A DNA stretch of 64,000 bases from Clostridium niameyense (lineage in GTDB: Bacteria; Bacillota; Clostridia; Clostridiales; Clostridiaceae). The notes under the pieces were generated by a model. It ran no database searches and was not told where the DNA came from. It saw only the letters and a program-made list of their open reading frames with translations. A program made the position numbers and the translations under genes. Below, in pieces: positions 1-64,000 of the stretch (its first letter is position 1; every line of letters begins with the position of its first letter). The stretch covers positions 1,392,989 to 1,456,988 of the forward strand of contig NZ_LN849007.1 of NCBI RefSeq assembly GCF_001243045.1. The letters are read 5' to 3'.

Positions 1-627
1 TAATCTATAGGATTTTTCTAAAAGTTTTTTTATATAATCTTTACGAATGTTCTCTGGTATGTCAACTTCATCTAAAATTGTTAGATATCCAATAATACTT
101 GTTAATGGAGTTTTTAAATCATGTGCTAAATAGGTTACCAGATCATTTTTCTTGTTCATTTCTATTAACATTTCCCTTTTAACAAGTTCATTATCATGTA
201 TAATCTTATTTACTCCAGAATCAATTAGCTTTAGTTCTTTAACTTCTTCAGGTACCTGTCCTTTACTTAATAAATCTATTCTTTTCTCTAACTGATTTAT
301 TATCTTTTGTTCACTCTTATTTTTTGAATATTTTAATGTAAAATAAACAACAATCTCTAAAAGAAGAAATCCACCAATGGCCATATCTATCAAAACGTCT
401 TTAAATCTAGGCCAATAAAAAGTTCCTCTTGTACGGTCTGTTCCACAAAATGCTACCCTTTCTTTATCAAATAACATTGTTCTTTCAAAATATTCAGCTA
501 CAACTCCCTCTAATTTAAAATCAATAAATACCATTACTCCTATAAATATAATAAAAGCTAAAATATAATAATTTATTTTCCATTTTCTACGTTTCAATAA
601 TATAACCTGCCCTTCTTTAGAGTCCAT
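1..627 (-). CDS. Sensor histidine kinase, VanS-like (3' part outside window)
   Basis: The N-terminal ~209 residues of a membrane sensor kinase; the catalytic ATPase domain lies beyond the window edge. Two membrane segments are visible (about residues 17-36 and 80-100), bracketing a short extracytoplasmic loop. A dimerisation helix follows with the phospho-acceptor H-box HDLKTPLTS (His about residue 169). The short sensor loop and the H-box wording resemble VanS/PhoR-type kinases. The gene begins 9 nt after the response-regulator stop, so the two form a two-component operon. The ATG at 627 has no clear Shine-Dalgarno sequence; a TTG about 10 codons in, behind AGAAGG, is an alternative. The signal sensed cannot be read from the sequence. 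Confidence 0.85.
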   Translation of the reverse strand, partial: MDSKEGQVILLKRRKWKINYYILAFIIFIGVMVFIDFKLEGVVAEYFERTMLFDKERVAFCGTDRTRGTFYWPRFKDVLIDMAIGGFLLLEIVVYFTLKYSKNKSEQKIINQLEKRIDLLSKGQVPEEVKELKLIDSGVNKIIHDNELVKREMLIEMNKKNDLVTYLAHDLKTPLTSIIGYLTILDEVDIPENIRKDYIKKLLEKSYRL

Positions 628-635
628 ATATTTTT

Positions 636-1325
636 CTATGATTCAATAATATAACCTACTCCCCAAACAGTTTTAACATATTCAGGATGCTCAAAAGATT
701 CCCCCATTTTTTCTCTTAAATTCCGAATATGAACTGTTACTGTATTAGTAGATTTTGAATAATATTCTTCTTGTCTTAATAAATGAAATAACTTTTCTCC
801 ACTTACTACTTGTCCCTTATTTAGCAATAATATTTCAAGAATATTAAATTCTGTAGGTGTTAATTTAAGTTCTTTATCATTTAAATTAACTTGTCTACTT
901 TTTCTATCTAAAATCAATCCCTTATAAAATATAATATTTTCTTCTTTTGTATCTTCTCCATATTCTTTATATCGTCTTAGCTGAGCTTTAACCCTTGCTA
1001 AGACTTCTAAAGGATTAAAAGGTTTTGTAATATAATCATCTGCTCCATATGTGAGTCCTATTATTTTGTCTTGATCTGCTGTCTTTGCAGTAATCATAAT
1101 TATAGGATACTTATATTTAGTACGTATACTTTTACAAATGTTTAAACCATTTATATCCGGTAGCATTAAATCCAAAATAACTAAATCCGGTTCTTTATCC
1201 TGGAGAATTTCAAAAGCTTTTTTACCATTTTCTGATTCCCATATTTCAAAGGATTCTGATTTTAAATAAATTTTTAATATATCTCTAATATCCTTATCAT
1301 CTTCTATAATTAAAATTTTGTCCAT
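636..1325 (-). CDS. OmpR/PhoB-family response regulator (VanR-like)
   Basis: A DNA-binding response regulator of 229 residues. The receiver domain (1-120) has the acidic pair ED near residues 8-9, phospho-acceptor Asp52 in LDLMLPD and the conserved Lys in ITKPF near residue 101. A winged-helix Trans_Reg_C domain ends in VWGVGYIIES. The start is ATG 1325 because GGAGGA lies just upstream of it; the reading frame extends four codons further, but that ATG lacks a ribosome-binding site. It is followed by the kinase gene. Target genes are unknown; VanRS-like pairs often respond to envelope stress, which is inference here. Confidence 0.93.
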   Translation of the reverse strand: MDKILIIEDDKDIRDILKIYLKSESFEIWESENGKKAFEILQDKEPDLVILDLMLPDINGLNICKSIRTKYKYPIIMITAKTADQDKIIGLTYGADDYITKPFNPLEVLARVKAQLRRYKEYGEDTKEENIIFYKGLILDRKSRQVNLNDKELKLTPTEFNILEILLLNKGQVVSGEKLFHLLRQEEYYSKSTNTVTVHIRNLREKMGESFEHPEYVKTVWGVGYIIES

Positions 1326-1460
1326 TGTTTCCTCCATATGATTGCATTAAAATCTAAAAATTCCTATTTTGTATTTAATTATATCAAATAAGTTTAATGA
1401 AGTCTGCCTTACTTGAAGCTAAATATACATTTGCAGTTAATAAAAATAAACTACAATACA

Positions 1461-1484
1461 AAAAGCATCTCTATGGATGCTTTT
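1461..1484 (-). terminator. Rho-independent terminator after the XRE/DUF1232 gene
   Basis: A 9-bp perfect stem (AAAAGCATC / GATGCTTTT) with a 6-nt loop is followed on the minus strand by a T run. It lies 19 nt past the stop of the minus-strand XRE/DUF1232 gene. Confidence 0.75.
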
Positions 1485-1502
1485 AAGTACTTCAATAAAA
1501 TA

Positions 1503-2162
1503 TTAATATCTAGATTTACTTAGATTGTCTAATTTATCTGAAACTAGTTTCATGGCTATAACATCATCTAAATATCCTAAGGGGAAAACATAATCGGGAA
1601 TAGTATCTGTAGGAAGAATAAAGTATAATAGCCCACTGCCAATTACAGCTCTTTTTTTAGGAGAAATATCTTTGTTACAAAATTCTTTATACATTTCCTT
1701 CAATTTTTTTATATAAATGCCTATACCACTTATTTTAACTATTTTATCTTGAAACTTTTCTAATATAATTTGAGTTCCTTCCTCAGTTAAAGCATATTGT
1801 TCATATTCAATTAATTGCTTTTCAATACATTCTACAAAATATTTCTCATCAGAAAACTGAAAATACTTAAGAGCTTCCTCAATAGCACTAGATATAATTT
1901 GTGACTTTCCTTTATTACCTTGTAAACTTTCCATATTATATCCTGCTGCCTTTAAAAGTTCTGCCATAGGTATATGTAGATGTTTAGAAAATTTATACAA
2001 ATGATTAAGATTTGCTTCTTGTTTTCCATTGGTTATTCGAGAAATAGTTGATGTATCAATTCCTGTAATCTGGCTAAATTTACGCATAGATAAACTTTGC
2101 TGTTTTAATGTGTCTTTAATAACCTCCCCTAATTTTGAAGAATCCCCTTTATTTTTATCCAT
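1503..2162 (-). CDS. XRE-family regulator fused to a C-terminal DUF1232 (YkvA-like) domain
   Basis: 219 residues. An N-terminal helix-turn-helix of the Cro/XRE type (about residues 12-66, with MRKFSQITGIDTSTISRI) is joined through a charged linker to a C-terminal DUF1232 segment with the hallmark ILPTDTIPDYVFPLGYLDD. DUF1232 proteins are small, usually membrane-associated proteins of unknown function; fusion to an HTH is known in clostridia. The start is ATG 2162, with GGGGG 8 nt upstream; an earlier ATG at 2180 lacks a good ribosome-binding site. It stands alone, with its own terminator downstream. The regulated genes cannot be inferred. Confidence 0.85.
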   Translation of the reverse strand: MDKNKGDSSKLGEVIKDTLKQQSLSMRKFSQITGIDTSTISRITNGKQEANLNHLYKFSKHLHIPMAELLKAAGYNMESLQGNKGKSQIISSAIEEALKYFQFSDEKYFVECIEKQLIEYEQYALTEEGTQIILEKFQDKIVKISGIGIYIKKLKEMYKEFCNKDISPKKRAVIGSGLLYFILPTDTIPDYVFPLGYLDDVIAMKLVSDKLDNLSKSRY

Positions 2163-2342
2163 TTTATATTCCCCCATCATATTCCATAAACACTTATTAA
2201 ATTATATGTATATAATTTAGTATTATTATAAAATTTCTATTTATTTATAACTTTATTGATATTATTTCAACATTATCTTGATATATAAGAAACATTATTG
2301 AGTTTATAGAATAGTATGGTATTAAAACTTAGGAGGGATTTT

Positions 2343-2963
2343 ATGATAAACTCATTATTATTAGCAATTTCTTGTTCCTTAGATGCTTTTGTAGCTAGCA
2401 TTGCTTATGGAACAAATAAAGTTTATATACCTTTTGGATCCGTACAAATAATTAATTTAATTTGTTCTTCTTTTCTTGGAATATCACTTTTTTTAGGTTC
2501 ATTCATCAGAAGATTTATTCCTGAAAAAATAAGCATTATTATAAGTTTCATAGCTCTTTTAATATTAGGTGGTAGGTACATTTTACAAAGTGTAGTTAAA
2601 CGATATGCTAAATGTAATCCTAATTCAAAGAAGATCTTAAAGTTTAATTTATTTGACTTGAATTTTGTTTTAAATATATATACAGACAATGATAGTGAAA
2701 AATTAGAAAGTAGTACAACAATTAAATCTAAAGAAGCTTTTTATCTTGCAACGGCTCTTTCCTTGGACTCCTTAGCTGTGGGATTTGCCGGTGGTCTTGG
2801 AAATATAAACTGTTTTCAGGTAGTATTATTTTCTTTAGTTACTGATGCTATAGGAGTATGGCTAGGACTACTCATAGGTAGGAAATTAGTAGAAAAAACT
2901 AATCTAAACCTATCCTGGTTATCTGGATTAATATTAATAGGGTTGGCTTTTTCTAAATTATAA
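2343..2963 (+). CDS. ytaF: Sporulation membrane protein YtaF (MntP-related)
   Basis: A 206-residue polytopic membrane protein with about six hydrophobic segments, arranged as two repeats that each begin with a LDxxxV signature (CSLDAFVASIAYG near the N-terminus, LSLDSLAVGFAGG in the second half). This is the YtaF/MntP family. MntP exports manganese; YtaF is a sporulation-associated paralogue of unresolved substrate. AGGAGGG 6-7 nt upstream fixes ATG 2343 over an ATG 27 nt earlier. It is transcribed alone and convergently with the FabV gene. The assignment to YtaF rather than MntP rests on family resemblance and clostridial context. Confidence 0.85.
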   Translation: MINSLLLAISCSLDAFVASIAYGTNKVYIPFGSVQIINLICSSFLGISLFLGSFIRRFIPEKISIIISFIALLILGGRYILQSVVKRYAKCNPNSKKILKFNLFDLNFVLNIYTDNDSEKLESSTTIKSKEAFYLATALSLDSLAVGFAGGLGNINCFQVVLFSLVTDAIGVWLGLLIGRKLVEKTNLNLSWLSGLILIGLAFSKL

Positions 2964-2982
2964 TATATTATAATTTAAAAAT

Positions 2983-3020
2983 TAAACCTATAACTACTAA
3001 AATAGCTAGCTATAGGTTTA
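2983..3020 (-). terminator. Hairpin between ytaF and the first fabV
   Basis: A 10-bp perfect stem (TAAACCTATA / TATAGGTTTA) sits between two convergent genes. The minus-strand arm is followed by ATTTTTAAA, so it most likely ends the fabV transcript; it may act in both directions. Confidence 0.55.
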
Positions 3021-3059
3021 GATACATAGATTTTATTATGTTATATATTTATTTTTGGT

Positions 3060-4268
3060 CTATGGTTTTAACTTAAGTAATTCATCATAATCCACTTCAT
3101 CTATATCTTCTGCCCCTGGCACCATAAACCCACTTAGATTCATAAATTCTTTTTTAAATATATCAAAAGCGGCCATATCTGACTTAAAGTTTTCTTTGTT
3201 TAATTTAGAAAAAAGCTCTAAAACCTTTTTCTGAGTGTCTTCTTCAAGTTCTAAACTATCTGCTCTTAAACGTCCTTTTTCATCATAAACTGGAGAATCC
3301 CCATACATCATAGTTCTAAACATTCTATCTTTGTGCATAATTGGAGTTTCATGTGTTCCCATCTCTTTCATAACCTTATATAATGCTATGCAGTAAAGAG
3401 GCATTATTGGAATGACACAACTTGCCTTTGTAGTAACAGCCTTTGATACGCATATTAAGGCTTTCCCATTTATATCTTTTAATTTATTGTTTATAGAATC
3501 CTTATGAATCTCTGCATCAGCCTTTGCAAACCCAAGAGTTCCCTTATGATAAAAATCATATGTAACTTTAGGCCCTATATATGAATAAAGTACAGTTTTA
3601 AATCCTTCATTTAATACATTTGCATCTTTTAATGAGTTTATCCATAATTCCCAGTCTTCTCCTCCCATTACTTTAATGGTATGTTGAATTTCTTCTTCTG
3701 TAGCAGGTTTTACTGTTTGCTCAAATAAAGTTTCCGTTTCAAGATCAACATTAAATCCTTTTATTTCTTTATCTATAGTCTTAATTACAGAAGTATAAAT
3801 TTGTCCAGTATTAGGATCTATCCTCTTTGGTGAAGCAAGACTATATACAACTAAATCTATTTTTCCTCCAAATTGATTTTTTATATAACTAATTACCTTT
3901 TCTTTCATTTCATTACTAAAGGCATCTCCTATGAAATTTTTAGCAATTAGATTTTCCTTTTGAGCAAATTCTTTAAAGTATATATTATTATACCATCCGG
4001 CACTACCAAGCATTTCTTCATTCTTTGGTCCACGTTCAAAAGATACACCTATAGTATCAGCTCCAGCACCAAAGGCAAGAGAAATCCTACTTGCTAATCC
4101 ATAGCTTGAAGATGCTCCCAGTATAAGAACCTTTTTAGGTCCATTGTATTTACCCTGTTTTTTTATATAATTAATTTGATTAAGAACTTCTTGGCGACAT
4201 CCAAGGGGATTAACTGCTCTTGAAATATTTCCCTGTAATTTCGGTTTTACCTTAATTAATTTACTCAT
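3060..4268 (-). CDS. fabV: trans-2-enoyl-CoA reductase (NADH), FabV/Ter family, copy 1
   Basis: 402 residues, the usual length. It reduces trans-2-enoyl-CoA (for example crotonyl-CoA) or enoyl-ACP to the saturated thioester with NADH. The nucleotide-binding loop GASSSYGLASR is at residues 51-61. The catalytic pair Tyr240 and Lys249 sits in YHKGTLGFAK (Y-x8-K), the same spacing and numbering as in Treponema denticola Ter. AAAGGAG precedes the ATG. The gene is monocistronic and diverges from a LysR regulator; its promoter is annotated separately. A second, closely similar copy lies about 4 kb away in the CoA-transferase operon, so this one may serve lipid synthesis or be a regulated duplicate. 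Which copy is housekeeping cannot be told from sequence. Confidence 0.93.
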   Translation of the reverse strand: MSKLIKVKPKLQGNISRAVNPLGCRQEVLNQINYIKKQGKYNGPKKVLILGASSSYGLASRISLAFGAGADTIGVSFERGPKNEEMLGSAGWYNNIYFKEFAQKENLIAKNFIGDAFSNEMKEKVISYIKNQFGGKIDLVVYSLASPKRIDPNTGQIYTSVIKTIDKEIKGFNVDLETETLFEQTVKPATEEEIQHTIKVMGGEDWELWINSLKDANVLNEGFKTVLYSYIGPKVTYDFYHKGTLGFAKADAEIHKDSINNKLKDINGKALICVSKAVTTKASCVIPIMPLYCIALYKVMKEMGTHETPIMHKDRMFRTMMYGDSPVYDEKGRLRADSLELEEDTQKKVLELFSKLNKENFKSDMAAFDIFKKEFMNLSGFMVPGAEDIDEVDYDELLKLKP

Positions 4269-4304
4269 TTAAAAACTCCTTTACTTTAATAGTTTCCTAT
4301 TGTT

Positions 4305-4333
4305 AATTTACCAAAATTGTTTATAAAATACAA
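4305..4333 (-). promoter_or_regulatory. SigA-type promoter of fabV copy 1
   Basis: Minus-strand -35 TTGTAT (4333-4328), a 17-bp spacer and -10 TAAATT (4310-4305), about 37 nt upstream of the start codon. The spacer (4311-4327) and flanks are nearly identical to those of the yjdF promoter at 11045-11073. Confidence 0.65.
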
Positions 4334-4529
4334 CATTTTAATATTATAAAAGAAACTAACTAATTTAAACTATCCCACTTATATATATTAAAATAAATTA
4401 ATTGAAATTTTTACTTTTCTTAAATTATTATTTTTGTTACAATAGTTAATAATTTATAAAATAGCGTTAAAAACTATTATCTTTACTTACACTTATACAT
4501 AATACACTATTACCCAAAGGAGGTCTTTT

Positions 4530-5432
4530 GTGGATATTAGGCAACTTGAATACTTTATTACTATTGCGGAAAATGGATTTAATCTTACTAAAGCCGCTAA
4601 AGCTTTAAATATTTCTCAACCTGCATTAAGCAAGCTAATAAAGAATTTTGAGAGAGTAGAAGGAATAAAATTATTTACATATAATAAGGGAAAACTCACA
4701 GGTCTTACAACTGCTGGGGAGAAATTTATACATAAAGGTATCTCCATAAAAAAAATGTATAATGAAATGTACCAAGAATTAAGAGAAGCAAACCGCTGTC
4801 TTAGAGGAACTGTAACTATTGGTATTCCTCCTGTTATTTTGACAGTTTTATTTGGAGAACTTATTCCAGATTTTATTATTAATAATCCTGATATAAAACT
4901 TAATATAGTTGAACTAGGAGCCTATGAATTAAAGAAAAAGTTATTACTAAATGAAATTGATGGAGCTATACTTATTGATCCTGTAAATCTTCAAAATATG
5001 AAAACTACGTTAATTATGAGTGATTCTGTATCTATATTCATGAATGAAAATCATAGTTTGGCAAAAAAGAAAGGAGCTCTATCTTTAAAAGAAATACATA
5101 GGGAAAAACTTATGATTTTAAACGATTCTTTTATGTTAACTCATCAAATAAGAAGACGATTTGATATGGAAAACTTACATCCTAATATATTTTTCCAATC
5201 TGGTTCTTGGGATTTGCTTATAAACATGTGTAATAAAACTAATGGAATTTCAATTTTACCTACACCTATAGGTGATTTCTATTCTGAATCTATAGTATTA
5301 AAACCTTTTAAACCAAACTTTGATTGGAAGGTTGTTTTTTGTAGAAATATAAACACTGTAAAAGATAAGCACCTTTTAGAATACGTTGAAGAATACTTTA
5401 TTAACTTTTTTAATAATAAAGAACAAAAATAA
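4530..5432 (+). CDS. LysR-family transcriptional regulator
   Basis: 300 residues. An N-terminal winged HTH (residues 1-60, MDIRQLEYFITIAENG and ALNISQPALSKLIK) is followed by a periplasmic-binding-like effector domain. The start is GTG 4530, behind AAAGGAGG. It diverges from fabV copy 1 and converges on the MFS gene, so it is well placed to control one or both parts of the enoyl-CoA/CoA-transferase block. LysR proteins usually sense a pathway metabolite; an acyl-CoA or organic acid is a guess from context. The C-terminus runs into a palindromic terminator shared with the neighbour. Confidence 0.92.
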   Translation: MDIRQLEYFITIAENGFNLTKAAKALNISQPALSKLIKNFERVEGIKLFTYNKGKLTGLTTAGEKFIHKGISIKKMYNEMYQELREANRCLRGTVTIGIPPVILTVLFGELIPDFIINNPDIKLNIVELGAYELKKKLLLNEIDGAILIDPVNLQNMKTTLIMSDSVSIFMNENHSLAKKKGALSLKEIHREKLMILNDSFMLTHQIRRRFDMENLHPNIFFQSGSWDLLINMCNKTNGISILPTPIGDFYSESIVLKPFKPNFDWKVVFCRNINTVKDKHLLEYVEEYFINFFNNKEQK

Positions 5433-5466
5433 GGTGTTGAAATTTAAATTTCAACACCTTATTTTT
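5425..5466. terminator. 42-nt perfect palindrome, bidirectional terminator
   Basis: A fully self-complementary stretch centred on AAATTTAAATTT, with outer arms AAAAATAAGGTGTTG / CAACACCTTATTTTT, lies between the convergent lysR and MFS genes. A and T runs on both sides allow termination in both directions. It overlaps the last bases of both coding regions. Confidence 0.8.
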
Positions 5467-6685
5467 ATTTATTATATTTTTTACTTGTTTCTGGAAGGGT
5501 TAATACCATTACAAGATATAAACAAGAAGATACAATATAGAATACTGATGCAGCATTCCAACCATATTTTCCAAGAATCAAACTCCAAATTACTGTAAGT
5601 ACTGTATAGAAACTATATGCTATTGCCCATAAAAGTCCAAAAATAATTGTAAGCTTTTGTGGTGACATATCCTTCATTTCATGAGCAAGATTCATGTATA
5701 TAGGATACTGTATAAACATAAAGAAACCTGATATTGCTGCAAAGACATATGCTATACTTGCACTTATATTTGAAAAATATAAGACTATAGCAAAAGATAC
5801 AATCATTATAATTCCTGATATAAACATTGTCTTTTTACGAGAAATATCTGTAAGTCCTAGTTTTGTACCTAAAACAGTACCTAATATTGCAAATCCTGTT
5901 ACAAGAAGGTTAATCATACTTCCATTAATTTTAGGAGCATATTGTGGAAATGCCGCTGGGAAACTTGTAATTGAAAGTATATATAAGAAAACAAATCCCG
6001 CAAATCCTAATGAATATTTCCATACAAATGAATCCTTTAATCCATCTAAATAAGTATATTCAACTATTGAATTACCTGTAACATTTGTTTTTGTATCAAA
6101 ATCTTCTGATCCTGCAATCCATATAATGAATAAAACTACAGTGATTATTGAAACAGCTGTCATTGTAACTCTCCAATCAGCACGCATAACTTTATTCATA
6201 CTTAAAAATAATATAGCAGTTAAAAATGCACCAAAATTATAAGATACAGTATTTAATGCATTAGCTATCATTTTCTTTTCAGGTGATACATAATTTGCAA
6301 CAACCGGATTCATATAAACAACTATCATGGATCCACCTAGAGCCATTATCATACGTGCTACAGTATACGCCCAATAATTTGGCATCCAAACTGCAACTAC
6401 AGATAACATTAGAAGCCCTAGAGCAATTCTAATTGCACGCTTTGGTCCTGTTTTCATTAATATAAGCGCTGCAATGAAATTTGCAAAAACTCTTGCTGCA
6501 GTTATTGTATAGTTAATAACTTGAAGAATGACTGGTGGTACTGGACCATTGAAGAAAGTTTTAACTACCTCTCCGCCTAATGTAGAACCTGTTACCCAAT
6601 TAATTGCAAAGGCAACATAGGCAAACCATAAAACTATCAGCATTAACATGCCTTTAGAACTATTTTTTTTATTTAACTTTTCCAT
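5465..6685 (-). CDS. MFS transporter, probable organic-acid uptake
   Basis: A 406-residue major-facilitator protein with 12 predicted membrane helices. The start is at 6685, downstream of the CoA-transferase gene. The first half contains the family loop (MKTGPKRAIRIALG) and a YTVARMIMALGGSMIVVYMNPVVA helix reminiscent of CynX/OFA-type carriers. It is the last gene of an operon with a CoA-transferase, FabV and a MaoC hydratase, so a carboxylate such as crotonate or 3-hydroxybutyrate is the most economical substrate; this is inference. A hairpin between it and the CoA-transferase gene may tune its expression. Confidence 0.85.
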   Translation of the reverse strand: MEKLNKKNSSKGMLMLIVLWFAYVAFAINWVTGSTLGGEVVKTFFNGPVPPVILQVINYTITAARVFANFIAALILMKTGPKRAIRIALGLLMLSVVAVWMPNYWAYTVARMIMALGGSMIVVYMNPVVANYVSPEKKMIANALNTVSYNFGAFLTAILFLSMNKVMRADWRVTMTAVSIITVVLFIIWIAGSEDFDTKTNVTGNSIVEYTYLDGLKDSFVWKYSLGFAGFVFLYILSITSFPAAFPQYAPKINGSMINLLVTGFAILGTVLGTKLGLTDISRKKTMFISGIIMIVSFAIVLYFSNISASIAYVFAAISGFFMFIQYPIYMNLAHEMKDMSPQKLTIIFGLLWAIAYSFYTVLTVIWSLILGKYGWNAASVFYIVSSCLYLVMVLTLPETSKKYNK

Positions 6686-6738
6686 TTTATCTTAATCCTA
6701 TCTCCTTTTCAGATGTATCTATTTTTTATTAATATAGG

Positions 6739-6770
6739 GTAGAGTCTGAAAGCATTTATTCAGACTCTAT
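6739..6770 (-). terminator. Intercistronic hairpin between the CoA-transferase and MFS genes
   Basis: An 11-bp stem (TAGAGTCTGAA / TTCAGACTCTA, with a further G-T pair) and an 8-nt loop lies in the 95-nt gap. Only a weak T stretch follows on the minus strand, so it may be a partial terminator or an mRNA-stabilising hairpin rather than a full stop. Confidence 0.5.
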
Positions 6771-6780
6771 AATTAATTTA

Positions 6781-8334
6781 TTAATTTAATCCCATTTTCT
6801 CTTCTTTGAAAATTCTTGCATCCATTTCACAAAGATCTTCTGATATATGAGGTTTGAAACTCATGTGAGCTAATATATCTTTTTCAATATCCATACCCTT
6901 AGCATATTCTATTAAAGTAACGCCTTCAGCTGTAAGTTTAAATACTGCTCTTTCTGTTACATAGTAAACTGTTTGCTCATTAGAAATTGCTGTTTTTCCA
7001 CTGAATGTAATTTGTTCTACTGCTTCAACGAATTTTTTGCTTTTTCCTTCTTGAACAATATTTAATTTACCATCTTCAACACTTATTTTTAATCCGCCTG
7101 CAGTAAATGTTCCACAGAAAATTACTCTATTAGTGTTTTGAGTTATATTTATAAATCCACCAGCACCTGCTATTTTAGGTCCAAACTTAGATACATTTAT
7201 GTTTCCTTGCTTATCACATTCTGCTAAACCTAGGAAAGCTATATCAATACCGCCACCATCATAAAAATCAAACATATAGCATTGGTCTATTACAGATTCA
7301 GGTGCTACAGAACATCCAAAATCTAAACCACCTTGTGGAACTCCCCCAAAGCTTCCTGGTTCAACTGTTGGAGTAAACTTTTCATTTATTCCTTCTTCTT
7401 TTAAAACTAAAGAAATTGTCTCTGGCATTCCTATTCCATAATTAACTATTCTATCTGTATCATTTAAAAATAATGCACATCTTCTTGCAATTATCTTTCT
7501 TTGATTTAAAGGTATATTTTCACTTTCAGACTCTTTAATCACATTAGTCTTTACAAATTCAGAATTAAATTGAGTTGCAAAAGTTTGCATGTGTTTTGAT
7601 TCATCAGAAACTTCTACTACATAGTCTACTAAAAGACCTGGTATTTTTATTGATTTTGGATCTAGAGATCCTTTGCTTACCTTATTTTTAACTTGAACTA
7701 TTACTTTACCGCCAGCATTATGCGTAGCTATAGCAATTGAAGTTGACTCAAGTGTTAAAGGTTCATCTTCTAAGGAAATATTTCCATTTTCGTCTGAATA
7801 AGTTCCTCTAAGAATAGCAAAATCAGGTTTTACTAACTTATAAACCAGGTAATCTTTTCCATCAAAATTCTTTTTTTCTACTAAATCTTCAGTAGTTATT
7901 TTATTTAATTTTCCACCTTGAAAATCAGGATCTACAAATGTTCCAAGCCCTACTCTAGAAATATGAAACGGCTTGTGAGATGCTATGTCTCTAAACATTT
8001 GTGATAAAACTCCTTGAGGAAAATTATATGCTTCAATTTCATTTGCAGCAACTTGTGGTTGAAGCATTGGAGCTAATCCCCAGTGACCACCTATAACTCT
8101 TTTTAATAATCCTTTTTGAGCATAGTGGTTAAGTCCTCTATCTTTACCATCACCTATACCAGCAGCATAGATAAGAGTTAAATTTCTTGGATGACCTGTT
8201 TCTTTAAAGTATTGTCCAATAGATTCGTGTATTTCTTCCGCTACACCAGTTCCTATAAATCCACCAACTGCAATAGTAGATCCATCCTTGATAATTTCAG
8301 CAGCTTCTTTACTTGTAATAAATTTCACTGTCAT
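6781..8334 (-). CDS. Acetate/propionate-type acyl-CoA:carboxylate CoA-transferase
   Basis: 517 residues with fused alpha and beta halves, the size of class I Pct/YdiF-type CoA-transferases, which move CoA between short acyl-CoAs and free acids through a covalent glutamyl-CoA intermediate. The N-terminal half has the GGF-type loop (AVGGFIGTGVAEE). The second half carries the probable active-site glutamate in VEPGSFGGVPQGG. It lies 14 nt downstream of fabV copy 2 in a MaoC-FabV-CoA-transferase-MFS operon. It would activate an imported acid with acetyl- or butyryl-CoA and release the product acid. Substrate range cannot be read from sequence; propionate, lactate and 3-hydroxybutyrate are all known for relatives. 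Confidence 0.9.
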   Translation of the reverse strand: MTVKFITSKEAAEIIKDGSTIAVGGFIGTGVAEEIHESIGQYFKETGHPRNLTLIYAAGIGDGKDRGLNHYAQKGLLKRVIGGHWGLAPMLQPQVAANEIEAYNFPQGVLSQMFRDIASHKPFHISRVGLGTFVDPDFQGGKLNKITTEDLVEKKNFDGKDYLVYKLVKPDFAILRGTYSDENGNISLEDEPLTLESTSIAIATHNAGGKVIVQVKNKVSKGSLDPKSIKIPGLLVDYVVEVSDESKHMQTFATQFNSEFVKTNVIKESESENIPLNQRKIIARRCALFLNDTDRIVNYGIGMPETISLVLKEEGINEKFTPTVEPGSFGGVPQGGLDFGCSVAPESVIDQCYMFDFYDGGGIDIAFLGLAECDKQGNINVSKFGPKIAGAGGFINITQNTNRVIFCGTFTAGGLKISVEDGKLNIVQEGKSKKFVEAVEQITFSGKTAISNEQTVYYVTERAVFKLTAEGVTLIEYAKGMDIEKDILAHMSFKPHISEDLCEMDARIFKEEKMGLN

Positions 8335-8348
8335 AACTATCTTCCTTT

Positions 8349-9557
8349 CTATGGTTTTAACTTAATTAATTCGTCATAATCCACTTCGTCTAAATCTTCT
8401 GCGCCTGGTACCATAAACCCACTTAAGTTCATAAATTCTTTTTTGAATGTATCAAAAGCGGCAATTTCTGACTTAAAGTTCTCTTCATTTAATTTTGGAA
8501 GTATTTCTAAAACTTTCTTTTGAGTATCTTCATTAAGTTCTAAGCTATCTGGTCTTAAACGTCCTTTTTCATCATATACTGGAGAATCTCCGTACATCAT
8601 AGTTTTGAACATTCTATATTTGTGCATAATTGGAGTTTCATGAGTTCCTTTTTCTTGCATAACTTTATATAATGCTATGCAGTAAAGAGGTAATATTGGA
8701 ATAACGCAGCTTGCTTTTGTAGTAACAGCTTTTGATACACATATTAAAGCTTCTCCGTTTATATCTTTTAATTTCTTATTCATAGCATCTTTGTGTGCTT
8801 CTGCATCAGCTTTAGCCACCCCTAAAGTTCCTTTATGATAGAAATCATATGTAACTTCAGGTCCTATATAAGAGTATAGAACTGTTTTGAATCCTTCATT
8901 TAATACTCCAGCACCTAATAATGCATTTATCCATAATTCCCAGTCTTCTCCGCCCATTACTTTTATAGTTCCTTCGATTTCTTCCTTTGTAGCAGGCTCT
9001 ACTGTTTGTTCAAATAAAGATTCAGTTTCAAGATTAATGTTTAATCCCTTTACTTCCTTATCCATAGTTTTTATTGCTGAAGAATAAACTTCTCCTGTAT
9101 TTGGATCTATTCTCTTTGGAGATGCTAGACTATATACAACTAAATCTATTTTCCCGCCAAATTCTTCTTTTATATAATTTATTACATTTTCCTTCATTTC
9201 GTTGCTAAAAGCATCTCCTATGAAGTTCTTTGCAATAAGGTTTTCTTTTTCCGCAAATTCTTTAAAATATATGTTATTGTACCAACCAGCTGTACCTAAC
9301 ATTTCTTCATTCTTTGGTCCACGTTCAAAAGATACACCTATAGTATCAGCTCCTGAACCAAATGCAAGAGATATTCTACTTGCTAAACCGTAGCTTGAAG
9401 ATGCTCCTAATACAAGAACTTTTTTAGGTCCCTTAAATTTACCTTGTTCTTTTACATAGCTTATTTCATTTAAAACTTCTTGACGGCATCCAAGTGGATT
9501 AACCCCTCTTGATATATTACCTTGTAGTCTTGGCTTAACTTTAATCATATTACTCAT
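8349..9557 (-). CDS. fabV: trans-2-enoyl-CoA reductase (NADH), FabV/Ter family, copy 2
   Basis: 402 residues and collinear without gaps with the copy at 3060-4268, with conservative differences scattered along the length. The GASSSYGLASR nucleotide loop and the catalytic Tyr240/Lys249 pair (YHKGTLGVAK) are intact. ATG 9557 has AAAGGAG upstream. It lies between a MaoC/PhaJ-type hydratase (43 nt away) and the CoA-transferase (14 nt), so it probably reduces the enoyl-CoA made by the hydratase and reoxidises NADH. This operon context suggests a fermentative Ter role rather than fatty-acid synthesis. Confidence 0.93.
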   Translation of the reverse strand: MSNMIKVKPRLQGNISRGVNPLGCRQEVLNEISYVKEQGKFKGPKKVLVLGASSSYGLASRISLAFGSGADTIGVSFERGPKNEEMLGTAGWYNNIYFKEFAEKENLIAKNFIGDAFSNEMKENVINYIKEEFGGKIDLVVYSLASPKRIDPNTGEVYSSAIKTMDKEVKGLNINLETESLFEQTVEPATKEEIEGTIKVMGGEDWELWINALLGAGVLNEGFKTVLYSYIGPEVTYDFYHKGTLGVAKADAEAHKDAMNKKLKDINGEALICVSKAVTTKASCVIPILPLYCIALYKVMQEKGTHETPIMHKYRMFKTMMYGDSPVYDEKGRLRPDSLELNEDTQKKVLEILPKLNEENFKSEIAAFDTFKKEFMNLSGFMVPGAEDLDEVDYDELIKLKP

Positions 9558-9600
9558 TTGAAAACTCCTTTACTTTAAAATTATATATTTACAAATGCTC

Positions 9601-10032
9601 CTATCTTGGTGGAATTACCTTTGCAGTACCTTCAATTACAGTTTGACCATCTTGATTTACAACAACAGTATCCATTATAGCTATTTTAAATTTCTTCTTA
9701 TCTAAAATTTCTCTTACAATAATCTTTGCACTTATTACATCATCAAATTTAATAGGATTAACAAATTTAAGTTCTTGACCTAAATAAATTGTTCCAGGTC
9801 CTGGAAGTTCCATTCCAAGAACTGCGGATATAAGTCCGCTTCCTAACATACCATGAGCAATTCTTGTTTTAAACATTGTACCCTTAGCATATTCTTCATC
9901 AACGTGAGCTGGATTCTTATCTCCTGTAACTTCAGCAAATAAAGTAACATCTTCTTCAGTAACACGCTTAGATTTTTCGGCTTTCATTCCTACTTTTATC
10001 TCGTCTTGAGTTATTGATTTGTACTTTTCCAT
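9601..10032 (-). CDS. MaoC-family (R)-specific enoyl-CoA hydratase, PhaJ-like
   Basis: 143 residues forming a single hot-dog fold. The hydratase-2 motif is present with catalytic Asp38 and His43 (VTGDKNPAHVDEEYA), and the downstream segment RIAHGMLGSGLISAVLG fits the family. It interconverts (R)-3-hydroxyacyl-CoA and trans-2-enoyl-CoA, the substrate of the next gene, FabV. The start is ATG 10032 behind AGGTG; a GTG three codons earlier is less likely because it overlaps that site. It is the first gene of the operon and is preceded by a 450-nt gap with an inverted repeat. Its R-specificity is inferred from family membership. Confidence 0.88.
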   Translation of the reverse strand: MEKYKSITQDEIKVGMKAEKSKRVTEEDVTLFAEVTGDKNPAHVDEEYAKGTMFKTRIAHGMLGSGLISAVLGMELPGPGTIYLGQELKFVNPIKFDDVISAKIIVREILDKKKFKIAIMDTVVVNQDGQTVIEGTAKVIPPR

Positions 10033-10041
10033 ATTGTTCAC

Positions 10042-10420
10042 CTGCTTTTCTAAAATTTGAAACTTCCTTGCTAGTTTGTAAAAGCAAAGATAATATTAAT
10101 ATTTTTTACATTTTGCCCTAAATAAATTAAAAATCCTTGTTAATATTTTGTTGCTCTTTTTGGTTCTTTATTATTTAAGCTTATTGTAATTTAAAAAACT
10201 TCGTTTGAAAAATATCAATTTTTCATTAAAACTATAACTTGAAGTTATAGTTATTTAATTTTAAGCCTTATAAAGTCATTTTTTGTGTAAAAAAATTTAT
10301 TTTTACTATGTTTATAATGTTAAATTTTAATCAAAAATATATTTAAAAGTAATTTTAAGTTGTTTATATTTAAATACAAAGACATACAGATTAAATAATC
10401 TAAATCTAATTTTTTATATA
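10042..10420. other. Intergenic region upstream of the MaoC-FabV operon
   Basis: AT-rich and without a supported gene. It holds a 23-nt inverted repeat at 10230-10252 (AACTATAACTT, one central base, AAGTTATAGTT), a possible operator for the hydratase operon. A weaker pair, TGTAAAA / TTTTACA (about 10077-10112), is closer to the gene. No convincing promoter was picked out. Confidence 0.4.
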
Positions 10421-10458
10421 AAAAAAGTACTACGTCTGCCAAGACGTAAGTACTTTTT
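10421..10458 (-). terminator. Terminator of yjdF
   Basis: A stem of about 15 bp with one bulge (AAAAGTACT-ACGTCT against AGACGT-A-AGTACTTTT) and a GCCA loop, flanked by A and T runs. It lies 37 nt past the yjdF stop on the minus strand and may also act on the plus strand. Confidence 0.8.
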
Positions 10459-10494
10459 GCATAATATGGTTTATTCAATTAAAAAATTATTATT

Positions 10495-10917
10495 CTAATG
10501 CCCCTTATGTTTTTCTTTCTTTTTAATCTGCTTTAGTTGGAACTTTCTCTCTTCCATTTTATTTTTTCGCTCTTTATTAATTCTTTTATGGATTAACTTA
10601 CTTTCTTCATACTGTTTTTTTAGGGCTATTTGAGCTTTAGTGCCTATACCTTCATTTTTGGTTTCTTTTCTAACTTTTCTTTGCATCCTTTTTGGATTTT
10701 CTCGTTTTATAAATAATTTCTTATCTAGATTGGATATTATACTACTAAACTTTAAATTTTTGAATTTTTTTAATATAAATTGATGAATCTCTTCATCTTT
10801 AGGCTCCGCTCCAAAGGTCACTTTACATACTCTGTAACCCTTATTCTCATATACTTCAAATACACCTATCCAAAAAGGTTCATTAAAAAGAACTGTTAAT
10901 TTAATTGATGTTATCAT
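10495..10917 (-). CDS. yjdF: YjdF family protein (DUF2992)
   Basis: 140 residues. The N-terminal half is a compact alpha/beta segment (TSIKLTVLFNEPFWIGVFEV, YRVCKVTFGAEPKDEEI). The C-terminal half is very basic and helical, rich in KRK and KEK runs, as is typical of YjdF/DUF2992. The molecular function is not established; the family is named for its association with the yjdF riboswitch, which responds to azaaromatic compounds. ATG 10917 is chosen because AGGAGG lies 8 nt upstream; an ATG two codons earlier sits too close to it. It is a single gene with its own promoter, leader and terminator. Confidence 0.87.
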   Translation of the reverse strand: MITSIKLTVLFNEPFWIGVFEVYENKGYRVCKVTFGAEPKDEEIHQFILKKFKNLKFSSIISNLDKKLFIKRENPKRMQRKVRKETKNEGIGTKAQIALKKQYEESKLIHKRINKERKNKMEERKFQLKQIKKKEKHKGH

Positions 10918-10944
10918 AAACATCTCCTCCTGTTAAATTTAAAT

Positions 10945-11040
10945 TTCTAGAGAATGGACAACCCCAGGAGGGCAGGTTACTGCTATATTAAATTCATATA
11001 GGTTCTGACTACCAACAGAAACTGTGTTTTTATCTCTACT
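10945..11040 (-). ncRNA. Candidate yjdF riboswitch leader
   Basis: The leader lies directly upstream of yjdF. A closing helix TAGAGA (11038-11033) pairs with TCTCTA (10953-10948), and the transcription start predicted from the promoter falls right at its 5' end. Inside is a GC-rich segment unlike the surroundings, including CCCTCCTGGGG. Its CCTCCT (10971-10966) is an exact complement of the yjdF Shine-Dalgarno AGGAGG (10931-10926), so ligand-controlled masking of the ribosome-binding site is plausible. The class is assigned from the downstream gene family and layout; I could not run a covariance model. Confidence 0.7.
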
Positions 11041-11044
11041 TATT

Positions 11045-11073
11045 AATTTACCAAAATTGTTCACAAAATACAA
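11045..11073 (-). promoter_or_regulatory. SigA-type promoter of yjdF
   Basis: Minus-strand -35 TTGTAT (11073-11068), a 17-bp spacer and -10 TAAATT (11050-11045). The predicted start near 11038 coincides with the first stem of the leader RNA. The spacer contains TTGTGAACAA, and the whole element is nearly identical to the fabV copy 1 promoter. Confidence 0.68.
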
Positions 11074-11106
11074 TAAACTATATATTTTTTAATTTTATAC
11101 TTAACA

Positions 11107-11148
11107 TAATAAAAGAGCTAATTTATTTAAAACTAACTCCTCTTATTA
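11107..11148 (-). terminator. Probable terminator of the ABC-F gene
   Basis: Imperfect minus-strand stem (AGTTAG against TTAGCT with G-U pairs, outer AATAAGAG against CTCTTTTATT), just past the ABC-F stop. The stem is weak but correctly placed. Confidence 0.4.
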
Positions 11149-11155
11149 TGAAACA

Positions 11156-12712
11156 TTATACTATTTTAGTTGTCCAATCCTCACAATTCCATATTTCATT
11201 TACCACACCTTCATAAAATTCCCTTTCGTGGCAAACTAAAAGTATAGAACCTTTATATTCATTTAATGCCCTTTTTAATTCATCTTTAGCATCTATATCT
11301 AAGTGATTTGTAGGCTCATCTAATATTAATATATTAGTCTCTGAATTTAATATTTTACACAATCTAACCTTTGCTGCTTCTCCACCGGATAAAACTACTA
11401 TTTTAGATTCTATTTGTTTTGTAGTTAATCCACATTTTGCAAGGGCTGCTCTAACTTCATATTGAGTATATACGGGGAATTCTTTCCAAAATTCTTCTAT
11501 ACAGCTATTATAATTTCCTTCTCTTTCTTCTTGTTGAAAATATCCTATATGTTGATAATCTCCTAAAGTGACTTCTCCAGAGAAAGGTTTTATAATTCCT
11601 AATAAGCTTTTTAATAAAGTAGTTTTTCCAAGGCCATTAGCTCCTACTAAAGCTATCTTCTGTCCTCTCTCCATTTTTATATTTAATGGTTTAGTTAAAG
11701 GTTCATCATAACCTATTACTAAATCCTTTGTTTCAAATATAAGTTTTCCTGATACTCTGGCTGGTTTAAAATAAAACTCTGGCTTAGGTTTTTCTTTTGT
11801 AAGCTCTATTTTATCTATCTTATCTAACTTCTTTTGTCTTGCCCTTGCCATACCAACTGTAGCTACTCTAGCTTTATTTCTAGCTATAAAGTCCTCTAGC
11901 TTAGATATTTCTGCTTGTTGTCTTTCATAAGCTAACTCTAGTTTTTTCTTGTTTTCCTCATATAACCTTTCAAACTCATGATAGTTGCCTACATATCTAG
12001 TAAGCTTTTTATCCTCTACATGATAAATTAAATTAATTACTTCATTTAAGAAAGGTATATCATGGGATATTAATATAAATGCATTTTCATAGTTTTTAAG
12101 ATATTCTTTAAGCCATAATATATGTTCTTCGTCTAAATAGTTGGTAGGCTCATCTAAAAGTAATATATCTGGGTTTTGTAATAAAAGTTTTGCCAAAAGT
12201 ATTTTTGTTCTTTGTCCACCAGACAGATCACATACATCCCTATCAAGTCCAATATCTGAAATTCCAATTCCCTTTGCCACTTCTTCTATTTTTACATCTA
12301 TAATATAAAAATCATTATGTTCTAACATATCCTGAATAACAGAGGTTCTTTCAAGCATTTTATCCATTTCTTCTTGAGATACATCTCCCATTTTCATATA
12401 AAGATCATTCATTTCCTTTTCAAGAGAAAATAGATAATCAAATGCTTCTCTTAAAACTTCTCTTATAGTTTTTCCTTTAGTAAGTACTGCATGTTGATCC
12501 ATGTAACCTACTCTAGCATCTTTTGCCCATTGAATTTTACCTTCATCTGGCATAAGCTTTCCTGTTATTATATTCATAAATGTAGATTTACCTTCTCCAT
12601 TAGCTCCAATAAGACCTACATGTTCTCCCTTTAATAATCTAAATGAAACATCTTCAAATATAGCTCTGTCTCCAAAACCATGATTTATATCTTTAACTGT
12701 TAGTATACTCAT
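11156..12712 (-). CDS. ABC-F family ATP-binding protein (YkpA/YbiT-like)
   Basis: 518 residues with two ABC ATPase domains and no membrane segments. The first Walker A is GANGEGKST and the second is GANGLGKTT. Both signature motifs are present (LSGGQRTKILLAKLL and LSGGEAAKVRLCKIL), as are two LLDEPTNYLD/ILDEPTNHLD Walker B boxes. A charged inter-domain linker lies between the halves. ABC-F proteins act on the ribosome (translation factors such as EttA, or antibiotic-resistance proteins); the domain wording fits the housekeeping YkpA/YbiT branch better than a resistance determinant. The start is ATG 12712, with AAAGGAGG 11 nt upstream, in preference to a GTG 30 nt earlier. Confidence 0.9.
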   Translation of the reverse strand: MSILTVKDINHGFGDRAIFEDVSFRLLKGEHVGLIGANGEGKSTFMNIITGKLMPDEGKIQWAKDARVGYMDQHAVLTKGKTIREVLREAFDYLFSLEKEMNDLYMKMGDVSQEEMDKMLERTSVIQDMLEHNDFYIIDVKIEEVAKGIGISDIGLDRDVCDLSGGQRTKILLAKLLLQNPDILLLDEPTNYLDEEHILWLKEYLKNYENAFILISHDIPFLNEVINLIYHVEDKKLTRYVGNYHEFERLYEENKKKLELAYERQQAEISKLEDFIARNKARVATVGMARARQKKLDKIDKIELTKEKPKPEFYFKPARVSGKLIFETKDLVIGYDEPLTKPLNIKMERGQKIALVGANGLGKTTLLKSLLGIIKPFSGEVTLGDYQHIGYFQQEEREGNYNSCIEEFWKEFPVYTQYEVRAALAKCGLTTKQIESKIVVLSGGEAAKVRLCKILNSETNILILDEPTNHLDIDAKDELKRALNEYKGSILLVCHEREFYEGVVNEIWNCEDWTTKIV

Positions 12713-12925
12713 CTTATCTATTTCCTCCTTTAAAAGTGTCACTTTAAACTTTAAATTATGAATAAATTTATGTCAATAAAAATCATAAAAAATGAGCTTT
12801 TTTGTAGAGGATTTTTAGATATAGCATTATTTGTTATGTTAATTAAAATACAAGTTGTAAAATTACATATATTGTAGTAAAATTTATTCAATGTGTAACT
12901 TAAAATTATTTTGGAGGTTTAAAAC

Positions 12926-14023
12926 GTGTCTAAAAAAAGAAAAATACCTTATATAGAGTTTTTACCCATACTTATTATATTATTTATACTCTTTAAGCTT
13001 ATAAATAATATAGAAAATGTTTATTCTTTTATTAAATCTATTTTAACTATAATAGTACCTTTCATATGGGCATTAGGTATAGCTTATATATTAAATCCTT
13101 TAATGAAATACCTAGAAAAAAAGTTTAAATTTAAAAGATGGTTAAGTATATTAATTACATATGTCATAGTAATTGGACTGATTACTTTATTTATAAACAC
13201 ATTTTTACCTAAAATAGTTAAGAATATGGGTGATTTATTCGTTCATGCTCCTGATTATATAGATGAAACTGTAAAATGGTTTGATAGTAATGTACGTCAT
13301 TCGCAAATATATAGTGCATTAATGAATAATTCTAACGATACAGTATCTAACTTATTAAATAAAATACCAGCTCTTACTAATAGTTTTATAAATACTTTTT
13401 TAAATAAAACTATAAAATTTACATCTTCTTTAATTAAGTTTGTATTTGGACTTATAATATCCATATACTTCTTATTGGATAAGGAAAGTCTCATTAAAAA
13501 TCTTAAAAAGCTTTTATTAGCTATAAGTGGATATAAACATTATTCTTCAATAATAAGCTTTTTACAAGAAGTAGACATAGTGTTTTCTAAATATATTATT
13601 GGTAAATCTATTGATTCTTTAATTATAGGTTTAATGTGTTTCGTAGGGTTAACTTTCTTAAAAGCCCCTTATCCTGCTTTAATAGCATTTATAGTAGGCT
13701 TAACTAACATGATACCTTACTTCGGTCCTCTTATAGGTATGATACCAGCCTTTATTATAACTTTATTTTTTAGTTATATAAAAGCTTTTTGGGTATTAAT
13801 ATTTATAATACTTCTTCAACAATTTGATGGTTGGTATTTAGGACCTAAAATTCTAGGTAACAGAATAGGTTTAAGTCCTATATGGATCATCTTTGCTATA
13901 ACTATAGGTGGGGGAGCTTTTGGAGTTTTAGGTATGTTTTTATCTGTACCTATAGCGGCTATAATTAAAACTTATATTGAAAAATTTATAAATAGCAAAT
14001 TAAATAATAAAACTATAGAATAA
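12926..14023 (+). CDS. AI-2E transporter family (UPF0118) membrane protein
   Basis: 365 residues with about eight hydrophobic segments. It has the long extracytoplasmic stretch between helices 3 and 4 and the conserved C-terminal block GGGAFGVLGMFLSVPIAA. The family includes TqsA (autoinducer-2 export) and several Na+/H+ antiporter-like and sporulation (YtvI) members, so the substrate is open. The start is GTG 12926 behind GGAGG. It is a single gene ending in a strong bidirectional terminator. Given the sporulation genes around it, a YtvI-like role is possible but not shown. Confidence 0.85.
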   Translation: MSKKRKIPYIEFLPILIILFILFKLINNIENVYSFIKSILTIIVPFIWALGIAYILNPLMKYLEKKFKFKRWLSILITYVIVIGLITLFINTFLPKIVKNMGDLFVHAPDYIDETVKWFDSNVRHSQIYSALMNNSNDTVSNLLNKIPALTNSFINTFLNKTIKFTSSLIKFVFGLIISIYFLLDKESLIKNLKKLLLAISGYKHYSSIISFLQEVDIVFSKYIIGKSIDSLIIGLMCFVGLTFLKAPYPALIAFIVGLTNMIPYFGPLIGMIPAFIITLFFSYIKAFWVLIFIILLQQFDGWYLGPKILGNRIGLSPIWIIFAITIGGGAFGVLGMFLSVPIAAIIKTYIEKFINSKLNNKTIE

Positions 14024-14073
14024 TAAAAAGTAACTTTCAGTGATCTTAATATTACTGAAAGTTACTTTTTATT
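14022..14073. terminator. Strong bidirectional terminator
   Basis: A 20-bp perfect stem (arms AATAAAAAGTAACTTTCAGT and its complement) with a 12-nt loop, between the convergent AI-2E-family and DUF4097 genes. A and T tracts on both sides serve both strands. Confidence 0.88.
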
Positions 14074-14977
14074 TTGCAATTTCAATATTACCATTTTTCG
14101 TGGTTATATTAATTTTATTTTTATCTTTTTTAACTAAACCTCTTATCCTATTGTTATTAAATTTATCTTCTATGTTAATAGGATAAGAACAACTTATATC
14201 TCCGTTTTTACTTTCTGCATTTAGATAGAACTCTGAATTCTCTTTTAATTTTAATCTAACCTTTCCGGATTCAGTTTTAATATCTATGTTATTTTTAAAG
14301 TTTTCATAAGAAATATTAAAATTTCCAGATAAACTGTCACCTTTAAAATCTCCATTAAAATTACTTATATCCATATCTCCAGTAGAAGTATTTACATTAG
14401 TAGTTTTAGTAGATAAATTTCTACTTTTTAAATCTGCAGAAGATAATGTTAAAATTAAATTATCTATAGTAGAATCATTTAATTTTATATGACCTGAACT
14501 TGAATCTATAGTTAGTTTTTTTAAATTTAACCCATTTTTCATACTTATTTGACCTGAAACATTCTTAATATATATGTCTTGCTTAAATTTTTCTGGTAGA
14601 TATATATCTAACTTTAAGTTAGAAAAAAATATATTTAGAGAGTCTTTATTATTTTCTTTAAAGTTTATATAAATTTCGTTTCCCTTAACTATACTATTTA
14701 AAGTTAAATTACTATTTGCAATTAACTTCCCATAATAATTTAATTGTATATCTTCTCTAGGTTCTACAATTAAATTTATATCTGCTATAGTATTTTCTAT
14801 ATTTATTTCTTTTATATTTTTTATATTATAATTTTCCTTATCTTTTATACTATAATATTTTTTAGGTATATTAGATGAAACTGGTTTCTTTTTATTAAAC
14901 TTTAAAGCTAAAAATAGCGTTAAAGATACTAAAACTACTATACTTAAAGTTGTCATTATCTTAGTACTTTTTTTCAT
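14069..14977 (-). CDS. DUF4097-family beta-repeat protein with membrane anchor
   Basis: 302 residues. One N-terminal membrane segment (about residues 6-25) is followed by an extracytoplasmic region of short beta-rich repeats (LTIDSSSGHIKLNDSTIDN, TTNVNTSTGDMDISNF, KTESGKVRLKL, TTKNGNIEIAK). This is the DUF4097/DUF4098 beta-helix pattern seen in LiaG-like and related envelope proteins. The start is ATG 14977 behind AAAGGTG. No partner gene is adjacent. The function is unknown; an envelope-stress or surface role is the usual guess. Confidence 0.78.
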   Translation of the reverse strand: MKKSTKIMTTLSIVVLVSLTLFLALKFNKKKPVSSNIPKKYYSIKDKENYNIKNIKEINIENTIADINLIVEPREDIQLNYYGKLIANSNLTLNSIVKGNEIYINFKENNKDSLNIFFSNLKLDIYLPEKFKQDIYIKNVSGQISMKNGLNLKKLTIDSSSGHIKLNDSTIDNLILTLSSADLKSRNLSTKTTNVNTSTGDMDISNFNGDFKGDSLSGNFNISYENFKNNIDIKTESGKVRLKLKENSEFYLNAESKNGDISCSYPINIEDKFNNNRIRGLVKKDKNKINITTKNGNIEIAK

Positions 14978-15062
14978 AATCTGCACCTTTCTTATACACA
15001 ACTTATTATTATATTATAGTATATGAATTCTTTTACGTTGAGTAAAAGAACTCATTAAACAA

Positions 15063-16190
15063 TTAATTTGTTTTAGTTGAAACTTTCTTTTTAAAAAACC
15101 AATTTTTTATATTATTTTTGCTTAACGAATTACCAGCAGAAAGCTCTGTTTTATATATTAATTTATCATCACTTAATACACATAATGTACCAAATTTATC
15201 ACCTTTTTTTATTTTCCATTTTAGTTGTTTTGGCTTTACAACTTTAATAGAATAATCTTTTCCGTTTTTAAAAGGTATTATTATATCTTTATTTGCTACT
15301 AATTTTACAGTACCCTCATCAAATACAACTTCATCTACTACATCACCTTTAGAATACATCTTATTAAAATCATAATTTTTCTTTACATATTTAAATATCT
15401 TATCTGTTTCTTTCCACCTAGGAGTACAATTTAATACTACTATTATAACTTCACTATTATCTATTTTAGCAGAAGTAACTAAGCATTTACCTGCTTTTCC
15501 TGTATATCCTGTTTTAACTCCATTAGCTTCTGGAATCCTCCATAATATTTTATTTATATTATTATAACTTCTTGTAAAATTATTTTCTTCCTTTTTTATT
15601 TCTTTGGCACCTACTATATCATTAAATAATTTATTTTTTTTAGCTTCTGCTGTAGCTAATGCTAAATCATATGCTGTAGAGTAATGTTGATCTTTATCAA
15701 GGCCATGTGGAGTTTGAAAATGACTATTTAAAAGTCCTATTTCTGTTGCGTATTCATTCATAAGTTTCGCAAATTCTTCTACACTACCTGCTACTCCTTC
15801 TGCTATTGCAATAGCTGCATCATTACCTGATCTTAACATTAATCCACATAAAAGTTCCTTTAAACTTACCTTTTCCCCTTTTTTATAACCTACAGTAGAT
15901 CCTCTTATTTTAGAGGCTTTTTCTGATATTTCTATTTTTCTATTTAAATCTCCGTATTTTATGGCTACTAGACTAGTTATAATTTTTGTAGTGCTTGCTA
16001 TAGGAACTAAATCTTGAGCATTTTTTTCATAAAGAACTACCCCTGTATCCTTGTCTACAGCAATTGCACATCTTGCATTTATATATGGAACCTTTTCTTT
16101 TTCTTCTGCTTTAACATTTATAGGTACTAGATTAATCAAGAATATAGAAAATAATATTAATATAAAACTTTTATTTATTATTTTTTTCAT
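15063..16190 (-). CDS. D-alanyl-D-alanine carboxypeptidase (penicillin-binding protein 5/DacF type)
   Basis: 375 residues with an N-terminal signal peptide (hydrophobic residues about 8-24). It is a serine DD-carboxypeptidase that trims the terminal D-Ala of peptidoglycan stem peptides outside the membrane. All three penicillin-binding motifs are present: SxxK as STTK, SxN as SGND and KTG as KTGYTGKAG. A C-terminal PBP5-C-like domain follows. A second family member lies at 20341-21570. In clostridia such paralogues include sporulation-specific cortex enzymes; this copy faces ytfI/ytfJ, which would fit, but no compartment-specific promoter was recognised. Confidence 0.92.
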   Translation of the reverse strand: MKKIINKSFILILFSIFLINLVPINVKAEEKEKVPYINARCAIAVDKDTGVVLYEKNAQDLVPIASTTKIITSLVAIKYGDLNRKIEISEKASKIRGSTVGYKKGEKVSLKELLCGLMLRSGNDAAIAIAEGVAGSVEEFAKLMNEYATEIGLLNSHFQTPHGLDKDQHYSTAYDLALATAEAKKNKLFNDIVGAKEIKKEENNFTRSYNNINKILWRIPEANGVKTGYTGKAGKCLVTSAKIDNSEVIIVVLNCTPRWKETDKIFKYVKKNYDFNKMYSKGDVVDEVVFDEGTVKLVANKDIIIPFKNGKDYSIKVVKPKQLKWKIKKGDKFGTLCVLSDDKLIYKTELSAGNSLSKNNIKNWFFKKKVSTKTN

Positions 16191-16357
16191 TTATATCACT
16201 CCTATGTAGTTACTATTTTTTATTTTTCTCAAATAATTTATTATTAATACATTTTAGTTTACTTTTTTATTATGTTTACATAATTTACTGTATGTTAAGT
16301 TATATTATTTTTGTTTTTTGGCAATAATTCTTAATGTTTAAATAGGAGGAAATTTCT

Positions 16358-16870
16358 ATGTTTTTTTATATTTTATTATTTATCATTATTCTTTTTATAT
16401 TTTTACCTATTCCCATCAAAATTAGCGTAGTTTATAAAAATAATTTATTAAAAATATATATCTTTAATAAGACTTTATCGCCTAAAAAACCCGAAAAGAA
16501 ACTACATAATAAAAATAAAACCCCGCAAAAAATCGATAAAAGATCGTTACTTAAAATTAAAATAATGATAAATTTATTGAAATCTATTAAATTAAAACCT
16601 AAATCAAAGTTATATTTCAATTTAGATTATGATTTAGAAGATGCTTCCCATACCGCTATCATTTATGGAATTTTATATAGTTTTTCTCCTATAATACATA
16701 ATTTTTTTAAAAATATGTTCAGTATTAAAGAATTTAAACTGATGATTTCTCCTTTGTTTAAAAATGATTTTTATATAAACTTTAAATTTAACGGTATATT
16801 TTATATAAGTTTAGTTAAAATTATCTATATAACTATATTGTTTAAACGTAAGTTAAAAAATATAAATTAA
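16358..16870 (+). CDS. ytfI: DUF2953 membrane-anchored protein (YtfI-like)
   Basis: 170 residues. A hydrophobic N-terminus (residues 1-20) is followed by a basic linker and a DUF2953-like region. AGGAGG precedes the ATG at proper spacing. It is immediately upstream of ytfJ (32-nt gap), the same pairing as ytfI-ytfJ in Bacillus subtilis, where the pair is made in the forespore. The assignment rests mainly on this synteny plus length and topology, as the sequence itself is divergent and very AT-rich. The function is unknown. Confidence 0.75.
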   Translation: MFFYILLFIIILFIFLPIPIKISVVYKNNLLKIYIFNKTLSPKKPEKKLHNKNKTPQKIDKRSLLKIKIMINLLKSIKLKPKSKLYFNLDYDLEDASHTAIIYGILYSFSPIIHNFFKNMFSIKEFKLMISPLFKNDFYINFKFNGIFYISLVKIIYITILFKRKLKNIN

Positions 16871-16901
16871 TTTATTAAAATAATTTCAAGGAGGTATTTT
16901 C

Positions 16902-17318
16902 ATGGAATCTCATCCTATAGAAAATTTAATGAAAAATACTATGGAAAATATAAAAGATATGATAGATGTAAATACCATTGTAGGAGATGCTTTAAATACT
17001 AGCGACGGTACTACTATTATACCTATATCTAGAGTTTCCTTTGGTTTTGCATCTGGTGGTTCTGAATTTTCCTCACAAAAACAAAGTGAAGAAGATATGT
17101 CTGAATATCCTTTTGGTGGAGGTTCTGGTGCAGGGATCACTTTAAAACCTGTAGCTTTTTTGGTTATAAAAGAAGATAAAGTACGTCTTTTATCTTTAGA
17201 TCAAAAAAATAGCTGTGATAGACTAATAGACAACGTACCACAAATAATAGATATGTTTAGAAATAAAAATAGTGAAGATGATATAGATTTCAGCTGCGAT
17301 TTTGAAGATGAAAATTAA
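16902..17318 (+). CDS. ytfJ: GerW-family sporulation protein YtfJ
   Basis: 138 residues with the diagnostic N-terminal block (HPIENLMKNTMENIKDMIDVNTIVG), then DGTTIIPISRVSFGFASGGSEF and a glycine-rich GGGSGAGITLKPVAFLVI segment. GerW/YtfJ is a small forespore protein implicated in lysozyme resistance and germination of spores. AAGGAGG is upstream. It is co-transcribed with the DUF2953 gene and converges on scpB, separated by a terminator. Confidence 0.92.
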   Translation: MESHPIENLMKNTMENIKDMIDVNTIVGDALNTSDGTTIIPISRVSFGFASGGSEFSSQKQSEEDMSEYPFGGGSGAGITLKPVAFLVIKEDKVRLLSLDQKNSCDRLIDNVPQIIDMFRNKNSEDDIDFSCDFEDEN

Positions 17319-17350
17319 ATCGGTTTATATTTTATAAGAATATAAATAAA

Positions 17351-17410
17351 AACCTTAACTAATACCTTTTTAATTAAATATAATATAAATCTTTAATATT
17401 AGTTAAGGTT
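17351..17410 (-). terminator. Terminator of the scpA-scpB operon
   Basis: A 14-bp perfect stem (AACCTTAACTAATA / TATTAGTTAAGGTT) with a long AT loop and TTTTTATTT on the minus strand. It sits just past the scpB stop and may also serve ytfJ from the other side. Confidence 0.75.
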
Positions 17411-17414
17411 AATT

Positions 17415-17984
17415 CTATTTTTCCTCAAAATTCTTTAATATATCTTCTAATCTAGGCATTGAGTCTATACTATCTAATCCAAAATACTTCAAAAATTCTT
17501 CTGTAGTTCCATATAAAATGGGTTTTCCTGGAACTTCCAGTCTTCCACATTCTTTTATTATACCTTTTTCCATTAATGTAGCTAATGCTCTATCACTTTT
17601 AACCCCTCTTATTTCATCAATAGCTACCCTTGTTACAGGTTGTTTATAAGCTATTATAGATAAGGTCTCTAAGGCTGCTTGTGATAAAGATTGACGCACA
17701 TTAACATTTAAAAGTTTTTCTATATATTCACTATTTTCTTGTTTTGTAACTAACTGAACTTTATTATTATGTATAATTATTTTTATACCTCTATTAATGT
17801 TTTTATAATCTTGTTCCATTTCCTTTATAATAGTATTTGTCTTCTCTTCACTACATTTTATTATAGAACCTATTTCCTTTATACTTATAGCATCTCCACT
17901 CATAAAAAGTATAGATTCTATTATAGATTTATATTTATCGCTTTTAGAAACCTTGTCCATTTCTAATTGTCGTACATTATCCAT
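17415..17984 (-). CDS. scpB: Segregation and condensation protein B
   Basis: 189 residues with two winged-helix domains (conserved [29 protein letters not shown]). ScpB dimers bind ScpA and the SMC ATPase to form the bacterial condensin that organises and segregates the chromosome. Its ATG overlaps the scpA stop codon (TAATG), indicating translational coupling. The N-terminus carries a short extra leader before the first helix; an alternative ATG eight codons in has no better ribosome-binding site. Confidence 0.93.
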
Positions 17985-18724
17985 TATTGATTTTCCGTCC
18001 CCTCTACATATATTTCTTTAAAATTACTTAACTGATATACTGTAATACTCTTTAATTTTATAAGTTCTAACACTGCTAAAAATGTTACTACTACTTCTAA
18101 TTTGCAATCACATTCTTTTATTAAATCATCAAATAAATACTTTTGTTTTGATTTCATTTTACTTTTTATATATTTAATTTTATCCTCTATTTTGTATTTA
18201 TCTAGATAAATCTCTCCCTTAAATTCTATATCCTTATTCATTTTATTACTATAATAGTTGATTAATTCATTATAAGTATTATATAGTTTAAGCAAGGTAA
18301 TATTTTGTAATAAATCTACTGCTGTATGTTTTTCTTCCTTCTTTTCAATTATTTCCGGTTTTTTACTAAAACATATTCCACAGCTTTTTTGTTTACCTTT
18401 TAAAAATTCTGCTACAGCTTTAAACTTTTTATACTCTAAAAGCTTATCTACAAGTTCTTTTGTAGGATCTGTCTGTGTATCTTCCTCTTCCTCTTGTTTA
18501 GGTAAAAGATATTTAGATTTTATTTCAATTAATGTAGCTGCCATTACTATAAATTCAGAAGTAATTTCTAAATCCAATTCCTCCATTTTATTTAAATATT
18601 CCATATACTGATTAGTTATTTCCTGTATTCTTATGTTATATATATCCATCTTATTCTTTTTAATCAAATGAAGTAATAAATCAAAAGGCCCATCAAAATT
18701 ATGTATTTTTATATTTAATGGCAT
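17984..18724 (-). CDS. scpA: Segregation and condensation protein A
   Basis: 246 residues. The kleisin subunit bridges SMC heads and binds ScpB. The N-terminal motif [22 protein letters not shown] is characteristic, followed by a charged linker and a C-terminal winged helix ([18 protein letters not shown]). AGGAGAG lies before ATG 18724. It is the first gene of a two-gene operon that diverges from the CCA-adding enzyme gene. Confidence 0.94.
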
Positions 18725-18917
18725 ATTTAATCTCTCCTATATTGCTTTCTACGAATTTTTTATTAATTATATACTGTTACACTTCTTTCTTATTTTAAGC
18801 ATATCACAAAATTTTAATGCTATATATTTGTGATATACATAATTATCATTGACTTTTACTAAAATAATTATATAATTATATTCAAAATTGTACAACTTAC
18901 TTTAAAGGAGAATACAT

Positions 18918-20264
18918 ATGAATCTAAAAATTAACCCTCCTAAAAATGCTGCTCTAGCAGTAAAAATGCTATTGAATTCTGGATTTGAGGCAGGATTTGT
19001 AGGAGGATGTATACGAGACGCTCTTATGAATAAGACACCTAATGATTGGGATATTTGCACCTCTGCTACTCCTTATGAAATACAAGAGGTGTTTAAAGAT
19101 TTTAAGAAGCTTACTATAGGTTTAAAGCATGGTACAATAGTTGTTATTATAGATAAGGAACAAATCGAGATTACAACCTATAGAATAGATGGAACCTACT
19201 CAGATGGACGCCATCCGGATAAAGTATGCTTTACAAGAAATCTTTTAGAAGATTTAAAAAGACGTGACTACACACAAAATGCTATATTTTTTAATGAATT
19301 TCAAGGAATTATAGATCCCTTTAATGGTATTTCTGATATAAAAAATAAAACTATAAGAGCTGTAGGAGAACCTAATAAGAGATTACAAGAAGATGCTTTA
19401 AGAATTCTAAGGGGAGTTAGATTTTCATCTACTTTAGGATTTAACATTGAAAAATATACTAAAAAAGCTATGTTTAAAAACAAAGAACTCTTAAAAAATA
19501 TTTCTCAAGAACGCATTACTGTAGAATTTATTAAGCTAATTCAAGGTAAAAATATAGTAAATGTATTAAAGGAGTTTAAAGATATCATAGCTTATATTAT
19601 ACCAGAGATGCAGGATTTAATAGATTTTTCTAAAACTTATGACTTATGGATACCCACAATTATTTCTGTTAATGATTCAAAAGATTTAATATTAAAATTA
19701 ACTATGTTATTTCGTAATATTGGAAAACCTTATTGTTATAGCAAAGATAAAAAAGGTAATATAATATTTCATGATTCAGAATCAAGATCTTGTCATATTG
19801 CCTCCATAATTTTTAAACGTATGAAAATCACTAACGCTGAAGAACTAAATAAAAATGATGTAAAAGATATTATAGAATTAATTAAATATCAAAACATTCT
19901 TATAGAGCCCAATAAAAATAGCATAAAAAAAATCTTATATGAATTGAGGGGTAATAAGCTACAATTTAGAAGATTACTTGAAATAAAACGAATAAGTATT
20001 CTCAGTGAAAATCATAGTAATTCAAAGGACTTACTAAAAAAATATGATAATATTGAAAAAATATTTTGTGAACTATTAAGAGAAAATACTTGTGTATGTT
20101 TAAAGGATTTAGATATTAACGGTAAAGATTTAATATCTCTTGGAATTTCACCAGGTATTAGAATAGGAAAAATATTAAATGAATTATTGAAGGATGTAAT
20201 AAACGAAGTTTTACCTAATAATAAATCTGCATTAATAAACGCTGCTAAAAAGTATCTTTCTTAA
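18918..20264 (+). CDS. CCA tRNA nucleotidyltransferase family protein
   Basis: 448 residues, a class II nucleotidyltransferase. The N-terminal catalytic head has GGCIRDALMNKTPNDWDIC, including the paired metal-binding aspartates in DWD. RDYTQNAIFFNEF, the nucleotide-binding arginine segment RLQEDALRILRGVRFSS and a C-terminal helical body follow. It adds or repairs the 3' CCA of tRNAs. The region corresponding to the HD phosphohydrolase motif reads RNIGKP where many relatives have HDIGKP, so the auxiliary phosphatase site looks degenerate. AAAGGAG precedes the ATG. A terminator follows directly. Confidence 0.9.
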   Translation: MNLKINPPKNAALAVKMLLNSGFEAGFVGGCIRDALMNKTPNDWDICTSATPYEIQEVFKDFKKLTIGLKHGTIVVIIDKEQIEITTYRIDGTYSDGRHPDKVCFTRNLLEDLKRRDYTQNAIFFNEFQGIIDPFNGISDIKNKTIRAVGEPNKRLQEDALRILRGVRFSSTLGFNIEKYTKKAMFKNKELLKNISQERITVEFIKLIQGKNIVNVLKEFKDIIAYIIPEMQDLIDFSKTYDLWIPTIISVNDSKDLILKLTMLFRNIGKPYCYSKDKKGNIIFHDSESRSCHIASIIFKRMKITNAEELNKNDVKDIIELIKYQNILIEPNKNSIKKILYELRGNKLQFRRLLEIKRISILSENHSNSKDLLKKYDNIEKIFCELLRENTCVCLKDLDINGKDLISLGISPGIRIGKILNELLKDVINEVLPNNKSALINAAKKYLS

Positions 20265-20282
20265 AAATACATTGATAAAATT

Positions 20283-20314
20283 AAAAAGCTAACATTTTAA
20301 TATGTTAGCTTTTT
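20283..20314. terminator. Bidirectional terminator
   Basis: A 13-bp perfect stem (AAAAAGCTAACAT / ATGTTAGCTTTTT) with a 6-nt loop between the convergent nucleotidyltransferase and dacF genes. Confidence 0.9.
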
Positions 20315-20340
20315 GTTATATATTTTTTAACTATAGTCTA

Positions 20341-21570
20341 TTAAATAGCATTATTTGTTACTTTTTCAAAACCGCTTTTTAGATGATTAAAAAATCCTGA
20401 TTTTCTTATATTTCTATCAGGTACCACTTTTATTTTTCCCGCCAATTTTCCATCTACATATATTTCACAAATACCTGCTTCTTGATTCATTTTATATTCT
20501 TTAACATTAGAGTTAATTACACATTTTTTAGTAATTTTATTTTCTTTTCCTTTTTCAATTATTACACTAAAATCTTCTCCAGCCTTAGCCATGAAGTATT
20601 TACTTCCTTTGGAATTTAAAGGAACCTTTGCTATAGCATCACCTTTTTTAATAATACTTTTTAATTCAAACTTAGAAAAACCATAATTCATAAGCTTTCC
20701 TGCATCTCTATTTCTTACCTTGTAAGTTGGTGATCCCATTATTACAGCTAACATTCTAACTCCGTCTCTTTTAGCTGTAGCTGATATACAATACTTTGCT
20801 TCGTCTGTAAATCCTGTTTTTAATCCATCACAACCTTTAAAGAATCTTACCAATTTATTATGATTAACAAGTCCTATTGGACTTTTTCTTCCTTCAGATA
20901 TGGTTTCCATATATGTTCCTGTATATTTTAAAATTTGTTTGTGTTTTAAAAGTTCTCTAGACATTATTGATATATCATTTGCAGAAGTTTTATGTCCTTC
21001 AGCACTAAGTCCAGTACAATTTTTAAAACTTGTATCTTTCATATTTAAACTTTGAGCTCTTTCATTCATCTTTTTTACGAAAGACTCTTCACTTCCTGCT
21101 ATGTATTCTGACATAGCAACTGCCGCATCATTTCCAGATGCTATGGCTATTCCTTTTAATAACTCTTCTACAGTTCTCTCTTCTCCTACATCTAAAAGCA
21201 TAGAACTACCGCCCATTTTCTTTGCATTTTCACTTACAGTAACCTTATCTGTAAACTTAATTTTTCCTGAATCTATAGCCTCCATAGTTAAAAGCATTGT
21301 CATTATTTTTGTAACAGAAGCTGGAGCAAATTTTTCATGAGAATTTTTTTCATATATTATTTGCCCTGTAGTAGGTTCCATAAGTAACGCTGATTTAGCC
21401 TCTACATTTAACGCATCCTGCTTTTCTTTACCATGTTCATCCTTATTTTGCTTTTCTTCTTCTTTTGTTTGGTTCATAAGTGTTCTTGCATTAACAGGTT
21501 TTGCAAATATACCAAATATAAAGGTTATGGTAATTATTACACTAAATAAACAATAAACTTTTCTTTTCAT
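20341..21570 (-). CDS. dacF: D-alanyl-D-alanine carboxypeptidase DacF-like
   Basis: 409 residues with an N-terminal signal peptide and a charged Lys/Glu-rich spacer. The catalytic domain carries SxxK (SVTK), SxN (SGND) and KTG (KTGFTDEAK), and a C-terminal beta domain follows. It removes the terminal D-alanine from peptidoglycan stem peptides. The start is ATG 21570 with GGAGGG upstream; the frame extends 36 nt further without a better site. In Bacillus and clostridia dacF neighbours punA/pdp and sporulation genes; here the nucleoside genes resume at 26.9 kb after a decayed insert, which supports calling this the dacF orthologue. Confidence 0.9.
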   Translation of the reverse strand: MKRKVYCLFSVIITITFIFGIFAKPVNARTLMNQTKEEEKQNKDEHGKEKQDALNVEAKSALLMEPTTGQIIYEKNSHEKFAPASVTKIMTMLLTMEAIDSGKIKFTDKVTVSENAKKMGGSSMLLDVGEERTVEELLKGIAIASGNDAAVAMSEYIAGSEESFVKKMNERAQSLNMKDTSFKNCTGLSAEGHKTSANDISIMSRELLKHKQILKYTGTYMETISEGRKSPIGLVNHNKLVRFFKGCDGLKTGFTDEAKYCISATAKRDGVRMLAVIMGSPTYKVRNRDAGKLMNYGFSKFELKSIIKKGDAIAKVPLNSKGSKYFMAKAGEDFSVIIEKGKENKITKKCVINSNVKEYKMNQEAGICEIYVDGKLAGKIKVVPDRNIRKSGFFNHLKSGFEKVTNNAI

Positions 21571-21680
21571 GTTTATATGTCCCTCCTTCACAAGTATTTT
21601 CTCCATTTTTTCATAATATTATCACGGAAAATTTTTCTGAATTGTAAATTAGAGACATATAACTAAATATTCAATTAAAT

Positions 21681-22334
21681 TCAAAAGTTATTTAATTGAT
21701 TCAATCCATCTAATACCTCATCTAAAGGTAAGTTACCTTTTTCAAGTTCTTCTTCAGATTTACATTTTAATCTTTCATAAAAATCTTTAGCCTTATTAAT
21801 TATTTCTTTATTATCATTATTTTTATCTAAAATTTCAAAAATCATATCCTCCGCCCTAGAGTATTCTCCTTTAACTTCATAATATTCAAATAGTAGAGAT
21901 TTACTATATAAAGGTAATTCATACTGCTCTGTTATATCTATAATATCATCAATTTTACTAAAGAATTCCTGTGTGCATAACTTGTTTTCCCTAAGAATTA
22001 ATTCTATAAGTATATTTAAACTTTTTATGTATATATTAAAACTTTTTATACTTTCCCCTTTTAATTCATATAGATTAGCTTTTTCCTTTAACAGCTCTGA
22101 AAGAATAATGGATTTTCCTATATTTATTTTTCCACTACTACTTATAATAGACATTAAATCTTTATATGGAAGAATGTCTATTGTCTCAAATCTTAATCCT
22201 AAAAATTGTTTCAGAGAATCATTTATTAAATTCATAGATTTATCTAAATTCTTTTCTTTTTTTAACTTTTTTAACTTATCTAAAGTTATATATAACTCAT
22301 TTAACATAATAGATGTATAATCATTTTTTATCAT
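21681..22334 (-). CDS. DUF6483 family protein
   Basis: 217 residues, mostly alpha-helical, soluble and charged. The N-terminal motif (DYTSIMLNELYITLDKLKKLKKEK) and the later tetratricopeptide-like helices match the pattern of DUF6483 proteins of Firmicutes, whose function is unknown. No Shine-Dalgarno sequence is evident before ATG 22334, and the next ATG (nine codons in) is no better. It lies 110 nt upstream of dacF and may be co-transcribed with it. No catalytic motif is visible. Confidence 0.65.
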   Translation of the reverse strand: MIKNDYTSIMLNELYITLDKLKKLKKEKNLDKSMNLINDSLKQFLGLRFETIDILPYKDLMSIISSSGKINIGKSIILSELLKEKANLYELKGESIKSFNIYIKSLNILIELILRENKLCTQEFFSKIDDIIDITEQYELPLYSKSLLFEYYEVKGEYSRAEDMIFEILDKNNDNKEIINKAKDFYERLKCKSEEELEKGNLPLDEVLDGLNQLNNF

Positions 22335-22433
22335 AATTTTTGTTCAGTGAACTAATTCACCAAATCTACCCTCCTTTAAATTTATACACTTAGTATATAA
22401 CAAATATCCATTGTGTTACATATAAGTTATATA

Positions 22434-22617
22434 TTTAATCTTTTATCGTGAAAAAATTTATTTATAGAGTTTTTAAACTTAAAACCATTTAAATCTGATT
22501 TAACCCCTATTAAATATTTACTATAAGGTAAAAAACTAATTACATAAAAAATAAATGTATTTATAGTTACTGTTAATACCAATAAAATAATTGGCGAATA
22601 TAAATTATTCGTTTAAT
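22434..22617 (-). pseudogene. C-terminal fragment of a membrane protein
   Basis: A minus-strand open stretch bounded upstream by a stop and without a start codon encodes one or two hydrophobic segments and a basic tail (YVISFLPYSKYLIGVKSD, FKNSINKFFHDKRLNI). It resembles the end of an ABC permease. Part of the decayed region from 22.4 to 26.5 kb. Confidence 0.45.
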
Positions 22618-22657
22618 GTGTATTTTTATCAAAGTAAGTTGCTTGTCCCCCTAAATT

Positions 22658-22935
22658 TCAGAATCCCATAATCCCATCATCATCACCAACATTAGAAACT
22701 CCATCCATATTTTTTAATTGATTAAAATCTCTTTTATCAAATGGTTGTACATTCTCATCACTATTAATACCTTTGCTTTCAAAAGTTATATTTATAGAAT
22801 TAACATCTGTAGGCTCATCAGCAACGGTAATATGGATCATTAGTTATAGCTCTTCTTTTTAGGATATTCTTTTTTAATAATTGCAGCATTTCTAGAAGCA
22901 TATATTACTCCAAGATTTATAAAATATATTTAAAT
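22658..22935 (-). pseudogene. Remnants of an ABC-transporter permease (MacB-like extracytoplasmic part)
   Basis: A 60-residue open frame (22658-22840) reads like the extracytoplasmic domain of a MacB/FtsX-type permease (SINITFESKGI, FDKRDFNQLKNMDGVSNV). It has no ribosome-binding site and stops abruptly. Just upstream, a second fragment (to about 22935) ends in IKKEYPKKKSYN. Neither is a complete gene. They are best read as debris of one or two ABC-transporter genes. Confidence 0.45.
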
Positions 22936-22962
22936 AATTTAATCTTAATAAAGGAGATTTTC

Positions 22963-23334
22963 ATGAGAGATTTAGTACTATTACTTAAAGATTATAAAAA
23001 CTATTTCAGTAAAGATAGTATTAAATCAACACCCATTTTATTAACAATTTACATAATTTTAAATACTTTTAAAATCTATATTAGCGTTTATTATGTTACC
23101 AATAATTCTAGTATAAATAAATTATTTGAAGTATTTCTAATCCCAAAACCGTTTGTTATTGGAATAATGTGTTTAGTTTTAATTATATTCTTAATATTAA
23201 CAGTTAATATAAATTATTTTTTTATATCAATAATGAATAGTATGTTTGAAAAAAATCATTTTAATAAATCTTCACTTAAATCATTAATATATACAACTCA
23301 ATATCATATTCTATTAAACAATTCATATAAATAA
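22963..23334 (+). CDS. Small membrane protein, unknown
   Basis: 123 residues with three hydrophobic segments (about 24-45, 64-85 and around 90) and a basic C-terminus. AAAGGAG lies before the ATG and a strong hairpin overlaps the stop, so it looks like an expressed unit. The family was not recognised; it might be a shortened ABC-2-type membrane protein, given the decayed transporter genes around it. It is the only plus-strand gene between 20.3 and 35.3 kb. Confidence 0.5.
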   Translation: MRDLVLLLKDYKNYFSKDSIKSTPILLTIYIILNTFKIYISVYYVTNNSSINKLFEVFLIPKPFVIGIMCLVLIIFLILTVNINYFFISIMNSMFEKNHFNKSSLKSLIYTTQYHILLNNSYK

Positions 23335-23375
23335 TCTTTCGTATTATAAAATGGATATTTTATAATACGAAAGAT
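23334..23375. terminator. Hairpin terminator after the small membrane protein
   Basis: A 19-bp perfect stem (outer arms ATCTTTCGTATT / AATACGAAAGAT) with a GGAT loop, starting at the last base of the stop codon. It is short of a classic T run but strong. Confidence 0.7.
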
Positions 23376-23463
23376 ATTATTGCTGATATAATAATTATTA
23401 TAATAAATATAATCAAAAACTCCTTACTGTTATTTGATTTCATTTAGTTATCCTCCTTATAAT

Positions 23464-23847
23464 TTAATTATTTATTAAAAATAATTCTTCTACTTTCGTT
23501 TTTAACATTTTTGATAACTTTATTGCCAATTCTAAACTTGGATTATATTTATTATTTTCAATTGCATTAATTGTTTGTCTAGTTACATTAAGAAAATTTG
23601 CTAAATCTTCCTGTGTATAATTATTTTTCTTTCTTAGTTCTTTAATCCTATTCTTCATTTCTAGCACCCATTTTTTTCTAAGGATAAGTACACTTATATA
23701 CATTACAATATTTTGAGTTAAAAATAATATAAAAGGTACTCCAAACTCAGAATGTTTAACATATTGATAAATACACCATATAACTAAAAAAGCTGATGTA
23801 TATATCCATGATATTTTTATGCTTTTTAATGTTATGGCTGCTTCCAT
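23464..23847 (-). CDS. Membrane segment fused to an XRE-type HTH regulator
   Basis: 127 residues. The N-terminal half has two hydrophobic helices (SWIYTSAFLVIWCIYQYV and an NIVMYISVLIL stretch). The C-terminal 68 residues are a compact XRE HTH (RIKELRKKNNYTQEDLANFLNVTRQTINAIENNKYNPSLELAIKLS). In many Firmicutes such a small HTH (YozG-like) is a separate gene beside a small membrane protein; here they are one frame, with an internal ATG at the join (…VLEMKNRI) that could restart translation. ATG 23847 follows AAGGTGG. It is probably the regulator of the adjacent, now decayed, membrane or ABC genes. Confidence 0.7.
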   Translation of the reverse strand: MEAAITLKSIKISWIYTSAFLVIWCIYQYVKHSEFGVPFILFLTQNIVMYISVLILRKKWVLEMKNRIKELRKKNNYTQEDLANFLNVTRQTINAIENNKYNPSLELAIKLSKMLKTKVEELFLINN

Positions 23848-23871
23848 TTCATCCACCTTTTTCACATGCAC

Positions 23872-24600
23872 GCCCCTAAGTATTGGAATTACTTTACATT
23901 TATAGTTTATTGTTACCAGTAAAAATTGTCAAGAACCTTTTACATTTTTTAGATATAACATATAATTAATAAACTATAAAAGTTCTTAAATAAATATAAT
24001 TTTACTTAATATAGTTTTTGGCACACTGATAAAATAACATATAATACTTATAAATACAGGATATTTTATATTTATAATAAAAAAGAGAATAAGGGAAATA
24101 TGATACCACTTACTAATTAGTAAGTGGTAAGTTAGCTGTGGCAACTATATTTCTATCTTAAAAAAGTGATATTATTTTAAGATTTTTTTAACTCTGTTTT
24201 AACTCTATTTGAACTCCATATGAGTCCTAATTACATCCATTTTTACTCTACTATAACTAAGTTATATCTGTTTATTTCTTAAAATTAGGAGTTATTGCTA
24301 AGTTTATATAGATTAAATAATCTATTATTGTTTTTAATTATAATAACTCTCACATCGATTTTTAGCCTCTTTCTGTTTCTTTTCTTATACACTCTATATG
24401 AATCTTATAAATCATATCTAATTTCTTAACAAATAAAATATAAATTTTATAGTAGTAGAGTTTGCCCCGCTGTGCATCTAAAATTTCCATAGATAGTGTG
24501 TAAATTTAATATATTCTAGCTTTTAAAATTAATTATAGATAGTTTTATACCTATAATGCTAAAACTATCTTAAAATGCTTTATAATTCATAATAAATACA
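23872..24600. other. Intergenic region with a 26-nt perfect palindrome
   Basis: About 730 bases without a supported gene. The notable element is a perfect palindrome at 24104-24129, TACCACTTACTAATTAGTAAGTGGTA in full symmetry (half-site TACCACTTACTAA). It could be an operator left from a lost gene, or a terminator. The rest is AT-rich with stops in all frames. Confidence 0.45.
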
Positions 24601-24624
24601 TAAAAAAAGTAACTATAAAGCTAC
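24601..24624 (-). terminator. Terminator downstream of the ABC permease unit
   Basis: A short minus-strand stem (GTAGCT / AGTTAC with one G-U pair, TTAT loop) followed by seven Ts. It lies 27 nt after the last of two tiny ORFs that follow the permease gene. Confidence 0.6.
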
Positions 24625-24650
24625 CCTTAATATCTTATACTTATATATTT

Positions 24651-24722
24651 TTATAATAAAAATTTATCAAAAACTTTCTTTTTTATTATTTTATATAAAT
24701 TATTAAAATGTTCTACTAACAA
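24651..24722 (-). CDS. Possible 23-residue basic peptide
   Basis: A TTG start 5 nt after GGAGG opens a 23-codon frame (MLVEHFNNLYKIIKKKVFDKFLL) that ends just before a terminator. The peptide is cationic and amphipathic. It may be a genuine small peptide or the remnant of a longer gene; only the ribosome-binding site and terminator support it. Confidence 0.3.
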   Translation of the reverse strand: MLVEHFNNLYKIIKKKVFDKFLL

Positions 24723-24735
24723 TCTTTCCTCCTTA

Positions 24736-24816
24736 TTAACTTTTTTTCAGACACTCTTTTACTAAATAATTTTTATGTTTTGAAAATCTTAAATTTATTC
24801 CTTCTAATATTGTCAT
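24736..24816 (-). CDS. Possible 26-residue peptide
   Basis: An ATG frame of 26 codons (MTILEGINLRFSKHKNYLVK…) begins 25 nt after the ABC permease stop and ends just before the next Shine-Dalgarno sequence. Its own ribosome-binding site (AGGA) is too close to the ATG to be convincing. It could be a coupled small peptide or debris. Confidence 0.22.
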   Translation of the reverse strand: MTILEGINLRFSKHKNYLVKECLKKS

Positions 24817-24841
24817 TCCTATATAAAAATTCTTACTATTA

Positions 24842-25537
24842 TTATTTTTCTGTATTTAAGTTTTCTATGTGTTTTATTGATAAGTATCCAGATAATATTC
24901 CTAAAGATGCAAGTGACAAAGGAATCGCTATTATAGAATTTAGTGAAAATCCATTGTTGTAAGAGCAGACAATAGATACTAAAACAATAGATGATAAGAT
25001 TGTTACAAAAGTTGATTTCTTAATTATTCCTAAATACATAGATATTAGGTTCATAAGAGACGATGTAATTGCATACATAAATAAAGTTAAAGTGTTGATC
25101 GTTATCATATTTATATTTAATTTGTTAGGTACTAGATTAAAAATTTTATCTAAAAAATAAAAACTAATTTCTAGAAAAATATTTGATAACATTATTGTTA
25201 AGAAAGTAAACATAATAACAATAATAATTTTAGATATAATTATGTTTCTTATATCTATTGGATGTGAAAATAATGTATTCATTTTTTTATTTTTTAAATC
25301 CTTAATAATGATATTTGAAATAAGTACACTAGAAAAAATCATAAAAGTCGCTCGAACCAAACTATCTATTATAGCAAAAATAATTGAATAATTTGACATT
25401 GGAGTTATCTTTAAATCTTTCATTGGATAGGTGATAAGAATTAAAATACCTAAGATAATAATATTCGCAATAATTACATTTTTTATATATTTCCCGAAAT
25501 TTAACCTTTTTAATTCAGATTTAATTAATTTAATCAC
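24842..25537 (-). CDS. ABC-2 type transporter permease
   Basis: 231 residues with six hydrophobic segments. The N-terminal IKLIKSELKRLNF leader and the SHPIDIRNIIISKIIIV cytoplasmic stretch are typical of ABC-2 permeases of peptide or bacitracin-type exporters. GTG 25537 follows GGAGGGG at good spacing. No ATP-binding partner is adjacent; the upstream 400 bases contain only fragments, so the transporter may be orphaned or non-functional. Substrate unknown. Confidence 0.75.
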   Translation of the reverse strand: MIKLIKSELKRLNFGKYIKNVIIANIIILGILILITYPMKDLKITPMSNYSIIFAIIDSLVRATFMIFSSVLISNIIIKDLKNKKMNTLFSHPIDIRNIIISKIIIVIMFTFLTIMLSNIFLEISFYFLDKIFNLVPNKLNINMITINTLTLFMYAITSSLMNLISMYLGIIKKSTFVTILSSIVLVSIVCSYNNGFSLNSIIAIPLSLASLGILSGYLSIKHIENLNTEK

Positions 25538-25557
25538 TTCATGCCCCTCCTTATTAA

Positions 25558-25730
25558 TTATTTAAAAAATCCTCTGTACAACACTTTTCTTTAATATCTT
25601 TTTCATAATAAAATAAATTATATGATATCTCTTTAATAGTCCTTTTAAATATTGCCTTGATATATAATATTTCTAAAAATATTCTGTTAAAAATAATCGT
25701 ATTTGCCTTAGATCAGCTAAACTTATAATC
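25558..25730 (-). pseudogene. Fragment of an unknown ORF
   Basis: An open minus-strand stretch, interrupted upstream by TGA and lacking a start, ends in KDIKEKCCTEDFLNN just before the permease ribosome-binding site. It looks like the C-terminus of a lost gene in the same operon. The family was not recognised. Confidence 0.35.
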
Positions 25731-25779
25731 TTTTAAAAAATTTCATTAGAATTAAGATTTGCAATTTTACTTTCAATAT

Positions 25780-25980
25780 CCATTAAGTAACATACATTTT
25801 GCATAATGGATAAAATATATTGATTCAATACCAATTGCCATTAGACTATAAAATCCTTTCGAATTTGTTCCTATAATTAACACAATTTGCATAATAAATG
25901 TAACAACTAATTTAATAATTGGACTCAAATATTTTTTATTATTTTTAAGATGATGTGCAAAAAATTAGAGTTATTGTAAT
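25780..25980 (-). pseudogene. Fragment of a membrane protein
   Basis: An open minus-strand frame without a start codon encodes two hydrophobic stretches (SPIIKLVVTFIMQIVLIIG and SLMAIGIESIYFIHYA), ending in a TGA. It is probably the end of a second ABC-2-like permease. Confidence 0.4.
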
Positions 25981-26020
25981 TATACTTTTACATTTTTTCT
26001 TCAAACAAAAATACTAGTAT

Positions 26021-26506
26021 TTATTCAAATATACTTCTATGAGAAAGGTGTACATCAGTAGTTGAATTTATTTTTATATTTAAATTACCTCTAGAACCTT
26101 TACCGACAATCCTAATAAAATATTTACCGTTTTCAGGTGTAGTTAAATTTAATGATGCTTTCCCATTTGATTTATGAGTAGCTATAGCTTTATATTCCGA
26201 ACTTAAAACTACAATGTAAAGTGTTCCTTTAGTGATTTTAGAGTTATCTATTATTTTTATTTTATTATCTTTTGTTGATTGAAATTCCATCAAAGACCAT
26301 TTACCATCAAATCTATCAAAATCAAATTTTCTACCATTTTTAGTTTTTTCCTCATTAAACATCTTTGTAATACTTACATTATCTTCTTTACTTATTAAAT
26401 AATCAATAGAATCAATATTAGGTACTGTACTTTTACGTATTACTATGCCAAAAATTATAATAATTACAATAGCACAGATGCTAGTCTAAATATTTATTTT
26501 CTTCAT
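26021..26506 (-). pseudogene. Exported or membrane-anchored protein gene with an amber stop at codon 7
   Basis: A good ribosome-binding site (GGAGG, 6-7 nt upstream) and ATG 26506 open a frame MKKINI that meets TAG at 26488-26486. The same frame then continues open for about 155 codons: a hydrophobic anchor (SICAIVIIIIFGIVI), then a soluble beta-rich domain (GTLYIVVLSSEYKAIATH, GKYFIRIVGKGSRGNLNIKIN). A 113-residue piece from an internal ATG (26362) is open but lacks the anchor. One nonsense change seems to have silenced an otherwise intact gene of unknown family. Confidence 0.65.
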
Positions 26507-26517
26507 GTTAACCTCCA

Positions 26518-26540
26518 TATTGCCATTACCACTGGCAATA
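26518..26540 (-). promoter_or_regulatory. Hairpin abutting a ribosome-binding site
   Basis: An 8-bp stem (TATTGCCA / TGGCAATA) with a 7-nt loop immediately precedes the GGAGG of the nonsense-mutated gene. It may be a leftover translational control element or operator. Confidence 0.35.
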
Positions 26541-26759
26541 AAAATATTAATAAAAATTTATATACTTATTTGTTCATCTAAAGATAACAAACTTATGTAC
26601 ATCTTATCAATCAGACATTTTTATTAAAACAAAAAACACTAAAATGTGTACTTGATTGAGTTAGAGACTCCCTAATATAAAATTTCCTTACTATCCATTC
26701 TGTTAATTCTATATTTGAGAATAAAATATAGAAGATATAAAACTTATAAAAAAATTTAA

Positions 26760-26811
26760 AACTTCTTATTTGTATTTTCTGGGAAATATATAAAAATACA
26801 CTTAAGAAGTT
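26760..26811 (-). terminator. Terminator of the nucleoside-salvage operon
   Basis: A long imperfect hairpin (AACTTCTTA…TAAGAAGTT, inner TGTATTTT / AAAATACA) followed on the minus strand by TTTTAAATTTTTTT. It lies 64 nt past the pyrimidine-nucleoside phosphorylase stop. Confidence 0.6.
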
Positions 26812-26874
26812 CTAAATAAATTTATTATTTTCAATGCTGCCTATAAAAGAACTTTAAGTTCCAAGAGATTTAAA

Positions 26875-28179
26875 TTATGACACTATATCATGAATTAATG
26901 GAACTTTTTCATTACAAGTATTCTCTATAACATAGTTGTTTATTATATCTTTTACGGCTTTTTCACCTTTTGCCTTATCATTTGCATGAACGTAAGCTAT
27001 AGTATCTCCTTTTTCTACTTTGTCTCCTCTTTTTTTGTTTAGAACTATTCCTACAGCTAAATCTATTACGCTTTCTTTAGTAGCTCTTCCTGCTCCAAGT
27101 TCCATAGCTACTATTCCTATATTTTCAGCATGTATTTTATTTACATAACCTTCTTTTTCTGAAATTACAGGTATTATATAATCTGCTTTTGGAAGTTTTT
27201 CTTCACACTCTACTAAAGTTTCATCTCCACCTTGGGACTTTATAAATTCCTTTAATTTTTCTATAGCTGTACCTTTTTCTATAGTGTTTAAAAGCATAGA
27301 TTTTGCTTCTTCTATAGTTTTTGCCCTATTGGCTAGAACTATCATATTACTACCTAATGTTAAGCACAATTCTAATAAATCCTTAGGACCCTTTCCTTTT
27401 AAAGTATTTATAGCTTCTTTAACTTCTAAAGCATTTCCTATAGCAAATCCTAAAGGTTGATCCATATCTGATATTATAGCCACGGTATTTCTTCCTACTG
27501 TTTTTCCTATGTTAACCATTTCAGTTGCTAACTCCCTAGCATTTTCCACAGTTTTCATAAAAGCTCCTTCTCCAACCTTCACATCTAAAACTATAGCGTC
27601 TGCTCCCGCAGCTATTTTTTTACTCATTATGCTAGATGCTATTAATGATATATTATCTACTGTAGCAGTAACATCCCTTAATGCATATAATTTCTTATCT
27701 GCTGGGGCTAAATCTGCTGTTTGACCTCCCACTGCTAATTTTATATTATTTACGTTATTTATAAACTCTTCTTCTGTCATTTCTACTGAAAAGCCTTTAA
27801 ACGTTTCTAATTTATCTATAGTACCGCCTGTATGACCTAATCCTCTTCCAGACATTTTAGCTACAGGTATACCTAAAGCAGCTACCATAGGTCCTAAAAC
27901 TAAAGTAGTAGTATCTCCTACTCCACCTGTACTGTGCTTATCTACTTTTATACCTTGTATTTTTGATAAATCTAATATATCCCCAGAGTTTACCATGGCT
28001 TTTGTAAGGTCAACAGTTTCTCTTCTATTCATCTTTTGAAAATATATTGCCATAAGCAATGCTGAAGCTTGATAGTCCGGTACATTGCCTGCTGTGTACT
28101 CCTTTACAAAATAATTTATTTCCTCTGTAGTAAGTTCATTACCATTTCTCTTTTTTAATATTAAGTCGTACATTCTCAT
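26875..28179 (-). CDS. pdp: Pyrimidine-nucleoside phosphorylase
   Basis: 434 residues of the thymidine/pyrimidine phosphorylase family. It cleaves uridine, thymidine or deoxyuridine with phosphate to the base and (deoxy)ribose-1-phosphate. The family signature [16 protein letters not shown] is intact, the phosphate-binding [13 protein letters not shown] is present, and the C-terminal PYNP domain carries [18 protein letters not shown] lies 8 nt before the ATG. It follows a truncated and a full purine nucleoside phosphorylase gene, forming a nucleoside-salvage cluster. Confidence 0.95.
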
Positions 28180-28212
28180 AAATTTGTCCTCCTTAAAATA
28201 CAGAAATAGATT

Positions 28213-28410
28213 TTAAATATTACTTGTTATTTCTTTAATTGTGGATACAGAAAAATTAGGTATATTAATATAACTTATAATCTTTTTATTTTGTATATCG
28301 TCCACAATATCTCCAAGAGCAGAACCTAATATTATAGCTATATCTATATTTTCATTGTTTACATTTTTAATATATTCTTTAGCTTCATTTATACTCTTTA
28401 GTAAATCCAT
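28213..28410 (-). pseudogene. Truncated purine nucleoside phosphorylase copy
   Basis: 65 residues aligned to the first ~62 residues of the adjacent punA: the GIILGSGLGEL phosphate loop appears as AIILGSALGDI, and IPNMPVSTV as IPNFSVSTI. After that it diverges and stops, so the remaining three-quarters of the enzyme are missing. A good AGGAGG ribosome-binding site remains. It is a decayed tandem duplicate and cannot form the active site. Confidence 0.75.
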
Positions 28411-28458
28411 AAGATTCCTCCTAAATGAACTAACTATCTATATAAAACATAAACACAT

Positions 28459-29274
28459 TTACATATTTTTTATAATTTCTTTTACTAAAGTAACAAAAGT
28501 ATTTTTTACCCTATTTGAGGTTTCTATTACTTCTTCATGATTTAATGGCTGATCTAATATACCAGCTGCCATATTTGTAATACAAGATATTCCTAAAACC
28601 TTAATTCCACAATGATTTGCTCCTATAACTTCTGGTACTGTAGACATACCTACCGCATCCGCTCCTAAAAGTCTTAACATTCTTACCTCTGCAGGTGTTT
28701 CATAAGTTGGACCTGTCATCATTGCATAAACACCTTCTTGAAGTTTTACATCTAATTTGCTTGATATATCTTTAGTTAATTTTATTAGTTCTCTGTTATA
28801 AGGTTCAGACATATCCGGAAATCTTGGTCCTAAATCATCAATATTTTTTCCAATTAAAGGATTGTCAAATGAAAAGTTTATATGATCTTTTATTATCATA
28901 AGATCTCCTGGATTAAAACCTTCATTTACTCCACCAGCAGCATTAGTAACTATTAATTTTTCTATACCTATTTCTTTCATTATGTAAACAGGAAGTATTA
29001 CATCTTCCATTTTATTTCCCTCATAATAATGAACTCTTCCTTGCATCATAATTACCTTTTTTCCATTTAAATCTCCACATACAAATTGACCTTTGTGACC
29101 TGCTACTGTAGATACTGGCATATTAGGTATATCACTATATTTTATTATTTGTTTATTTTCTACAAGTTCACCTAATTCACCTAGCCCAGATCCTAATATA
29201 ATACCTATTTGTGGTGTTTCTTTTAAATTTTCCTTTACAAATTCTACGCTTTCTTTTAATTTCTTTAAGTCCAT
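28459..29274 (-). CDS. punA: Purine-nucleoside phosphorylase (trimeric, PNP class I)
   Basis: 271 residues. It phosphorolyses inosine and guanosine (and deoxy forms) to base plus ribose-1-phosphate. The phosphate loop GIILGSGLGELGELVE, the GHKGQFVCG and GRVHYYEGN segments, the conserved VTNAAGGVNE and the specificity-loop region MTGPTYETPAEVRML are all present, with GADAVGMSTVPE near the C-terminus. It is downstream of xerD and upstream of pdp, an arrangement shared with Bacillus (ripX-drm-punA-dacF). Confidence 0.95.
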   Translation of the reverse strand: MDLKKLKESVEFVKENLKETPQIGIILGSGLGELGELVENKQIIKYSDIPNMPVSTVAGHKGQFVCGDLNGKKVIMMQGRVHYYEGNKMEDVILPVYIMKEIGIEKLIVTNAAGGVNEGFNPGDLMIIKDHINFSFDNPLIGKNIDDLGPRFPDMSEPYNRELIKLTKDISSKLDVKLQEGVYAMMTGPTYETPAEVRMLRLLGADAVGMSTVPEVIGANHCGIKVLGISCITNMAAGILDQPLNHEEVIETSNRVKNTFVTLVKEIIKNM

Positions 29275-29335
29275 TATTATTCCTCCTCTTGCTCTTGTTT
29301 TAATCTATAATTATTAATATTTACTTTTAGTTAAA

Positions 29336-30211
29336 TTATGCCCTAGGATGTGCATTTTTATATACTTGTGCTATTTTGCTTTTTCTTGATATAGTTGAAT
29401 AAATTTGAGTAGCTGCTAAATCTCTATGACCTAATAATTCCTGTACAGATTTAATATCTGCTCCATTTTGAAGAAGATGTACTGCAAAAGAATGTCTTAA
29501 AGTATAGGCATTTATAGCTTTATCTATACCAGTTTCCTTTGCATAATGCTTAATTATTTTCCAAAACCCTTGTCTTGTAAGTTGTGTGCCTTTCAAATTT
29601 AAAAATAAATAATCTAAATTATATATGTTTAACTCTGGTCTAACTTGTAAATATTCTTTTAAACAATTTACTGCATAGGAACCTATCGGAATTATTCTTT
29701 CCTTACTTTTAGTCCCCCTACATTTTATATAATTAAACTTTAAATTTATATCATATATAGTTAAATTTAAAAGTTCTGTAACTTTAGTTCCTGTAGCATA
29801 CATAAGCTCAAGCATTGCTTTATCTCGCAGACCTTTTTTAGAATTATCTGGAGAATTTAATAAAGCATCTACTTCCTCTACAGATAGTATTTTAGGTATA
29901 TTTCTTTGAACTTTTGGTATATCATAAGATAATGTAGGGTCTTCTAGTACAATTCCTTTTTTTATTAAATACTTATAGAAATTCCTTATAGATACTATGT
30001 TTCTAACTATAGATGAAGTAGCATGTCCAGTTTTTTCTAAGTGTTGAACATAAGCCATAATAGTAACGGTGGTTGCAGATTTTAAATCTTCCTCTCTAGT
30101 AGTTGCAAATTCCTTAAATTTAGTTATATCTCTATTATACGCATCTATAGTATTTTTACTTAAACTTTTTCTTTGAAGTTCTTTTAAATATCCTTCTAAA
30201 ACGCTACTCAT
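29336..30211 (-). CDS. xerD: Tyrosine recombinase XerD-like, with altered catalytic residues
   Basis: 291 residues with the N-terminal SAM-like core-binding domain and the C-terminal catalytic domain. The nucleophile Tyr271 (TQIYS), Arg239 (TLRHSF) and His262 (LLGHRDL) are present. The first catalytic Arg is Lys143 ([11 protein letters not shown], usual form TGxRVSEL), and the position before LRH normally held by His is Tyr236. XerD with XerC resolves chromosome dimers at dif. The start is ATG 30211 behind AGGAG; the frame extends 15 codons further to a TTG without a good site. The synteny (spoIIM, small gene, xerD, punA) matches the Bacillus ripX locus. Confidence 0.87.
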
Positions 30212-30262
30212 TCCACATTCTCCTATTATTTCAGACTTATTTATTATATTCAACAAATTTTT

Positions 30263-30493
30263 TTAAAAACCTTTAAAAAAATTACTGAAAACTAATATAT
30301 AGTTATAAATTAATTTAACTTTTAAGTTTAATCTATTAAAAACTAGAGTACTATTTTCATAAACATGATTTTTCATAAAAAAATTATAAAGAAATAAATC
30401 CATTATTTTTGGAAGCAAGATGCCAAAAAACAATAAAATAATAAAACATTTTATTGCAGTAATCATGCATTCTTTATATTCGTAAAAAATCAT
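30263..30493 (-). CDS. Small membrane protein between spoIIM and xerD (YqzK-position)
   Basis: 76 residues with one N-terminal membrane helix (about residues 10-30) and a short basic tail. Its ATG overlaps the spoIIM stop as ATGA, so translation is coupled to spoIIM. In Bacillus subtilis the small protein YqzK (DUF4227) occupies the slot before ripX; length and topology are similar, but the sequence is too divergent to claim homology. Function unknown. Confidence 0.65.
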   Translation of the reverse strand: MIFYEYKECMITAIKCFIILLFFGILLPKIMDLFLYNFFMKNHVYENSTLVFNRLNLKVKLIYNYILVFSNFFKGF

Positions 30494-31137
30494 GCCATAA
30501 ACATCCCCATTCTTTCTACTACTAACTTTATCATATTAGGGGTTATATATGATTCAAGTAAAAAGCCCACAAACATAATAATTGCAATAAACATAAATGA
30601 AAAAGAATAAGAAGTTACTTTAACCCACACATTTTTTTCCCATAATCTATTGGTTTTGTTTCTTAATAGATTTACAGAAAACTCCATGGCTAAAACTGAT
30701 GCAAATATTACACACGGAATATATATTAAGTTTTGAGGAAGTACACCTAAAAAAGACATCCAAACTCCTTTTATCCCTAGAGCGTTTACTATAAAACTAG
30801 TTGTAAATCCTATAGTGAAACCCTTTATTATATCTATAATAAGAATAACTGGAATGCCTATCATAGTTAATCCTAAAAACCATATTCCTATTATAAGAAC
30901 TGCATTATTTTTAATAGTTTCTATTAATACAGATTTTGAATTTATGCCTCTATTATTTAAAGTGTTACTAAAATTTTGTAAATAACTTGATAAATCACTT
31001 TTTTCAAAAGACCCCATATATTTTACAGAATAAATACCCAAAACCACCCCTGTACATATACAAAGTAAGCTTACTACATAGAGCCAAAAGTTTTCCTGCA
31101 CATGTTTATTTATGCCATATAGAAGTTTGTTTTCCAT
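30490..31137 (-). CDS. spoIIM: Stage II sporulation protein M
   Basis: 215 residues with five hydrophobic segments. SpoIIM is the membrane component of the SpoIIDMP machine that degrades septal peptidoglycan and drives engulfment. The family pattern is clear: an extracytoplasmic stretch after the first helix, then FLGLTMIGIPVILIIDIIKGFTIGF and the LPQNLIYIP turn. It is followed by an overlapping small gene and xerD. Expression in the mother cell under SigE is known for the family; no promoter was assigned here. Confidence 0.9.
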   Translation of the reverse strand: MENKLLYGINKHVQENFWLYVVSLLCICTGVVLGIYSVKYMGSFEKSDLSSYLQNFSNTLNNRGINSKSVLIETIKNNAVLIIGIWFLGLTMIGIPVILIIDIIKGFTIGFTTSFIVNALGIKGVWMSFLGVLPQNLIYIPCVIFASVLAMEFSVNLLRNKTNRLWEKNVWVKVTSYSFSFMFIAIIMFVGFLLESYITPNMIKLVVERMGMFMA

Positions 31138-31202
31138 AATAATTTATCCCCCTTTTGTTAACTATCTTTTTTATATTTATGATAGTAAAAGAAGTTATAT
31201 GT

Positions 31203-31733
31203 CTAAATTAAATAATCAAACATTATAGCACTTATACTTTTAGCATCTATTATTTTACCATCTTTAATTAAAGATTTTAATTTCTTTTTATCTATTTCCA
31301 TTAAATTTATAAATTCATCCTCATCCTTTAGACCATCCTGACCTTTATAAAGTTCTGTAGCTTTATACATATATATATATTCATCTGTAAATCCTGGTGA
31401 TGTAACTATTTTCCCTAAGTATTCAAGTTTTTTTGCTCTATATCCGGTTTCCTCTTCTAACTCCCTTTCAGCACAAGTTCTTTTATCCTCACCTTCTTCA
31501 ATTTTACCTGCAGGTATCTCTAAAATCTCCATGTCTATAGGTTTTCTAAATTGTTTTACAAATATCAATGTATTTTCATCCTTATAAGTTAATACCGCTA
31601 CTGCTCCTGAATGTTTTACAATTTCTCTCATAGATTCTTTTCCATTAGGTAATTTAACCTGTTGTTTCACTACATTTATTATTTTGCCTTTGTATATTGA
31701 TTGTTCATTTAAAGTTTTTTCATAAAACTCCAT
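31203..31733 (-). CDS. nudF: Nudix hydrolase, ADP-ribose pyrophosphatase type
   Basis: 176 residues. The Nudix box is complete (G-KIEEG-E then AERELEEETGY, matching Gx5Ex7REUxEExGU). The N-terminal beta region has VKHSGAVAVL and the LEYLGKIVTSPGFTDEYIYMY stretch typical of ADP-ribose pyrophosphatases, which split ADP-ribose to AMP and ribose-5-phosphate. Bacillus nudF (yqkG) likewise sits just upstream of the spoIIM/ripX region, supporting the assignment. Confidence 0.9.
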   Translation of the reverse strand: MEFYEKTLNEQSIYKGKIINVVKQQVKLPNGKESMREIVKHSGAVAVLTYKDENTLIFVKQFRKPIDMEILEIPAGKIEEGEDKRTCAERELEEETGYRAKKLEYLGKIVTSPGFTDEYIYMYKATELYKGQDGLKDEDEFINLMEIDKKKLKSLIKDGKIIDAKSISAIMFDYLI

Positions 31734-31990
31734 AAAACTCCCTCACTTTATATATTTTAAATTTATTAAAAGATATGATTTCTAATATTCTTAAATAATT
31801 ATAAGATTTATTATATGCTAAAATTAATAAAATAATGTAATTTAAAAGAAGCCAAATCTAATGATTCTACCTTCCTCTATGTAAATTATTTATCTTGTAT
31901 TTCTTCACCGCATTCCTCGTCGCAGTAGGTCTTAAATCCTCTTTTAATATGATAAAAATTCCCAGTATTAATAAGGTGTTATTGATAAAC
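31734..31990. other. Gap with a cysteine-motif fragment
   Basis: No complete gene. On the minus strand (about 31885-31975) an open piece without a start ends in KRGFKTYCDEECGEEIQDK, a short tail with two cysteines. It looks like the end of a lost small protein. Confidence 0.3.
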
Positions 31991-32646
31991 TTAGTTAATT
32001 TTTCCTAATAACTCTCCTTTCTTTAAACTAAATTCCTCCTCCGTTAAAACGCCTTCTTTTCTTAATTTATCCAATTTGTATATTGCATTAATATTTGGAT
32101 CTATATTAGCTTCTCTATCTTGTAATAAGCTCTTTTCTTTTTCGGGTATTAACCTAAAAAAACATCATAATCACTAGATTTAAACTTAATAATTTTTTTG
32201 TTCCCATTATCATCTAGTAATTTTATTATAGTTGTTCTCTTATCTATTACTTCAGTTTTAATTTCTTTTATCCTATCCCTATCTTTTTCTCCTTCTATAG
32301 CTGATCTAATAATGGCTAAGTCAGTACCTCCACCCCTAATATTAGTGTACATATCTCCTATTCTAGTAAAATACATTATTCTATCTATAGGTATTGTTAT
32401 TTTTCCATAATCATTTCCCCCTATTTCATCTGCTATAAAATATATATTATTTTCATCTTTCCATACATATGAGACTTGACCATCCTGGCCATTACTATTT
32501 ACACATACGCTACCAAACTCAGTATCTACTATAGTAATTAAACCTGCCTTTTCTCCCAAACCATATTTTTCTTCAAGTTGTTTTCTTGTGATTTTTTCTT
32601 TTTTAATTGTTAAAATAATAAATAGTATAATAATTAGTGTTATCAT
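31991..32646 (-). pseudogene. SHOCT-domain membrane protein split by a frameshift in a 7-base homopolymer
   Basis: The first part (32646-32149, ATG behind GGAGG) has an N-terminal membrane helix and a soluble domain ending at a TAA after DYDVFLG. Adding one T to the T7 run (plus-strand A7 at 32156-32162) lets the frame continue through FFRLIPEKEKSLLQDREAN into a complete SHOCT domain (NAIYKLDKLRKEGVLTEEEF…KKGELL) with its own stop at 31991. This is a textbook C-terminal SHOCT module. Either the gene is frameshifted, slippage restores it in some transcripts, or the base is a sequencing error. Function unknown. Confidence 0.75.
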
Positions 32647-32776
32647 TATAATTCCTCCAATCAAAATATTATCTAATAGATTACATCACTACAAATATTC
32701 TATATTTTATGGTAATTTACTTCTAATATTTTTATATTTTTCCTATTTATTAGTCAAATTTGACAAGTTTTTATTG

Positions 32777-32841
32777 ATATTAAAGAAGAACACTTTCTAT
32801 TAAAATTTAATATTTTCATAGAAAGTGTTCTTCTTTAATAT
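32777..32841 (-). terminator. Long hairpin terminator of the MATE gene
   Basis: A 24-bp perfect stem (arms beginning ATATTAAAGAAGAACAC) with a 17-nt AT loop, lying 46 nt past the MATE stop. Confidence 0.8.
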
Positions 32842-32886
32842 ATAAAAATTAAAAATTATATTTTTTCTTTAAACCTAATTCAATTT

Positions 32887-34281
32887 TTAAAAAGATGAAA
32901 CATCCTTCATTGTATCTGAATTAGTTTCTCCTATTTTTTCCTTTTTTAAATTTTTTTTCAGCCAAATGGCCATTATTAAAGTTTCTATAAAGGCTAATCC
33001 ATCTGCTGCAGTTTGACAGAATATTACCCCTTCTAATCCTATAAACTTAGGTAATATAAAGATTAAAGGTATATAAAATATCCCTTGTCTAGAAACAGAT
33101 AGAATAAATGCTCCAAAAGCCTTACCTAAAGCTTGATATAATACTGAATACGTATTTACATATCCAAATAAAGGAAATAATAATGATGCAGCTCTAAAGG
33201 CTTTTACCCCTATATCTATAACTTCTTTGTCCTTTGTAAATATAATCATACAACCTCTTGCAAAAACTATAAATAAACCAGATATAATAATACCAGCTAT
33301 AGTACTCCATTTAATAGATATTTTAACGGCTTCTTTTAATCTATTAAAATTTTTGGCTCCGTAATTATATCCTGCAACAGGTTGGAATCCTTGTCCTATT
33401 CCAAATACTATATAAAATCCTATAGACATAACTCTAAATACTATACCCATAGCTGCTACTGATGCATCTCCATAAGGCTTTGCACCTAGGTTCATAAAAC
33501 CTAAAGCAAAACTTCCTAATACTTGAGTTACAAAAATAGGAATACCTATCTTAAGTATTTCAAAAAACATATTAAAAGTTGGCTTTAAAAACTTTATTCC
33601 TAATTTTATATAGCTTTTCTTAGAATAATAATACCTTAAAAGAAAAATAAAAGATACTATCTGTGATATAACTGTAGCAACTGCTGCACCTTTTATACCC
33701 ATACCAAGTTTAAACATAAATATAGGATCTAGTATTATATTTATAACCCCACCTATACAGGTAGCTACCATACTATATCTTGAATTTCCCTCAGCTCTAA
33801 TGGTGTTACTCATTATGGCTGTTCCAATGGTGAAAATAGATCCCAATACTATTGTATATCCATATTCCTTAGCATAGGGCATTGTACTTTCTGTTGCTCC
33901 ATACATCAATAAAAATTGATCTAAAAATTTTATAGAAATCACAGTAAAAATCAAGCTAAATATACACCCAATCACTATAGTAGATGTAAGTGTTCTATCT
34001 GCCTCCTTTTTTTTCTTTTCTCCCAACAATCTTGATAGATAAGAAGCACCTCCTGCTCCAAACATAACTCCTATAGCCCCAATAAACATAAACAATGGGT
34101 ATACTATAGATACTGCAGCAATAGCACTAGTATTGTTAAGCATACCAACAAACATAGTATCAACTATATTATAAATAGCAGTAATTAACATAGCTATTAT
34201 TGCAGGTACTGATAACTTTAAAAGTACCTTAGGTATACTCTCCTTCTCCATCATTTCTGCTGTAGATATTGTGTCTTTCAT
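32887..34281 (-). CDS. MATE-family multidrug/Na+ antiporter
   Basis: 464 residues and 12 hydrophobic helices in two repeats. Characteristic MATE segments are present (PAIIAMLITAIYNIVDTMFVG near the N-terminus; GQGFQPVAGYNYGA in the C-terminal half). It exports cationic drugs or metabolites with Na+ or H+. The start at 34281 has only a weak ribosome-binding site. It is preceded by a leader of about 100 nt with a 9-bp stem, suggesting leader-based control. Confidence 0.88.
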   Translation of the reverse strand: MKDTISTAEMMEKESIPKVLLKLSVPAIIAMLITAIYNIVDTMFVGMLNNTSAIAAVSIVYPLFMFIGAIGVMFGAGGASYLSRLLGEKKKKEADRTLTSTIVIGCIFSLIFTVISIKFLDQFLLMYGATESTMPYAKEYGYTIVLGSIFTIGTAIMSNTIRAEGNSRYSMVATCIGGVINIILDPIFMFKLGMGIKGAAVATVISQIVSFIFLLRYYYSKKSYIKLGIKFLKPTFNMFFEILKIGIPIFVTQVLGSFALGFMNLGAKPYGDASVAAMGIVFRVMSIGFYIVFGIGQGFQPVAGYNYGAKNFNRLKEAVKISIKWSTIAGIIISGLFIVFARGCMIIFTKDKEVIDIGVKAFRAASLLFPLFGYVNTYSVLYQALGKAFGAFILSVSRQGIFYIPLIFILPKFIGLEGVIFCQTAADGLAFIETLIMAIWLKKNLKKEKIGETNSDTMKDVSSF

Positions 34282-34299
34282 ATTCTTTTTTGCCTAATA

Positions 34300-34375
34300 A
34301 AAGCCTAGAAAAGCTTAGACATTCCTCCCCTCATATTTTAAATTTTTATAATAAAGCTAGGCTTTGGATTTAGTC
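34300..34375 (-). promoter_or_regulatory. Structured leader of the MATE gene
   Basis: On the minus strand AAAGCCTAG (34375-34367) can pair with CTAGGCTTT (34308-34300) across about 58 nt that includes GAGGGGAGGAATG. A five-codon mini-frame (MSKLF) starts inside it and stops within the 3' arm. This could be an attenuator, a riboswitch of unknown class, or chance. No riboswitch consensus was recognised. Confidence 0.35.
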
Positions 34376-34439
34376 TTATTTTTATAAACTTAATTATTAA
34401 TATAACTAATTAAAATTAAAATAGTTAGTATTTAAACTA

Positions 34440-35096
34440 TTACTCAAGTACAAAACCAAACAAATACTCAATATCCAGTATATGTATCCTTTGATCTACA
34501 ATATCAATTATTTTTTCTTTTTTCAGTTCACTAAGGATACGATTTACACTGTTTCTTGTGGAAATACCACAAAATCCCGCTATATCCTCATTAGTTATTG
34601 GAAAGTCAATTAAATATCCTACTTTTTGTTTTTTACCAAATTTACTAATCAAATTATACAAAAATGCACAAACTGCGCCCTTTTTACTATTCATAATCAT
34701 AACTTGCTGATTATGTATACTTTCAGATAATTTAGATCTATAATAATCTTTTATGTATTGTTGTAATTCTAAATTATTATTTACATATTGCCAAAATGTA
34801 ACCCGTGGAATTTTATAAAAAATCGCTTCCTCAGATTCAACTCTTACATTAAATGGTGAAGATGTATAATTACTAACTTCATCTCTTAATAAGGAGATAA
34901 TATCAGGAACACAAATATAAGAAATGTTGAACTCGCGTCCATTCTTTAAGATAATACTTGTTTTAATTATTCCTTTTTTCAAAACATAAGTATATTGTTG
35001 TTCTAATCCATAATAAGTTAAATATGTATGATATTTCTTGGTAATAGTTCTTGTGTTTCGTTTTTCTAAAAATTCAATTAAAAACTTTGAATCCAC
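34440..35096 (-). CDS. Crp/Fnr-family regulator, probable lactate-racemase regulator
   Basis: 218 residues. A cyclic-nucleotide-binding-like beta roll occupies the first ~140 residues, and a C-terminal winged HTH (NEDIAGFCGISTRNSVNRILSELKKEKII) follows. It lacks the Fnr cysteine cluster, so it is not an obvious oxygen sensor. GTG 35096 follows AGGAGG. It diverges from larA and the aquaporin gene, as larR does from the lar operon in Lactiplantibacillus plantarum, where the Crp/Fnr-type LarR activates in response to the L-/D-lactate ratio. The role is inferred from this arrangement. Confidence 0.82.
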   Translation of the reverse strand: MDSKFLIEFLEKRNTRTITKKYHTYLTYYGLEQQYTYVLKKGIIKTSIILKNGREFNISYICVPDIISLLRDEVSNYTSSPFNVRVESEEAIFYKIPRVTFWQYVNNNLELQQYIKDYYRSKLSESIHNQQVMIMNSKKGAVCAFLYNLISKFGKKQKVGYLIDFPITNEDIAGFCGISTRNSVNRILSELKKEKIIDIVDQRIHILDIEYLFGFVLE

Positions 35097-35252
35097 ACTA
35101 TATCCTCCTAAATATTAATAAATTACTTAACTATACAATTTAAAAATCCACAATTTTTTCTACAATTATGCCTCTAACATTTATAAAAATTTTAATTAAA
35201 ATAAATAAAAATTAACTATATATTTAAAGGAAATAGTTCAAATATACAATTT

Positions 35253-35294
35253 AATATCAAATGAGGTTAACATTTGTTAACCTCATTTGATATT
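35253..35294. promoter_or_regulatory. 42-nt palindrome in the crp-larA intergenic region
   Basis: Arms of 20 bp (AATATCAAATGAGGTTAACA and its complement) are separated by two bases. It lies 59 nt upstream of the larA start and between the divergent genes. It may be the operator for the Crp-type protein or an attenuating hairpin; its symmetry around GGTTAACA-TT-TGTTAACC suits a dimeric regulator. Confidence 0.5.
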
Positions 35295-35352
35295 TTATCA
35301 TATTTTATTTTAAATTACACTAGTTAACGTTAAAAAAAAGGAGATGAGGATT

Positions 35353-36636
35353 ATGTTAAACTTCAAATTACCATATGATTCCAAAACAATAAATCTTGAA
35401 TTAGAGGAAAAAAACTTTATAGGCTTATTAGAATCAAAGCAAGGAACTTATGAATCTAAAGAAGATGAACGTGAAATTGTTGAAAAATCTTTAGATAATC
35501 CAATAGGTGGTCCTTCCTTAGAAAAATTAGCTAAAGGTAAAAAAGATATTGTAATCATAAGCAGTGATCACACTAGACCAGTTCCTTCTCATATTATTAC
35601 ACCTATTTTATTAAGAAGAATTCGTACTGTAGCTCCTAATGCACGTATTCGTATTTTAGTTGCTACAGGTTTCCATAGACCAAGTACAAAAGAAGAATTA
35701 ATCTCTAAATACGGTAAAGAAATTGTTGACAATGAAGAAATTGTAATGCATGTTGCTACAGATGATGCATCTATGAAAAAGATTGGAACTCTACCAAGTG
35801 GTGGAGAATGTATAATTAATAAAATTGCAGCTGAAGCTGATTTACTTTTAGCTGAAGGTTTTATTGAAGCACACTTCTTTGCGGGATTTTCTGGTGGCAG
35901 AAAATCAGTGTTACCTGGTATAGCTTCATATAAAACAATTATGGCAAATCACAGTGGAGAATTTATTGATAGTAAAAATTCTCGTACTGGAAACTTATCT
36001 AAAAACCTAGTTCATGAAGATATGGTTTATGCTGCAAAAACTGCAAAACTAGCTTTCATCATCAATGTTGTATTAAATGGTGAACATAAAATTATCGGAT
36101 CTTTTGCTGGTAATTTAGAAAAAGCTCATTTATCAGGTTGTGAATTTGTAAATAGTTTAGCTTGTGTAGATAAAGTTGATTGTGATATAGCTATTTCTAC
36201 AAATGGTGGATACCCATTAGATCAAAATATTTATCAAGCAGTTAAGGGAATGACTGCTGCAGAAGCAACTTTAAAAAAGGATGGAATAATCATTATGGTT
36301 GCTGGATGTAGAGATGGACATGGCGGACAAGCTTTCTATGATAACGTGGCTAATGTTAAAGATCCTCAAGAATTCTTAGATTTAGCTGTTAATACACCTA
36401 GATTAGAAACTTTACCAGAACAATGGACATCACAAATCTTAGCTAGAATTTTAGTTAATCATAAAGTTATTATGGTTTCTGACCTAGTAGATCCTTCATT
36501 AGTTACTGGCTTACACATGGAGGTTGCAAAAACTATTGATGAAGCTTTAGAACGTGCCTTTGAATTAAAAGGAAAAGATGCAAAGGTAGCTGTAATCCCT
36601 GATGGACTAAGCGTTATAGTTAAAGGTAAAAACTAA
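35353..36636 (+). CDS. larA: Nickel-pincer lactate racemase LarA
   Basis: 427 residues of the LarA (DUF2088) family, interconverting D- and L-lactate (or another 2-hydroxyacid) using a nickel-pincer nucleotide. Counted from ATG 35353, the key residues fall at the positions known for L. plantarum LarA: His108 (GFHRP), His174 (EAHFF), Lys184 that tethers the cofactor (GGRKSVLPGI), and nickel ligand His200 (ANHSGEF). This also supports the start, which has AAGGAG 10 nt upstream; an ATG three codons earlier overlaps that site. The cofactor-synthesis genes larB, larC and larE are not in this window. A channel gene follows. Confidence 0.92.
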   Translation: MLNFKLPYDSKTINLELEEKNFIGLLESKQGTYESKEDEREIVEKSLDNPIGGPSLEKLAKGKKDIVIISSDHTRPVPSHIITPILLRRIRTVAPNARIRILVATGFHRPSTKEELISKYGKEIVDNEEIVMHVATDDASMKKIGTLPSGGECIINKIAAEADLLLAEGFIEAHFFAGFSGGRKSVLPGIASYKTIMANHSGEFIDSKNSRTGNLSKNLVHEDMVYAAKTAKLAFIINVVLNGEHKIIGSFAGNLEKAHLSGCEFVNSLACVDKVDCDIAISTNGGYPLDQNIYQAVKGMTAAEATLKKDGIIIMVAGCRDGHGGQAFYDNVANVKDPQEFLDLAVNTPRLETLPEQWTSQILARILVNHKVIMVSDLVDPSLVTGLHMEVAKTIDEALERAFELKGKDAKVAVIPDGLSVIVKGKN

Positions 36637-36657
36637 ATTTTATTTGATAATCATCAC

Positions 36658-36708
36658 ATTTATTTAATATCTTATACTTCGGTTTCAAGTATAAGATATT
36701 AAATAAAT
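36658..36708 (+). terminator. Intercistronic hairpin between larA and the channel gene
   Basis: A 22-bp perfect stem (arms starting ATTTATTTAATATC) with a CGGTTTC loop. No T run follows, so it may only reduce read-through or stabilise the larA mRNA. Confidence 0.55.
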
Positions 36709-36829
36709 TAATGGAATTATTATAGATTTATAAAAATATGTAAAACTTATTTAATATTTAATTACTGTTAATTCATTACATTTATTTTTAAATAAAAAAT
36801 TATATAAAACATAATAGGAGGAAAAGAAT

Positions 36830-37540
36830 ATGTTTGAACATTTACTTGCTGAATTTTTAGGTACTGCGCTTATGATTATATTCGGTGTAGGCGTACATTG
36901 TGATGAAGTACTAAAAGGTGCTAAATATCGTGGAAGTGGTCATTTGTTTGCCATTACAACTTGGGCATTTGGTATCACAATTGTTTTATTTGTTTTTGGA
37001 GGAGTTTGCCTTAACCCAGCTATGGCATTAGCTCAAAGTATATTAGGGATGATTCCTTGGTCTTATTTTATACCTTATTCTATAGCAGAATTTTTAGGTG
37101 CCGTTGTTGGTGCATTAATTGTATACGTAATTTATGCTGACCAATTTAAAGCTAGTGAAGGGGAAGTAGATCCAATTGCTGTTAGAAATATTTTTTCTAC
37201 TAACCCAATAATTCGTAATTTACCAAGAAACTTCTTTGTAGAAATGTTTGCAACTTTCGTATTTATATCTTGTATTTTAGGAGTTGCAATAAAAAATGAA
37301 ACAATGTTACCAATAGCAGTAGGTCTTTTAGTTTGGGCAATTGGTATGGCATTAGGTGGTCCTACTGGTTTCGCAATGAACCAAGCCCGTGACTTAGGTC
37401 CAAGACTTGCTTTTCAATTATTACCAATAAAAAATAAAGCTAATAATGATTGGCAATATGGTTTATTAATACCAGGTACAGCACCTTTTGTTGGAGCTGC
37501 ATTAGCTGCCCTATTTATTCGTTGTTACTTTGGCGTTTAA
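36830..37540 (+). CDS. Aquaporin/glycerol-facilitator family channel, LarD-like
   Basis: 236 residues, six membrane helices and two half-helix loops. The first NPA box is intact (CLNPAMALAQS, Asn62). The second reads NQA (Asn184-Gln185-Ala186, followed by the conserved Arg187-Asp188), an uncommon substitution at the pore centre. In L. plantarum the last lar-operon gene, larD, encodes an aquaglyceroporin that passes lactic acid. The position after larA and the divergent Crp-type gene suggest the same role here. AGGAGG precedes the ATG. Glycerol facilitation remains the alternative. Confidence 0.87.
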   Translation: MFEHLLAEFLGTALMIIFGVGVHCDEVLKGAKYRGSGHLFAITTWAFGITIVLFVFGGVCLNPAMALAQSILGMIPWSYFIPYSIAEFLGAVVGALIVYVIYADQFKASEGEVDPIAVRNIFSTNPIIRNLPRNFFVEMFATFVFISCILGVAIKNETMLPIAVGLLVWAIGMALGGPTGFAMNQARDLGPRLAFQLLPIKNKANNDWQYGLLIPGTAPFVGAALAALFIRCYFGV

Positions 37541-37565
37541 TACTCTAATTTACTAATTTATTTAA

Positions 37566-37612
37566 ATTAAAAAACTTTCTTCGTTTATTAAAAATGAAGA
37601 AAGTTTTTTAAT
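37566..37612. terminator. Strong bidirectional terminator
   Basis: A 17-bp stem (ATTAAAAAACTTTCTTC and its complement) with a 13-nt loop between the convergent channel gene and spo0A. A and T runs on both sides. Confidence 0.88.
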
Positions 37613-37664
37613 ATTATGCTAGTAGTATAAAAGTGAATTTTTCCAAACTATTAATTTTTCTAAC

Positions 37665-38480
37665 TTAACTTACTCTGTTTTTTAATCTTAATTTATCAGC
37701 AACCATTGCAATAAACTCTGAATTTGTAGGTTTACCTTTGTCATTATGAATGGTATAGCCAAATATTTTATTTATTGTTTCTATTTGGCCTCTAGACCAA
37801 GCTACTTCTATAGCATGTCTTATAGCTCTTTCTACTCTACTTGCTGTAGTATTATACTTCTTAGCAATGGATGGATATAACTCCTTTGTAACTGCTGATA
37901 AAAGCTCCATATCATTTACTACCATGGTTATAGCTTCTCTTAAGTACATATATCCTTTTATGTGAGCTGGTACACCTATTTCATGTATTATATCGGTTAT
38001 TTCCTGTTCTAAGTCTACCGGCTCATTTTTAGTTATGCTTACCTGCTGTGGTACATCATTTATAGTAACAGGTTTTTTTGTTTCCTCATCTGTAATAGTG
38101 TTGTTAAACATTTGTCTTATTCTCTTTGTAAATACATCCATATCAAATGGTTTAACAACGTAATAATCTGCCCCTAATGTTATGGCTCTTTGGGTTATCT
38201 TATCTTGACCTACTGCAGATAATACAATTACCCTTGGTAATGGTTCTATATCCATACTATTTAACTTTTCTAACACTCCTAGTCCGTCTAAATGTGGCAT
38301 TATTATATCTAATATTATTAAATCTGGTTTTTTCTCCTCCACAAGTTTTAAAGCTTCTACACCGTCATTTGCTATACCTGTGACTACTATATCCCTTTGG
38401 TTTAATAGATAATCACTTAAGATGTTGCAAAATTCCTTATTATCATCTGCAATGATAACATTAATTTTTGTTTCTTCCAT
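37665..38480 (-). CDS. spo0A: Sporulation master regulator Spo0A
   Basis: 271 residues. The receiver domain has the acidic ADDN cluster near residues 11-14, phospho-acceptor Asp58 ([10 protein letters not shown]) and the switch Lys in YVVKPFD. The C-terminal DNA-binding domain is highly conserved ([38 protein letters not shown]). Phosphorylated Spo0A triggers sporulation and controls solvent and toxin genes in clostridia. It follows spoIVB, the usual order. A perfect 0A box and a SigH-like promoter lie just upstream, consistent with autoregulation. Confidence 0.97.
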
Positions 38481-38526
38481 AGAACGACTCCCCTTTTCTA
38501 TTAATTACCATATCTTAACAAATTAT

Positions 38527-38554
38527 TATTTCGACAAAAGTAAAACAAATCCTT
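38527..38554 (-). promoter_or_regulatory. SigH-like promoter with overlapping 0A box upstream of spo0A
   Basis: Minus strand: -35 AAGGATTT (38554-38547), 11-nt spacer, -10 GTCGAAATA (38535-38527), matching the SigH pattern RNAGGAWWW-N11-12-RNNGAATWW with one mismatch. A perfect 0A box, TGTCGAA (38536-38530), overlaps the -10. It lies 47-75 nt before the start codon. Confidence 0.68.
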
Positions 38555-38580
38555 CTTATTTATAAAATTTTTATATAAAT

Positions 38581-38616
38581 AATATAAGATAGTATATTAT
38601 TATACTATCTTATATT
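38581..38616. terminator. Terminator between spoIVB and spo0A
   Basis: A 16-bp perfect stem (AATATAAGATAGTATA and its complement) with a TTAT loop, downstream of spoIVB and just upstream of the spo0A promoter. The T run is weak. Confidence 0.65.
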
Positions 38617-38660
38617 AATATAGTATCATATATAAATTTATTTGTCATAAAAATTACAAA

Positions 38661-39887
38661 TTAGTTATTTTGAAGCAATCCTGCATCTTTTAGCATCCAT
38701 TCTATATAAATACCATATCCTACATCTGGTCTATTTATAAGTACATGAGTTACTGCGCCTACTATTTTATTATTCTGTATTATAGGGCTTCCACTCATTC
38801 CTTGAACTATTCCACCTGTTTTTTTCATAAGCTTTTCATCTGTAACTTTGATTATCATACTTTTAGGACCAGGTTTATCTTGGGACAATAGTTTTTGAAT
38901 TTCTATATTATATAGTTTTGGCTCTTCTCCTTCTAAAGTAGTTAAAACCTGAGCAGGACCCTCTTTTATTTCATTTCTTAGAGCTACTTCCATTGGTTTT
39001 TTATATATTTTGTTATCCATTTTTAAATTACATGTTCCAAATATCCCACATTCTGTATTATTCTGTATCTGACCTAAAATTAAATCTTCATCTAAAAATA
39101 TACCTTTTAGTTCCCCAGGACTTCCTTTTATACCTTTCTTTACAGAAACAATAGAGGAAGGAACTATTTCCCCAGAATCTATAGTTAATATTGTTCCTGT
39201 ATCTACATCTGTTATAGGGTGGCCTAATGCTGCGAATTTGCCCGTTTTGTTATGATAAAATGTTAAAGTCCCTACTCCAGCTGTAGAATCTCTAACCCAC
39301 AATCCTATCTTATATCTATTATCTTTTTTACTTTGTATAGGCTTTACACCTTTTACGATTTTTTTACCTTTTCTATATAATGTTATCTTTATTTCTTTTC
39401 CATCACAAGAACCTACTTGCTTTTCTACATCTTCTGAATTATTTACTTCCCTATCGTTTATTCTTACTATACTATCTCCTATTTCAACTCCATTTAAAGC
39501 TGCTGGACTTTGTGTTTTTCCATCCTTACCTTCTATATCAGATAAAGCTATTACTAATGCTCCTTTAGTATTTAATTTTACTCCAATAGGTCGGCCTCCA
39601 GGGTATACTGTAATGTTTTTGGATACAGATTTTAAGTCCACAGATTTTACTGGAAGCACTCCTAAAATTTTAACATCTAACTTTTTGTTGTAAGATTTAA
39701 TATCTGAATTTACATTTTTACTATTGCACTCTTCAGTTAATTTTATAAAATTATTATTTTTTACATTTTCCCCTTCTCTTACAAAAATAGTTGTAGGTAT
39801 ATTTTCAATTTTAAAATAGGTAATTAAACTTATTAACAGGATAGGAATTAAAAAAAAGCTTAATACTTTTTTAAATTTTTTGTGCAT
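38661..39887 (-). CDS. spoIVB: SpoIVB serine peptidase (S55)
   Basis: 408 residues with an N-terminal membrane anchor (about 10-26), a PDZ domain (about 100-190, GVEIGDSIVRINDREVNN) and a C-terminal S55 peptidase domain. The catalytic Ser lies in QGMSGSPI (about residue 366) and the His in ALGHPITDVDTG. SpoIVB is made in the forespore and crosses into the intermembrane space to trigger processing of pro-SigK (and SpoIIQ cleavage). It lies between recN and spo0A, the canonical order. Confidence 0.95.
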   Translation of the reverse strand: MHKKFKKVLSFFLIPILLISLITYFKIENIPTTIFVREGENVKNNNFIKLTEECNSKNVNSDIKSYNKKLDVKILGVLPVKSVDLKSVSKNITVYPGGRPIGVKLNTKGALVIALSDIEGKDGKTQSPAALNGVEIGDSIVRINDREVNNSEDVEKQVGSCDGKEIKITLYRKGKKIVKGVKPIQSKKDNRYKIGLWVRDSTAGVGTLTFYHNKTGKFAALGHPITDVDTGTILTIDSGEIVPSSIVSVKKGIKGSPGELKGIFLDEDLILGQIQNNTECGIFGTCNLKMDNKIYKKPMEVALRNEIKEGPAQVLTTLEGEEPKLYNIEIQKLLSQDKPGPKSMIIKVTDEKLMKKTGGIVQGMSGSPIIQNNKIVGAVTHVLINRPDVGYGIYIEWMLKDAGLLQNN

Positions 39888-40075
39888 AATTTTACCTCCT
39901 GTTTCAAAACTTTATTTAATTTTAAATTTCCCCGTTTAGTTTTTTATTATGCTATTATATAGTTTCATTAAAAACCAATACTTTCTTAATTTTTTATTAA
40001 ATATGTTTTTACTGTAATTTATGCTTATTATATTATTCTTGACATTTATTTTTATTGTTAACAAAAATAAAAAAA

Positions 40076-40112
40076 ATATATCCTCATAAATTTATATTAT
40101 AAGGATATATCT
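40076..40112 (-). terminator. Terminator of the dxs-recN operon
   Basis: Minus-strand stem AGATATATCCT / AGGATATATTT with a run of Ts after it, just past the recN stop. Confidence 0.7.
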
Positions 40113-40130
40113 TTTATTTATTTATAATGG

Positions 40131-41834
40131 TTATTTTTTTAATTTTATTATTTCTTTTTTCTTGTTATCTGCTATTTTTATCATTTCCTTAGAATTTTCA
40201 AAGGTTATATCTGTAATATTATACCCACCAATTATTCTTGCAATTTCTTTTTGTTTTTCTTCTTGATTTAATTTTTTAATTCTAGTATAAGTTTTATCAT
40301 TTATTATTTCCTTATGTATATAATAATGATTGTCCGACATACAGGCTATCTGTGAAAGGTGAGTTACACAAAATATTTGATGTCCATAAGATATAGAATA
40401 CATTTTTTCCCCTACACTTTGAGCTACTACACCACTTATTCCTGTATCTATTTCATCAAATATAACTGTTGGTATTTTATCCTTGTCTACAAATACCGTT
40501 TTTAAGGCTAGCATTATTCTTGAAAGTTCTCCTCCAGATACTACTTTATCTAAAGGTTTAAGCGGTTCTCCTGGATTAGTAGACACATAAAATTCCACCC
40601 TATTCATACCATTTTTCAAAATTTTGTCTATTAAATCTATCTTTATTTTAAAAACAGTTTTTTCTAGTCCTATGTATGCTAACTCTTTCTTTATATTTTT
40701 TTCTAACTCTTCCGCATAATTAGATCTTATATCGTGTATTTTTAAAGCTATATTCTTAATGATATTCTCTAGCTTTTCTTTTTCATTTTTTAAATTTTCT
40801 ATTATTTCTTCACTATTTGACATTTCTTCATATTGTTTGCTTATTTTATCTCTATACTCTAATATTTCTTTTATTGTACTACCATACTTCTTTTTATATG
40901 TAGATATCTGAAACAATCTACTATTTATAGAATCCAATTCATTTTCATCATAATAAAATTGATCCTTTATATCTCCTACATTTCTTATAGTTTCCTCTAT
41001 AATGTAGTAAGCATCCTTTAAAGAGCTTTCTATATTTTTTATTTTATCTATACTATCTATAGATTGTAACTCCCTTAATACATACCCTAAGCTTTCAAAA
41101 ATAGAAAAGCTTTCTTCTAATCCGCCATATAAAATACCATAACTATTTAAAAGAACTTTGCTTATTTTTTCTGCATTAGAAAGCTCTTTAAATTTTTGTT
41201 CTAATTCCTCTTCTTCTTCAGCTTTTAAGTTAGCATTATCTATTTCATTTATTTGGTATCTTAAGAAATCCATTAACTTTTCTCTTTCACCGTTTTCTCC
41301 TGAAAGTTCCTTTATTTTTTTGTCAATTTCATATAAATTATCATAATGCTCTTTATAGCTTTTTATTACTTCATATATTTCTTTTTCTGCGAAATAATCT
41401 AAATAATTTATATGATTTTCTATGTTTAATAAATTTTGATTTTCATGTTGACCATGTATATCTAATAAAGTTGCACTTATTTCTTTTAAACTTGATAATA
41501 ATATACTTTTTCCATTAACTTTTGCTATACTTTTACCATATTGAAAAGTTTCTCTACTTATTATAAGTAAATCATCAAATTCTATATTATATTTTTTTAA
41601 AATATCTATAGTATTATCATTTTCAATGGTAAATATTGCTTCTACATAAGTTTTATTTTCCCCAGTTCTTATCAAATCTCTATTAAATTTGTTGCCTAAT
41701 ACATAGCTTATAGCATCTATTAGTATAGACTTTCCTGCTCCAGTTTCTCCAGTAAAAACATTAAATCCCTTATTAAAAGATATACTAAGTTCTTCAATAA
41801 GCGCAAAGTTTTTTATATTAAGTTGAAGGAGCAT
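40131..41834 (-). CDS. recN: DNA repair protein RecN
   Basis: 567 residues, an SMC-like ATPase for double-strand break repair. Walker A is GETGAGKSI; the interrupted coiled coil is visible as the Lys/Glu-rich central region (about 160-370). The signature VSGGELSRIMLAL, the Walker B VIFDEIDTGISG and the D-loop region CVTHLSQIA complete the ATPase head. The start is ATG 41834 with GGGGG six bases upstream. It lies 14 nt downstream of argR, as in most Firmicutes. Confidence 0.95.
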   Translation of the reverse strand: MLLQLNIKNFALIEELSISFNKGFNVFTGETGAGKSILIDAISYVLGNKFNRDLIRTGENKTYVEAIFTIENDNTIDILKKYNIEFDDLLIISRETFQYGKSIAKVNGKSILLSSLKEISATLLDIHGQHENQNLLNIENHINYLDYFAEKEIYEVIKSYKEHYDNLYEIDKKIKELSGENGEREKLMDFLRYQINEIDNANLKAEEEEELEQKFKELSNAEKISKVLLNSYGILYGGLEESFSIFESLGYVLRELQSIDSIDKIKNIESSLKDAYYIIEETIRNVGDIKDQFYYDENELDSINSRLFQISTYKKKYGSTIKEILEYRDKISKQYEEMSNSEEIIENLKNEKEKLENIIKNIALKIHDIRSNYAEELEKNIKKELAYIGLEKTVFKIKIDLIDKILKNGMNRVEFYVSTNPGEPLKPLDKVVSGGELSRIMLALKTVFVDKDKIPTVIFDEIDTGISGVVAQSVGEKMYSISYGHQIFCVTHLSQIACMSDNHYYIHKEIINDKTYTRIKKLNQEEKQKEIARIIGGYNITDITFENSKEMIKIADNKKKEIIKLKK

Positions 41835-41848
41835 ATACATCCCCCTTA

Positions 41849-42298
41849 CTATTTTAAAATTTGTTTCATTTTTTGAACTACTTCCTCAGCTTTTTCATTA
41901 TTTCTTGCTATAGCAAATATAGTATTATCCCCTGCAATAGTTCCAGCTAATCCATCAAGACTTAATGAATCCACAGTTTCTGCCGCTGCTGATGCCGAAC
42001 CTGGTATAGTTTTTATAATAATAAACTTTTCTATGTTCTCTACACTAACTACAGTTTGAGAAAATATATTAACAAGTTTATCAGACATAGTACTTTCTGT
42101 ATGATTTATAGTAGCATATTTATATTTACCAGAATCAGCTAATACCTTTATAAGTTTAAGTTCTTTTATATCCCTTGAAACAGTTGCTTGAGTAACATTC
42201 ATTCCTATTTTTTTTAATTCTTCTGCAAGTTCCTCTTGAGTGTCTATATCCTTTGAATTTATTATTTCTAAAATTTTAGCATGTCTTGAAACTTTCAT
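41849..42298 (-). CDS. argR: Arginine repressor ArgR
   Basis: 149 residues. An N-terminal winged HTH (RHAKILEIINSKDIDTQEELAEELKKIG, QATVSRDIKEL) and a C-terminal hexamerisation/arginine-binding domain (SLDGLAGTIAGDNTIF) are present. It controls arginine biosynthesis and catabolism and is the usual neighbour of recN. It begins 2 nt after the nadK stop. Confidence 0.95.
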   Translation of the reverse strand: MKVSRHAKILEIINSKDIDTQEELAEELKKIGMNVTQATVSRDIKELKLIKVLADSGKYKYATINHTESTMSDKLVNIFSQTVVSVENIEKFIIIKTIPGSASAAAETVDSLSLDGLAGTIAGDNTIFAIARNNEKAEEVVQKMKQILK

Positions 42299-42300
42299 AT

Positions 42301-43146
42301 TTATTCACCTTCGCATTCTTTAGATCTATAAGTAATTTTTTTTCTTAATATTTTAAAATAATTTTTATTCTTAAATTTTATAATTTTGCATTTATAATCA
42401 GATTTACTTACAGTAACAGCATTTTTATAAAGCTTTCTATATACCTGGCCATCTACAGTTAAAACAGGTTCTTCATAACTTTTATTTATTTGTATATAAA
42501 TTTTACTGTTTCCATTTAATATTATAGGTCTTATGCCTAAAGAATGTGGACATATTGGAGTAACTTCTACTACATCTAAATTTGGATAAATAATAGGTCC
42601 TCCTGCTGAAAGAGAATAGGCTGTAGAACCTGTAGGTGTTGATATAATAACACCATCTGCCACAAAAGTAGTATAAAAAACATCATCTATATATATACTG
42701 TACTTAACTATTCTAGATAAATTTCCTTTATTAATTACTACATCATTTAAAGCTAGCAATTCTTCTTCATGATGATCCTCTAGAAAATCACATTTAAGCA
42801 TAATTCTATCTTCTATAATATAATTTCCATTAAAAAGGTTTTCTATAGCATTTTCACACTCTTCCATTTCTACTTCTGCTAAGAAACCTAAATGTCCTTT
42901 ATTAATACCAAAAATAGGCACTGAGTATTCTGCTAAATTTCTTAAAGTACTTAATATAGTACCATCTCCGCCTAAAACTATTAGTGCATCTAAATTTTTG
43001 TTTTTTTCATCTTTTATTCCTTTAGAGTCGTAAAATAGTTTTACATTAGCTTCTCTACACTGTTTATATATACAATTAGTTATAAAATCAATTGTATCCT
43101 TGCTTATATTTTTATCTGTATTTATATTTATACCTATATTTTTCAT
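42301..43146 (-). CDS. nadK: NAD kinase
   Basis: 281 residues. It phosphorylates NAD to NADP with ATP (or polyphosphate). The GGDGT motif is intact (VLGGDGTILSTLRN), and the NE/D-type region NKGHLGFLAEVE and the second conserved block TPTGSTAYSLSAGGPI are present. It overlaps tlyA by one base at 43146. The dxs-tlyA-nadK-argR-recN order is standard for the group. Confidence 0.95.
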   Translation of the reverse strand: MKNIGININTDKNISKDTIDFITNCIYKQCREANVKLFYDSKGIKDEKNKNLDALIVLGGDGTILSTLRNLAEYSVPIFGINKGHLGFLAEVEMEECENAIENLFNGNYIIEDRIMLKCDFLEDHHEEELLALNDVVINKGNLSRIVKYSIYIDDVFYTTFVADGVIISTPTGSTAYSLSAGGPIIYPNLDVVEVTPICPHSLGIRPIILNGNSKIYIQINKSYEEPVLTVDGQVYRKLYKNAVTVSKSDYKCKIIKFKNKNYFKILRKKITYRSKECEGE

Positions 43147-43967
43147 TACTTCTCCCCATTTAAGTTTCCATGTGCCTTATCTACAATATAATCTACATAA
43201 TCATGAGTGAAATTTGATTCCCTATGCATATCCTTTGTAACATATATAAGATATTCTATATTTCCTTCTGGTCCTTTTATAGGAGAATAATCTAATGACA
43301 ATATATTAAGATTATTATTTTCTGCGAAATTAACTATTTTATTTATAACTTCTTTATGAGTACCACTTTCTCTTACTACACCTTTTTTACCTACTTTTCC
43401 TCTACCTGCCTCAAATTGAGGTTTTATAAGTGCCATAATTTCTCCATTGCCTTTTAATAACTTCATAACTACTGGCATTACAAGCTCTAAAGATATAAAA
43501 GATACATCAATGCTTGCAAAATCCCCCAATTCTCCTAAATCTTCTGGATTAACATATCTTACATTGGTTCTTTCCATGCATACTACCCTAGGATCAATTC
43601 TAAGTTTCCATGCAAACTGACCATAGCCTACATCTATTGCAAATACTTTTTTTGCTCCATTTTGAAGCATACAATCTGTAAATCCACCAGTTGATGCACC
43701 TATATCTAAACAAGTTTTTTCTTTTAAATCTATATTGAAATTATTAACAGCCTTTTCTAATTTCAATCCACCTCTACTTACATAGGGAAGTTTTTGTCCT
43801 CTAAATTCTATATTAGAACTTTCTTTTACCTTTTCTCCACATTTATCTACTCTATTTTCATCTACAAATATTTCTCCTGCCATTATGCTAGCTCGCGCTT
43901 TTTCTCTAGAATCAAAAAAACCTTTTTGTACCAATAGCACATCTAATCTTTCTTTTTTCTCTGCCAT
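43146..43967 (-). CDS. tlyA: TlyA-family rRNA (2'-O) methyltransferase
   Basis: 273 residues. An N-terminal S4 RNA-binding domain (ERLDVLLVQKGFFDSREKARASIMAGEIFV) is followed by an FtsJ-like methyltransferase domain with the AdoMet motif DIGASTGGFTDCML and the catalytic Lys in ALIKPQFEAGR. TlyA methylates ribosomal RNA nucleotides and affects capreomycin susceptibility in some bacteria. It lies 20 nt downstream of dxs. Confidence 0.93.
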   Translation of the reverse strand: MAEKKERLDVLLVQKGFFDSREKARASIMAGEIFVDENRVDKCGEKVKESSNIEFRGQKLPYVSRGGLKLEKAVNNFNIDLKEKTCLDIGASTGGFTDCMLQNGAKKVFAIDVGYGQFAWKLRIDPRVVCMERTNVRYVNPEDLGELGDFASIDVSFISLELVMPVVMKLLKGNGEIMALIKPQFEAGRGKVGKKGVVRESGTHKEVINKIVNFAENNNLNILSLDYSPIKGPEGNIEYLIYVTKDMHRESNFTHDYVDYIVDKAHGNLNGEK

Positions 43968-43987
43968 AATTAACTCCTCTATACTTA

Positions 43988-45853
43988 TTATATTATTTTC
44001 ATTACACTTTTGATAATACCTTCTGTATCCAGCCCTTCTGATTTATATAATAATTCTACATTACCATGAGGTACAAATTTGTCTTTAAAGGCTAAATTTA
44101 ACACTTTCGTGTTGGTATTTATACTGTTTATGTACTCTAATACCATACTGCCAAATCCACCATGAAGTACATTATCCTCTATAGTAATTATTTTATAATG
44201 ATTTTTTATAAAATAATTTAGTAAATTTTTATCTAAGGGTTTAATAAATATTGCATTAACTACTGTTACATCTATTCCTATTTCCTTTAATTTTTCCTTT
44301 GCCAACAAAGCATGTTGAACCATTTTGCCTGTAGCTATTAAAGCTATCTTACCCTCCTTGGAAATCACTTCCCATTTACCTTTTTCTATATTTACATTAG
44401 GTAAAAGTTTTAATTTCTTAATATCTCCACCTCTTGGATAACGAATAGCTATAGGTGAATTTTCATTTAATGCCCATTTTAAAATATATGTAAGTTCCTC
44501 AGTACACTTAGGTGCAACTATAGTCATGTTAGGCATATGGGTTAAATAAGATAAATCAAAAATTCCTTGATGAGTTTCTCCATCATTTCCTACAATACCA
44601 GCCCTATCTATAGCGAAAACCACAGGTAAGTTTTGTATGCATATATCATGTATTATTTGATCATATGCTCTTTGAAGAAAAGTAGAATATACAGCAAAAA
44701 CTGGTTTAAGCCCAGCTGTAGCCATACCTGCCGCTAATGTAGTAGCATGTTGTTCTGCTATACCTACATCAAAAAATCTATTAGGATAAGTTTTAGCAAA
44801 TTCTGAAAGTCCCGTACCATCTCTCATTGCTGCTGTAATAGCAACTATATTTTCATCTTCCTTAGCAAGCCTTGTTATCTCCTTGCCAAAAATCTTAGAA
44901 TAAGACACACAGGCCTTAGAATTAACCTCTCCACTATTACAGTTAAAAGGTCCTATGCCATGAAATTTATCTGGATATTTTTCAGCATACTCATATCCTT
45001 TACCTTTTTTAGTAATAGCATGAATTAAAACTGGACCTTTTATATTTTTAGCCATAGCCATAACTTCTGTTAATTCTTTTATATTGTGACCATCTATGGG
45101 TCCTAAATATTTTATACCTATATTTTCAAAAAACATTCCAGGTACAACCATTTGTTTTATACCATTTTTCATCTTCTCTAAGGATTTAGCTACACCCCTA
45201 CCTATATTAGGTATTTTTCTTAAAGTAGTATCTACTTCTGACTTAAGTCTATTATATGTAGGATCTACTCTTATTTTACTTAAATAGCTAGACATACCTC
45301 CTACATTTCTACCTATAGACATTTGATTGTCGTTTAATATTATTATAACATTAGTTTTATTAAAACCTAGATCATTTAAAGCTTCAAAAGCCATGCCTCC
45401 TGTTAGTGCTCCATCACCTATTACAGAAATTACATTATATTTATCTTTTTTTAAATCTCTAGCCCTTGCAATACCTAATGCTGCAGATATAGAAGTGCTA
45501 CTATGTCCCGTTTCAAAAATGTCATAGATACTTTCACATCTCTTAGGAAATCCACTTATTCCTCCGTACTGCCTTAATGTATTAAATTTTTCTTTTCTTC
45601 CTGTTAATATTTTATGTACATATGCTTGATGACCTACGTCCCATATAAGTTTATCTTTATCTAAATCAAAAACTTTATATATACTCAAAGTAAGTTCTAC
45701 TACACCTAAATTAGATGCTAAATGTCCTCCTGTTTTTGAAACATTTTCTATTAAAAATTCTCTTATTTCAAAAGCAAATTCATTTAACTCTTTTGTAGAC
45801 ATAGACTTTATACTATTAGTATTTTTATAATAATTATCTAGTATTTTTTTCAT
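43988..45853 (-). CDS. dxs: 1-deoxy-D-xylulose-5-phosphate synthase
   Basis: 621 residues, thiamine-diphosphate dependent. It condenses pyruvate and glyceraldehyde-3-phosphate in the first step of the MEP isoprenoid pathway. Visible are the [13 protein letters not shown] and [26 protein letters not shown] segments, the ThDP/Mg motif [16 protein letters not shown], and the pyrimidine-domain block [23 protein letters not shown] sits 9 nt before ATG 45853; an ATG two codons earlier overlaps the oapA stop. It is linked to ispA through OLE RNA and oapA. Confidence 0.95.
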
Positions 45854-45855
45854 CT

Positions 45856-46416
45856 TCATCTATCCTTTTTAAAAAAATGTATAATATTAGAAACTTTTCT
45901 CACGATTTCGTTACTATTCTTTATAGCAAAACCTTTTCCTAATGCTTTTCCTCCTATTGTTGCTGCTCCTACTAGTACTCCTATTAAAGTAGTTATTATA
46001 GTTGTATTTATATCTCCTTTGTAAGCTATAATCTTACTAGCTATAATAACTCCGATGGAACCACTTACTATTCCACATACGTCTCCTACTACATCATTAC
46101 AAAAACTTGAAACCTTATCTGCATTTCTTATAAGTTTTACCGCAATTTTTGCACCAGATACTTTATTTGCAGCCATAGAATGAAAAGGAACTTCATCTGC
46201 AGCTGTTACTGATACTCCTATTATATCAAATATTATACCAATTAATATTATAAATATTAATATAATAAAAGCTACTAACAAATTTACATTTTTTAGTAGC
46301 ACATCTGAAATAAGAGATATACTTCCAGAAAAAATCATGGACCATACTATAATGGTAGCCATCCATTTTATATTAACACTGGAATTACTCTTTTTATTAT
46401 TTTTTTTACTTGCCAA
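45856..46416 (-). CDS. oapA: OLE-associated membrane protein OapA
   Basis: 186 residues with four hydrophobic helices. OapA proteins are integral membrane proteins encoded beside OLE RNA that bind it and localise it to the membrane. The family's DxxxD motif is present ([10 protein letters not shown]). The true start is TTG 46416 with GGAGG 9 nt upstream; the longer open frame beyond it runs back into the RNA region and is not protein-like. The stop overlaps dxs. The ispA-OLE-oapA-dxs order matches the arrangement reported in Bacillus halodurans and other OLE-carrying Firmicutes. Such proteins are sometimes annotated as CorB-like transporters. Confidence 0.88.
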
Positions 46417-46440
46417 TTGACTCTTCCTCCAATAAATTAT

Positions 46441-47027
46441 AAAAAAGTGGTAATACTTTAGGTTAATTTTGCGGCTTAGGTCTAGTTGGATTTCCCATAA
46501 AGCAATCAAAATGTCGCCATTTTGACGGTTTCCCTTTAATGCCTTATCCATACAATAAAATGTATAGTACTAGATTGCCACTTAGTCCGCACTGCAATCC
46601 CTAAAATATCTCTAAAGTTAGAACAGTCTAGGAGATTTCCTCTACAGTTGGGTATATCTCTAGCCTCTTTTGCAACATAGGTTTCAGTAAGCAATAGCTT
46701 GAAAGTTTGGCCTTCCTTTCAAGTTTAGACTTAACCTCTCCCTATATCACTCAAGGCAGGCTACACTGCACATAGCATTTAGCCACATTGCAGGTTTAAT
46801 CCATTATCGTCTATAGGATATCTCTCCCTATACACAAGTAATGGTCTCCGCGAAGGTAGGGTCAATTGCGCATGCCATTGCGGTTGCCCCATCCCCCTTA
46901 CTCCCAGCACCAACCCACAACTGGGCGTCATAAGCCAGCACCAAGAGCTTCATCGATGTGCCCTTTGGCGGATTTTTAGCCCCGCCTTCAAAATATACTT
47001 ACCTGACTAGAATACTGCACCACTTTT
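46441..47027 (-). ncRNA. ole: OLE RNA (ornate, large, extremophilic)
   Basis: A 587-nt non-coding segment between ispA and oapA, transcribed on the minus strand. Its base composition is far richer in G+C than the flanking DNA. Its ends pair: AAAAGTGGT near the 5' end (47027-47019) against ACCACTTTT near the 3' end (46451-46443). A GC hairpin (GGCGG…CCGCC, about 46989-46970) lies near the 5' end. No conserved protein frame crosses it. Position, size, structure and the adjacent oapA identify it as OLE RNA, which with OapA, OapB and OapC forms a membrane ribonucleoprotein linked to stress (alcohol, cold, Mg2+) tolerance. A covariance search was not possible. Confidence 0.88.
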
Positions 47028-47175
47028 AATAAAATCTATATATTCAACAATTAAGATAAATTTCAAATTTATTAATTACTAGTGTTTCTAGCAAAGTAGT
47101 TTTTATTATATCATATAAAATTAGTTATTGCATTGGTTTATTTTTAAATTTTATTTATTTATAAACCATTTAAGT

Positions 47176-48066
47176 TTAATAATCTCTTTTTAATAAAAAT
47201 AGTGTAATATCTCTTAATTTTTCTGTGTTTCTGTCCAACTTATCTAATATATTTAAACAATCTTTAGTTAAGTTTTCACACATAGTCTTACAGTTTTCTA
47301 TACCATAAACTTTTATAAATGTAGTTTTGTTATTTTCTTCATCACTTTTTACTTTTTTACCTAATAACTTTGAATCTCCTGTTACATCTAATATATCATC
47401 TTTTATTTGAAATGCTAATCCTAACTTTTCTCCAAAATCCTCCAAGTAATTTAAATCTTCTAAACCTGCACCAGCAGCTGTAGCACCAGCTAATATAGAT
47501 GCTTTAATTAAAGCTCCTGTCTTTTTTTTATGCATATAATTTAATTGTTTTTTAGATATTTCTTTATTTTCACTTAAAATATCCACTACTTGACCACCTA
47601 TCATTCCATTGACTCCAGCTGCTTCAGATATTAAATAAGCTGATTTTAAGGCATCTAATCCATTTTCTATTGAATATTTAAACATTATATTCATAGCTTC
47701 ATTTAAAAGTCCATCCCCTGCGAGTATTGCGATAGCCTCGCCAAAAACCTTATGATTAGTAGGTCTTCCTCTTCTTAGATCATCATTATCCATACTAGGC
47801 AAATCATCGTGAATTAGTGAATAGGTATGTATCATTTCTATAGATGCTGCCATTTCTATAGCTTTATTGTAGTCTTTTTTGTAAAGTTCATAAGTATTTA
47901 AGAACAGTATGGGTCTTATTCTTTTTCCACCAGCTTCTAAACTATAGGTCATAGCTTCATATATCTTCTTATCATAAGAACCTTTATTCTTGAAATAATC
48001 CTTAAGATGTTTATCTATTTTCACCTTTAATTCTCTCATGTTTTCCATAGATTCATCAATCCCCAT
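47176..48066 (-). CDS. ispA: Polyprenyl (farnesyl/geranyl) diphosphate synthase
   Basis: 296 residues. It condenses dimethylallyl/isopentenyl diphosphates to geranyl and farnesyl diphosphate. Both aspartate-rich motifs are present: the first in LIHDDLPSMDNDDLRRG, the second in FQIKDDILDV. GKRIRPIL, the substrate-binding block, lies near residue 53. It is 9 nt downstream of xseB. The ATG 48066 has a modest ribosome-binding site; ATG 48048 is an alternative. It is upstream of OLE RNA, in one long transcription unit with the dxs genes. Confidence 0.93.
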   Translation of the reverse strand: MGIDESMENMRELKVKIDKHLKDYFKNKGSYDKKIYEAMTYSLEAGGKRIRPILFLNTYELYKKDYNKAIEMAASIEMIHTYSLIHDDLPSMDNDDLRRGRPTNHKVFGEAIAILAGDGLLNEAMNIMFKYSIENGLDALKSAYLISEAAGVNGMIGGQVVDILSENKEISKKQLNYMHKKKTGALIKASILAGATAAGAGLEDLNYLEDFGEKLGLAFQIKDDILDVTGDSKLLGKKVKSDEENNKTTFIKVYGIENCKTMCENLTKDCLNILDKLDRNTEKLRDITLFLLKRDY

Positions 48067-48075
48067 TCCTAATTT

Positions 48076-48291
48076 TTATAAATTTTGAAATTCTTCTTCA
48101 CCGTTTTCTGTGAGAATCTTTATTTTGCCTTCTGCATCATTTAATATTTTATATAACTTATTGCAAAGTTTTACACCTTCCTCATATTCTTTCATAGAAT
48201 CTTCTAAGGTTATGTCCTCACTATCCATTTTGTCTACTATAGTTTTCAATTTACCTAGCATAGTTTCAAAAGTTTCTTTTTTCCTCGGCAT
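48076..48291 (-). CDS. xseB: Exodeoxyribonuclease VII small subunit
   Basis: 71 residues, the usual size. Helical protein with the conserved ETMLGKLKTIVDKMDSEDITLEDSMKEYEEG pattern. XseB subunits coat the coiled coil of XseA to form exonuclease VII. It lies between xseA (18 nt) and ispA (9 nt). Confidence 0.94.
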   Translation of the reverse strand: MPRKKETFETMLGKLKTIVDKMDSEDITLEDSMKEYEEGVKLCNKLYKILNDAEGKIKILTENGEEEFQNL

Positions 48292-48309
48292 AATATCCTC
48301 CTTAAATTA

Positions 48310-49509
48310 CTATTTTACTTCCTCTATCTTTAATTTTGTACTTCCATCCTTAAAAGTAATATGAATAAAGTCCTTATTTTTTAAGTTATTCTTACTTCCT
48401 ATAACAATATCATTGTCATCTTTTACGATGGCATAGCCCTTATCTAATATATTAAGAGGATTATGAGCTTTTAAAAGTTCCCTAAGTCTATAAAGTCTTT
48501 CTTTTTCCCAATTTACCTTTGAAGTAATTTTTATATTTAAAAGTTCTTTTAACTTATCTATATTATTGTATTCATTTACTATAATATTAAATGGGGTATT
48601 AGATTCTAATCTATGTTTTAAAAAAGCTAATTGATTCTTACCCTGTTTAAATAAATTATCCATGGAATTTTCTAAGTGATACTTATAGTTTATTATTTGA
48701 TTTTCCCATTCTTCTTTATTAAACACTGCAATTTCTGCTGCTGCTGAAGGAGTAGGTGCTCTTTTGTCACTAACAAAATCTGCAATAGTAAAATCCGTTT
48801 CATGTCCAACACCTGTAATAATTGGTTTTTTAGAGTTATATATAGCATACGCTAAATTCTCATCATTAAAGCTCCATAATTCCTCTATAGAGCCACCACC
48901 ACGGGCTATTATTATTATATCTATATCCTCTATTTTATTAAGTTTCTCTATACCCTCTATAATAGTTTTACTAGCATCCGTTCCTTGTACTAAAGCTTTG
49001 CATATTAAAATATCTATAGATTTATTTCTTCTCGTAGTAACATTTATGATATCTCTTATAGCAGCCCCTGTAGGAGATGTTATAACCCCAATTTTTTTAG
49101 GAAACTTAGGAATAGATTTTTTGTGTTCTTCATCAAAAAGCCCTTTCCTACCAAGCTTTTCCTTTAACTTTTCAAAAGCCATATAAAGATCTCCAAGTCC
49201 TTTAGGATTCATATCCACACAATAAAGTTGATAAATGCCCTCCTTCTCATATACAGACACATAGCCATTTATCACTACATTCATTCCGTTTTCTGGTATA
49301 AATTTTAATTTTGCTGCATTACTCCTAAACATTATACAATTTATTTTGCTAAAAGAATCCTTTAATGAAAAATAAATATGACCACTACTATGTATCTTTA
49401 AATTAGATATTTCTCCCTCTATCTTAGAGTTATTTAATATAAAATCATTATTTAAAATATTTTTTACATATTTATTTAATTCTGAAACTGTTAAGGTTTT
49501 AATATACAT
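48310..49509 (-). CDS. xseA: Exodeoxyribonuclease VII large subunit
   Basis: 399 residues. An N-terminal OB fold ([21 protein letters not shown]) is followed by the catalytic domain ([69 protein letters not shown]) and a C-terminal coiled coil. It degrades single-stranded DNA in both directions. The start is ATG 49509 with AGGTG upstream; the frame extends back to a GTG that is part of this site. Confidence 0.95.
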
Positions 49510-49544
49510 AAAATTCACCTTTTATCATAATATTATTTAATATA

Positions 49545-49571
49545 AAAGTGAAAAGCTGAGCTCTCCACTTT
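49545..49571 (-). terminator. Hairpin between nusB and xseA
   Basis: 13 consecutive pairs are possible (AAAGTGGAGAGCT against AGCTTTTCACTTT with G-U pairs), followed by an AT tract on the minus strand. It may attenuate rather than end transcription into xseA. Confidence 0.5.
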
Positions 49572-49581
49572 CATACAAGTA

Positions 49582-49983
49582 TTATCTTTTAATCATATTT
49601 CCTAAAACTCCATTTATAAACGAAGCAGATTTTTCTTCTGAGTATTTTTTAGCAATTTCTATAGCTTCATTTACTGCTACTTTATTTGGTATTTCTTCTT
49701 CATATAATACTTCATAAGTAGCTAATCTTAATATAGTTAAATCTATTTTTGATAATCTTGAAAGTTTCCATTTTAATAAGAATTTCTCTATTTCTTTATC
49801 TAATTCTTCTCTATGTTCTTCTACACCTTTTAAAATTCTAACTATGTAATCCATGTCTAAATGATTTTCTTTTTCATCTAAAATTTCTTTAGAATTATCC
49901 ACAACATCTTCGTATTTTTCACCATTAATAGTTACTTGGAATAGTAATTTCATTGCTACTTCTCTTGATTTTGTTCTGTTCAT
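49582..49983 (-). CDS. nusB: Transcription antitermination factor NusB
   Basis: 133 residues, all-helical. The N-terminal [13 protein letters not shown] and C-terminal [29 protein letters not shown] blocks are the family signature. NusB with NusE binds boxA in rRNA transcripts. It lies downstream of the Asp23-family gene and upstream of xseA, the usual clostridial order. Confidence 0.95.
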
Positions 49984-50057
49984 ATTTTCCTCCTACATTT
50001 ACATTATATATTTTTTATTATTAGCACTTTTATTAATATTAATCTTTTACATAGAAA

Positions 50058-50078
50058 CACCCTCTCTCAGAGAGGGTG
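50058..50078 (-). terminator. GC-rich hairpin between the Asp23-family gene and nusB
   Basis: A 10-bp stem (CACCCTCTCT / AGAGAGGGTG) around a single central base, so the real loop must open one or two pairs. The T run after it on the minus strand is short (TTTCT). Confidence 0.6.
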
Positions 50079-50090
50079 AATAATATTTTA

Positions 50091-50486
50091 TTATTGTTCT
50101 AAATCTATAAACTCCTCTGGTTCTTTATCCATTTTAGGTATCATTACGTTTTGTACATGTATATTTACTGCTGAAACAGTAAGTCCAGTCATAGTTTCTA
50201 TAGATCTTCTTACATCTTCTTGAACTTTTAAAGCAACATCTAAAATTTTAATTCCATATTCTACAACTACATATAAATCTATAGATACGCTATCCTCAGT
50301 TGCATTAACCTTTACACCTTTAGATAGATTTTTCTTTCCTTTAAGTATTTGAGTTATGCCACCTACTACTCCTGAACTCATTCCTACTATGCCTTCAACT
50401 TCTGAAGCTGCAAGACCTGCTATAACTCCTACTACTTCGTCAGATATTTTAACTATGCCCATATCATTCTTAATATTTTCTTCCAT
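50091..50486 (-). CDS. Asp23/Gls24 family envelope stress protein (YqhY-like)
   Basis: 131 residues. The Asp23 domain is clear: KISDEVVGVIAGLAASEVEGIVGM, SIDLYVVVEYGIKILDVALKVQEDV and VSAVNIHVQNV. The Firmicute YqhY homologue between the spoIIIA operon and nusB influences acetyl-CoA carboxylase activity in B. subtilis. The start is ATG 50486 behind AGGAGG. It lies about 79 nt past the spoIIIAH stop, matching YqhY in position. Confidence 0.92.
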   Translation of the reverse strand: MEENIKNDMGIVKISDEVVGVIAGLAASEVEGIVGMSSGVVGGITQILKGKKNLSKGVKVNATEDSVSIDLYVVVEYGIKILDVALKVQEDVRRSIETMTGLTVSAVNIHVQNVMIPKMDKEPEEFIDLEQ

Positions 50487-50564
50487 ATCCGTACCTCCTA
50501 AGTTTTGCAAAGCAAACCATAATCTTAGGTTAATTATATCAAAAGGAAGTATTTTTTACAATTA

Positions 50565-51098
50565 TTATTGTTTAGTTTCAATTTCTACTTCTTGTATATT
50601 GGAAACATTTACCACTACATTTCTTATATCTCTAGTTTGCTTATCTGTCAATTTTTCTTTTCCCTTTACCATTATTCTAACTTTATTGTTTTCTATAGAA
50701 CATACTACGTCATCATAACCTTTGCTTTTTAGTACAGATTCTATTTTAGATTCGTAGTTTGAATTCATAGCTAGCTTTGTATACTTTTCAACTGCCTCTT
50801 TTTTGTTTTCCTTAGGTACATTTTTATCATCTATTAAAGATTTTAATGTTTGAAGTGTTTGTGCTGTTTTTTGATCCCTTGTAAGTTTAGTCTCTGCAAA
50901 AAATTCTGATTGAGAAGTATTTGCATTAGTTTTCTTCTCCTCTTTTTTAGAATTGTTATAAGTATCATTAAAAGAAACAGTAGTACCTTCCTCTGTCCCA
51001 TTTACATAAAGGGGATTATTGAGTTTAGTCGCTATTACGCCTGTACATACTATAAGTGCTAATAAGGTTACAATTATGGCTCCTTGTTTTTTATTCAT
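50565..51098 (-). CDS. spoIIIAH: Stage III sporulation protein AH
   Basis: 177 residues, one N-terminal membrane anchor (about 5-24), a Ser/Thr/Lys-rich linker and a C-terminal ring-building YscJ/FliF-like domain. SpoIIIAH in the mother-cell membrane pairs with forespore SpoIIQ to form the channel across the intermembrane space. The start is ATG 51098 (GGGAGG 10 nt upstream). Last gene of the spoIIIA operon. Confidence 0.9.
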   Translation of the reverse strand: MNKKQGAIIVTLLALIVCTGVIATKLNNPLYVNGTEEGTTVSFNDTYNNSKKEEKKTNANTSQSEFFAETKLTRDQKTAQTLQTLKSLIDDKNVPKENKKEAVEKYTKLAMNSNYESKIESVLKSKGYDDVVCSIENNKVRIMVKGKEKLTDKQTRDIRNVVVNVSNIQEVEIETKQ

Positions 51099-51159
51099 AT
51101 AATTCATTCCTCCCATTTATAATTCTAAAAGATTATATGCTTAAAAAATTATTAATATA

Positions 51160-51759
51160 CTACTTTTTCATAGGATATACATTAACTTTATACTGAGGTA
51201 CATTAAATAAGTCCACCACAGCCTTTGATATCCTAAGCTTTGTAACACTATCTTCAGCCCCCTGGGCTACTATACAAATTCCTATAATTTTAGGCTTGTA
51301 TTCTTTTACTATAAGAGGCTCTGTTTTATCCCCATTGTTGGTTACAACTACATTACTTCCTTCGTTTTCTTGAGTTGTATTTCTAACTCCACCCTCTGTA
51401 TCCTTTTCTACACTTTTATTTGTAGAGTTATTTACATTTACCGCTGGAACTTTTTCTTCTCCACTTTCAAAATTTATCATAACCTCAACTTTTCCAACAC
51501 CATCAATTTTCTCCAATGTACTTTTTAATCTATTTTGAAGTTCTTCTTCATAATTCTTATCTTTATCCTCTTTAGTAGCTTGTAAATTCTTTTCTTCTGG
51601 CTTTGGTTCCTTATTTTTTCCCATAGTAGATATATCTTTAAAAAAACTTCCACATATTAAAAATAACAAACCTACCACAACTAGTATCAGTATATTTGAG
51701 CTTTTCTTTTTTCCCTTAAAATTTTTTTCAAACTTCTTAAAAAAATTATTAAGATCCAT
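51160..51759 (-). CDS. spoIIIAG: Stage III sporulation protein AG
   Basis: 199 residues with an N-terminal membrane helix (about 22-42), a charged variable region and a ring-building motif domain (KIDGVGKVEVMINFESGEE, ISKAVVDLFNVPQYKVNVYPM). SpoIIIAG forms a large ring in the mother-cell membrane as part of the feeding-tube channel. It lies between spoIIIAF (12 nt) and spoIIIAH. Confidence 0.92.
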   Translation of the reverse strand: MDLNNFFKKFEKNFKGKKKSSNILILVVVGLLFLICGSFFKDISTMGKNKEPKPEEKNLQATKEDKDKNYEEELQNRLKSTLEKIDGVGKVEVMINFESGEEKVPAVNVNNSTNKSVEKDTEGGVRNTTQENEGSNVVVTNNGDKTEPLIVKEYKPKIIGICIVAQGAEDSVTKLRISKAVVDLFNVPQYKVNVYPMKK

Positions 51760-51771
51760 AGATTCCCCCCC

Positions 51772-52350
51772 CTAAAGCTTATATACTTTTATTTTATTGG
51801 AAGATATTTCAAATTCCTTTATAATAAAATCTTTTATTTTTTCCTCTCCTTTGCATTCTTTTTCCTGTCCATCCTTAATATTTTTACTTATATTGACTTT
51901 TTTAACCTTTTCCACCTTACTATCTTTAACACCTATTTTCATAGATTTTATTTCTATAGTATTTTTTTCATAGTTATAATCCACTTTGGTGTCCACTTTA
52001 TATTTATTTTTAGGAAACTTTTGTTCTAATTTTTTTTTAGTCTCATTATTTAAGTTCATTTTAAAGTTTTTTAAAGTTTCTTCATTATTTTTCTTCTTAT
52101 AATCTTCAAAATCTTTTTGATAATCAATTTTTTCTAGAGAATGTGAAGCTTTTTGTGCGTACATAGCCATATCATAATCATTATGAAAAAGTTTTATAAT
52201 TGGATTTAAAATTACCATCATAAGTATTAACCCTAAAACAAACTTAGCATATTTTTTTATGGAATTATTAGGCAATATCATTTCTATGGCAGTTATAAAA
52301 AGTACTGCTACACATATATTAGTAATCCAATTTTTAATCCAAAGTAACAA
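51772..52350 (-). CDS. spoIIIAF: Stage III sporulation protein AF
   Basis: 192 residues. Two N-terminal membrane helices (WITNICVAVLFITAIEMILPN and FVLGLILMMVILNPIIKLF) are followed by a lysine-rich soluble domain. TTG 52350 is used as the start, with GGGGTG upstream. It is part of the SpoIIIA channel of unknown precise role. Confidence 0.9.
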   Translation of the reverse strand: MLLWIKNWITNICVAVLFITAIEMILPNNSIKKYAKFVLGLILMMVILNPIIKLFHNDYDMAMYAQKASHSLEKIDYQKDFEDYKKKNNEETLKNFKMNLNNETKKKLEQKFPKNKYKVDTKVDYNYEKNTIEIKSMKIGVKDSKVEKVKKVNISKNIKDGQEKECKGEEKIKDFIIKEFEISSNKIKVYKL

Positions 52351-52370
52351 TATAACACCCCATTTATATG

Positions 52371-53528
52371 TTATCCCCCTATCATAATTTTACCTGCTGA
52401 CGCCATTATAGCTATCATTATAAAGAACATAACCGATACACATATAACACAAGATAAAATAAGTATAAGTGAATCCCCTGCAGCTCCTATAGAATCTACA
52501 AGTCTACTATCACTTATTGGTTCTATTAAAGCTGCTGATATTTTATACATAAATGCCATAGTTAAAATTTTTATAACTGGTACTAAAAGCATGACTATAA
52601 TTACTATAAGTCCTAAACTACTTATTGAATTCTTAAGTAGTAGTGAATATCCTGCTACAGTAGATATAGCATCTGATAAGCATTTTCCAACTACAGGTAT
52701 AAAATTATCTACTGCATATTTAGCGGTTTTTGCCGTAACCTGATCTATAGTTTTAGCACTTATACCTCTAATGGTGATTATACCTACAAATATGGTCATA
52801 ACTATACCTTGTATCCAAAGCACTCCCTGATTTAAAAGTTTTATAAGCTTACTTATTTTATAATCGGAGGATAAATTGTTTACAAATTGAAGTACAAAAG
52901 CCATACATATTATAGGTATTATTAAATTTGAAAATATACTAGCTCCTATATTTAAAGCTCCTATAACAATGGGATCTATTAAAGTGGCTTCAGCAATTCC
53001 TCCAACTCCAGCTATCAGCATTATTAAAATAGGTATTAGTGCCATCATAAAATTAGTCATTTTAGTTATAGCATCTCGTGCTATGCTAACACCCATATAA
53101 AAACTTTTAGAAAGTATTATTATTATTAAGGCATAACATGCAAAATAGGCTATATTAGATAAACTTTCATTACTAAAGGCCTGTTGCAAGTTTTTCAAAA
53201 GAGCACAAATTATTGCTACTATCATAAGTACTCCTATTAATTTCATTGAAGCTGCTACTTCTTTAAACATGTATGTAATACTAGCTGTTGCTATTTTTTT
53301 AATAGGAACATTGCCCTTTCCATTTTTCATAAAGCTCTCTACATAATCTTTAGCATTAATATCTTTTAATATTTCATACTGGTTTTTTATGTTAGATATA
53401 TAATCATAAAAACTTTGTATCTTTTCATCTTCTTGCCTTAATTTTTCTGTTTTAGTCGGTGCAGCTTGTACATTAACCCCTAACATTAGAACCAATATAA
53501 AAACTATAACTATAGTAGTTTTTTTCAT
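52371..53528 (-). CDS. spoIIIAE: Stage III sporulation protein AE
   Basis: 385 residues with a signal-like N-terminus and about eight membrane helices (family block KYAVDNFIPVVGKCLSDAIS and ALNIGASIFSNLIIPIICMAFVL). It is the large polytopic component of the SpoIIIA complex, resembling type III secretion export parts in position. It begins 8 nt after spoIIIAD. Confidence 0.93.
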   Translation of the reverse strand: MKKTTIVIVFILVLMLGVNVQAAPTKTEKLRQEDEKIQSFYDYISNIKNQYEILKDINAKDYVESFMKNGKGNVPIKKIATASITYMFKEVAASMKLIGVLMIVAIICALLKNLQQAFSNESLSNIAYFACYALIIIILSKSFYMGVSIARDAITKMTNFMMALIPILIMLIAGVGGIAEATLIDPIVIGALNIGASIFSNLIIPIICMAFVLQFVNNLSSDYKISKLIKLLNQGVLWIQGIVMTIFVGIITIRGISAKTIDQVTAKTAKYAVDNFIPVVGKCLSDAISTVAGYSLLLKNSISSLGLIVIIVMLLVPVIKILTMAFMYKISAALIEPISDSRLVDSIGAAGDSLILILSCVICVSVMFFIMIAIMASAGKIMIGG

Positions 53529-53536
53529 ATTCTCAC

Positions 53537-53920
53537 CTACATAATCTTTAAAATTGACTTAAGTACAGCCATAAGAATCGGTACTGCAAGTCCAAGTATT
53601 AATATTTTTCCGGCAAATTCAACTTTAGATGCAATATTGCCTTCTCCTGCATCCTTACATATTTCACTACAAAAGGTTGATAAATAAGCTATACCTAATA
53701 TTTTAAAAACCGTATTTAGATAAACAAAATCTATATTTGCCTTAACTGCTAATTGTTGAATAAATTGCAGGATAGCTGTTATTTTAGTAATTAAAAATAA
53801 GAATATTAAAACTCCTGCTGCAATGCTTATCTGTACTGCCAAATCATCTCTTCTTCCTTTAAAAACAAGACTTAAAAACATAGCAATAAAAGCAAAAGCC
53901 ACTATCTTAATAATCTCCAT
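53537..53920 (-). CDS. spoIIIAD: Stage III sporulation protein AD
   Basis: 127 residues and about four membrane helices; the segment VYLNTVFKILGIAYLSTFCSEICKDAGE is the family signature. It is related to SpoIIIAC and resembles small type III export-apparatus proteins. Confidence 0.92.
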   Translation of the reverse strand: MEIIKIVAFAFIAMFLSLVFKGRRDDLAVQISIAAGVLIFLFLITKITAILQFIQQLAVKANIDFVYLNTVFKILGIAYLSTFCSEICKDAGEGNIASKVEFAGKILILGLAVPILMAVLKSILKIM

Positions 53921-53958
53921 TTTCTCCTCCTAAACTTTCTTTAAATGTAGCTTAATGC

Positions 53959-54156
53959 TTAAAGCTGAAACATAGTTCTTACTGCATTAAATAATCTACT
54001 TATTAAATTTATTACCATCATAAGTATAATAACTATTCCTGCTAAATTAGTTAATACAGCATAATCATCTTTACCACTAGATTTTAATATTTTATCTAAT
54101 ATTATTATTAGTATGCTTACTGCTGCTATTTTAAATATCAATTGTACATCTAGCAT
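53959..54156 (-). CDS. spoIIIAC: Stage III sporulation protein AC
   Basis: 65 residues, two membrane helices joined by a short polar loop with KSSGKDDYAVLTNLAG. It has the usual size for this small channel subunit and lies between spoIIIAB and spoIIIAD. Confidence 0.92.
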   Translation of the reverse strand: MLDVQLIFKIAAVSILIIILDKILKSSGKDDYAVLTNLAGIVIILMMVINLISRLFNAVRTMFQL

Positions 54157-54169
54157 ATTAATCCCCCTC

Positions 54170-54688
54170 TTATATAAATATAATCACTAGAGTAGCTCCT
54201 ATAGTAAATCCCAAGTATCTATACATTTTTACACTTTTAATCATTTTTTCTTCAGCTTTTCTGCATTGATTTTTTAGATTATATAAACTTAAATCTATCA
54301 TTTTCTTTTGACCTTCCAAATCCGACTGTCCTAATGCTTTAGATAAGTCTAAAACTATTTTTATATCTTCCTTATTTAAAGAAAGTATTTCATCGTTGTT
54401 TTTAAATGCTATATAAAAAGCTTCATATACACTATTCACTTCATTTTTATATAATATATTTGCTATCTCTTTAAAAATTTTATTTATAGGATATATAGTC
54501 TTTTTAGATATATTAATAAGGATCTCTGGCATTAAAGTATAAGAATACATCATTTCATTTTGAAGTTGACTTATACATATCTCTAATTCTTTAAGCTCCT
54601 TTGTCCTATCCTTAAACCTTGCAGCATATATAAATCCCCAAATAAGGCACCCTGAAAACACTAATATATTTCCTATGGTTTTAACCAT
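54170..54688 (-). CDS. spoIIIAB: Stage III sporulation protein AB
   Basis: 172 residues with membrane helices at both ends and a helical cytoplasmic middle (family block ARFKDRTKELKELEICISQLQNEMMYSYTLMPEIL). It resembles type II secretion GspF-like proteins. The start is ATG 54688, 6 nt after GGGGTG and overlapping the spoIIIAA stop region; the frame runs back 13 codons without a better site. Confidence 0.92.
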   Translation of the reverse strand: MVKTIGNILVFSGCLIWGFIYAARFKDRTKELKELEICISQLQNEMMYSYTLMPEILINISKKTIYPINKIFKEIANILYKNEVNSVYEAFYIAFKNNDEILSLNKEDIKIVLDLSKALGQSDLEGQKKMIDLSLYNLKNQCRKAEEKMIKSVKMYRYLGFTIGATLVIIFI

Positions 54689-54689
54689 G

Positions 54690-55607
54690 TTATGCACCCC
54701 AAATCTTTTCCTTTCTATTAAAGTCATATATATATTCTAAAGTTCCTACTCCTTTCCTAGAACTTAAAACCACTGCTCTTTTAAACACATTATTTTCAAC
54801 TATATCTTTAAATACTGGTCTTTTATAAAGATCTTCTATACCAAAGCCGTGTATTGTAGTAATTAGATTTACACCTGAATTTAAGGCACATAAAATACTT
54901 TCCATATCCTTATAAGTGCCTATTTCATCACAAACAATTACATCTGGTGCCATGCTTCTTATAGCCATAATTATTCCTTCACTTTTAGGACAGTTGTCCA
55001 TTACATCCGTTCTATACCCTATATCTAATTGAGGAACACCATTAAAAGACGCTGCTATTTCACTTCTTTCATCAATTACACAAACCTTTTTTCCTTTAAA
55101 ATTTGAGTTTTTTACACCTGTAGATAAATTTTTAACTATATCCCTTAAAATAGTTGTCTTTCCACATTTAGGTGGGGAAATTATTATAGTGTTTATTACT
55201 TCTTGATTTTTTACTATAAAATTCATTATATCTTTTGAACAACCTAATACTTGTCTACAAATTCTTATGTTTAAAGAGCCTATATTTTTTATTGTTTTTA
55301 CTTTTCCTCCATCTATAATGCATCTTCCACAAATCCCTACTCTGTGACCTCCATTTATAGTTATATATCCTTGCTTTATTTCTTCTTCAAAAGTATACAT
55401 GGAATAATTACTCATTCTTTGCATAATGCTTGTCATATCTTTAATATTAACTATATAAGAAGAAGAAACTTCTTTATTGTCTACCTGAAAAAGTAGAGGT
55501 TTTCCTATTTTAATTCTTATTTCTTGTAATTTATCTAGATTGTTTATATTCGAAAGTTGATTATTTAAATTTTTAGGTAGTACCTTAAATATTTCTTTTG
55601 TATTCAT
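54690..55607 (-). CDS. spoIIIAA: Stage III sporulation protein AA (ATPase)
   Basis: 305 residues. A RecA-fold secretion-type ATPase with Walker A SPPKCGKTTILRDI and Walker B DVIVCDEIG. The N-terminal part has the conserved RLSNYSMYTFEEEIKQGYITINGGHRVGICGR-like pattern (here QRMSNYSMYTFEEE). It powers or assembles the SpoIIIA channel and is the first gene of the operon. ATG 55607 lies 9 nt after GGAG. No SigE promoter could be assigned with confidence upstream. Confidence 0.94.
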   Translation of the reverse strand: MNTKEIFKVLPKNLNNQLSNINNLDKLQEIRIKIGKPLLFQVDNKEVSSSYIVNIKDMTSIMQRMSNYSMYTFEEEIKQGYITINGGHRVGICGRCIIDGGKVKTIKNIGSLNIRICRQVLGCSKDIMNFIVKNQEVINTIIISPPKCGKTTILRDIVKNLSTGVKNSNFKGKKVCVIDERSEIAASFNGVPQLDIGYRTDVMDNCPKSEGIIMAIRSMAPDVIVCDEIGTYKDMESILCALNSGVNLITTIHGFGIEDLYKRPVFKDIVENNVFKRAVVLSSRKGVGTLEYIYDFNRKEKIWGA

Positions 55608-55680
55608 CTTTTTCATCTCCTTTCTTAATAAAATATCTATTTCAAACTTAATAAAATTATTCCTTAATTTTGAAAATAAA

Positions 55681-55736
55681 ATAAAAGTATGTATTAGACA
55701 GGTGTCTTTTCAATACATACTTTTATCAATTATAAA
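55681..55736 (-). terminator. Terminator of the EamA exporter gene
   Basis: A 15-bp stem (ATAAAAGTATGTATT / AATACATACTTTTAT) followed by T-rich DNA on the minus strand. It separates the exporter from spoIIIAA. Confidence 0.8.
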
Positions 55737-55751
55737 ATAGACTTAAAACAA

Positions 55752-56615
55752 CTAATTTTTATTATTATTCCTGTTTTTGTTATATAAATAAACTATTATA
55801 GCCATAGCAGTTATTATAATTCCACCAATTACACTTAGTATATCTGGTACTTCCCTCCATATGAAAAATCCTATTATAGAAGAAAATACTATATTAGTAT
55901 AATTATATATAGCTACTTCTGATGCAGGGGCATACTTATAGGAATAAGTTAATGAAAATTGTCCTACCGCAGCAAAAATTCCCGTCAATATTAAATATAA
56001 AAACTGTATTTTAGTAAAAGGTTTAAATTTTAATATAGTAAAAGGTAATACACCTAGTACAGAAACCAATGAAAAATAAAAAACTATGGTAGAAGGGTCT
56101 TCTCTATCTTTTAAAAATCTAACTAAAGTGTACGCTCCTCCCGCAAAAGCTGCTGATAAAAACCCTGCTAAAGCAGGTATAATACTTAAGTTTAATTGTG
56201 GTTTTATAACTAATAAGGCTCCTATAAACACCACTATCATTGATATTACCTTCATAAAAGTTAATTCTTCTTTTAAAAAGATAACTGCAAATAATGTTAT
56301 AAAAAATGGTGACAGTTTATTAAGCATAGAAGAATCCGCTAGACTTAATCTGCTTATAGAATAAAAATAAAGTATCACACCTATAAGCCCTAATATGGAT
56401 CTTCCTAACAAGTATTTTTGATTTTCCCTTTTTCCAAACAGAGGAGCCTTACTATTTTTCATTGCTATAAAGGCTATACATAAGCTGATAAGATTTCTAA
56501 ATATAACTTTTTCCATCACAGGAATATCTCCAGCTAATTTAACCATCGCTCCCATAAAAGCAAAGCCTAGAGATGATAAAATCATATATAGTACAGCTTT
56601 AGATTTATTTTCCAC
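55752..56615 (-). CDS. EamA/DMT-family transporter
   Basis: 287 residues, ten membrane helices in two EamA repeats (N-terminal SLGFAFMGAMVKLAG; second repeat GIFAAVGQFSLTYSYKYAPASEVA). Such proteins export amino acids or metabolites. It diverges from glutamate decarboxylase across 320 nt, so shared control is possible, but no GABA or glutamate function can be shown. Confidence 0.87.
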   Translation of the reverse strand: MENKSKAVLYMILSSLGFAFMGAMVKLAGDIPVMEKVIFRNLISLCIAFIAMKNSKAPLFGKRENQKYLLGRSILGLIGVILYFYSISRLSLADSSMLNKLSPFFITLFAVIFLKEELTFMKVISMIVVFIGALLVIKPQLNLSIIPALAGFLSAAFAGGAYTLVRFLKDREDPSTIVFYFSLVSVLGVLPFTILKFKPFTKIQFLYLILTGIFAAVGQFSLTYSYKYAPASEVAIYNYTNIVFSSIIGFFIWREVPDILSVIGGIIITAMAIIVYLYNKNRNNNKN

Positions 56616-56868
56616 AATTATTCCTCCTTATATAAAGTTTATCCTTTGTTATAATAATTAACTCAATTACTTGCACTATTATAAATATAATTATAAAACT
56701 TTTAAATTTATTAATCATATTTTTTTCTTACAATCTTATCTTTTTACTTATCTAATATAACATATCATAATATAGAAGAAAATAAACTAATTTATTTAAA
56801 TTGACATTTTCATTTCAAGAAACGAATGATTTCTTTCATTTTCACTGTTATTAATGATTTTAATGGCT

Positions 56869-56897
56869 TTGCACTATATTTCTTTTATGCATATAAT
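56869..56897 (+). promoter_or_regulatory. SigA promoter of gadB
   Basis: -35 TTGCAC (56869-56874), 17-nt spacer, -10 TATAAT (56892-56897). The expected start is near 56904, giving a 5' leader of about 30 nt containing AGGAGG. The remaining gap toward the EamA gene holds the inverted pair GAAACGAATGATTTC (about 56818-56832) and no gene. Confidence 0.75.
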
Positions 56898-56935
56898 GTT
56901 ATTAATGGAAATTTTAGTTTTTAGGAGGTTTTAAA

Positions 56936-58336
56936 ATGCTATATTCTTCAGATACTAAACAACCTGATAATTATCTAACTCCTATTTTTGGTATAACCAA
57001 AAATAATTGTATAATACCAAAATATAAACTTAGTAAAAATTCTATGGCTCCTCAAGTAGCTTATCGTATGATTAAAGATGAACTTATGAACGAAGGAAAT
57101 GCTCGTTTAAACCTAGCTACTTTTTGCCAAACCTATATGGAAGATGAGGCTAGTAAACTTATGGCAGAAACTTTGGAAAAAAACGCCATAGATAAGTCTG
57201 AATATCCTCAAACTACCGAAATAGAAAATCGTTGCGTTAATATAATTGCAAACCTTTGGAATGTACCTGAAAATGCAAACTTTTTAGGTACTTCTACTGT
57301 TGGTTCTTCTGAGGCTTGTATGTTAGGTGGTATGTCTATGAAGTTTCGTTGGAGGAACCAAGCAAGAAAGTATGGAATTGATATTAATAAGAGAAAACCA
57401 AATCTTGTAATTTCCTCTGGTTATCAAGTATGTTGGGAAAAATTTTGCGTTTACTGGGATGTAGAAATGCGTACAGTTCCTATAGATGACAATACTTTAA
57501 GTTTAAATATAGATAAAGTTTTTGATTATGTAGATGAATATACCATAGGTATAGTCGGCATTTTAGGTATAACCTATACTGGAAAATTTGATGATATTAA
57601 AGCTCTAGATGAAAAGGTAGAGGAATATAATAGTACACATGATATAAAAATTTTTATTCATGTGGATGCAGCTTCTGGTGGTTTATTTACTCCTTTCATT
57701 GATCCAAAGTTTTTATGGGATTTTAGGTTAAAAAATGTAGTTTCAATAAATGCCTCTGGACATAAATACGGTTTAGTATACCCTGGTATAGGTTGGGTTA
57801 TATGGAAAGATGAAAAATATCTTCCTAAAGAATTAATATTTAATGTAAGTTATTTAGGTGGAAAAATGCCAACCTTAGCTATTAACTTTTCAAGATCTGC
57901 AAGTCAAATTATTGGACAGTATTATAATTTCTTACGCTTTGGTTTTGAAGGCTATAGAAAAATCCATCAGCGTACTAAGGATGTCGCTACATATATTTCA
58001 AAAGAGCTAGAAAAAATCGGGTTGTTTGAAATATACAATAATGGACAAAACCTCCCTATAGTTTGCTATAAATTAGAAAAACAAGATAATATAAAATGGA
58101 ATTTATATGATTTATCTGATAGGTTAGCAATGAAGGGTTGGCAAATTCCAGCTTATCCTTTACCTAAAAATCTTGAAAATACAATAATACAAAGAATAGT
58201 ATGTCGTGCAGATTTAGGCTATAATCTAGCTGAACTTTTAATAAAAGATTTTAAAACAGCCATAAACGATTTAGAAAATTCTCATATGTTATTCCATGAA
58301 AAAGATAATCAAGGAAGCTACGGATTTACTCACTAA
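56936..58336 (+). CDS. gadB: Glutamate decarboxylase
   Basis: 466 residues, PLP-dependent group II decarboxylase. It converts glutamate to GABA and CO2, consuming a proton, as in acid resistance or amino-acid catabolism. Seen: NLWNVPENANFLGTSTVGSSEA, the PLP aspartate block FIHVDAASGG, and the PLP lysine in SGHKYGLVYPG. The N-terminal helix and the C-terminal region match bacterial GadB/GadA in length. AGGAGG precedes the ATG. No glutamate/GABA antiporter gene is adjacent, unlike Escherichia coli or Lactococcus gad clusters. Confidence 0.94.
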   Translation: MLYSSDTKQPDNYLTPIFGITKNNCIIPKYKLSKNSMAPQVAYRMIKDELMNEGNARLNLATFCQTYMEDEASKLMAETLEKNAIDKSEYPQTTEIENRCVNIIANLWNVPENANFLGTSTVGSSEACMLGGMSMKFRWRNQARKYGIDINKRKPNLVISSGYQVCWEKFCVYWDVEMRTVPIDDNTLSLNIDKVFDYVDEYTIGIVGILGITYTGKFDDIKALDEKVEEYNSTHDIKIFIHVDAASGGLFTPFIDPKFLWDFRLKNVVSINASGHKYGLVYPGIGWVIWKDEKYLPKELIFNVSYLGGKMPTLAINFSRSASQIIGQYYNFLRFGFEGYRKIHQRTKDVATYISKELEKIGLFEIYNNGQNLPIVCYKLEKQDNIKWNLYDLSDRLAMKGWQIPAYPLPKNLENTIIQRIVCRADLGYNLAELLIKDFKTAINDLENSHMLFHEKDNQGSYGFTH

Positions 58337-58370
58337 AATAATTAAAATATATCTATATAATTTTGAAAAC

Positions 58371-58400
58371 AAGGGTTTGATTGAAAATTATCAAACCCTT
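58371..58400. terminator. Terminator after gadB
   Basis: An 11-bp perfect stem (AAGGGTTTGAT / ATCAAACCCTT) with an 8-nt loop. T-rich on both sides, it could also end the small minus-strand frame beyond it. Confidence 0.82.
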
Positions 58401-58411
58401 ATATATTAATT

Positions 58412-58600
58412 TTATTTAGACTTTTTCTTTTTACTCTCCCCTACTATTTTACCAATGCTATAACCACAGAATAAAACACAAAAAATTTCAATTATATATA
58501 TTATTGTTTTTAATTGTAATGGTAAAATAATAGATTCGGTAAATATCCCTAAAAAATCATAAATATGCTTATTATAAGAATTCTTAAATCCTTCATAATT
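58412..58600 (-). CDS. Possible small membrane protein, start uncertain
   Basis: A minus-strand frame of about 60 codons reads as a plausible one-helix membrane protein (SIILPLQLKTIIYIIEIFCVLFCGYSIGKIVG, basic tail KKKKSK) and ends at a terminator. There is no ATG, GTG or TTG in frame near its 5' end. A good ribosome-binding site and ATG exist there but lead to a different frame that stops after 15 codons. It is therefore either frameshifted or uses a rare start. Confidence 0.35.
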   Translation of the reverse strand, partial: NYEGFKNSYNKHIYDFLGIFTESIILPLQLKTIIYIIEIFCVLFCGYSIGKIVGESKKKKSK

Positions 58601-58884
58601 ATTACACCTCTTATTTTAATATGTCTATAATAAACATATACTTTATTACATTCTCTGACATTTTTTCACTATACCCCTATTTATTTCACTATAGATAATC
58701 CCAAAGCACTTTTTAATTTTTAATTATTTTCTATAAACTTAGTTATATTATCTTATCTCCATATCTTTACTTATAATCCTGTAATTATTATATTCATAAA
58801 TTACTTTAATAGCTAATATAGAATTATTTTACTAGTTGTGTTATCTCATCTTAATTTTATTAAATATGTTTTATTAATCTTAAA
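58601..58884. other. Intergenic, nothing recognised
   Basis: AT-rich with stops in all frames; only short palindromic bits and no promoter or gene that can be supported. Confidence 0.4.
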
Positions 58885-58919
58885 AACCGCTAATTAATCT
58901 TAAATATTAATTAGCGGTT
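58885..58919 (-). terminator. Terminator of the aminotransferase gene
   Basis: A 14-bp perfect stem (AACCGCTAATTAAT / ATTAATTAGCGGTT) with a 7-nt loop, 15 nt past the stop, with T-rich sequence following on the minus strand. Confidence 0.82.
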
Positions 58920-58934
58920 ATATTTACTTAATTA

Positions 58935-60119
58935 TTATTTATATTCTTTTGCAAGCTTTTCAAATGATGGCATGGAATTCTTTATTTGTTCAGTTGTAAC
59001 ACAATAAGATATTCTTACATAACCTGGACAACCAAAGTCATCAGCAGGAACTAATAATAACTCATGTTTTTTAGCCTTTTCGCAGAAAGCATAAGCATCT
59101 GATTCCATTGCTTTAACAAATAAATAGAATGCACCATCTGGTTTTATACATTTATAACCTAATTCAGTTAATCCATTATATAATATATCTCTATTTTTCT
59201 TATAAACTGAAATATCAGCAGTTTGACCAACACATTTTGCAACTACTCTTTGGAATAAACTTGGCGCACATACAAATCCTAGTGATCTACCTGCCCCACA
59301 TACTGCAGCATATGCATCTTGCCAATCTTCCATTTCGTTAGATACGACTATATATCCAATTCTTTCTCCTGGTAATGAAAGAGATTTACTAAATGAATAG
59401 CAAACAAATGTATTATCATAGTATTTTGTTAGATAAGGAACTTCTATATCATCATAAACTAACTCTCTGTAAGGCTCGTCTGAAATTAAATATATTGGAT
59501 GACCATATTCAGCTGATTTTTCTTTAAGTACCTTACAAACTGATTTAATATTTTCTTCAGATAAAATAACTCCAGAAGGGTTATTAGGAGAATTAACAAG
59601 AATAGCTTTAGTATTAGGTGTTATTGCTTCTGTTAATTTATTTATATCAATTTGAAAGTTTTCTTCATTACACTTAACCACAACAGGCTTTCCACCAGCA
59701 TTTTGAATAAATACACGGTATTCAGGGAAAAATGGAGCAAAAACAATAAATTCATCCCCTGGAACAGCTAATGCTTTTAAACATATACAAAGTGAAGCTG
59801 CTGCACCCACTGTCATATATATGTTATTAGGACTCAAATTTGTAGCATATTTTTCATTAATATAATCTGAGATTGCTTTTCTAACATTAAGATCTCCTGG
59901 AGCAGATGTGTAACCATGTAAACGGATAGAATCTTCCTTTTCTAATAATTCTTTAATAGTTTCATTTACACAATCTGGTGCTGGAATGCTAGGATTTCCT
60001 AAACTAAAATCATATACATTTTCTTCACCTATTTCTTTCTTTCTAGTCATTCCATATTCAAAAATGTCACGAATTACAGAACGCTTTTTTCCAAGATTAA
60101 GCATGTCTTTTGAAATCAT
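58935..60119 (-). CDS. PLP-dependent aminotransferase (class I/II)
   Basis: 394 residues of fold-type I. Seen: GYTSAPGDLNVRKAI, LVNSPNNPSGVILS (PLP aspartate region), YLISDEPYRELVYDD and the PLP-lysine motif CYSFSKSLSLPGERIGY. It resembles aspartate aminotransferase/aromatic aminotransferase-like enzymes of clostridial amino-acid fermentation; the substrate is not determinable. It is a single gene with a terminator and a leader containing a pairing of GTGGAAGT with ACTTCCAC. Confidence 0.9.
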   Translation of the reverse strand: MISKDMLNLGKKRSVIRDIFEYGMTRKKEIGEENVYDFSLGNPSIPAPDCVNETIKELLEKEDSIRLHGYTSAPGDLNVRKAISDYINEKYATNLSPNNIYMTVGAAASLCICLKALAVPGDEFIVFAPFFPEYRVFIQNAGGKPVVVKCNEENFQIDINKLTEAITPNTKAILVNSPNNPSGVILSEENIKSVCKVLKEKSAEYGHPIYLISDEPYRELVYDDIEVPYLTKYYDNTFVCYSFSKSLSLPGERIGYIVVSNEMEDWQDAYAAVCGAGRSLGFVCAPSLFQRVVAKCVGQTADISVYKKNRDILYNGLTELGYKCIKPDGAFYLFVKAMESDAYAFCEKAKKHELLLVPADDFGCPGYVRISYCVTTEQIKNSMPSFEKLAKEYK

Positions 60120-60252
60120 TTTATTTCCCCCTAAACATAATATAAATTTGAACTTATTATCTTTAATACCTTTCTATAAGATATTAGTTCCCTAAACTCT
60201 TCTAATTCTTTTTATAACTTGTTTGTAAATTTATTTAACTTCACATTCTAGC

Positions 60253-60327
60253 GTGGAAGTTTTGAATTTTCTGATATTTTGCAAGATATTCATACTACTT
60301 AATATTTATAAGAGAATTTACTTCCAC
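60253..60327 (-). promoter_or_regulatory. Possible structured leader of the aminotransferase gene
   Basis: On the minus strand GTGGAAGT and ACTTCCAC can close a 75-nt element that contains a second near-palindrome (ATATCTTGCAAAATAT). It lies about 130 nt upstream of the start codon. No T-box specifier or known riboswitch consensus was recognised. Confidence 0.3.
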
Positions 60328-61156
60328 ATATAACTATATTAAGAAAGAAAAATGTGTTTTTTTATATGAATTCTATATTTGTAATATCTTTGTTATTATT
60401 ATAACATATATAATAGATTTTGACTAACTTTTTTATCAATTTTTCATTAAACTTTAACAATATAAATCTATAAATAATAGTAATAATTTAAAAAATATAC
60501 ACTTTTTATTTTTTAAATTAAAATAATACTAATATACACTAACTAAGAAATTTATATGTTTGAAAAAATATTAAATTTATTTAATATTAGAGTAAAAAAA
60601 TTAAAACCCCATAGTAAAATCCGCTTATTCAAGACAATAATCATAGATAAATATAATACTTCTATGGTATAGTTATTCAGCAATATATTAGAATTAGACA
60701 TATTACTGTATTTAAAATTTATTTATTTATTCTTAAAAATAACAACTTATTATCTTTAAGGTAATATTATATATATTCTTTTATTGTTACTTATATAATA
60801 ATCTTTTTGTTAAAATATTATTACAATAAACTATGAAATTATACTTTTATGAGGAACTTAGACAAATTAATAGAATATAATCAAATTTTTGTCAAGATAC
60901 ATGCTGTGCTACTAAGTTAATTTCAACCAATTAGTCATTTCATATAAAGAACGTTAATTAATCTTATTACCTATATATTAATCTTTAACTAATAAAATAT
61001 TCTGATTCAATATTAATCATGAGTTTTTTCTATCATTTTCCAATACTTTTAACCCCTATGTCAATATCATTATATTGAAATTCATATGTTGGCGATCCAT
61101 TATCTTAATTTTACATTAAATCATGAATATTAGTGGTTCTTTCGATTAAATCAAAT
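60328..61156. other. Long AT-rich intergenic region
   Basis: No gene supported. Near 61036-61100 a minus-strand fragment reads SPTYEFQYNDIDIGVKSIGK before a stop, like the end of a lost protein. The rest has stops in every frame. Confidence 0.4.
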
Positions 61157-61771
61157 CTAATAACTATAATCATCAATATAAAACTTATAATTTTTATAAT
61201 AATACTTACGATCTTCTTCTGTAATTTGGCGAATAATCTTACAAGGATTCCCTGCTGCTATAGCATTAGCTGGAATATCCTTTGTAACAACACTTCCAGA
61301 ACCAATAACAACATTATTCCCAATGTGGACTCCAGGATTTACAACAACATTTCCTCCCAGCCAAACATTATCTCCTATTATTATACCAATTCCATATTCA
61401 TATCCAGAATTTCGTGAGTCGGGATGTATTGGATGACCTGCTGTATACAAGGATACATTCGGCGCAAATTGAACATTATTACCTATTATTACTTTTGCAA
61501 CATCCAAAATTATGCAGTTATAATTTGCAAAGAAATGGTCCCCAATCTCAATATTTTTTCCGTAATCACAATGAAAAGGTGCTTTGATATGTACATCTAT
61601 GCCCACTTTTCCAATAATATCTCTTATCAATTTATCAATTTTTTCATTTTCATCTGGCATACAATGATTATACTCATGGACCTTCTTTTCATTTTTCATT
61701 CGTTCTTCTGGTAACCCATCTAACCATGCTTTATATGGAAGACCGGCTAGCATTCTATCTTTATGATTCAT
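61157..61771 (-). CDS. maa: Sugar O-acetyltransferase, maltose acetyltransferase (Maa) family
   Basis: 204 residues. An N-terminal Mac domain (MLAGLPYKAWLDGLPEER) is followed by a left-handed parallel beta helix of hexapeptide repeats (VGIDVHIKAPFHCDYGKNIEIG … VWLGGNVVVNPGVHIGNNVVIGSGSVV). It transfers acetyl from acetyl-CoA to maltose, glucose or related sugars. The catalytic His lies in TAGHPIHPDSRN. The start is ATG 61771 behind GGTGGAG. It stands alone. Confidence 0.9.
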   Translation of the reverse strand: MNHKDRMLAGLPYKAWLDGLPEERMKNEKKVHEYNHCMPDENEKIDKLIRDIIGKVGIDVHIKAPFHCDYGKNIEIGDHFFANYNCIILDVAKVIIGNNVQFAPNVSLYTAGHPIHPDSRNSGYEYGIGIIIGDNVWLGGNVVVNPGVHIGNNVVIGSGSVVTKDIPANAIAAGNPCKIIRQITEEDRKYYYKNYKFYIDDYSY

Positions 61772-62238
61772 AATTTTCTCCACCTTTTATTCTATATTAA
61801 TATACAAAATAAAATTTATTTTACTATTTTTTATATGTTATTTTTTCATTTCCTTAAAAATATGGAATTGCTTTATCAATAATATGATACTAAAAACACC
61901 TAAAATACTTTTTATTTAATCTTATATAAACCTAATAACTATATTTTTAACTACCTAAACTGCTATTTTAATTTTTATTTCTTAACACTCATACTCTTTA
62001 TATATACCACGGAACTTTTCTTCTATACGTAAAATAATATTTTTCTATAATCTTTAATATCTCATTTAAGTTTATACACTTTTTAAAAGAATTCTATTAA
62101 ATTTTATACCATCTGTTACCACTTCATATATACCAGTAAATTCTTCTTCTATTACTCTTACACTCTTTTTACTCTAATAAATTCTTTATCTACTAGATTG
62201 TTATAATGATGAAGAAAAGAGCACATAAACAATAAAAT
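61772..62238. other. Intergenic region with two related protein remnants
   Basis: No intact gene. Two minus-strand pieces share a motif: IEEEFTGIYEVVTDGIKF (about 62090-62160) and IEEKFRGIYKEYEC (about 61987-62030). They look like decayed tandem copies of one small gene. Confidence 0.35.
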
Positions 62239-62285
62239 AAAAAAACTATCTCTTTTAAACATTTGTTTTAAGAGATAGTTTTTAT
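62239..62285 (-). terminator. Terminator of the CD1247-like gene
   Basis: A stem of about 18 bp (AAAAACTATCTCTTTTAAA pairing with TTTTAAGAGATAGTTTTT, one mismatch) around an ACATTTG loop, immediately after the stop. Confidence 0.85.
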
Positions 62286-62290
62286 TTCAA

Positions 62291-62710
62291 TTAATCATTA
62301 TTAGTATTTTCGTGTTTAATATAATCACAGCTACAGAAATCCTCTAAGGATATATTTTCGTGGCAACTAGGACAAAATATCTTTGTCATATCTTTTAGGG
62401 CATCTTTATCAATATATATGGTCTCATTACAGTTTGGGCACTCTACCCCTATAAAGTCTTCTAAAAAATCTTCTTCTTCACAATCTTCATCATAAATGTT
62501 TTCTTGAAGTGAAAGTAAATCCGCATCAATAGTTTCTACATATTCTTGTAAAATACTTTGAGATTCCTTTATATCATTTACTTCTTCTGCTAAAGAATCC
62601 AATATATTAATAATTTCTAAAATAATTCTACCTTCTTTAGTATCCTTATTTATTTCTAGTCCATCCATAAGCCCTCTTAGATACGCCACCTTTGAAATAG
62701 TAGATTTCAT
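62291..62710 (-). CDS. CD1247-type zinc-ribbon protein
   Basis: 139 residues. A helical N-terminal domain (SKVAYLRGLMDGLEINKDTKEGRII) is of the type named after Clostridioides difficile CD1247. It is followed by an acidic coiled region and a C-terminal zinc ribbon with cysteines in GVECPNCNE and KIFCPSCHE. Function unknown; it lies 40 nt after efp and is conserved beside efp in clostridia. A role near translation is speculative. Confidence 0.85.
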   Translation of the reverse strand: MKSTISKVAYLRGLMDGLEINKDTKEGRIILEIINILDSLAEEVNDIKESQSILQEYVETIDADLLSLQENIYDEDCEEEDFLEDFIGVECPNCNETIYIDKDALKDMTKIFCPSCHENISLEDFCSCDYIKHENTNND

Positions 62711-62750
62711 AAAATCACACCCTTACAAATAATATTATCTGTAGTATAGA

Positions 62751-63308
62751 CTAAACTCTTTCCATATATTCACCAGTTCTTGTATCTATTCTTATAACGT
62801 CTCCTTCATTTACGAATAAAGGTACAGGAACTACTGCACCAGTTTCTACAGTTGCTGGTTTCATAACATTTGTAGTAGTGTTTCCTTTTGCTCCTGGTTC
62901 TGTATGTGTTATAGCTAATTCAACAAAGTTTGGAGCTTCTACTGAGAAAGCTTCTCCTTTGAAAAATTTTATTGTAGCGAACATGTTTTCTTTTAAGAAT
63001 TTTATTGCTTCTTCAACTTTATCATATTCTAATGGAATTTGTTCATAAGTTTCTTGATCCATGAAGTAATATAATTGTCCATCAGTATATAAATATTGCA
63101 TTTCTTTTCTTTCAATTACTGCTTCTTGAAGTTTTGCAGTTGGGTTAAATGTTGTTTCAGTTACAGCTCCAGTGATAGCATTTTTTAATTTAGTTCTTAC
63201 AAAAGCCGCTCCTTTTCCTGGTTTTACGTGTAGGAATTCAACAACTACATACACTTGTCCATCTTGTTCAAAAGTAGTTCCTTTTCTTAAATCTCCTGCT
63301 GATATCAT
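62751..63308 (-). CDS. efp: Translation elongation factor P
   Basis: 185 residues with KOW-like, OB and C-terminal S1-like domains. The tip lysine is in [15 protein letters not shown] (about residue 32). EF-P relieves ribosome stalling at polyproline stretches; the Pro preceding Gly-Lys matches the Firmicute loop. TGGAGGG precedes the ATG. A near-palindromic AAGGTATATAATACCTT lies upstream of it. Confidence 0.96.
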
Positions 63309-63397
63309 TTATGTATCCCTCCAAAACTTAATATTCCTTTTTATATTATAACCTTTATAAGGTATTATATACCTTTTATATAAGCTATAGACAGTTT

Positions 63398-63832
63398 TTA
63401 TTTAAAATTATTCATAATAAAATAAATAGCCATTATATAACCATAATATCCAAACCCACTTATTACGCCTACTGCACCCTCAGCTGTAATAGATTTTTTT
63501 CTGTATTCTTCCCTTTTATAAATATTGCTAATGTGCACTTCAACTACTGGTATATTTATACTTCTTATAGCATCTAATATAGCTATACTATAATGAGAAT
63601 AGGCTGCTGGATTTATAACTATTGATGAATATTCTTTTTCCGCTTCACCTATTTTAGTTACTATTTTTCCTTCCTCATTGCTTTGAAAAAAATCTATATT
63701 TACTTTATCTTTGAATTCCTTTTTTATTATATTATTTATATCTTCTAAAGATAATTTACCATATACCTTAGGTTCTCTTTTTCCTAACAAATTTAAATTA
63801 GGGCCATTTATTATTAAAACTTTTTTTTTCAA
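63398..63832 (-). CDS. aroQ: 3-dehydroquinate dehydratase, type II
   Basis: 144 residues, dodecameric type II enzyme of the shikimate pathway, converting 3-dehydroquinate to 3-dehydroshikimate. Signature segments are present: IINGPNLNLLGKREPKVYG at the N-terminus with its catalytic Arg/Tyr region, INPAAYSHYSIAILDAI, and VEVHISNIYKREEYR with the catalytic His. TTG 63832 is the start, with AGGAAGG 7 nt upstream. It lies upstream of efp, a common clostridial order. Confidence 0.93.
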   Translation of the reverse strand: MKKKVLIINGPNLNLLGKREPKVYGKLSLEDINNIIKKEFKDKVNIDFFQSNEEGKIVTKIGEAEKEYSSIVINPAAYSHYSIAILDAIRSINIPVVEVHISNIYKREEYRKKSITAEGAVGVISGFGYYGYIMAIYFIMNNFK

Positions 63833-64000
63833 AACTTAGCCTTCCTCTTTTACATATTGCACAATAATAAACATACATATTATGTTACGTACATTTTAAC
63901 TCAAACAATGATATTTTATCAAAAGTTAAGTTTATTTGCAAATACTATTATAGTTAATTATATTTATTTTTTCATAAAATGCACTTATTGTAACTTTTTT

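Follow-up and report, generated by a model that had tools for sequence, protein, structure and literature searches.

The stretch of DNA analysed here, a window of 64,000 nucleotides, almost certainly carries a canonical full-length OLE RNA gene together with its partner oapA, where the two form part of the nusB-xseA-xseB-ispA-[ole-oapA]-dxs cluster in a species that resembles Clostridium and has a low G+C content. The identity of OLE and OapA was confirmed by the match to a covariance model, the gene order, the DxxxD motif of the protein and the covariation of the RNA. The initial annotation had recognised an OLE RNA and had named the Rfam covariance model as a check, which gave a strong match. 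Scanning of the entire window at gathering threshold returned two Rfam matches, OLE and a yjdF riboswitch, and in the first of them the OLE model RF01071 (gathering score 50) aligned over its whole length (model positions 1-616) with 539.9 bits and E 1.6e-155. On the basis of this match and of the covariation observed over 72 sequences, the full-length ole gene was placed at 46431-47039 of the minus strand. The same model gave no match in 14 control genomes, and the search of viral contigs for exact matches to one conserved 32-letter OLE pattern gave none. The limits originally proposed for the RNA and oapA, 45856-47027, turned out to be nearly exact, since oapA ends on base 45856 and the 5′ arm of the closing stem opens with base 47027. 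The size given at that time, about 590 nt, was a good approximation (the model gives 609 nt, and the distance from one outer end of the closing stem to the other is 585 nt), and the description of the stretch as GC-rich holds in a relative sense, its G+C content being 41% against 27% for the window.

The structural evidence came from the comparison with other OLE RNAs. A search of the genome collection for OapA identified at least 174 stretches that encode a relative, and the best 80 of them were kept. OLE was present on the same strand upstream of oapA in 77 of these best 80, within 170 bases in 74 of the 77, and three of the 80 were without OLE. The alignment comprised 72 OLEs, that of the window plus those from 71 of the 77 OLE-bearing loci, found by profile search; six loci (L004, L025, L033, L035, L048 and L057) were left out as truncated or split. 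Mapping of the Rfam structure on the window gave 159 pairs in the fitted line, 155 of them with letters on both sides and 148 standard. Over the 72 OLEs, 86.3% of the cells were standard and changes on both sides occurred in 131 of the 155 pairs (2322 cells). When the partners were slid by 1-3 columns as a control, these values fell to 41.0-46.7% of cells, 75-92 pairs and 453-765 cells, a gap that is expected in part because the structure was fitted to the window. With respect to the P13 region, where OapB would bind, the helices at the 3′ side of the Rfam model can be drawn in the window, one of their pairs being non-standard. Pairing was weak in three helices, which lie at RNA positions 305-353 (62% of cells pairing), 315-347 (40%) and 317-342 (58%). 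The folding energy of the Rfam structure, with non-standard pairs omitted, was -140.8 kcal/mol compared with -203.4 kcal/mol for the free fold, so that the Rfam structure is not the one of lowest energy.

In the count over the window's 609 columns, where the window is itself one of the 72 sequences, 156 columns were conserved at 97% or more, and this share of a quarter agrees with the conserved share of about 25% given for OLE in the available text of PMC12265935. These columns bear directly on the possibility that the locus is a decayed OLE copy, kept by its neighbours and no longer working. Such decay might be suspected because seven of the 155 model pairs are non-standard in the window (two in a helix with 92% of cells pairing, two in one at 80%, one at 76% and two at 58%) and because a consensus scan of 46300-47300 for sigma-70-like promoters found none on the minus strand (two were found on the plus strand, and shuffles averaged 4.4). 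Nevertheless, the window carries the common letter in all 156 conserved columns, its score of 539.9 bits falls inside the 517.7-558.8 range of the seven named relatives searched, and oapA is intact. Decay was rejected on these three grounds and is regarded as extremely improbable, leaving a canonical full-length OLE RNA as the preferred reading. The scan of 46300-47300 also displayed a terminator-like site inside OLE, at 46527-46515.

A further element of the structure is the stem that closes the RNA, formed by the 5′ arm AAAAGTGGT (47019-47027, minus strand) and the 3′ arm ACCACTTTT (46443-46451, minus strand). This stem had been named in the initial annotation, is left unpaired in Rfam RF01071 and is supported by the alignment of 72 OLEs, in which 84.3% of its cells are standard and 151 cells have changed on both sides, compared with 30.2-63.1% and 23-52 cells when the stem was slid by 1-4 columns. 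The number of pairs with any change on both sides (8 of 9, against 5-8 of 9 in the slid versions) does not separate them, so that the support rests on the paired share and the number of changed cells. The closing stem was accordingly taken as real, and with its covariation it would be a candidate for inclusion in RF01071.

The OLE region also contains the site where, according to the available text of PMC9723947, the k-turn bound by OapC is located. In the letters of the window, CGAUGAAG (46948-46955, minus strand) corresponds to the 5′ strand of the reported region and GUAAGG (46896-46901, minus strand) to the other strand. Among the relatives printed, CGAUGAAG was found in 9 of 9 and GUAAGG in 6 of 9; in the complete alignment, CGAUGAAG is present in 49 of the 72 OLEs, the window included, and absent from the other 23. 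By its letters, the window contains the putative k-turn region for OapC. Several aligned OLEs show a long insert replacing the UUAAGG strand.

The position of the RNA in the genome was equally characteristic. Pfam domains gave the order nusB-xseA-xseB-ispA-OLE-oapA-dxs-tlyA-nadK-argR-recN-spoIVB, where tlyA and recN are designated as "-like" genes, and thus bore out the order ispA, OLE, oapA, dxs that had been read from the sequence. The upstream neighbour, the polyprenyl synthetase gene ispA, lies at 47176-48066 of the minus strand (PF00348, E 4.2e-62), and the downstream neighbour, the DXP synthase gene dxs, at 43988-45859 of the minus strand (PF13292, E 1.3e-122), its frame sharing 4 bases with the end of oapA. 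The available text of PMC12265935 already describes ole as clustered with genes of this type. The yjdF (azaaromatic) riboswitch lies far from OLE, at 10938-11043 of the minus strand (86.6 bits), and just downstream of it a 142-aa frame (10495-10923) is probably yjdF.

The partner gene oapA occupies 45856-46416 of the minus strand and encodes, from a TTG start, a CNNM-like membrane protein of 186 aa with DVVGD at residue 108. The aspartates of this DxxxD motif, which had been noticed from the sequence, are kept in all of the best 80 of at least 174 loci (74 DVVGD, 6 DVIGD). The protein is hydrophobic, and its hydropathy windows near residues 18-41, 33-76, 108-132 and 136-159 make the earlier description as a four-helix protein plausible, in the sense of about four hydrophobic regions. 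It passed the Pfam CNNM cut-off narrowly (31.2 vs 28.4 bits) and NCBIfam returned no family above cut-off; OapA-sized matches in six relatives were found some above and some below the CNNM cut-off. Both the CNNM relation and DxxxD as the hallmark of OapA are already reported in what is available of PMC11332333.

A ribosome-binding site, GGAGG (46426-46430, minus strand), was read by eye directly after the RNA and nine bases before TTG 46416, which supports the TTG start proposed initially. Contrary to what had been suggested, the start was not unusual: when a simple heuristic rule, a Shine-Dalgarno-like word before an in-frame start, was applied to 78 sequences (the window and the 77 loci from the best 80 of at least 174), TTG was called in 33, ATG in 13, GTG in 6 and no start in 26, and the same rule gave TTG in 7 and ATG in 1 of the eight close relatives printed, so that a TTG start is common for oapA. 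The longest oapA frame runs back into OLE as far as an ATG at 46551, making fair the warning that gene finders tend to push the start into the RNA. This extension, together with the fact that oapA directly follows, is also what would be expected if the stretch of about 590 nt, instead of being a separate RNA, consisted for the most part of coding sequence that extends oapA at its N-terminus, or were an untranslated leader of that gene; moreover, the open frame reaches OLE in 35 of the 78 sequences and has an in-frame start codon there in 12 (again from the best 80 of at least 174). The RF01071 match and the covariation over 72 sequences speak against this idea, as do the GGAGG placed before TTG 46416, the in-frame stop that separates the OLE end from the oapA start in five of the eight close relatives printed (L002, L003, L005, L009 and L010), and two genomes, G009 and G010, in which OLE and oapA are non-adjacent, on separate contigs. 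A coding extension was rejected on this evidence, and it is scarcely credible that the stretch is anything of this sort; the arrangement remains that of an OLE RNA gene followed by a separate oapA.

The survey of relatives placed this pair within a broader group. By E-value, the closest among the matches listed came from C. rectalis, C. muellerianum and C. peptidivorans, with 64-72% protein identity, which implies that the window's own species is absent from the best 80 of at least 174. A full OLE with oapA was present in five Clostridium species, C. rectalis, C. muellerianum, C. peptidivorans, C. ihumii and C. sulfidigenes, all of them mesophiles. The RNA of a cryo-EM structure of OLE is that of C. 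acetobutylicum (available text of PMC12286853), and OLE has been reported in 2,822 Bacillota genomes (available text of PMC11332333). Given the five species and the C. acetobutylicum structure as described there, a mesophilic Clostridium host is nothing unusual, and the surprise implied by the initial annotation at meeting OLE and OapA in an ordinary mesophilic-looking Clostridium finds no support. The pair in the window is an unremarkable representative of a family already known and surveyed, and such pairs are known also from ordinary clostridia.

Some of the other loci depart from the usual arrangement. The three of the best 80 (of at least 174) without OLE upstream of oapA are L053 (genome G008), L066 (G009) and L074 (G010); in L066 the upstream sequence extends for only about 560 bases, and each of these genomes has one OapA match. 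In both G009 and G010, OLE is found on another contig than oapA, in G010 directly after ispA on the same strand. The pair seems to be split in these two genomes and should act in trans. OLE was not found in G008 (Candidatus Butyricicoccus), an assembly that may be incomplete; OLE adjoins oapA in two other Butyricicoccus loci, L025 and L062. In L030, where the two elements lie at 2806-3473 and 5926-6513, a gap of about 2.5 kb holds a 779-aa frame, and in L037 the two are separated by about 1.4 kb.

The partner proteins were sought in seven relatives (G001-G007), comprising the five Clostridium species, Thermosediminibacter and Caloramator. The initial annotation had described OapB as L7Ae-like, an attribute that belongs to OapC, OapB being a KOW protein in the available text of PMC12054373. 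A homologue of OapB was found in all seven; that of C. rectalis sits between map and infA and matches the solved OapB 7k9b with E 3.9e-11. The KOW Pfam family PF00467 missed OapB, and its 11 matches, whose frames measure 106-113 and 175-188 aa, were taken as RplX and NusG. L7Ae-family matches occurred twice per genome in all seven relatives, 2 of the 14 crossing stop codons, and each of the two genomes whose surroundings were read has one such gene between rpoC and rpsL, an interval that we take to be the place of ybxF/oapC. Gene names in these ribosomal clusters come from the reading of translations.

The same seven relatives were inspected for MpfA-type transporters. In the Clostridium species, CNNM matches in frames of 419-454 aa, taken as MpfA-type, numbered one in G001, G003 and G004 and two in G002 and G005, and G003 showed an extra weak match over two stop codons. 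The CNNM match of Thermosediminibacter was its OapA only, and in Caloramator the CNNM search gave no match, its own OapA included. Both are thermophiles. The presence of full-length CNNM transporters beside OLE in the five Clostridium species, and not in the two thermophiles, raises the idea that in mesophilic clostridia the OLE particle plays a role apart from that in extremophiles, beside MpfA-type Mg2+ transporters and replacing none of them; this is an unlikely proposal, for which seven genomes are too few to carry more. That some species carry OLE and MpfA together has already been stated in the available text of PMC11332333.

The published model of OLE was worked out in Halalkalibacterium halodurans. 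In the available texts of PMC9723947, PMC11332333 and PMC12265935, the RNA of about 600 nt is bound by OapA and thereby brought to the cell membrane, the KOW protein OapB and the L7Ae-like OapC also bind it and may help its folding, and the resulting particle gives cells protection from cold, from short-chain alcohol, from Mg2+ and from poor carbon sources. The window's organism would be expected, by homology, to transcribe the RNA, to localise it at the membrane, to bind it with these proteins and to use it under stress. The locus adds one species more to a large family that has already been surveyed, and its value is limited. It is an uncomplicated example, from a low-GC host resembling Clostridium, that alignments can use, and it recalls that the word "extremophilic" in the name of OLE is not a rule.

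In comparison with known systems, OapA of the window has a CNNM-like membrane domain in common with the MpfA/CorC-type CNNM Mg2+ transporters. In MpfA proteins the CNNM domain is followed by tandem CBS domains and a CorC domain (available text of PMC11332333), unlike the 186-aa OapA, in which Pfam found no CBS or CorC domains. With known OapA proteins it shares the location immediately after OLE, some four hydrophobic regions, the DxxxD motif and the CNNM-like character, the difference noted being how narrowly it lies above the Pfam CNNM cut-off. Finally, the RNA resembles known OLEs of the full-length RF01071 class, such as those of C. acetobutylicum and H. halodurans, in length, structure, conserved letters and placement between ispA and oapA/dxs, and the differences found correspond to ordinary sequence divergence and nothing more.
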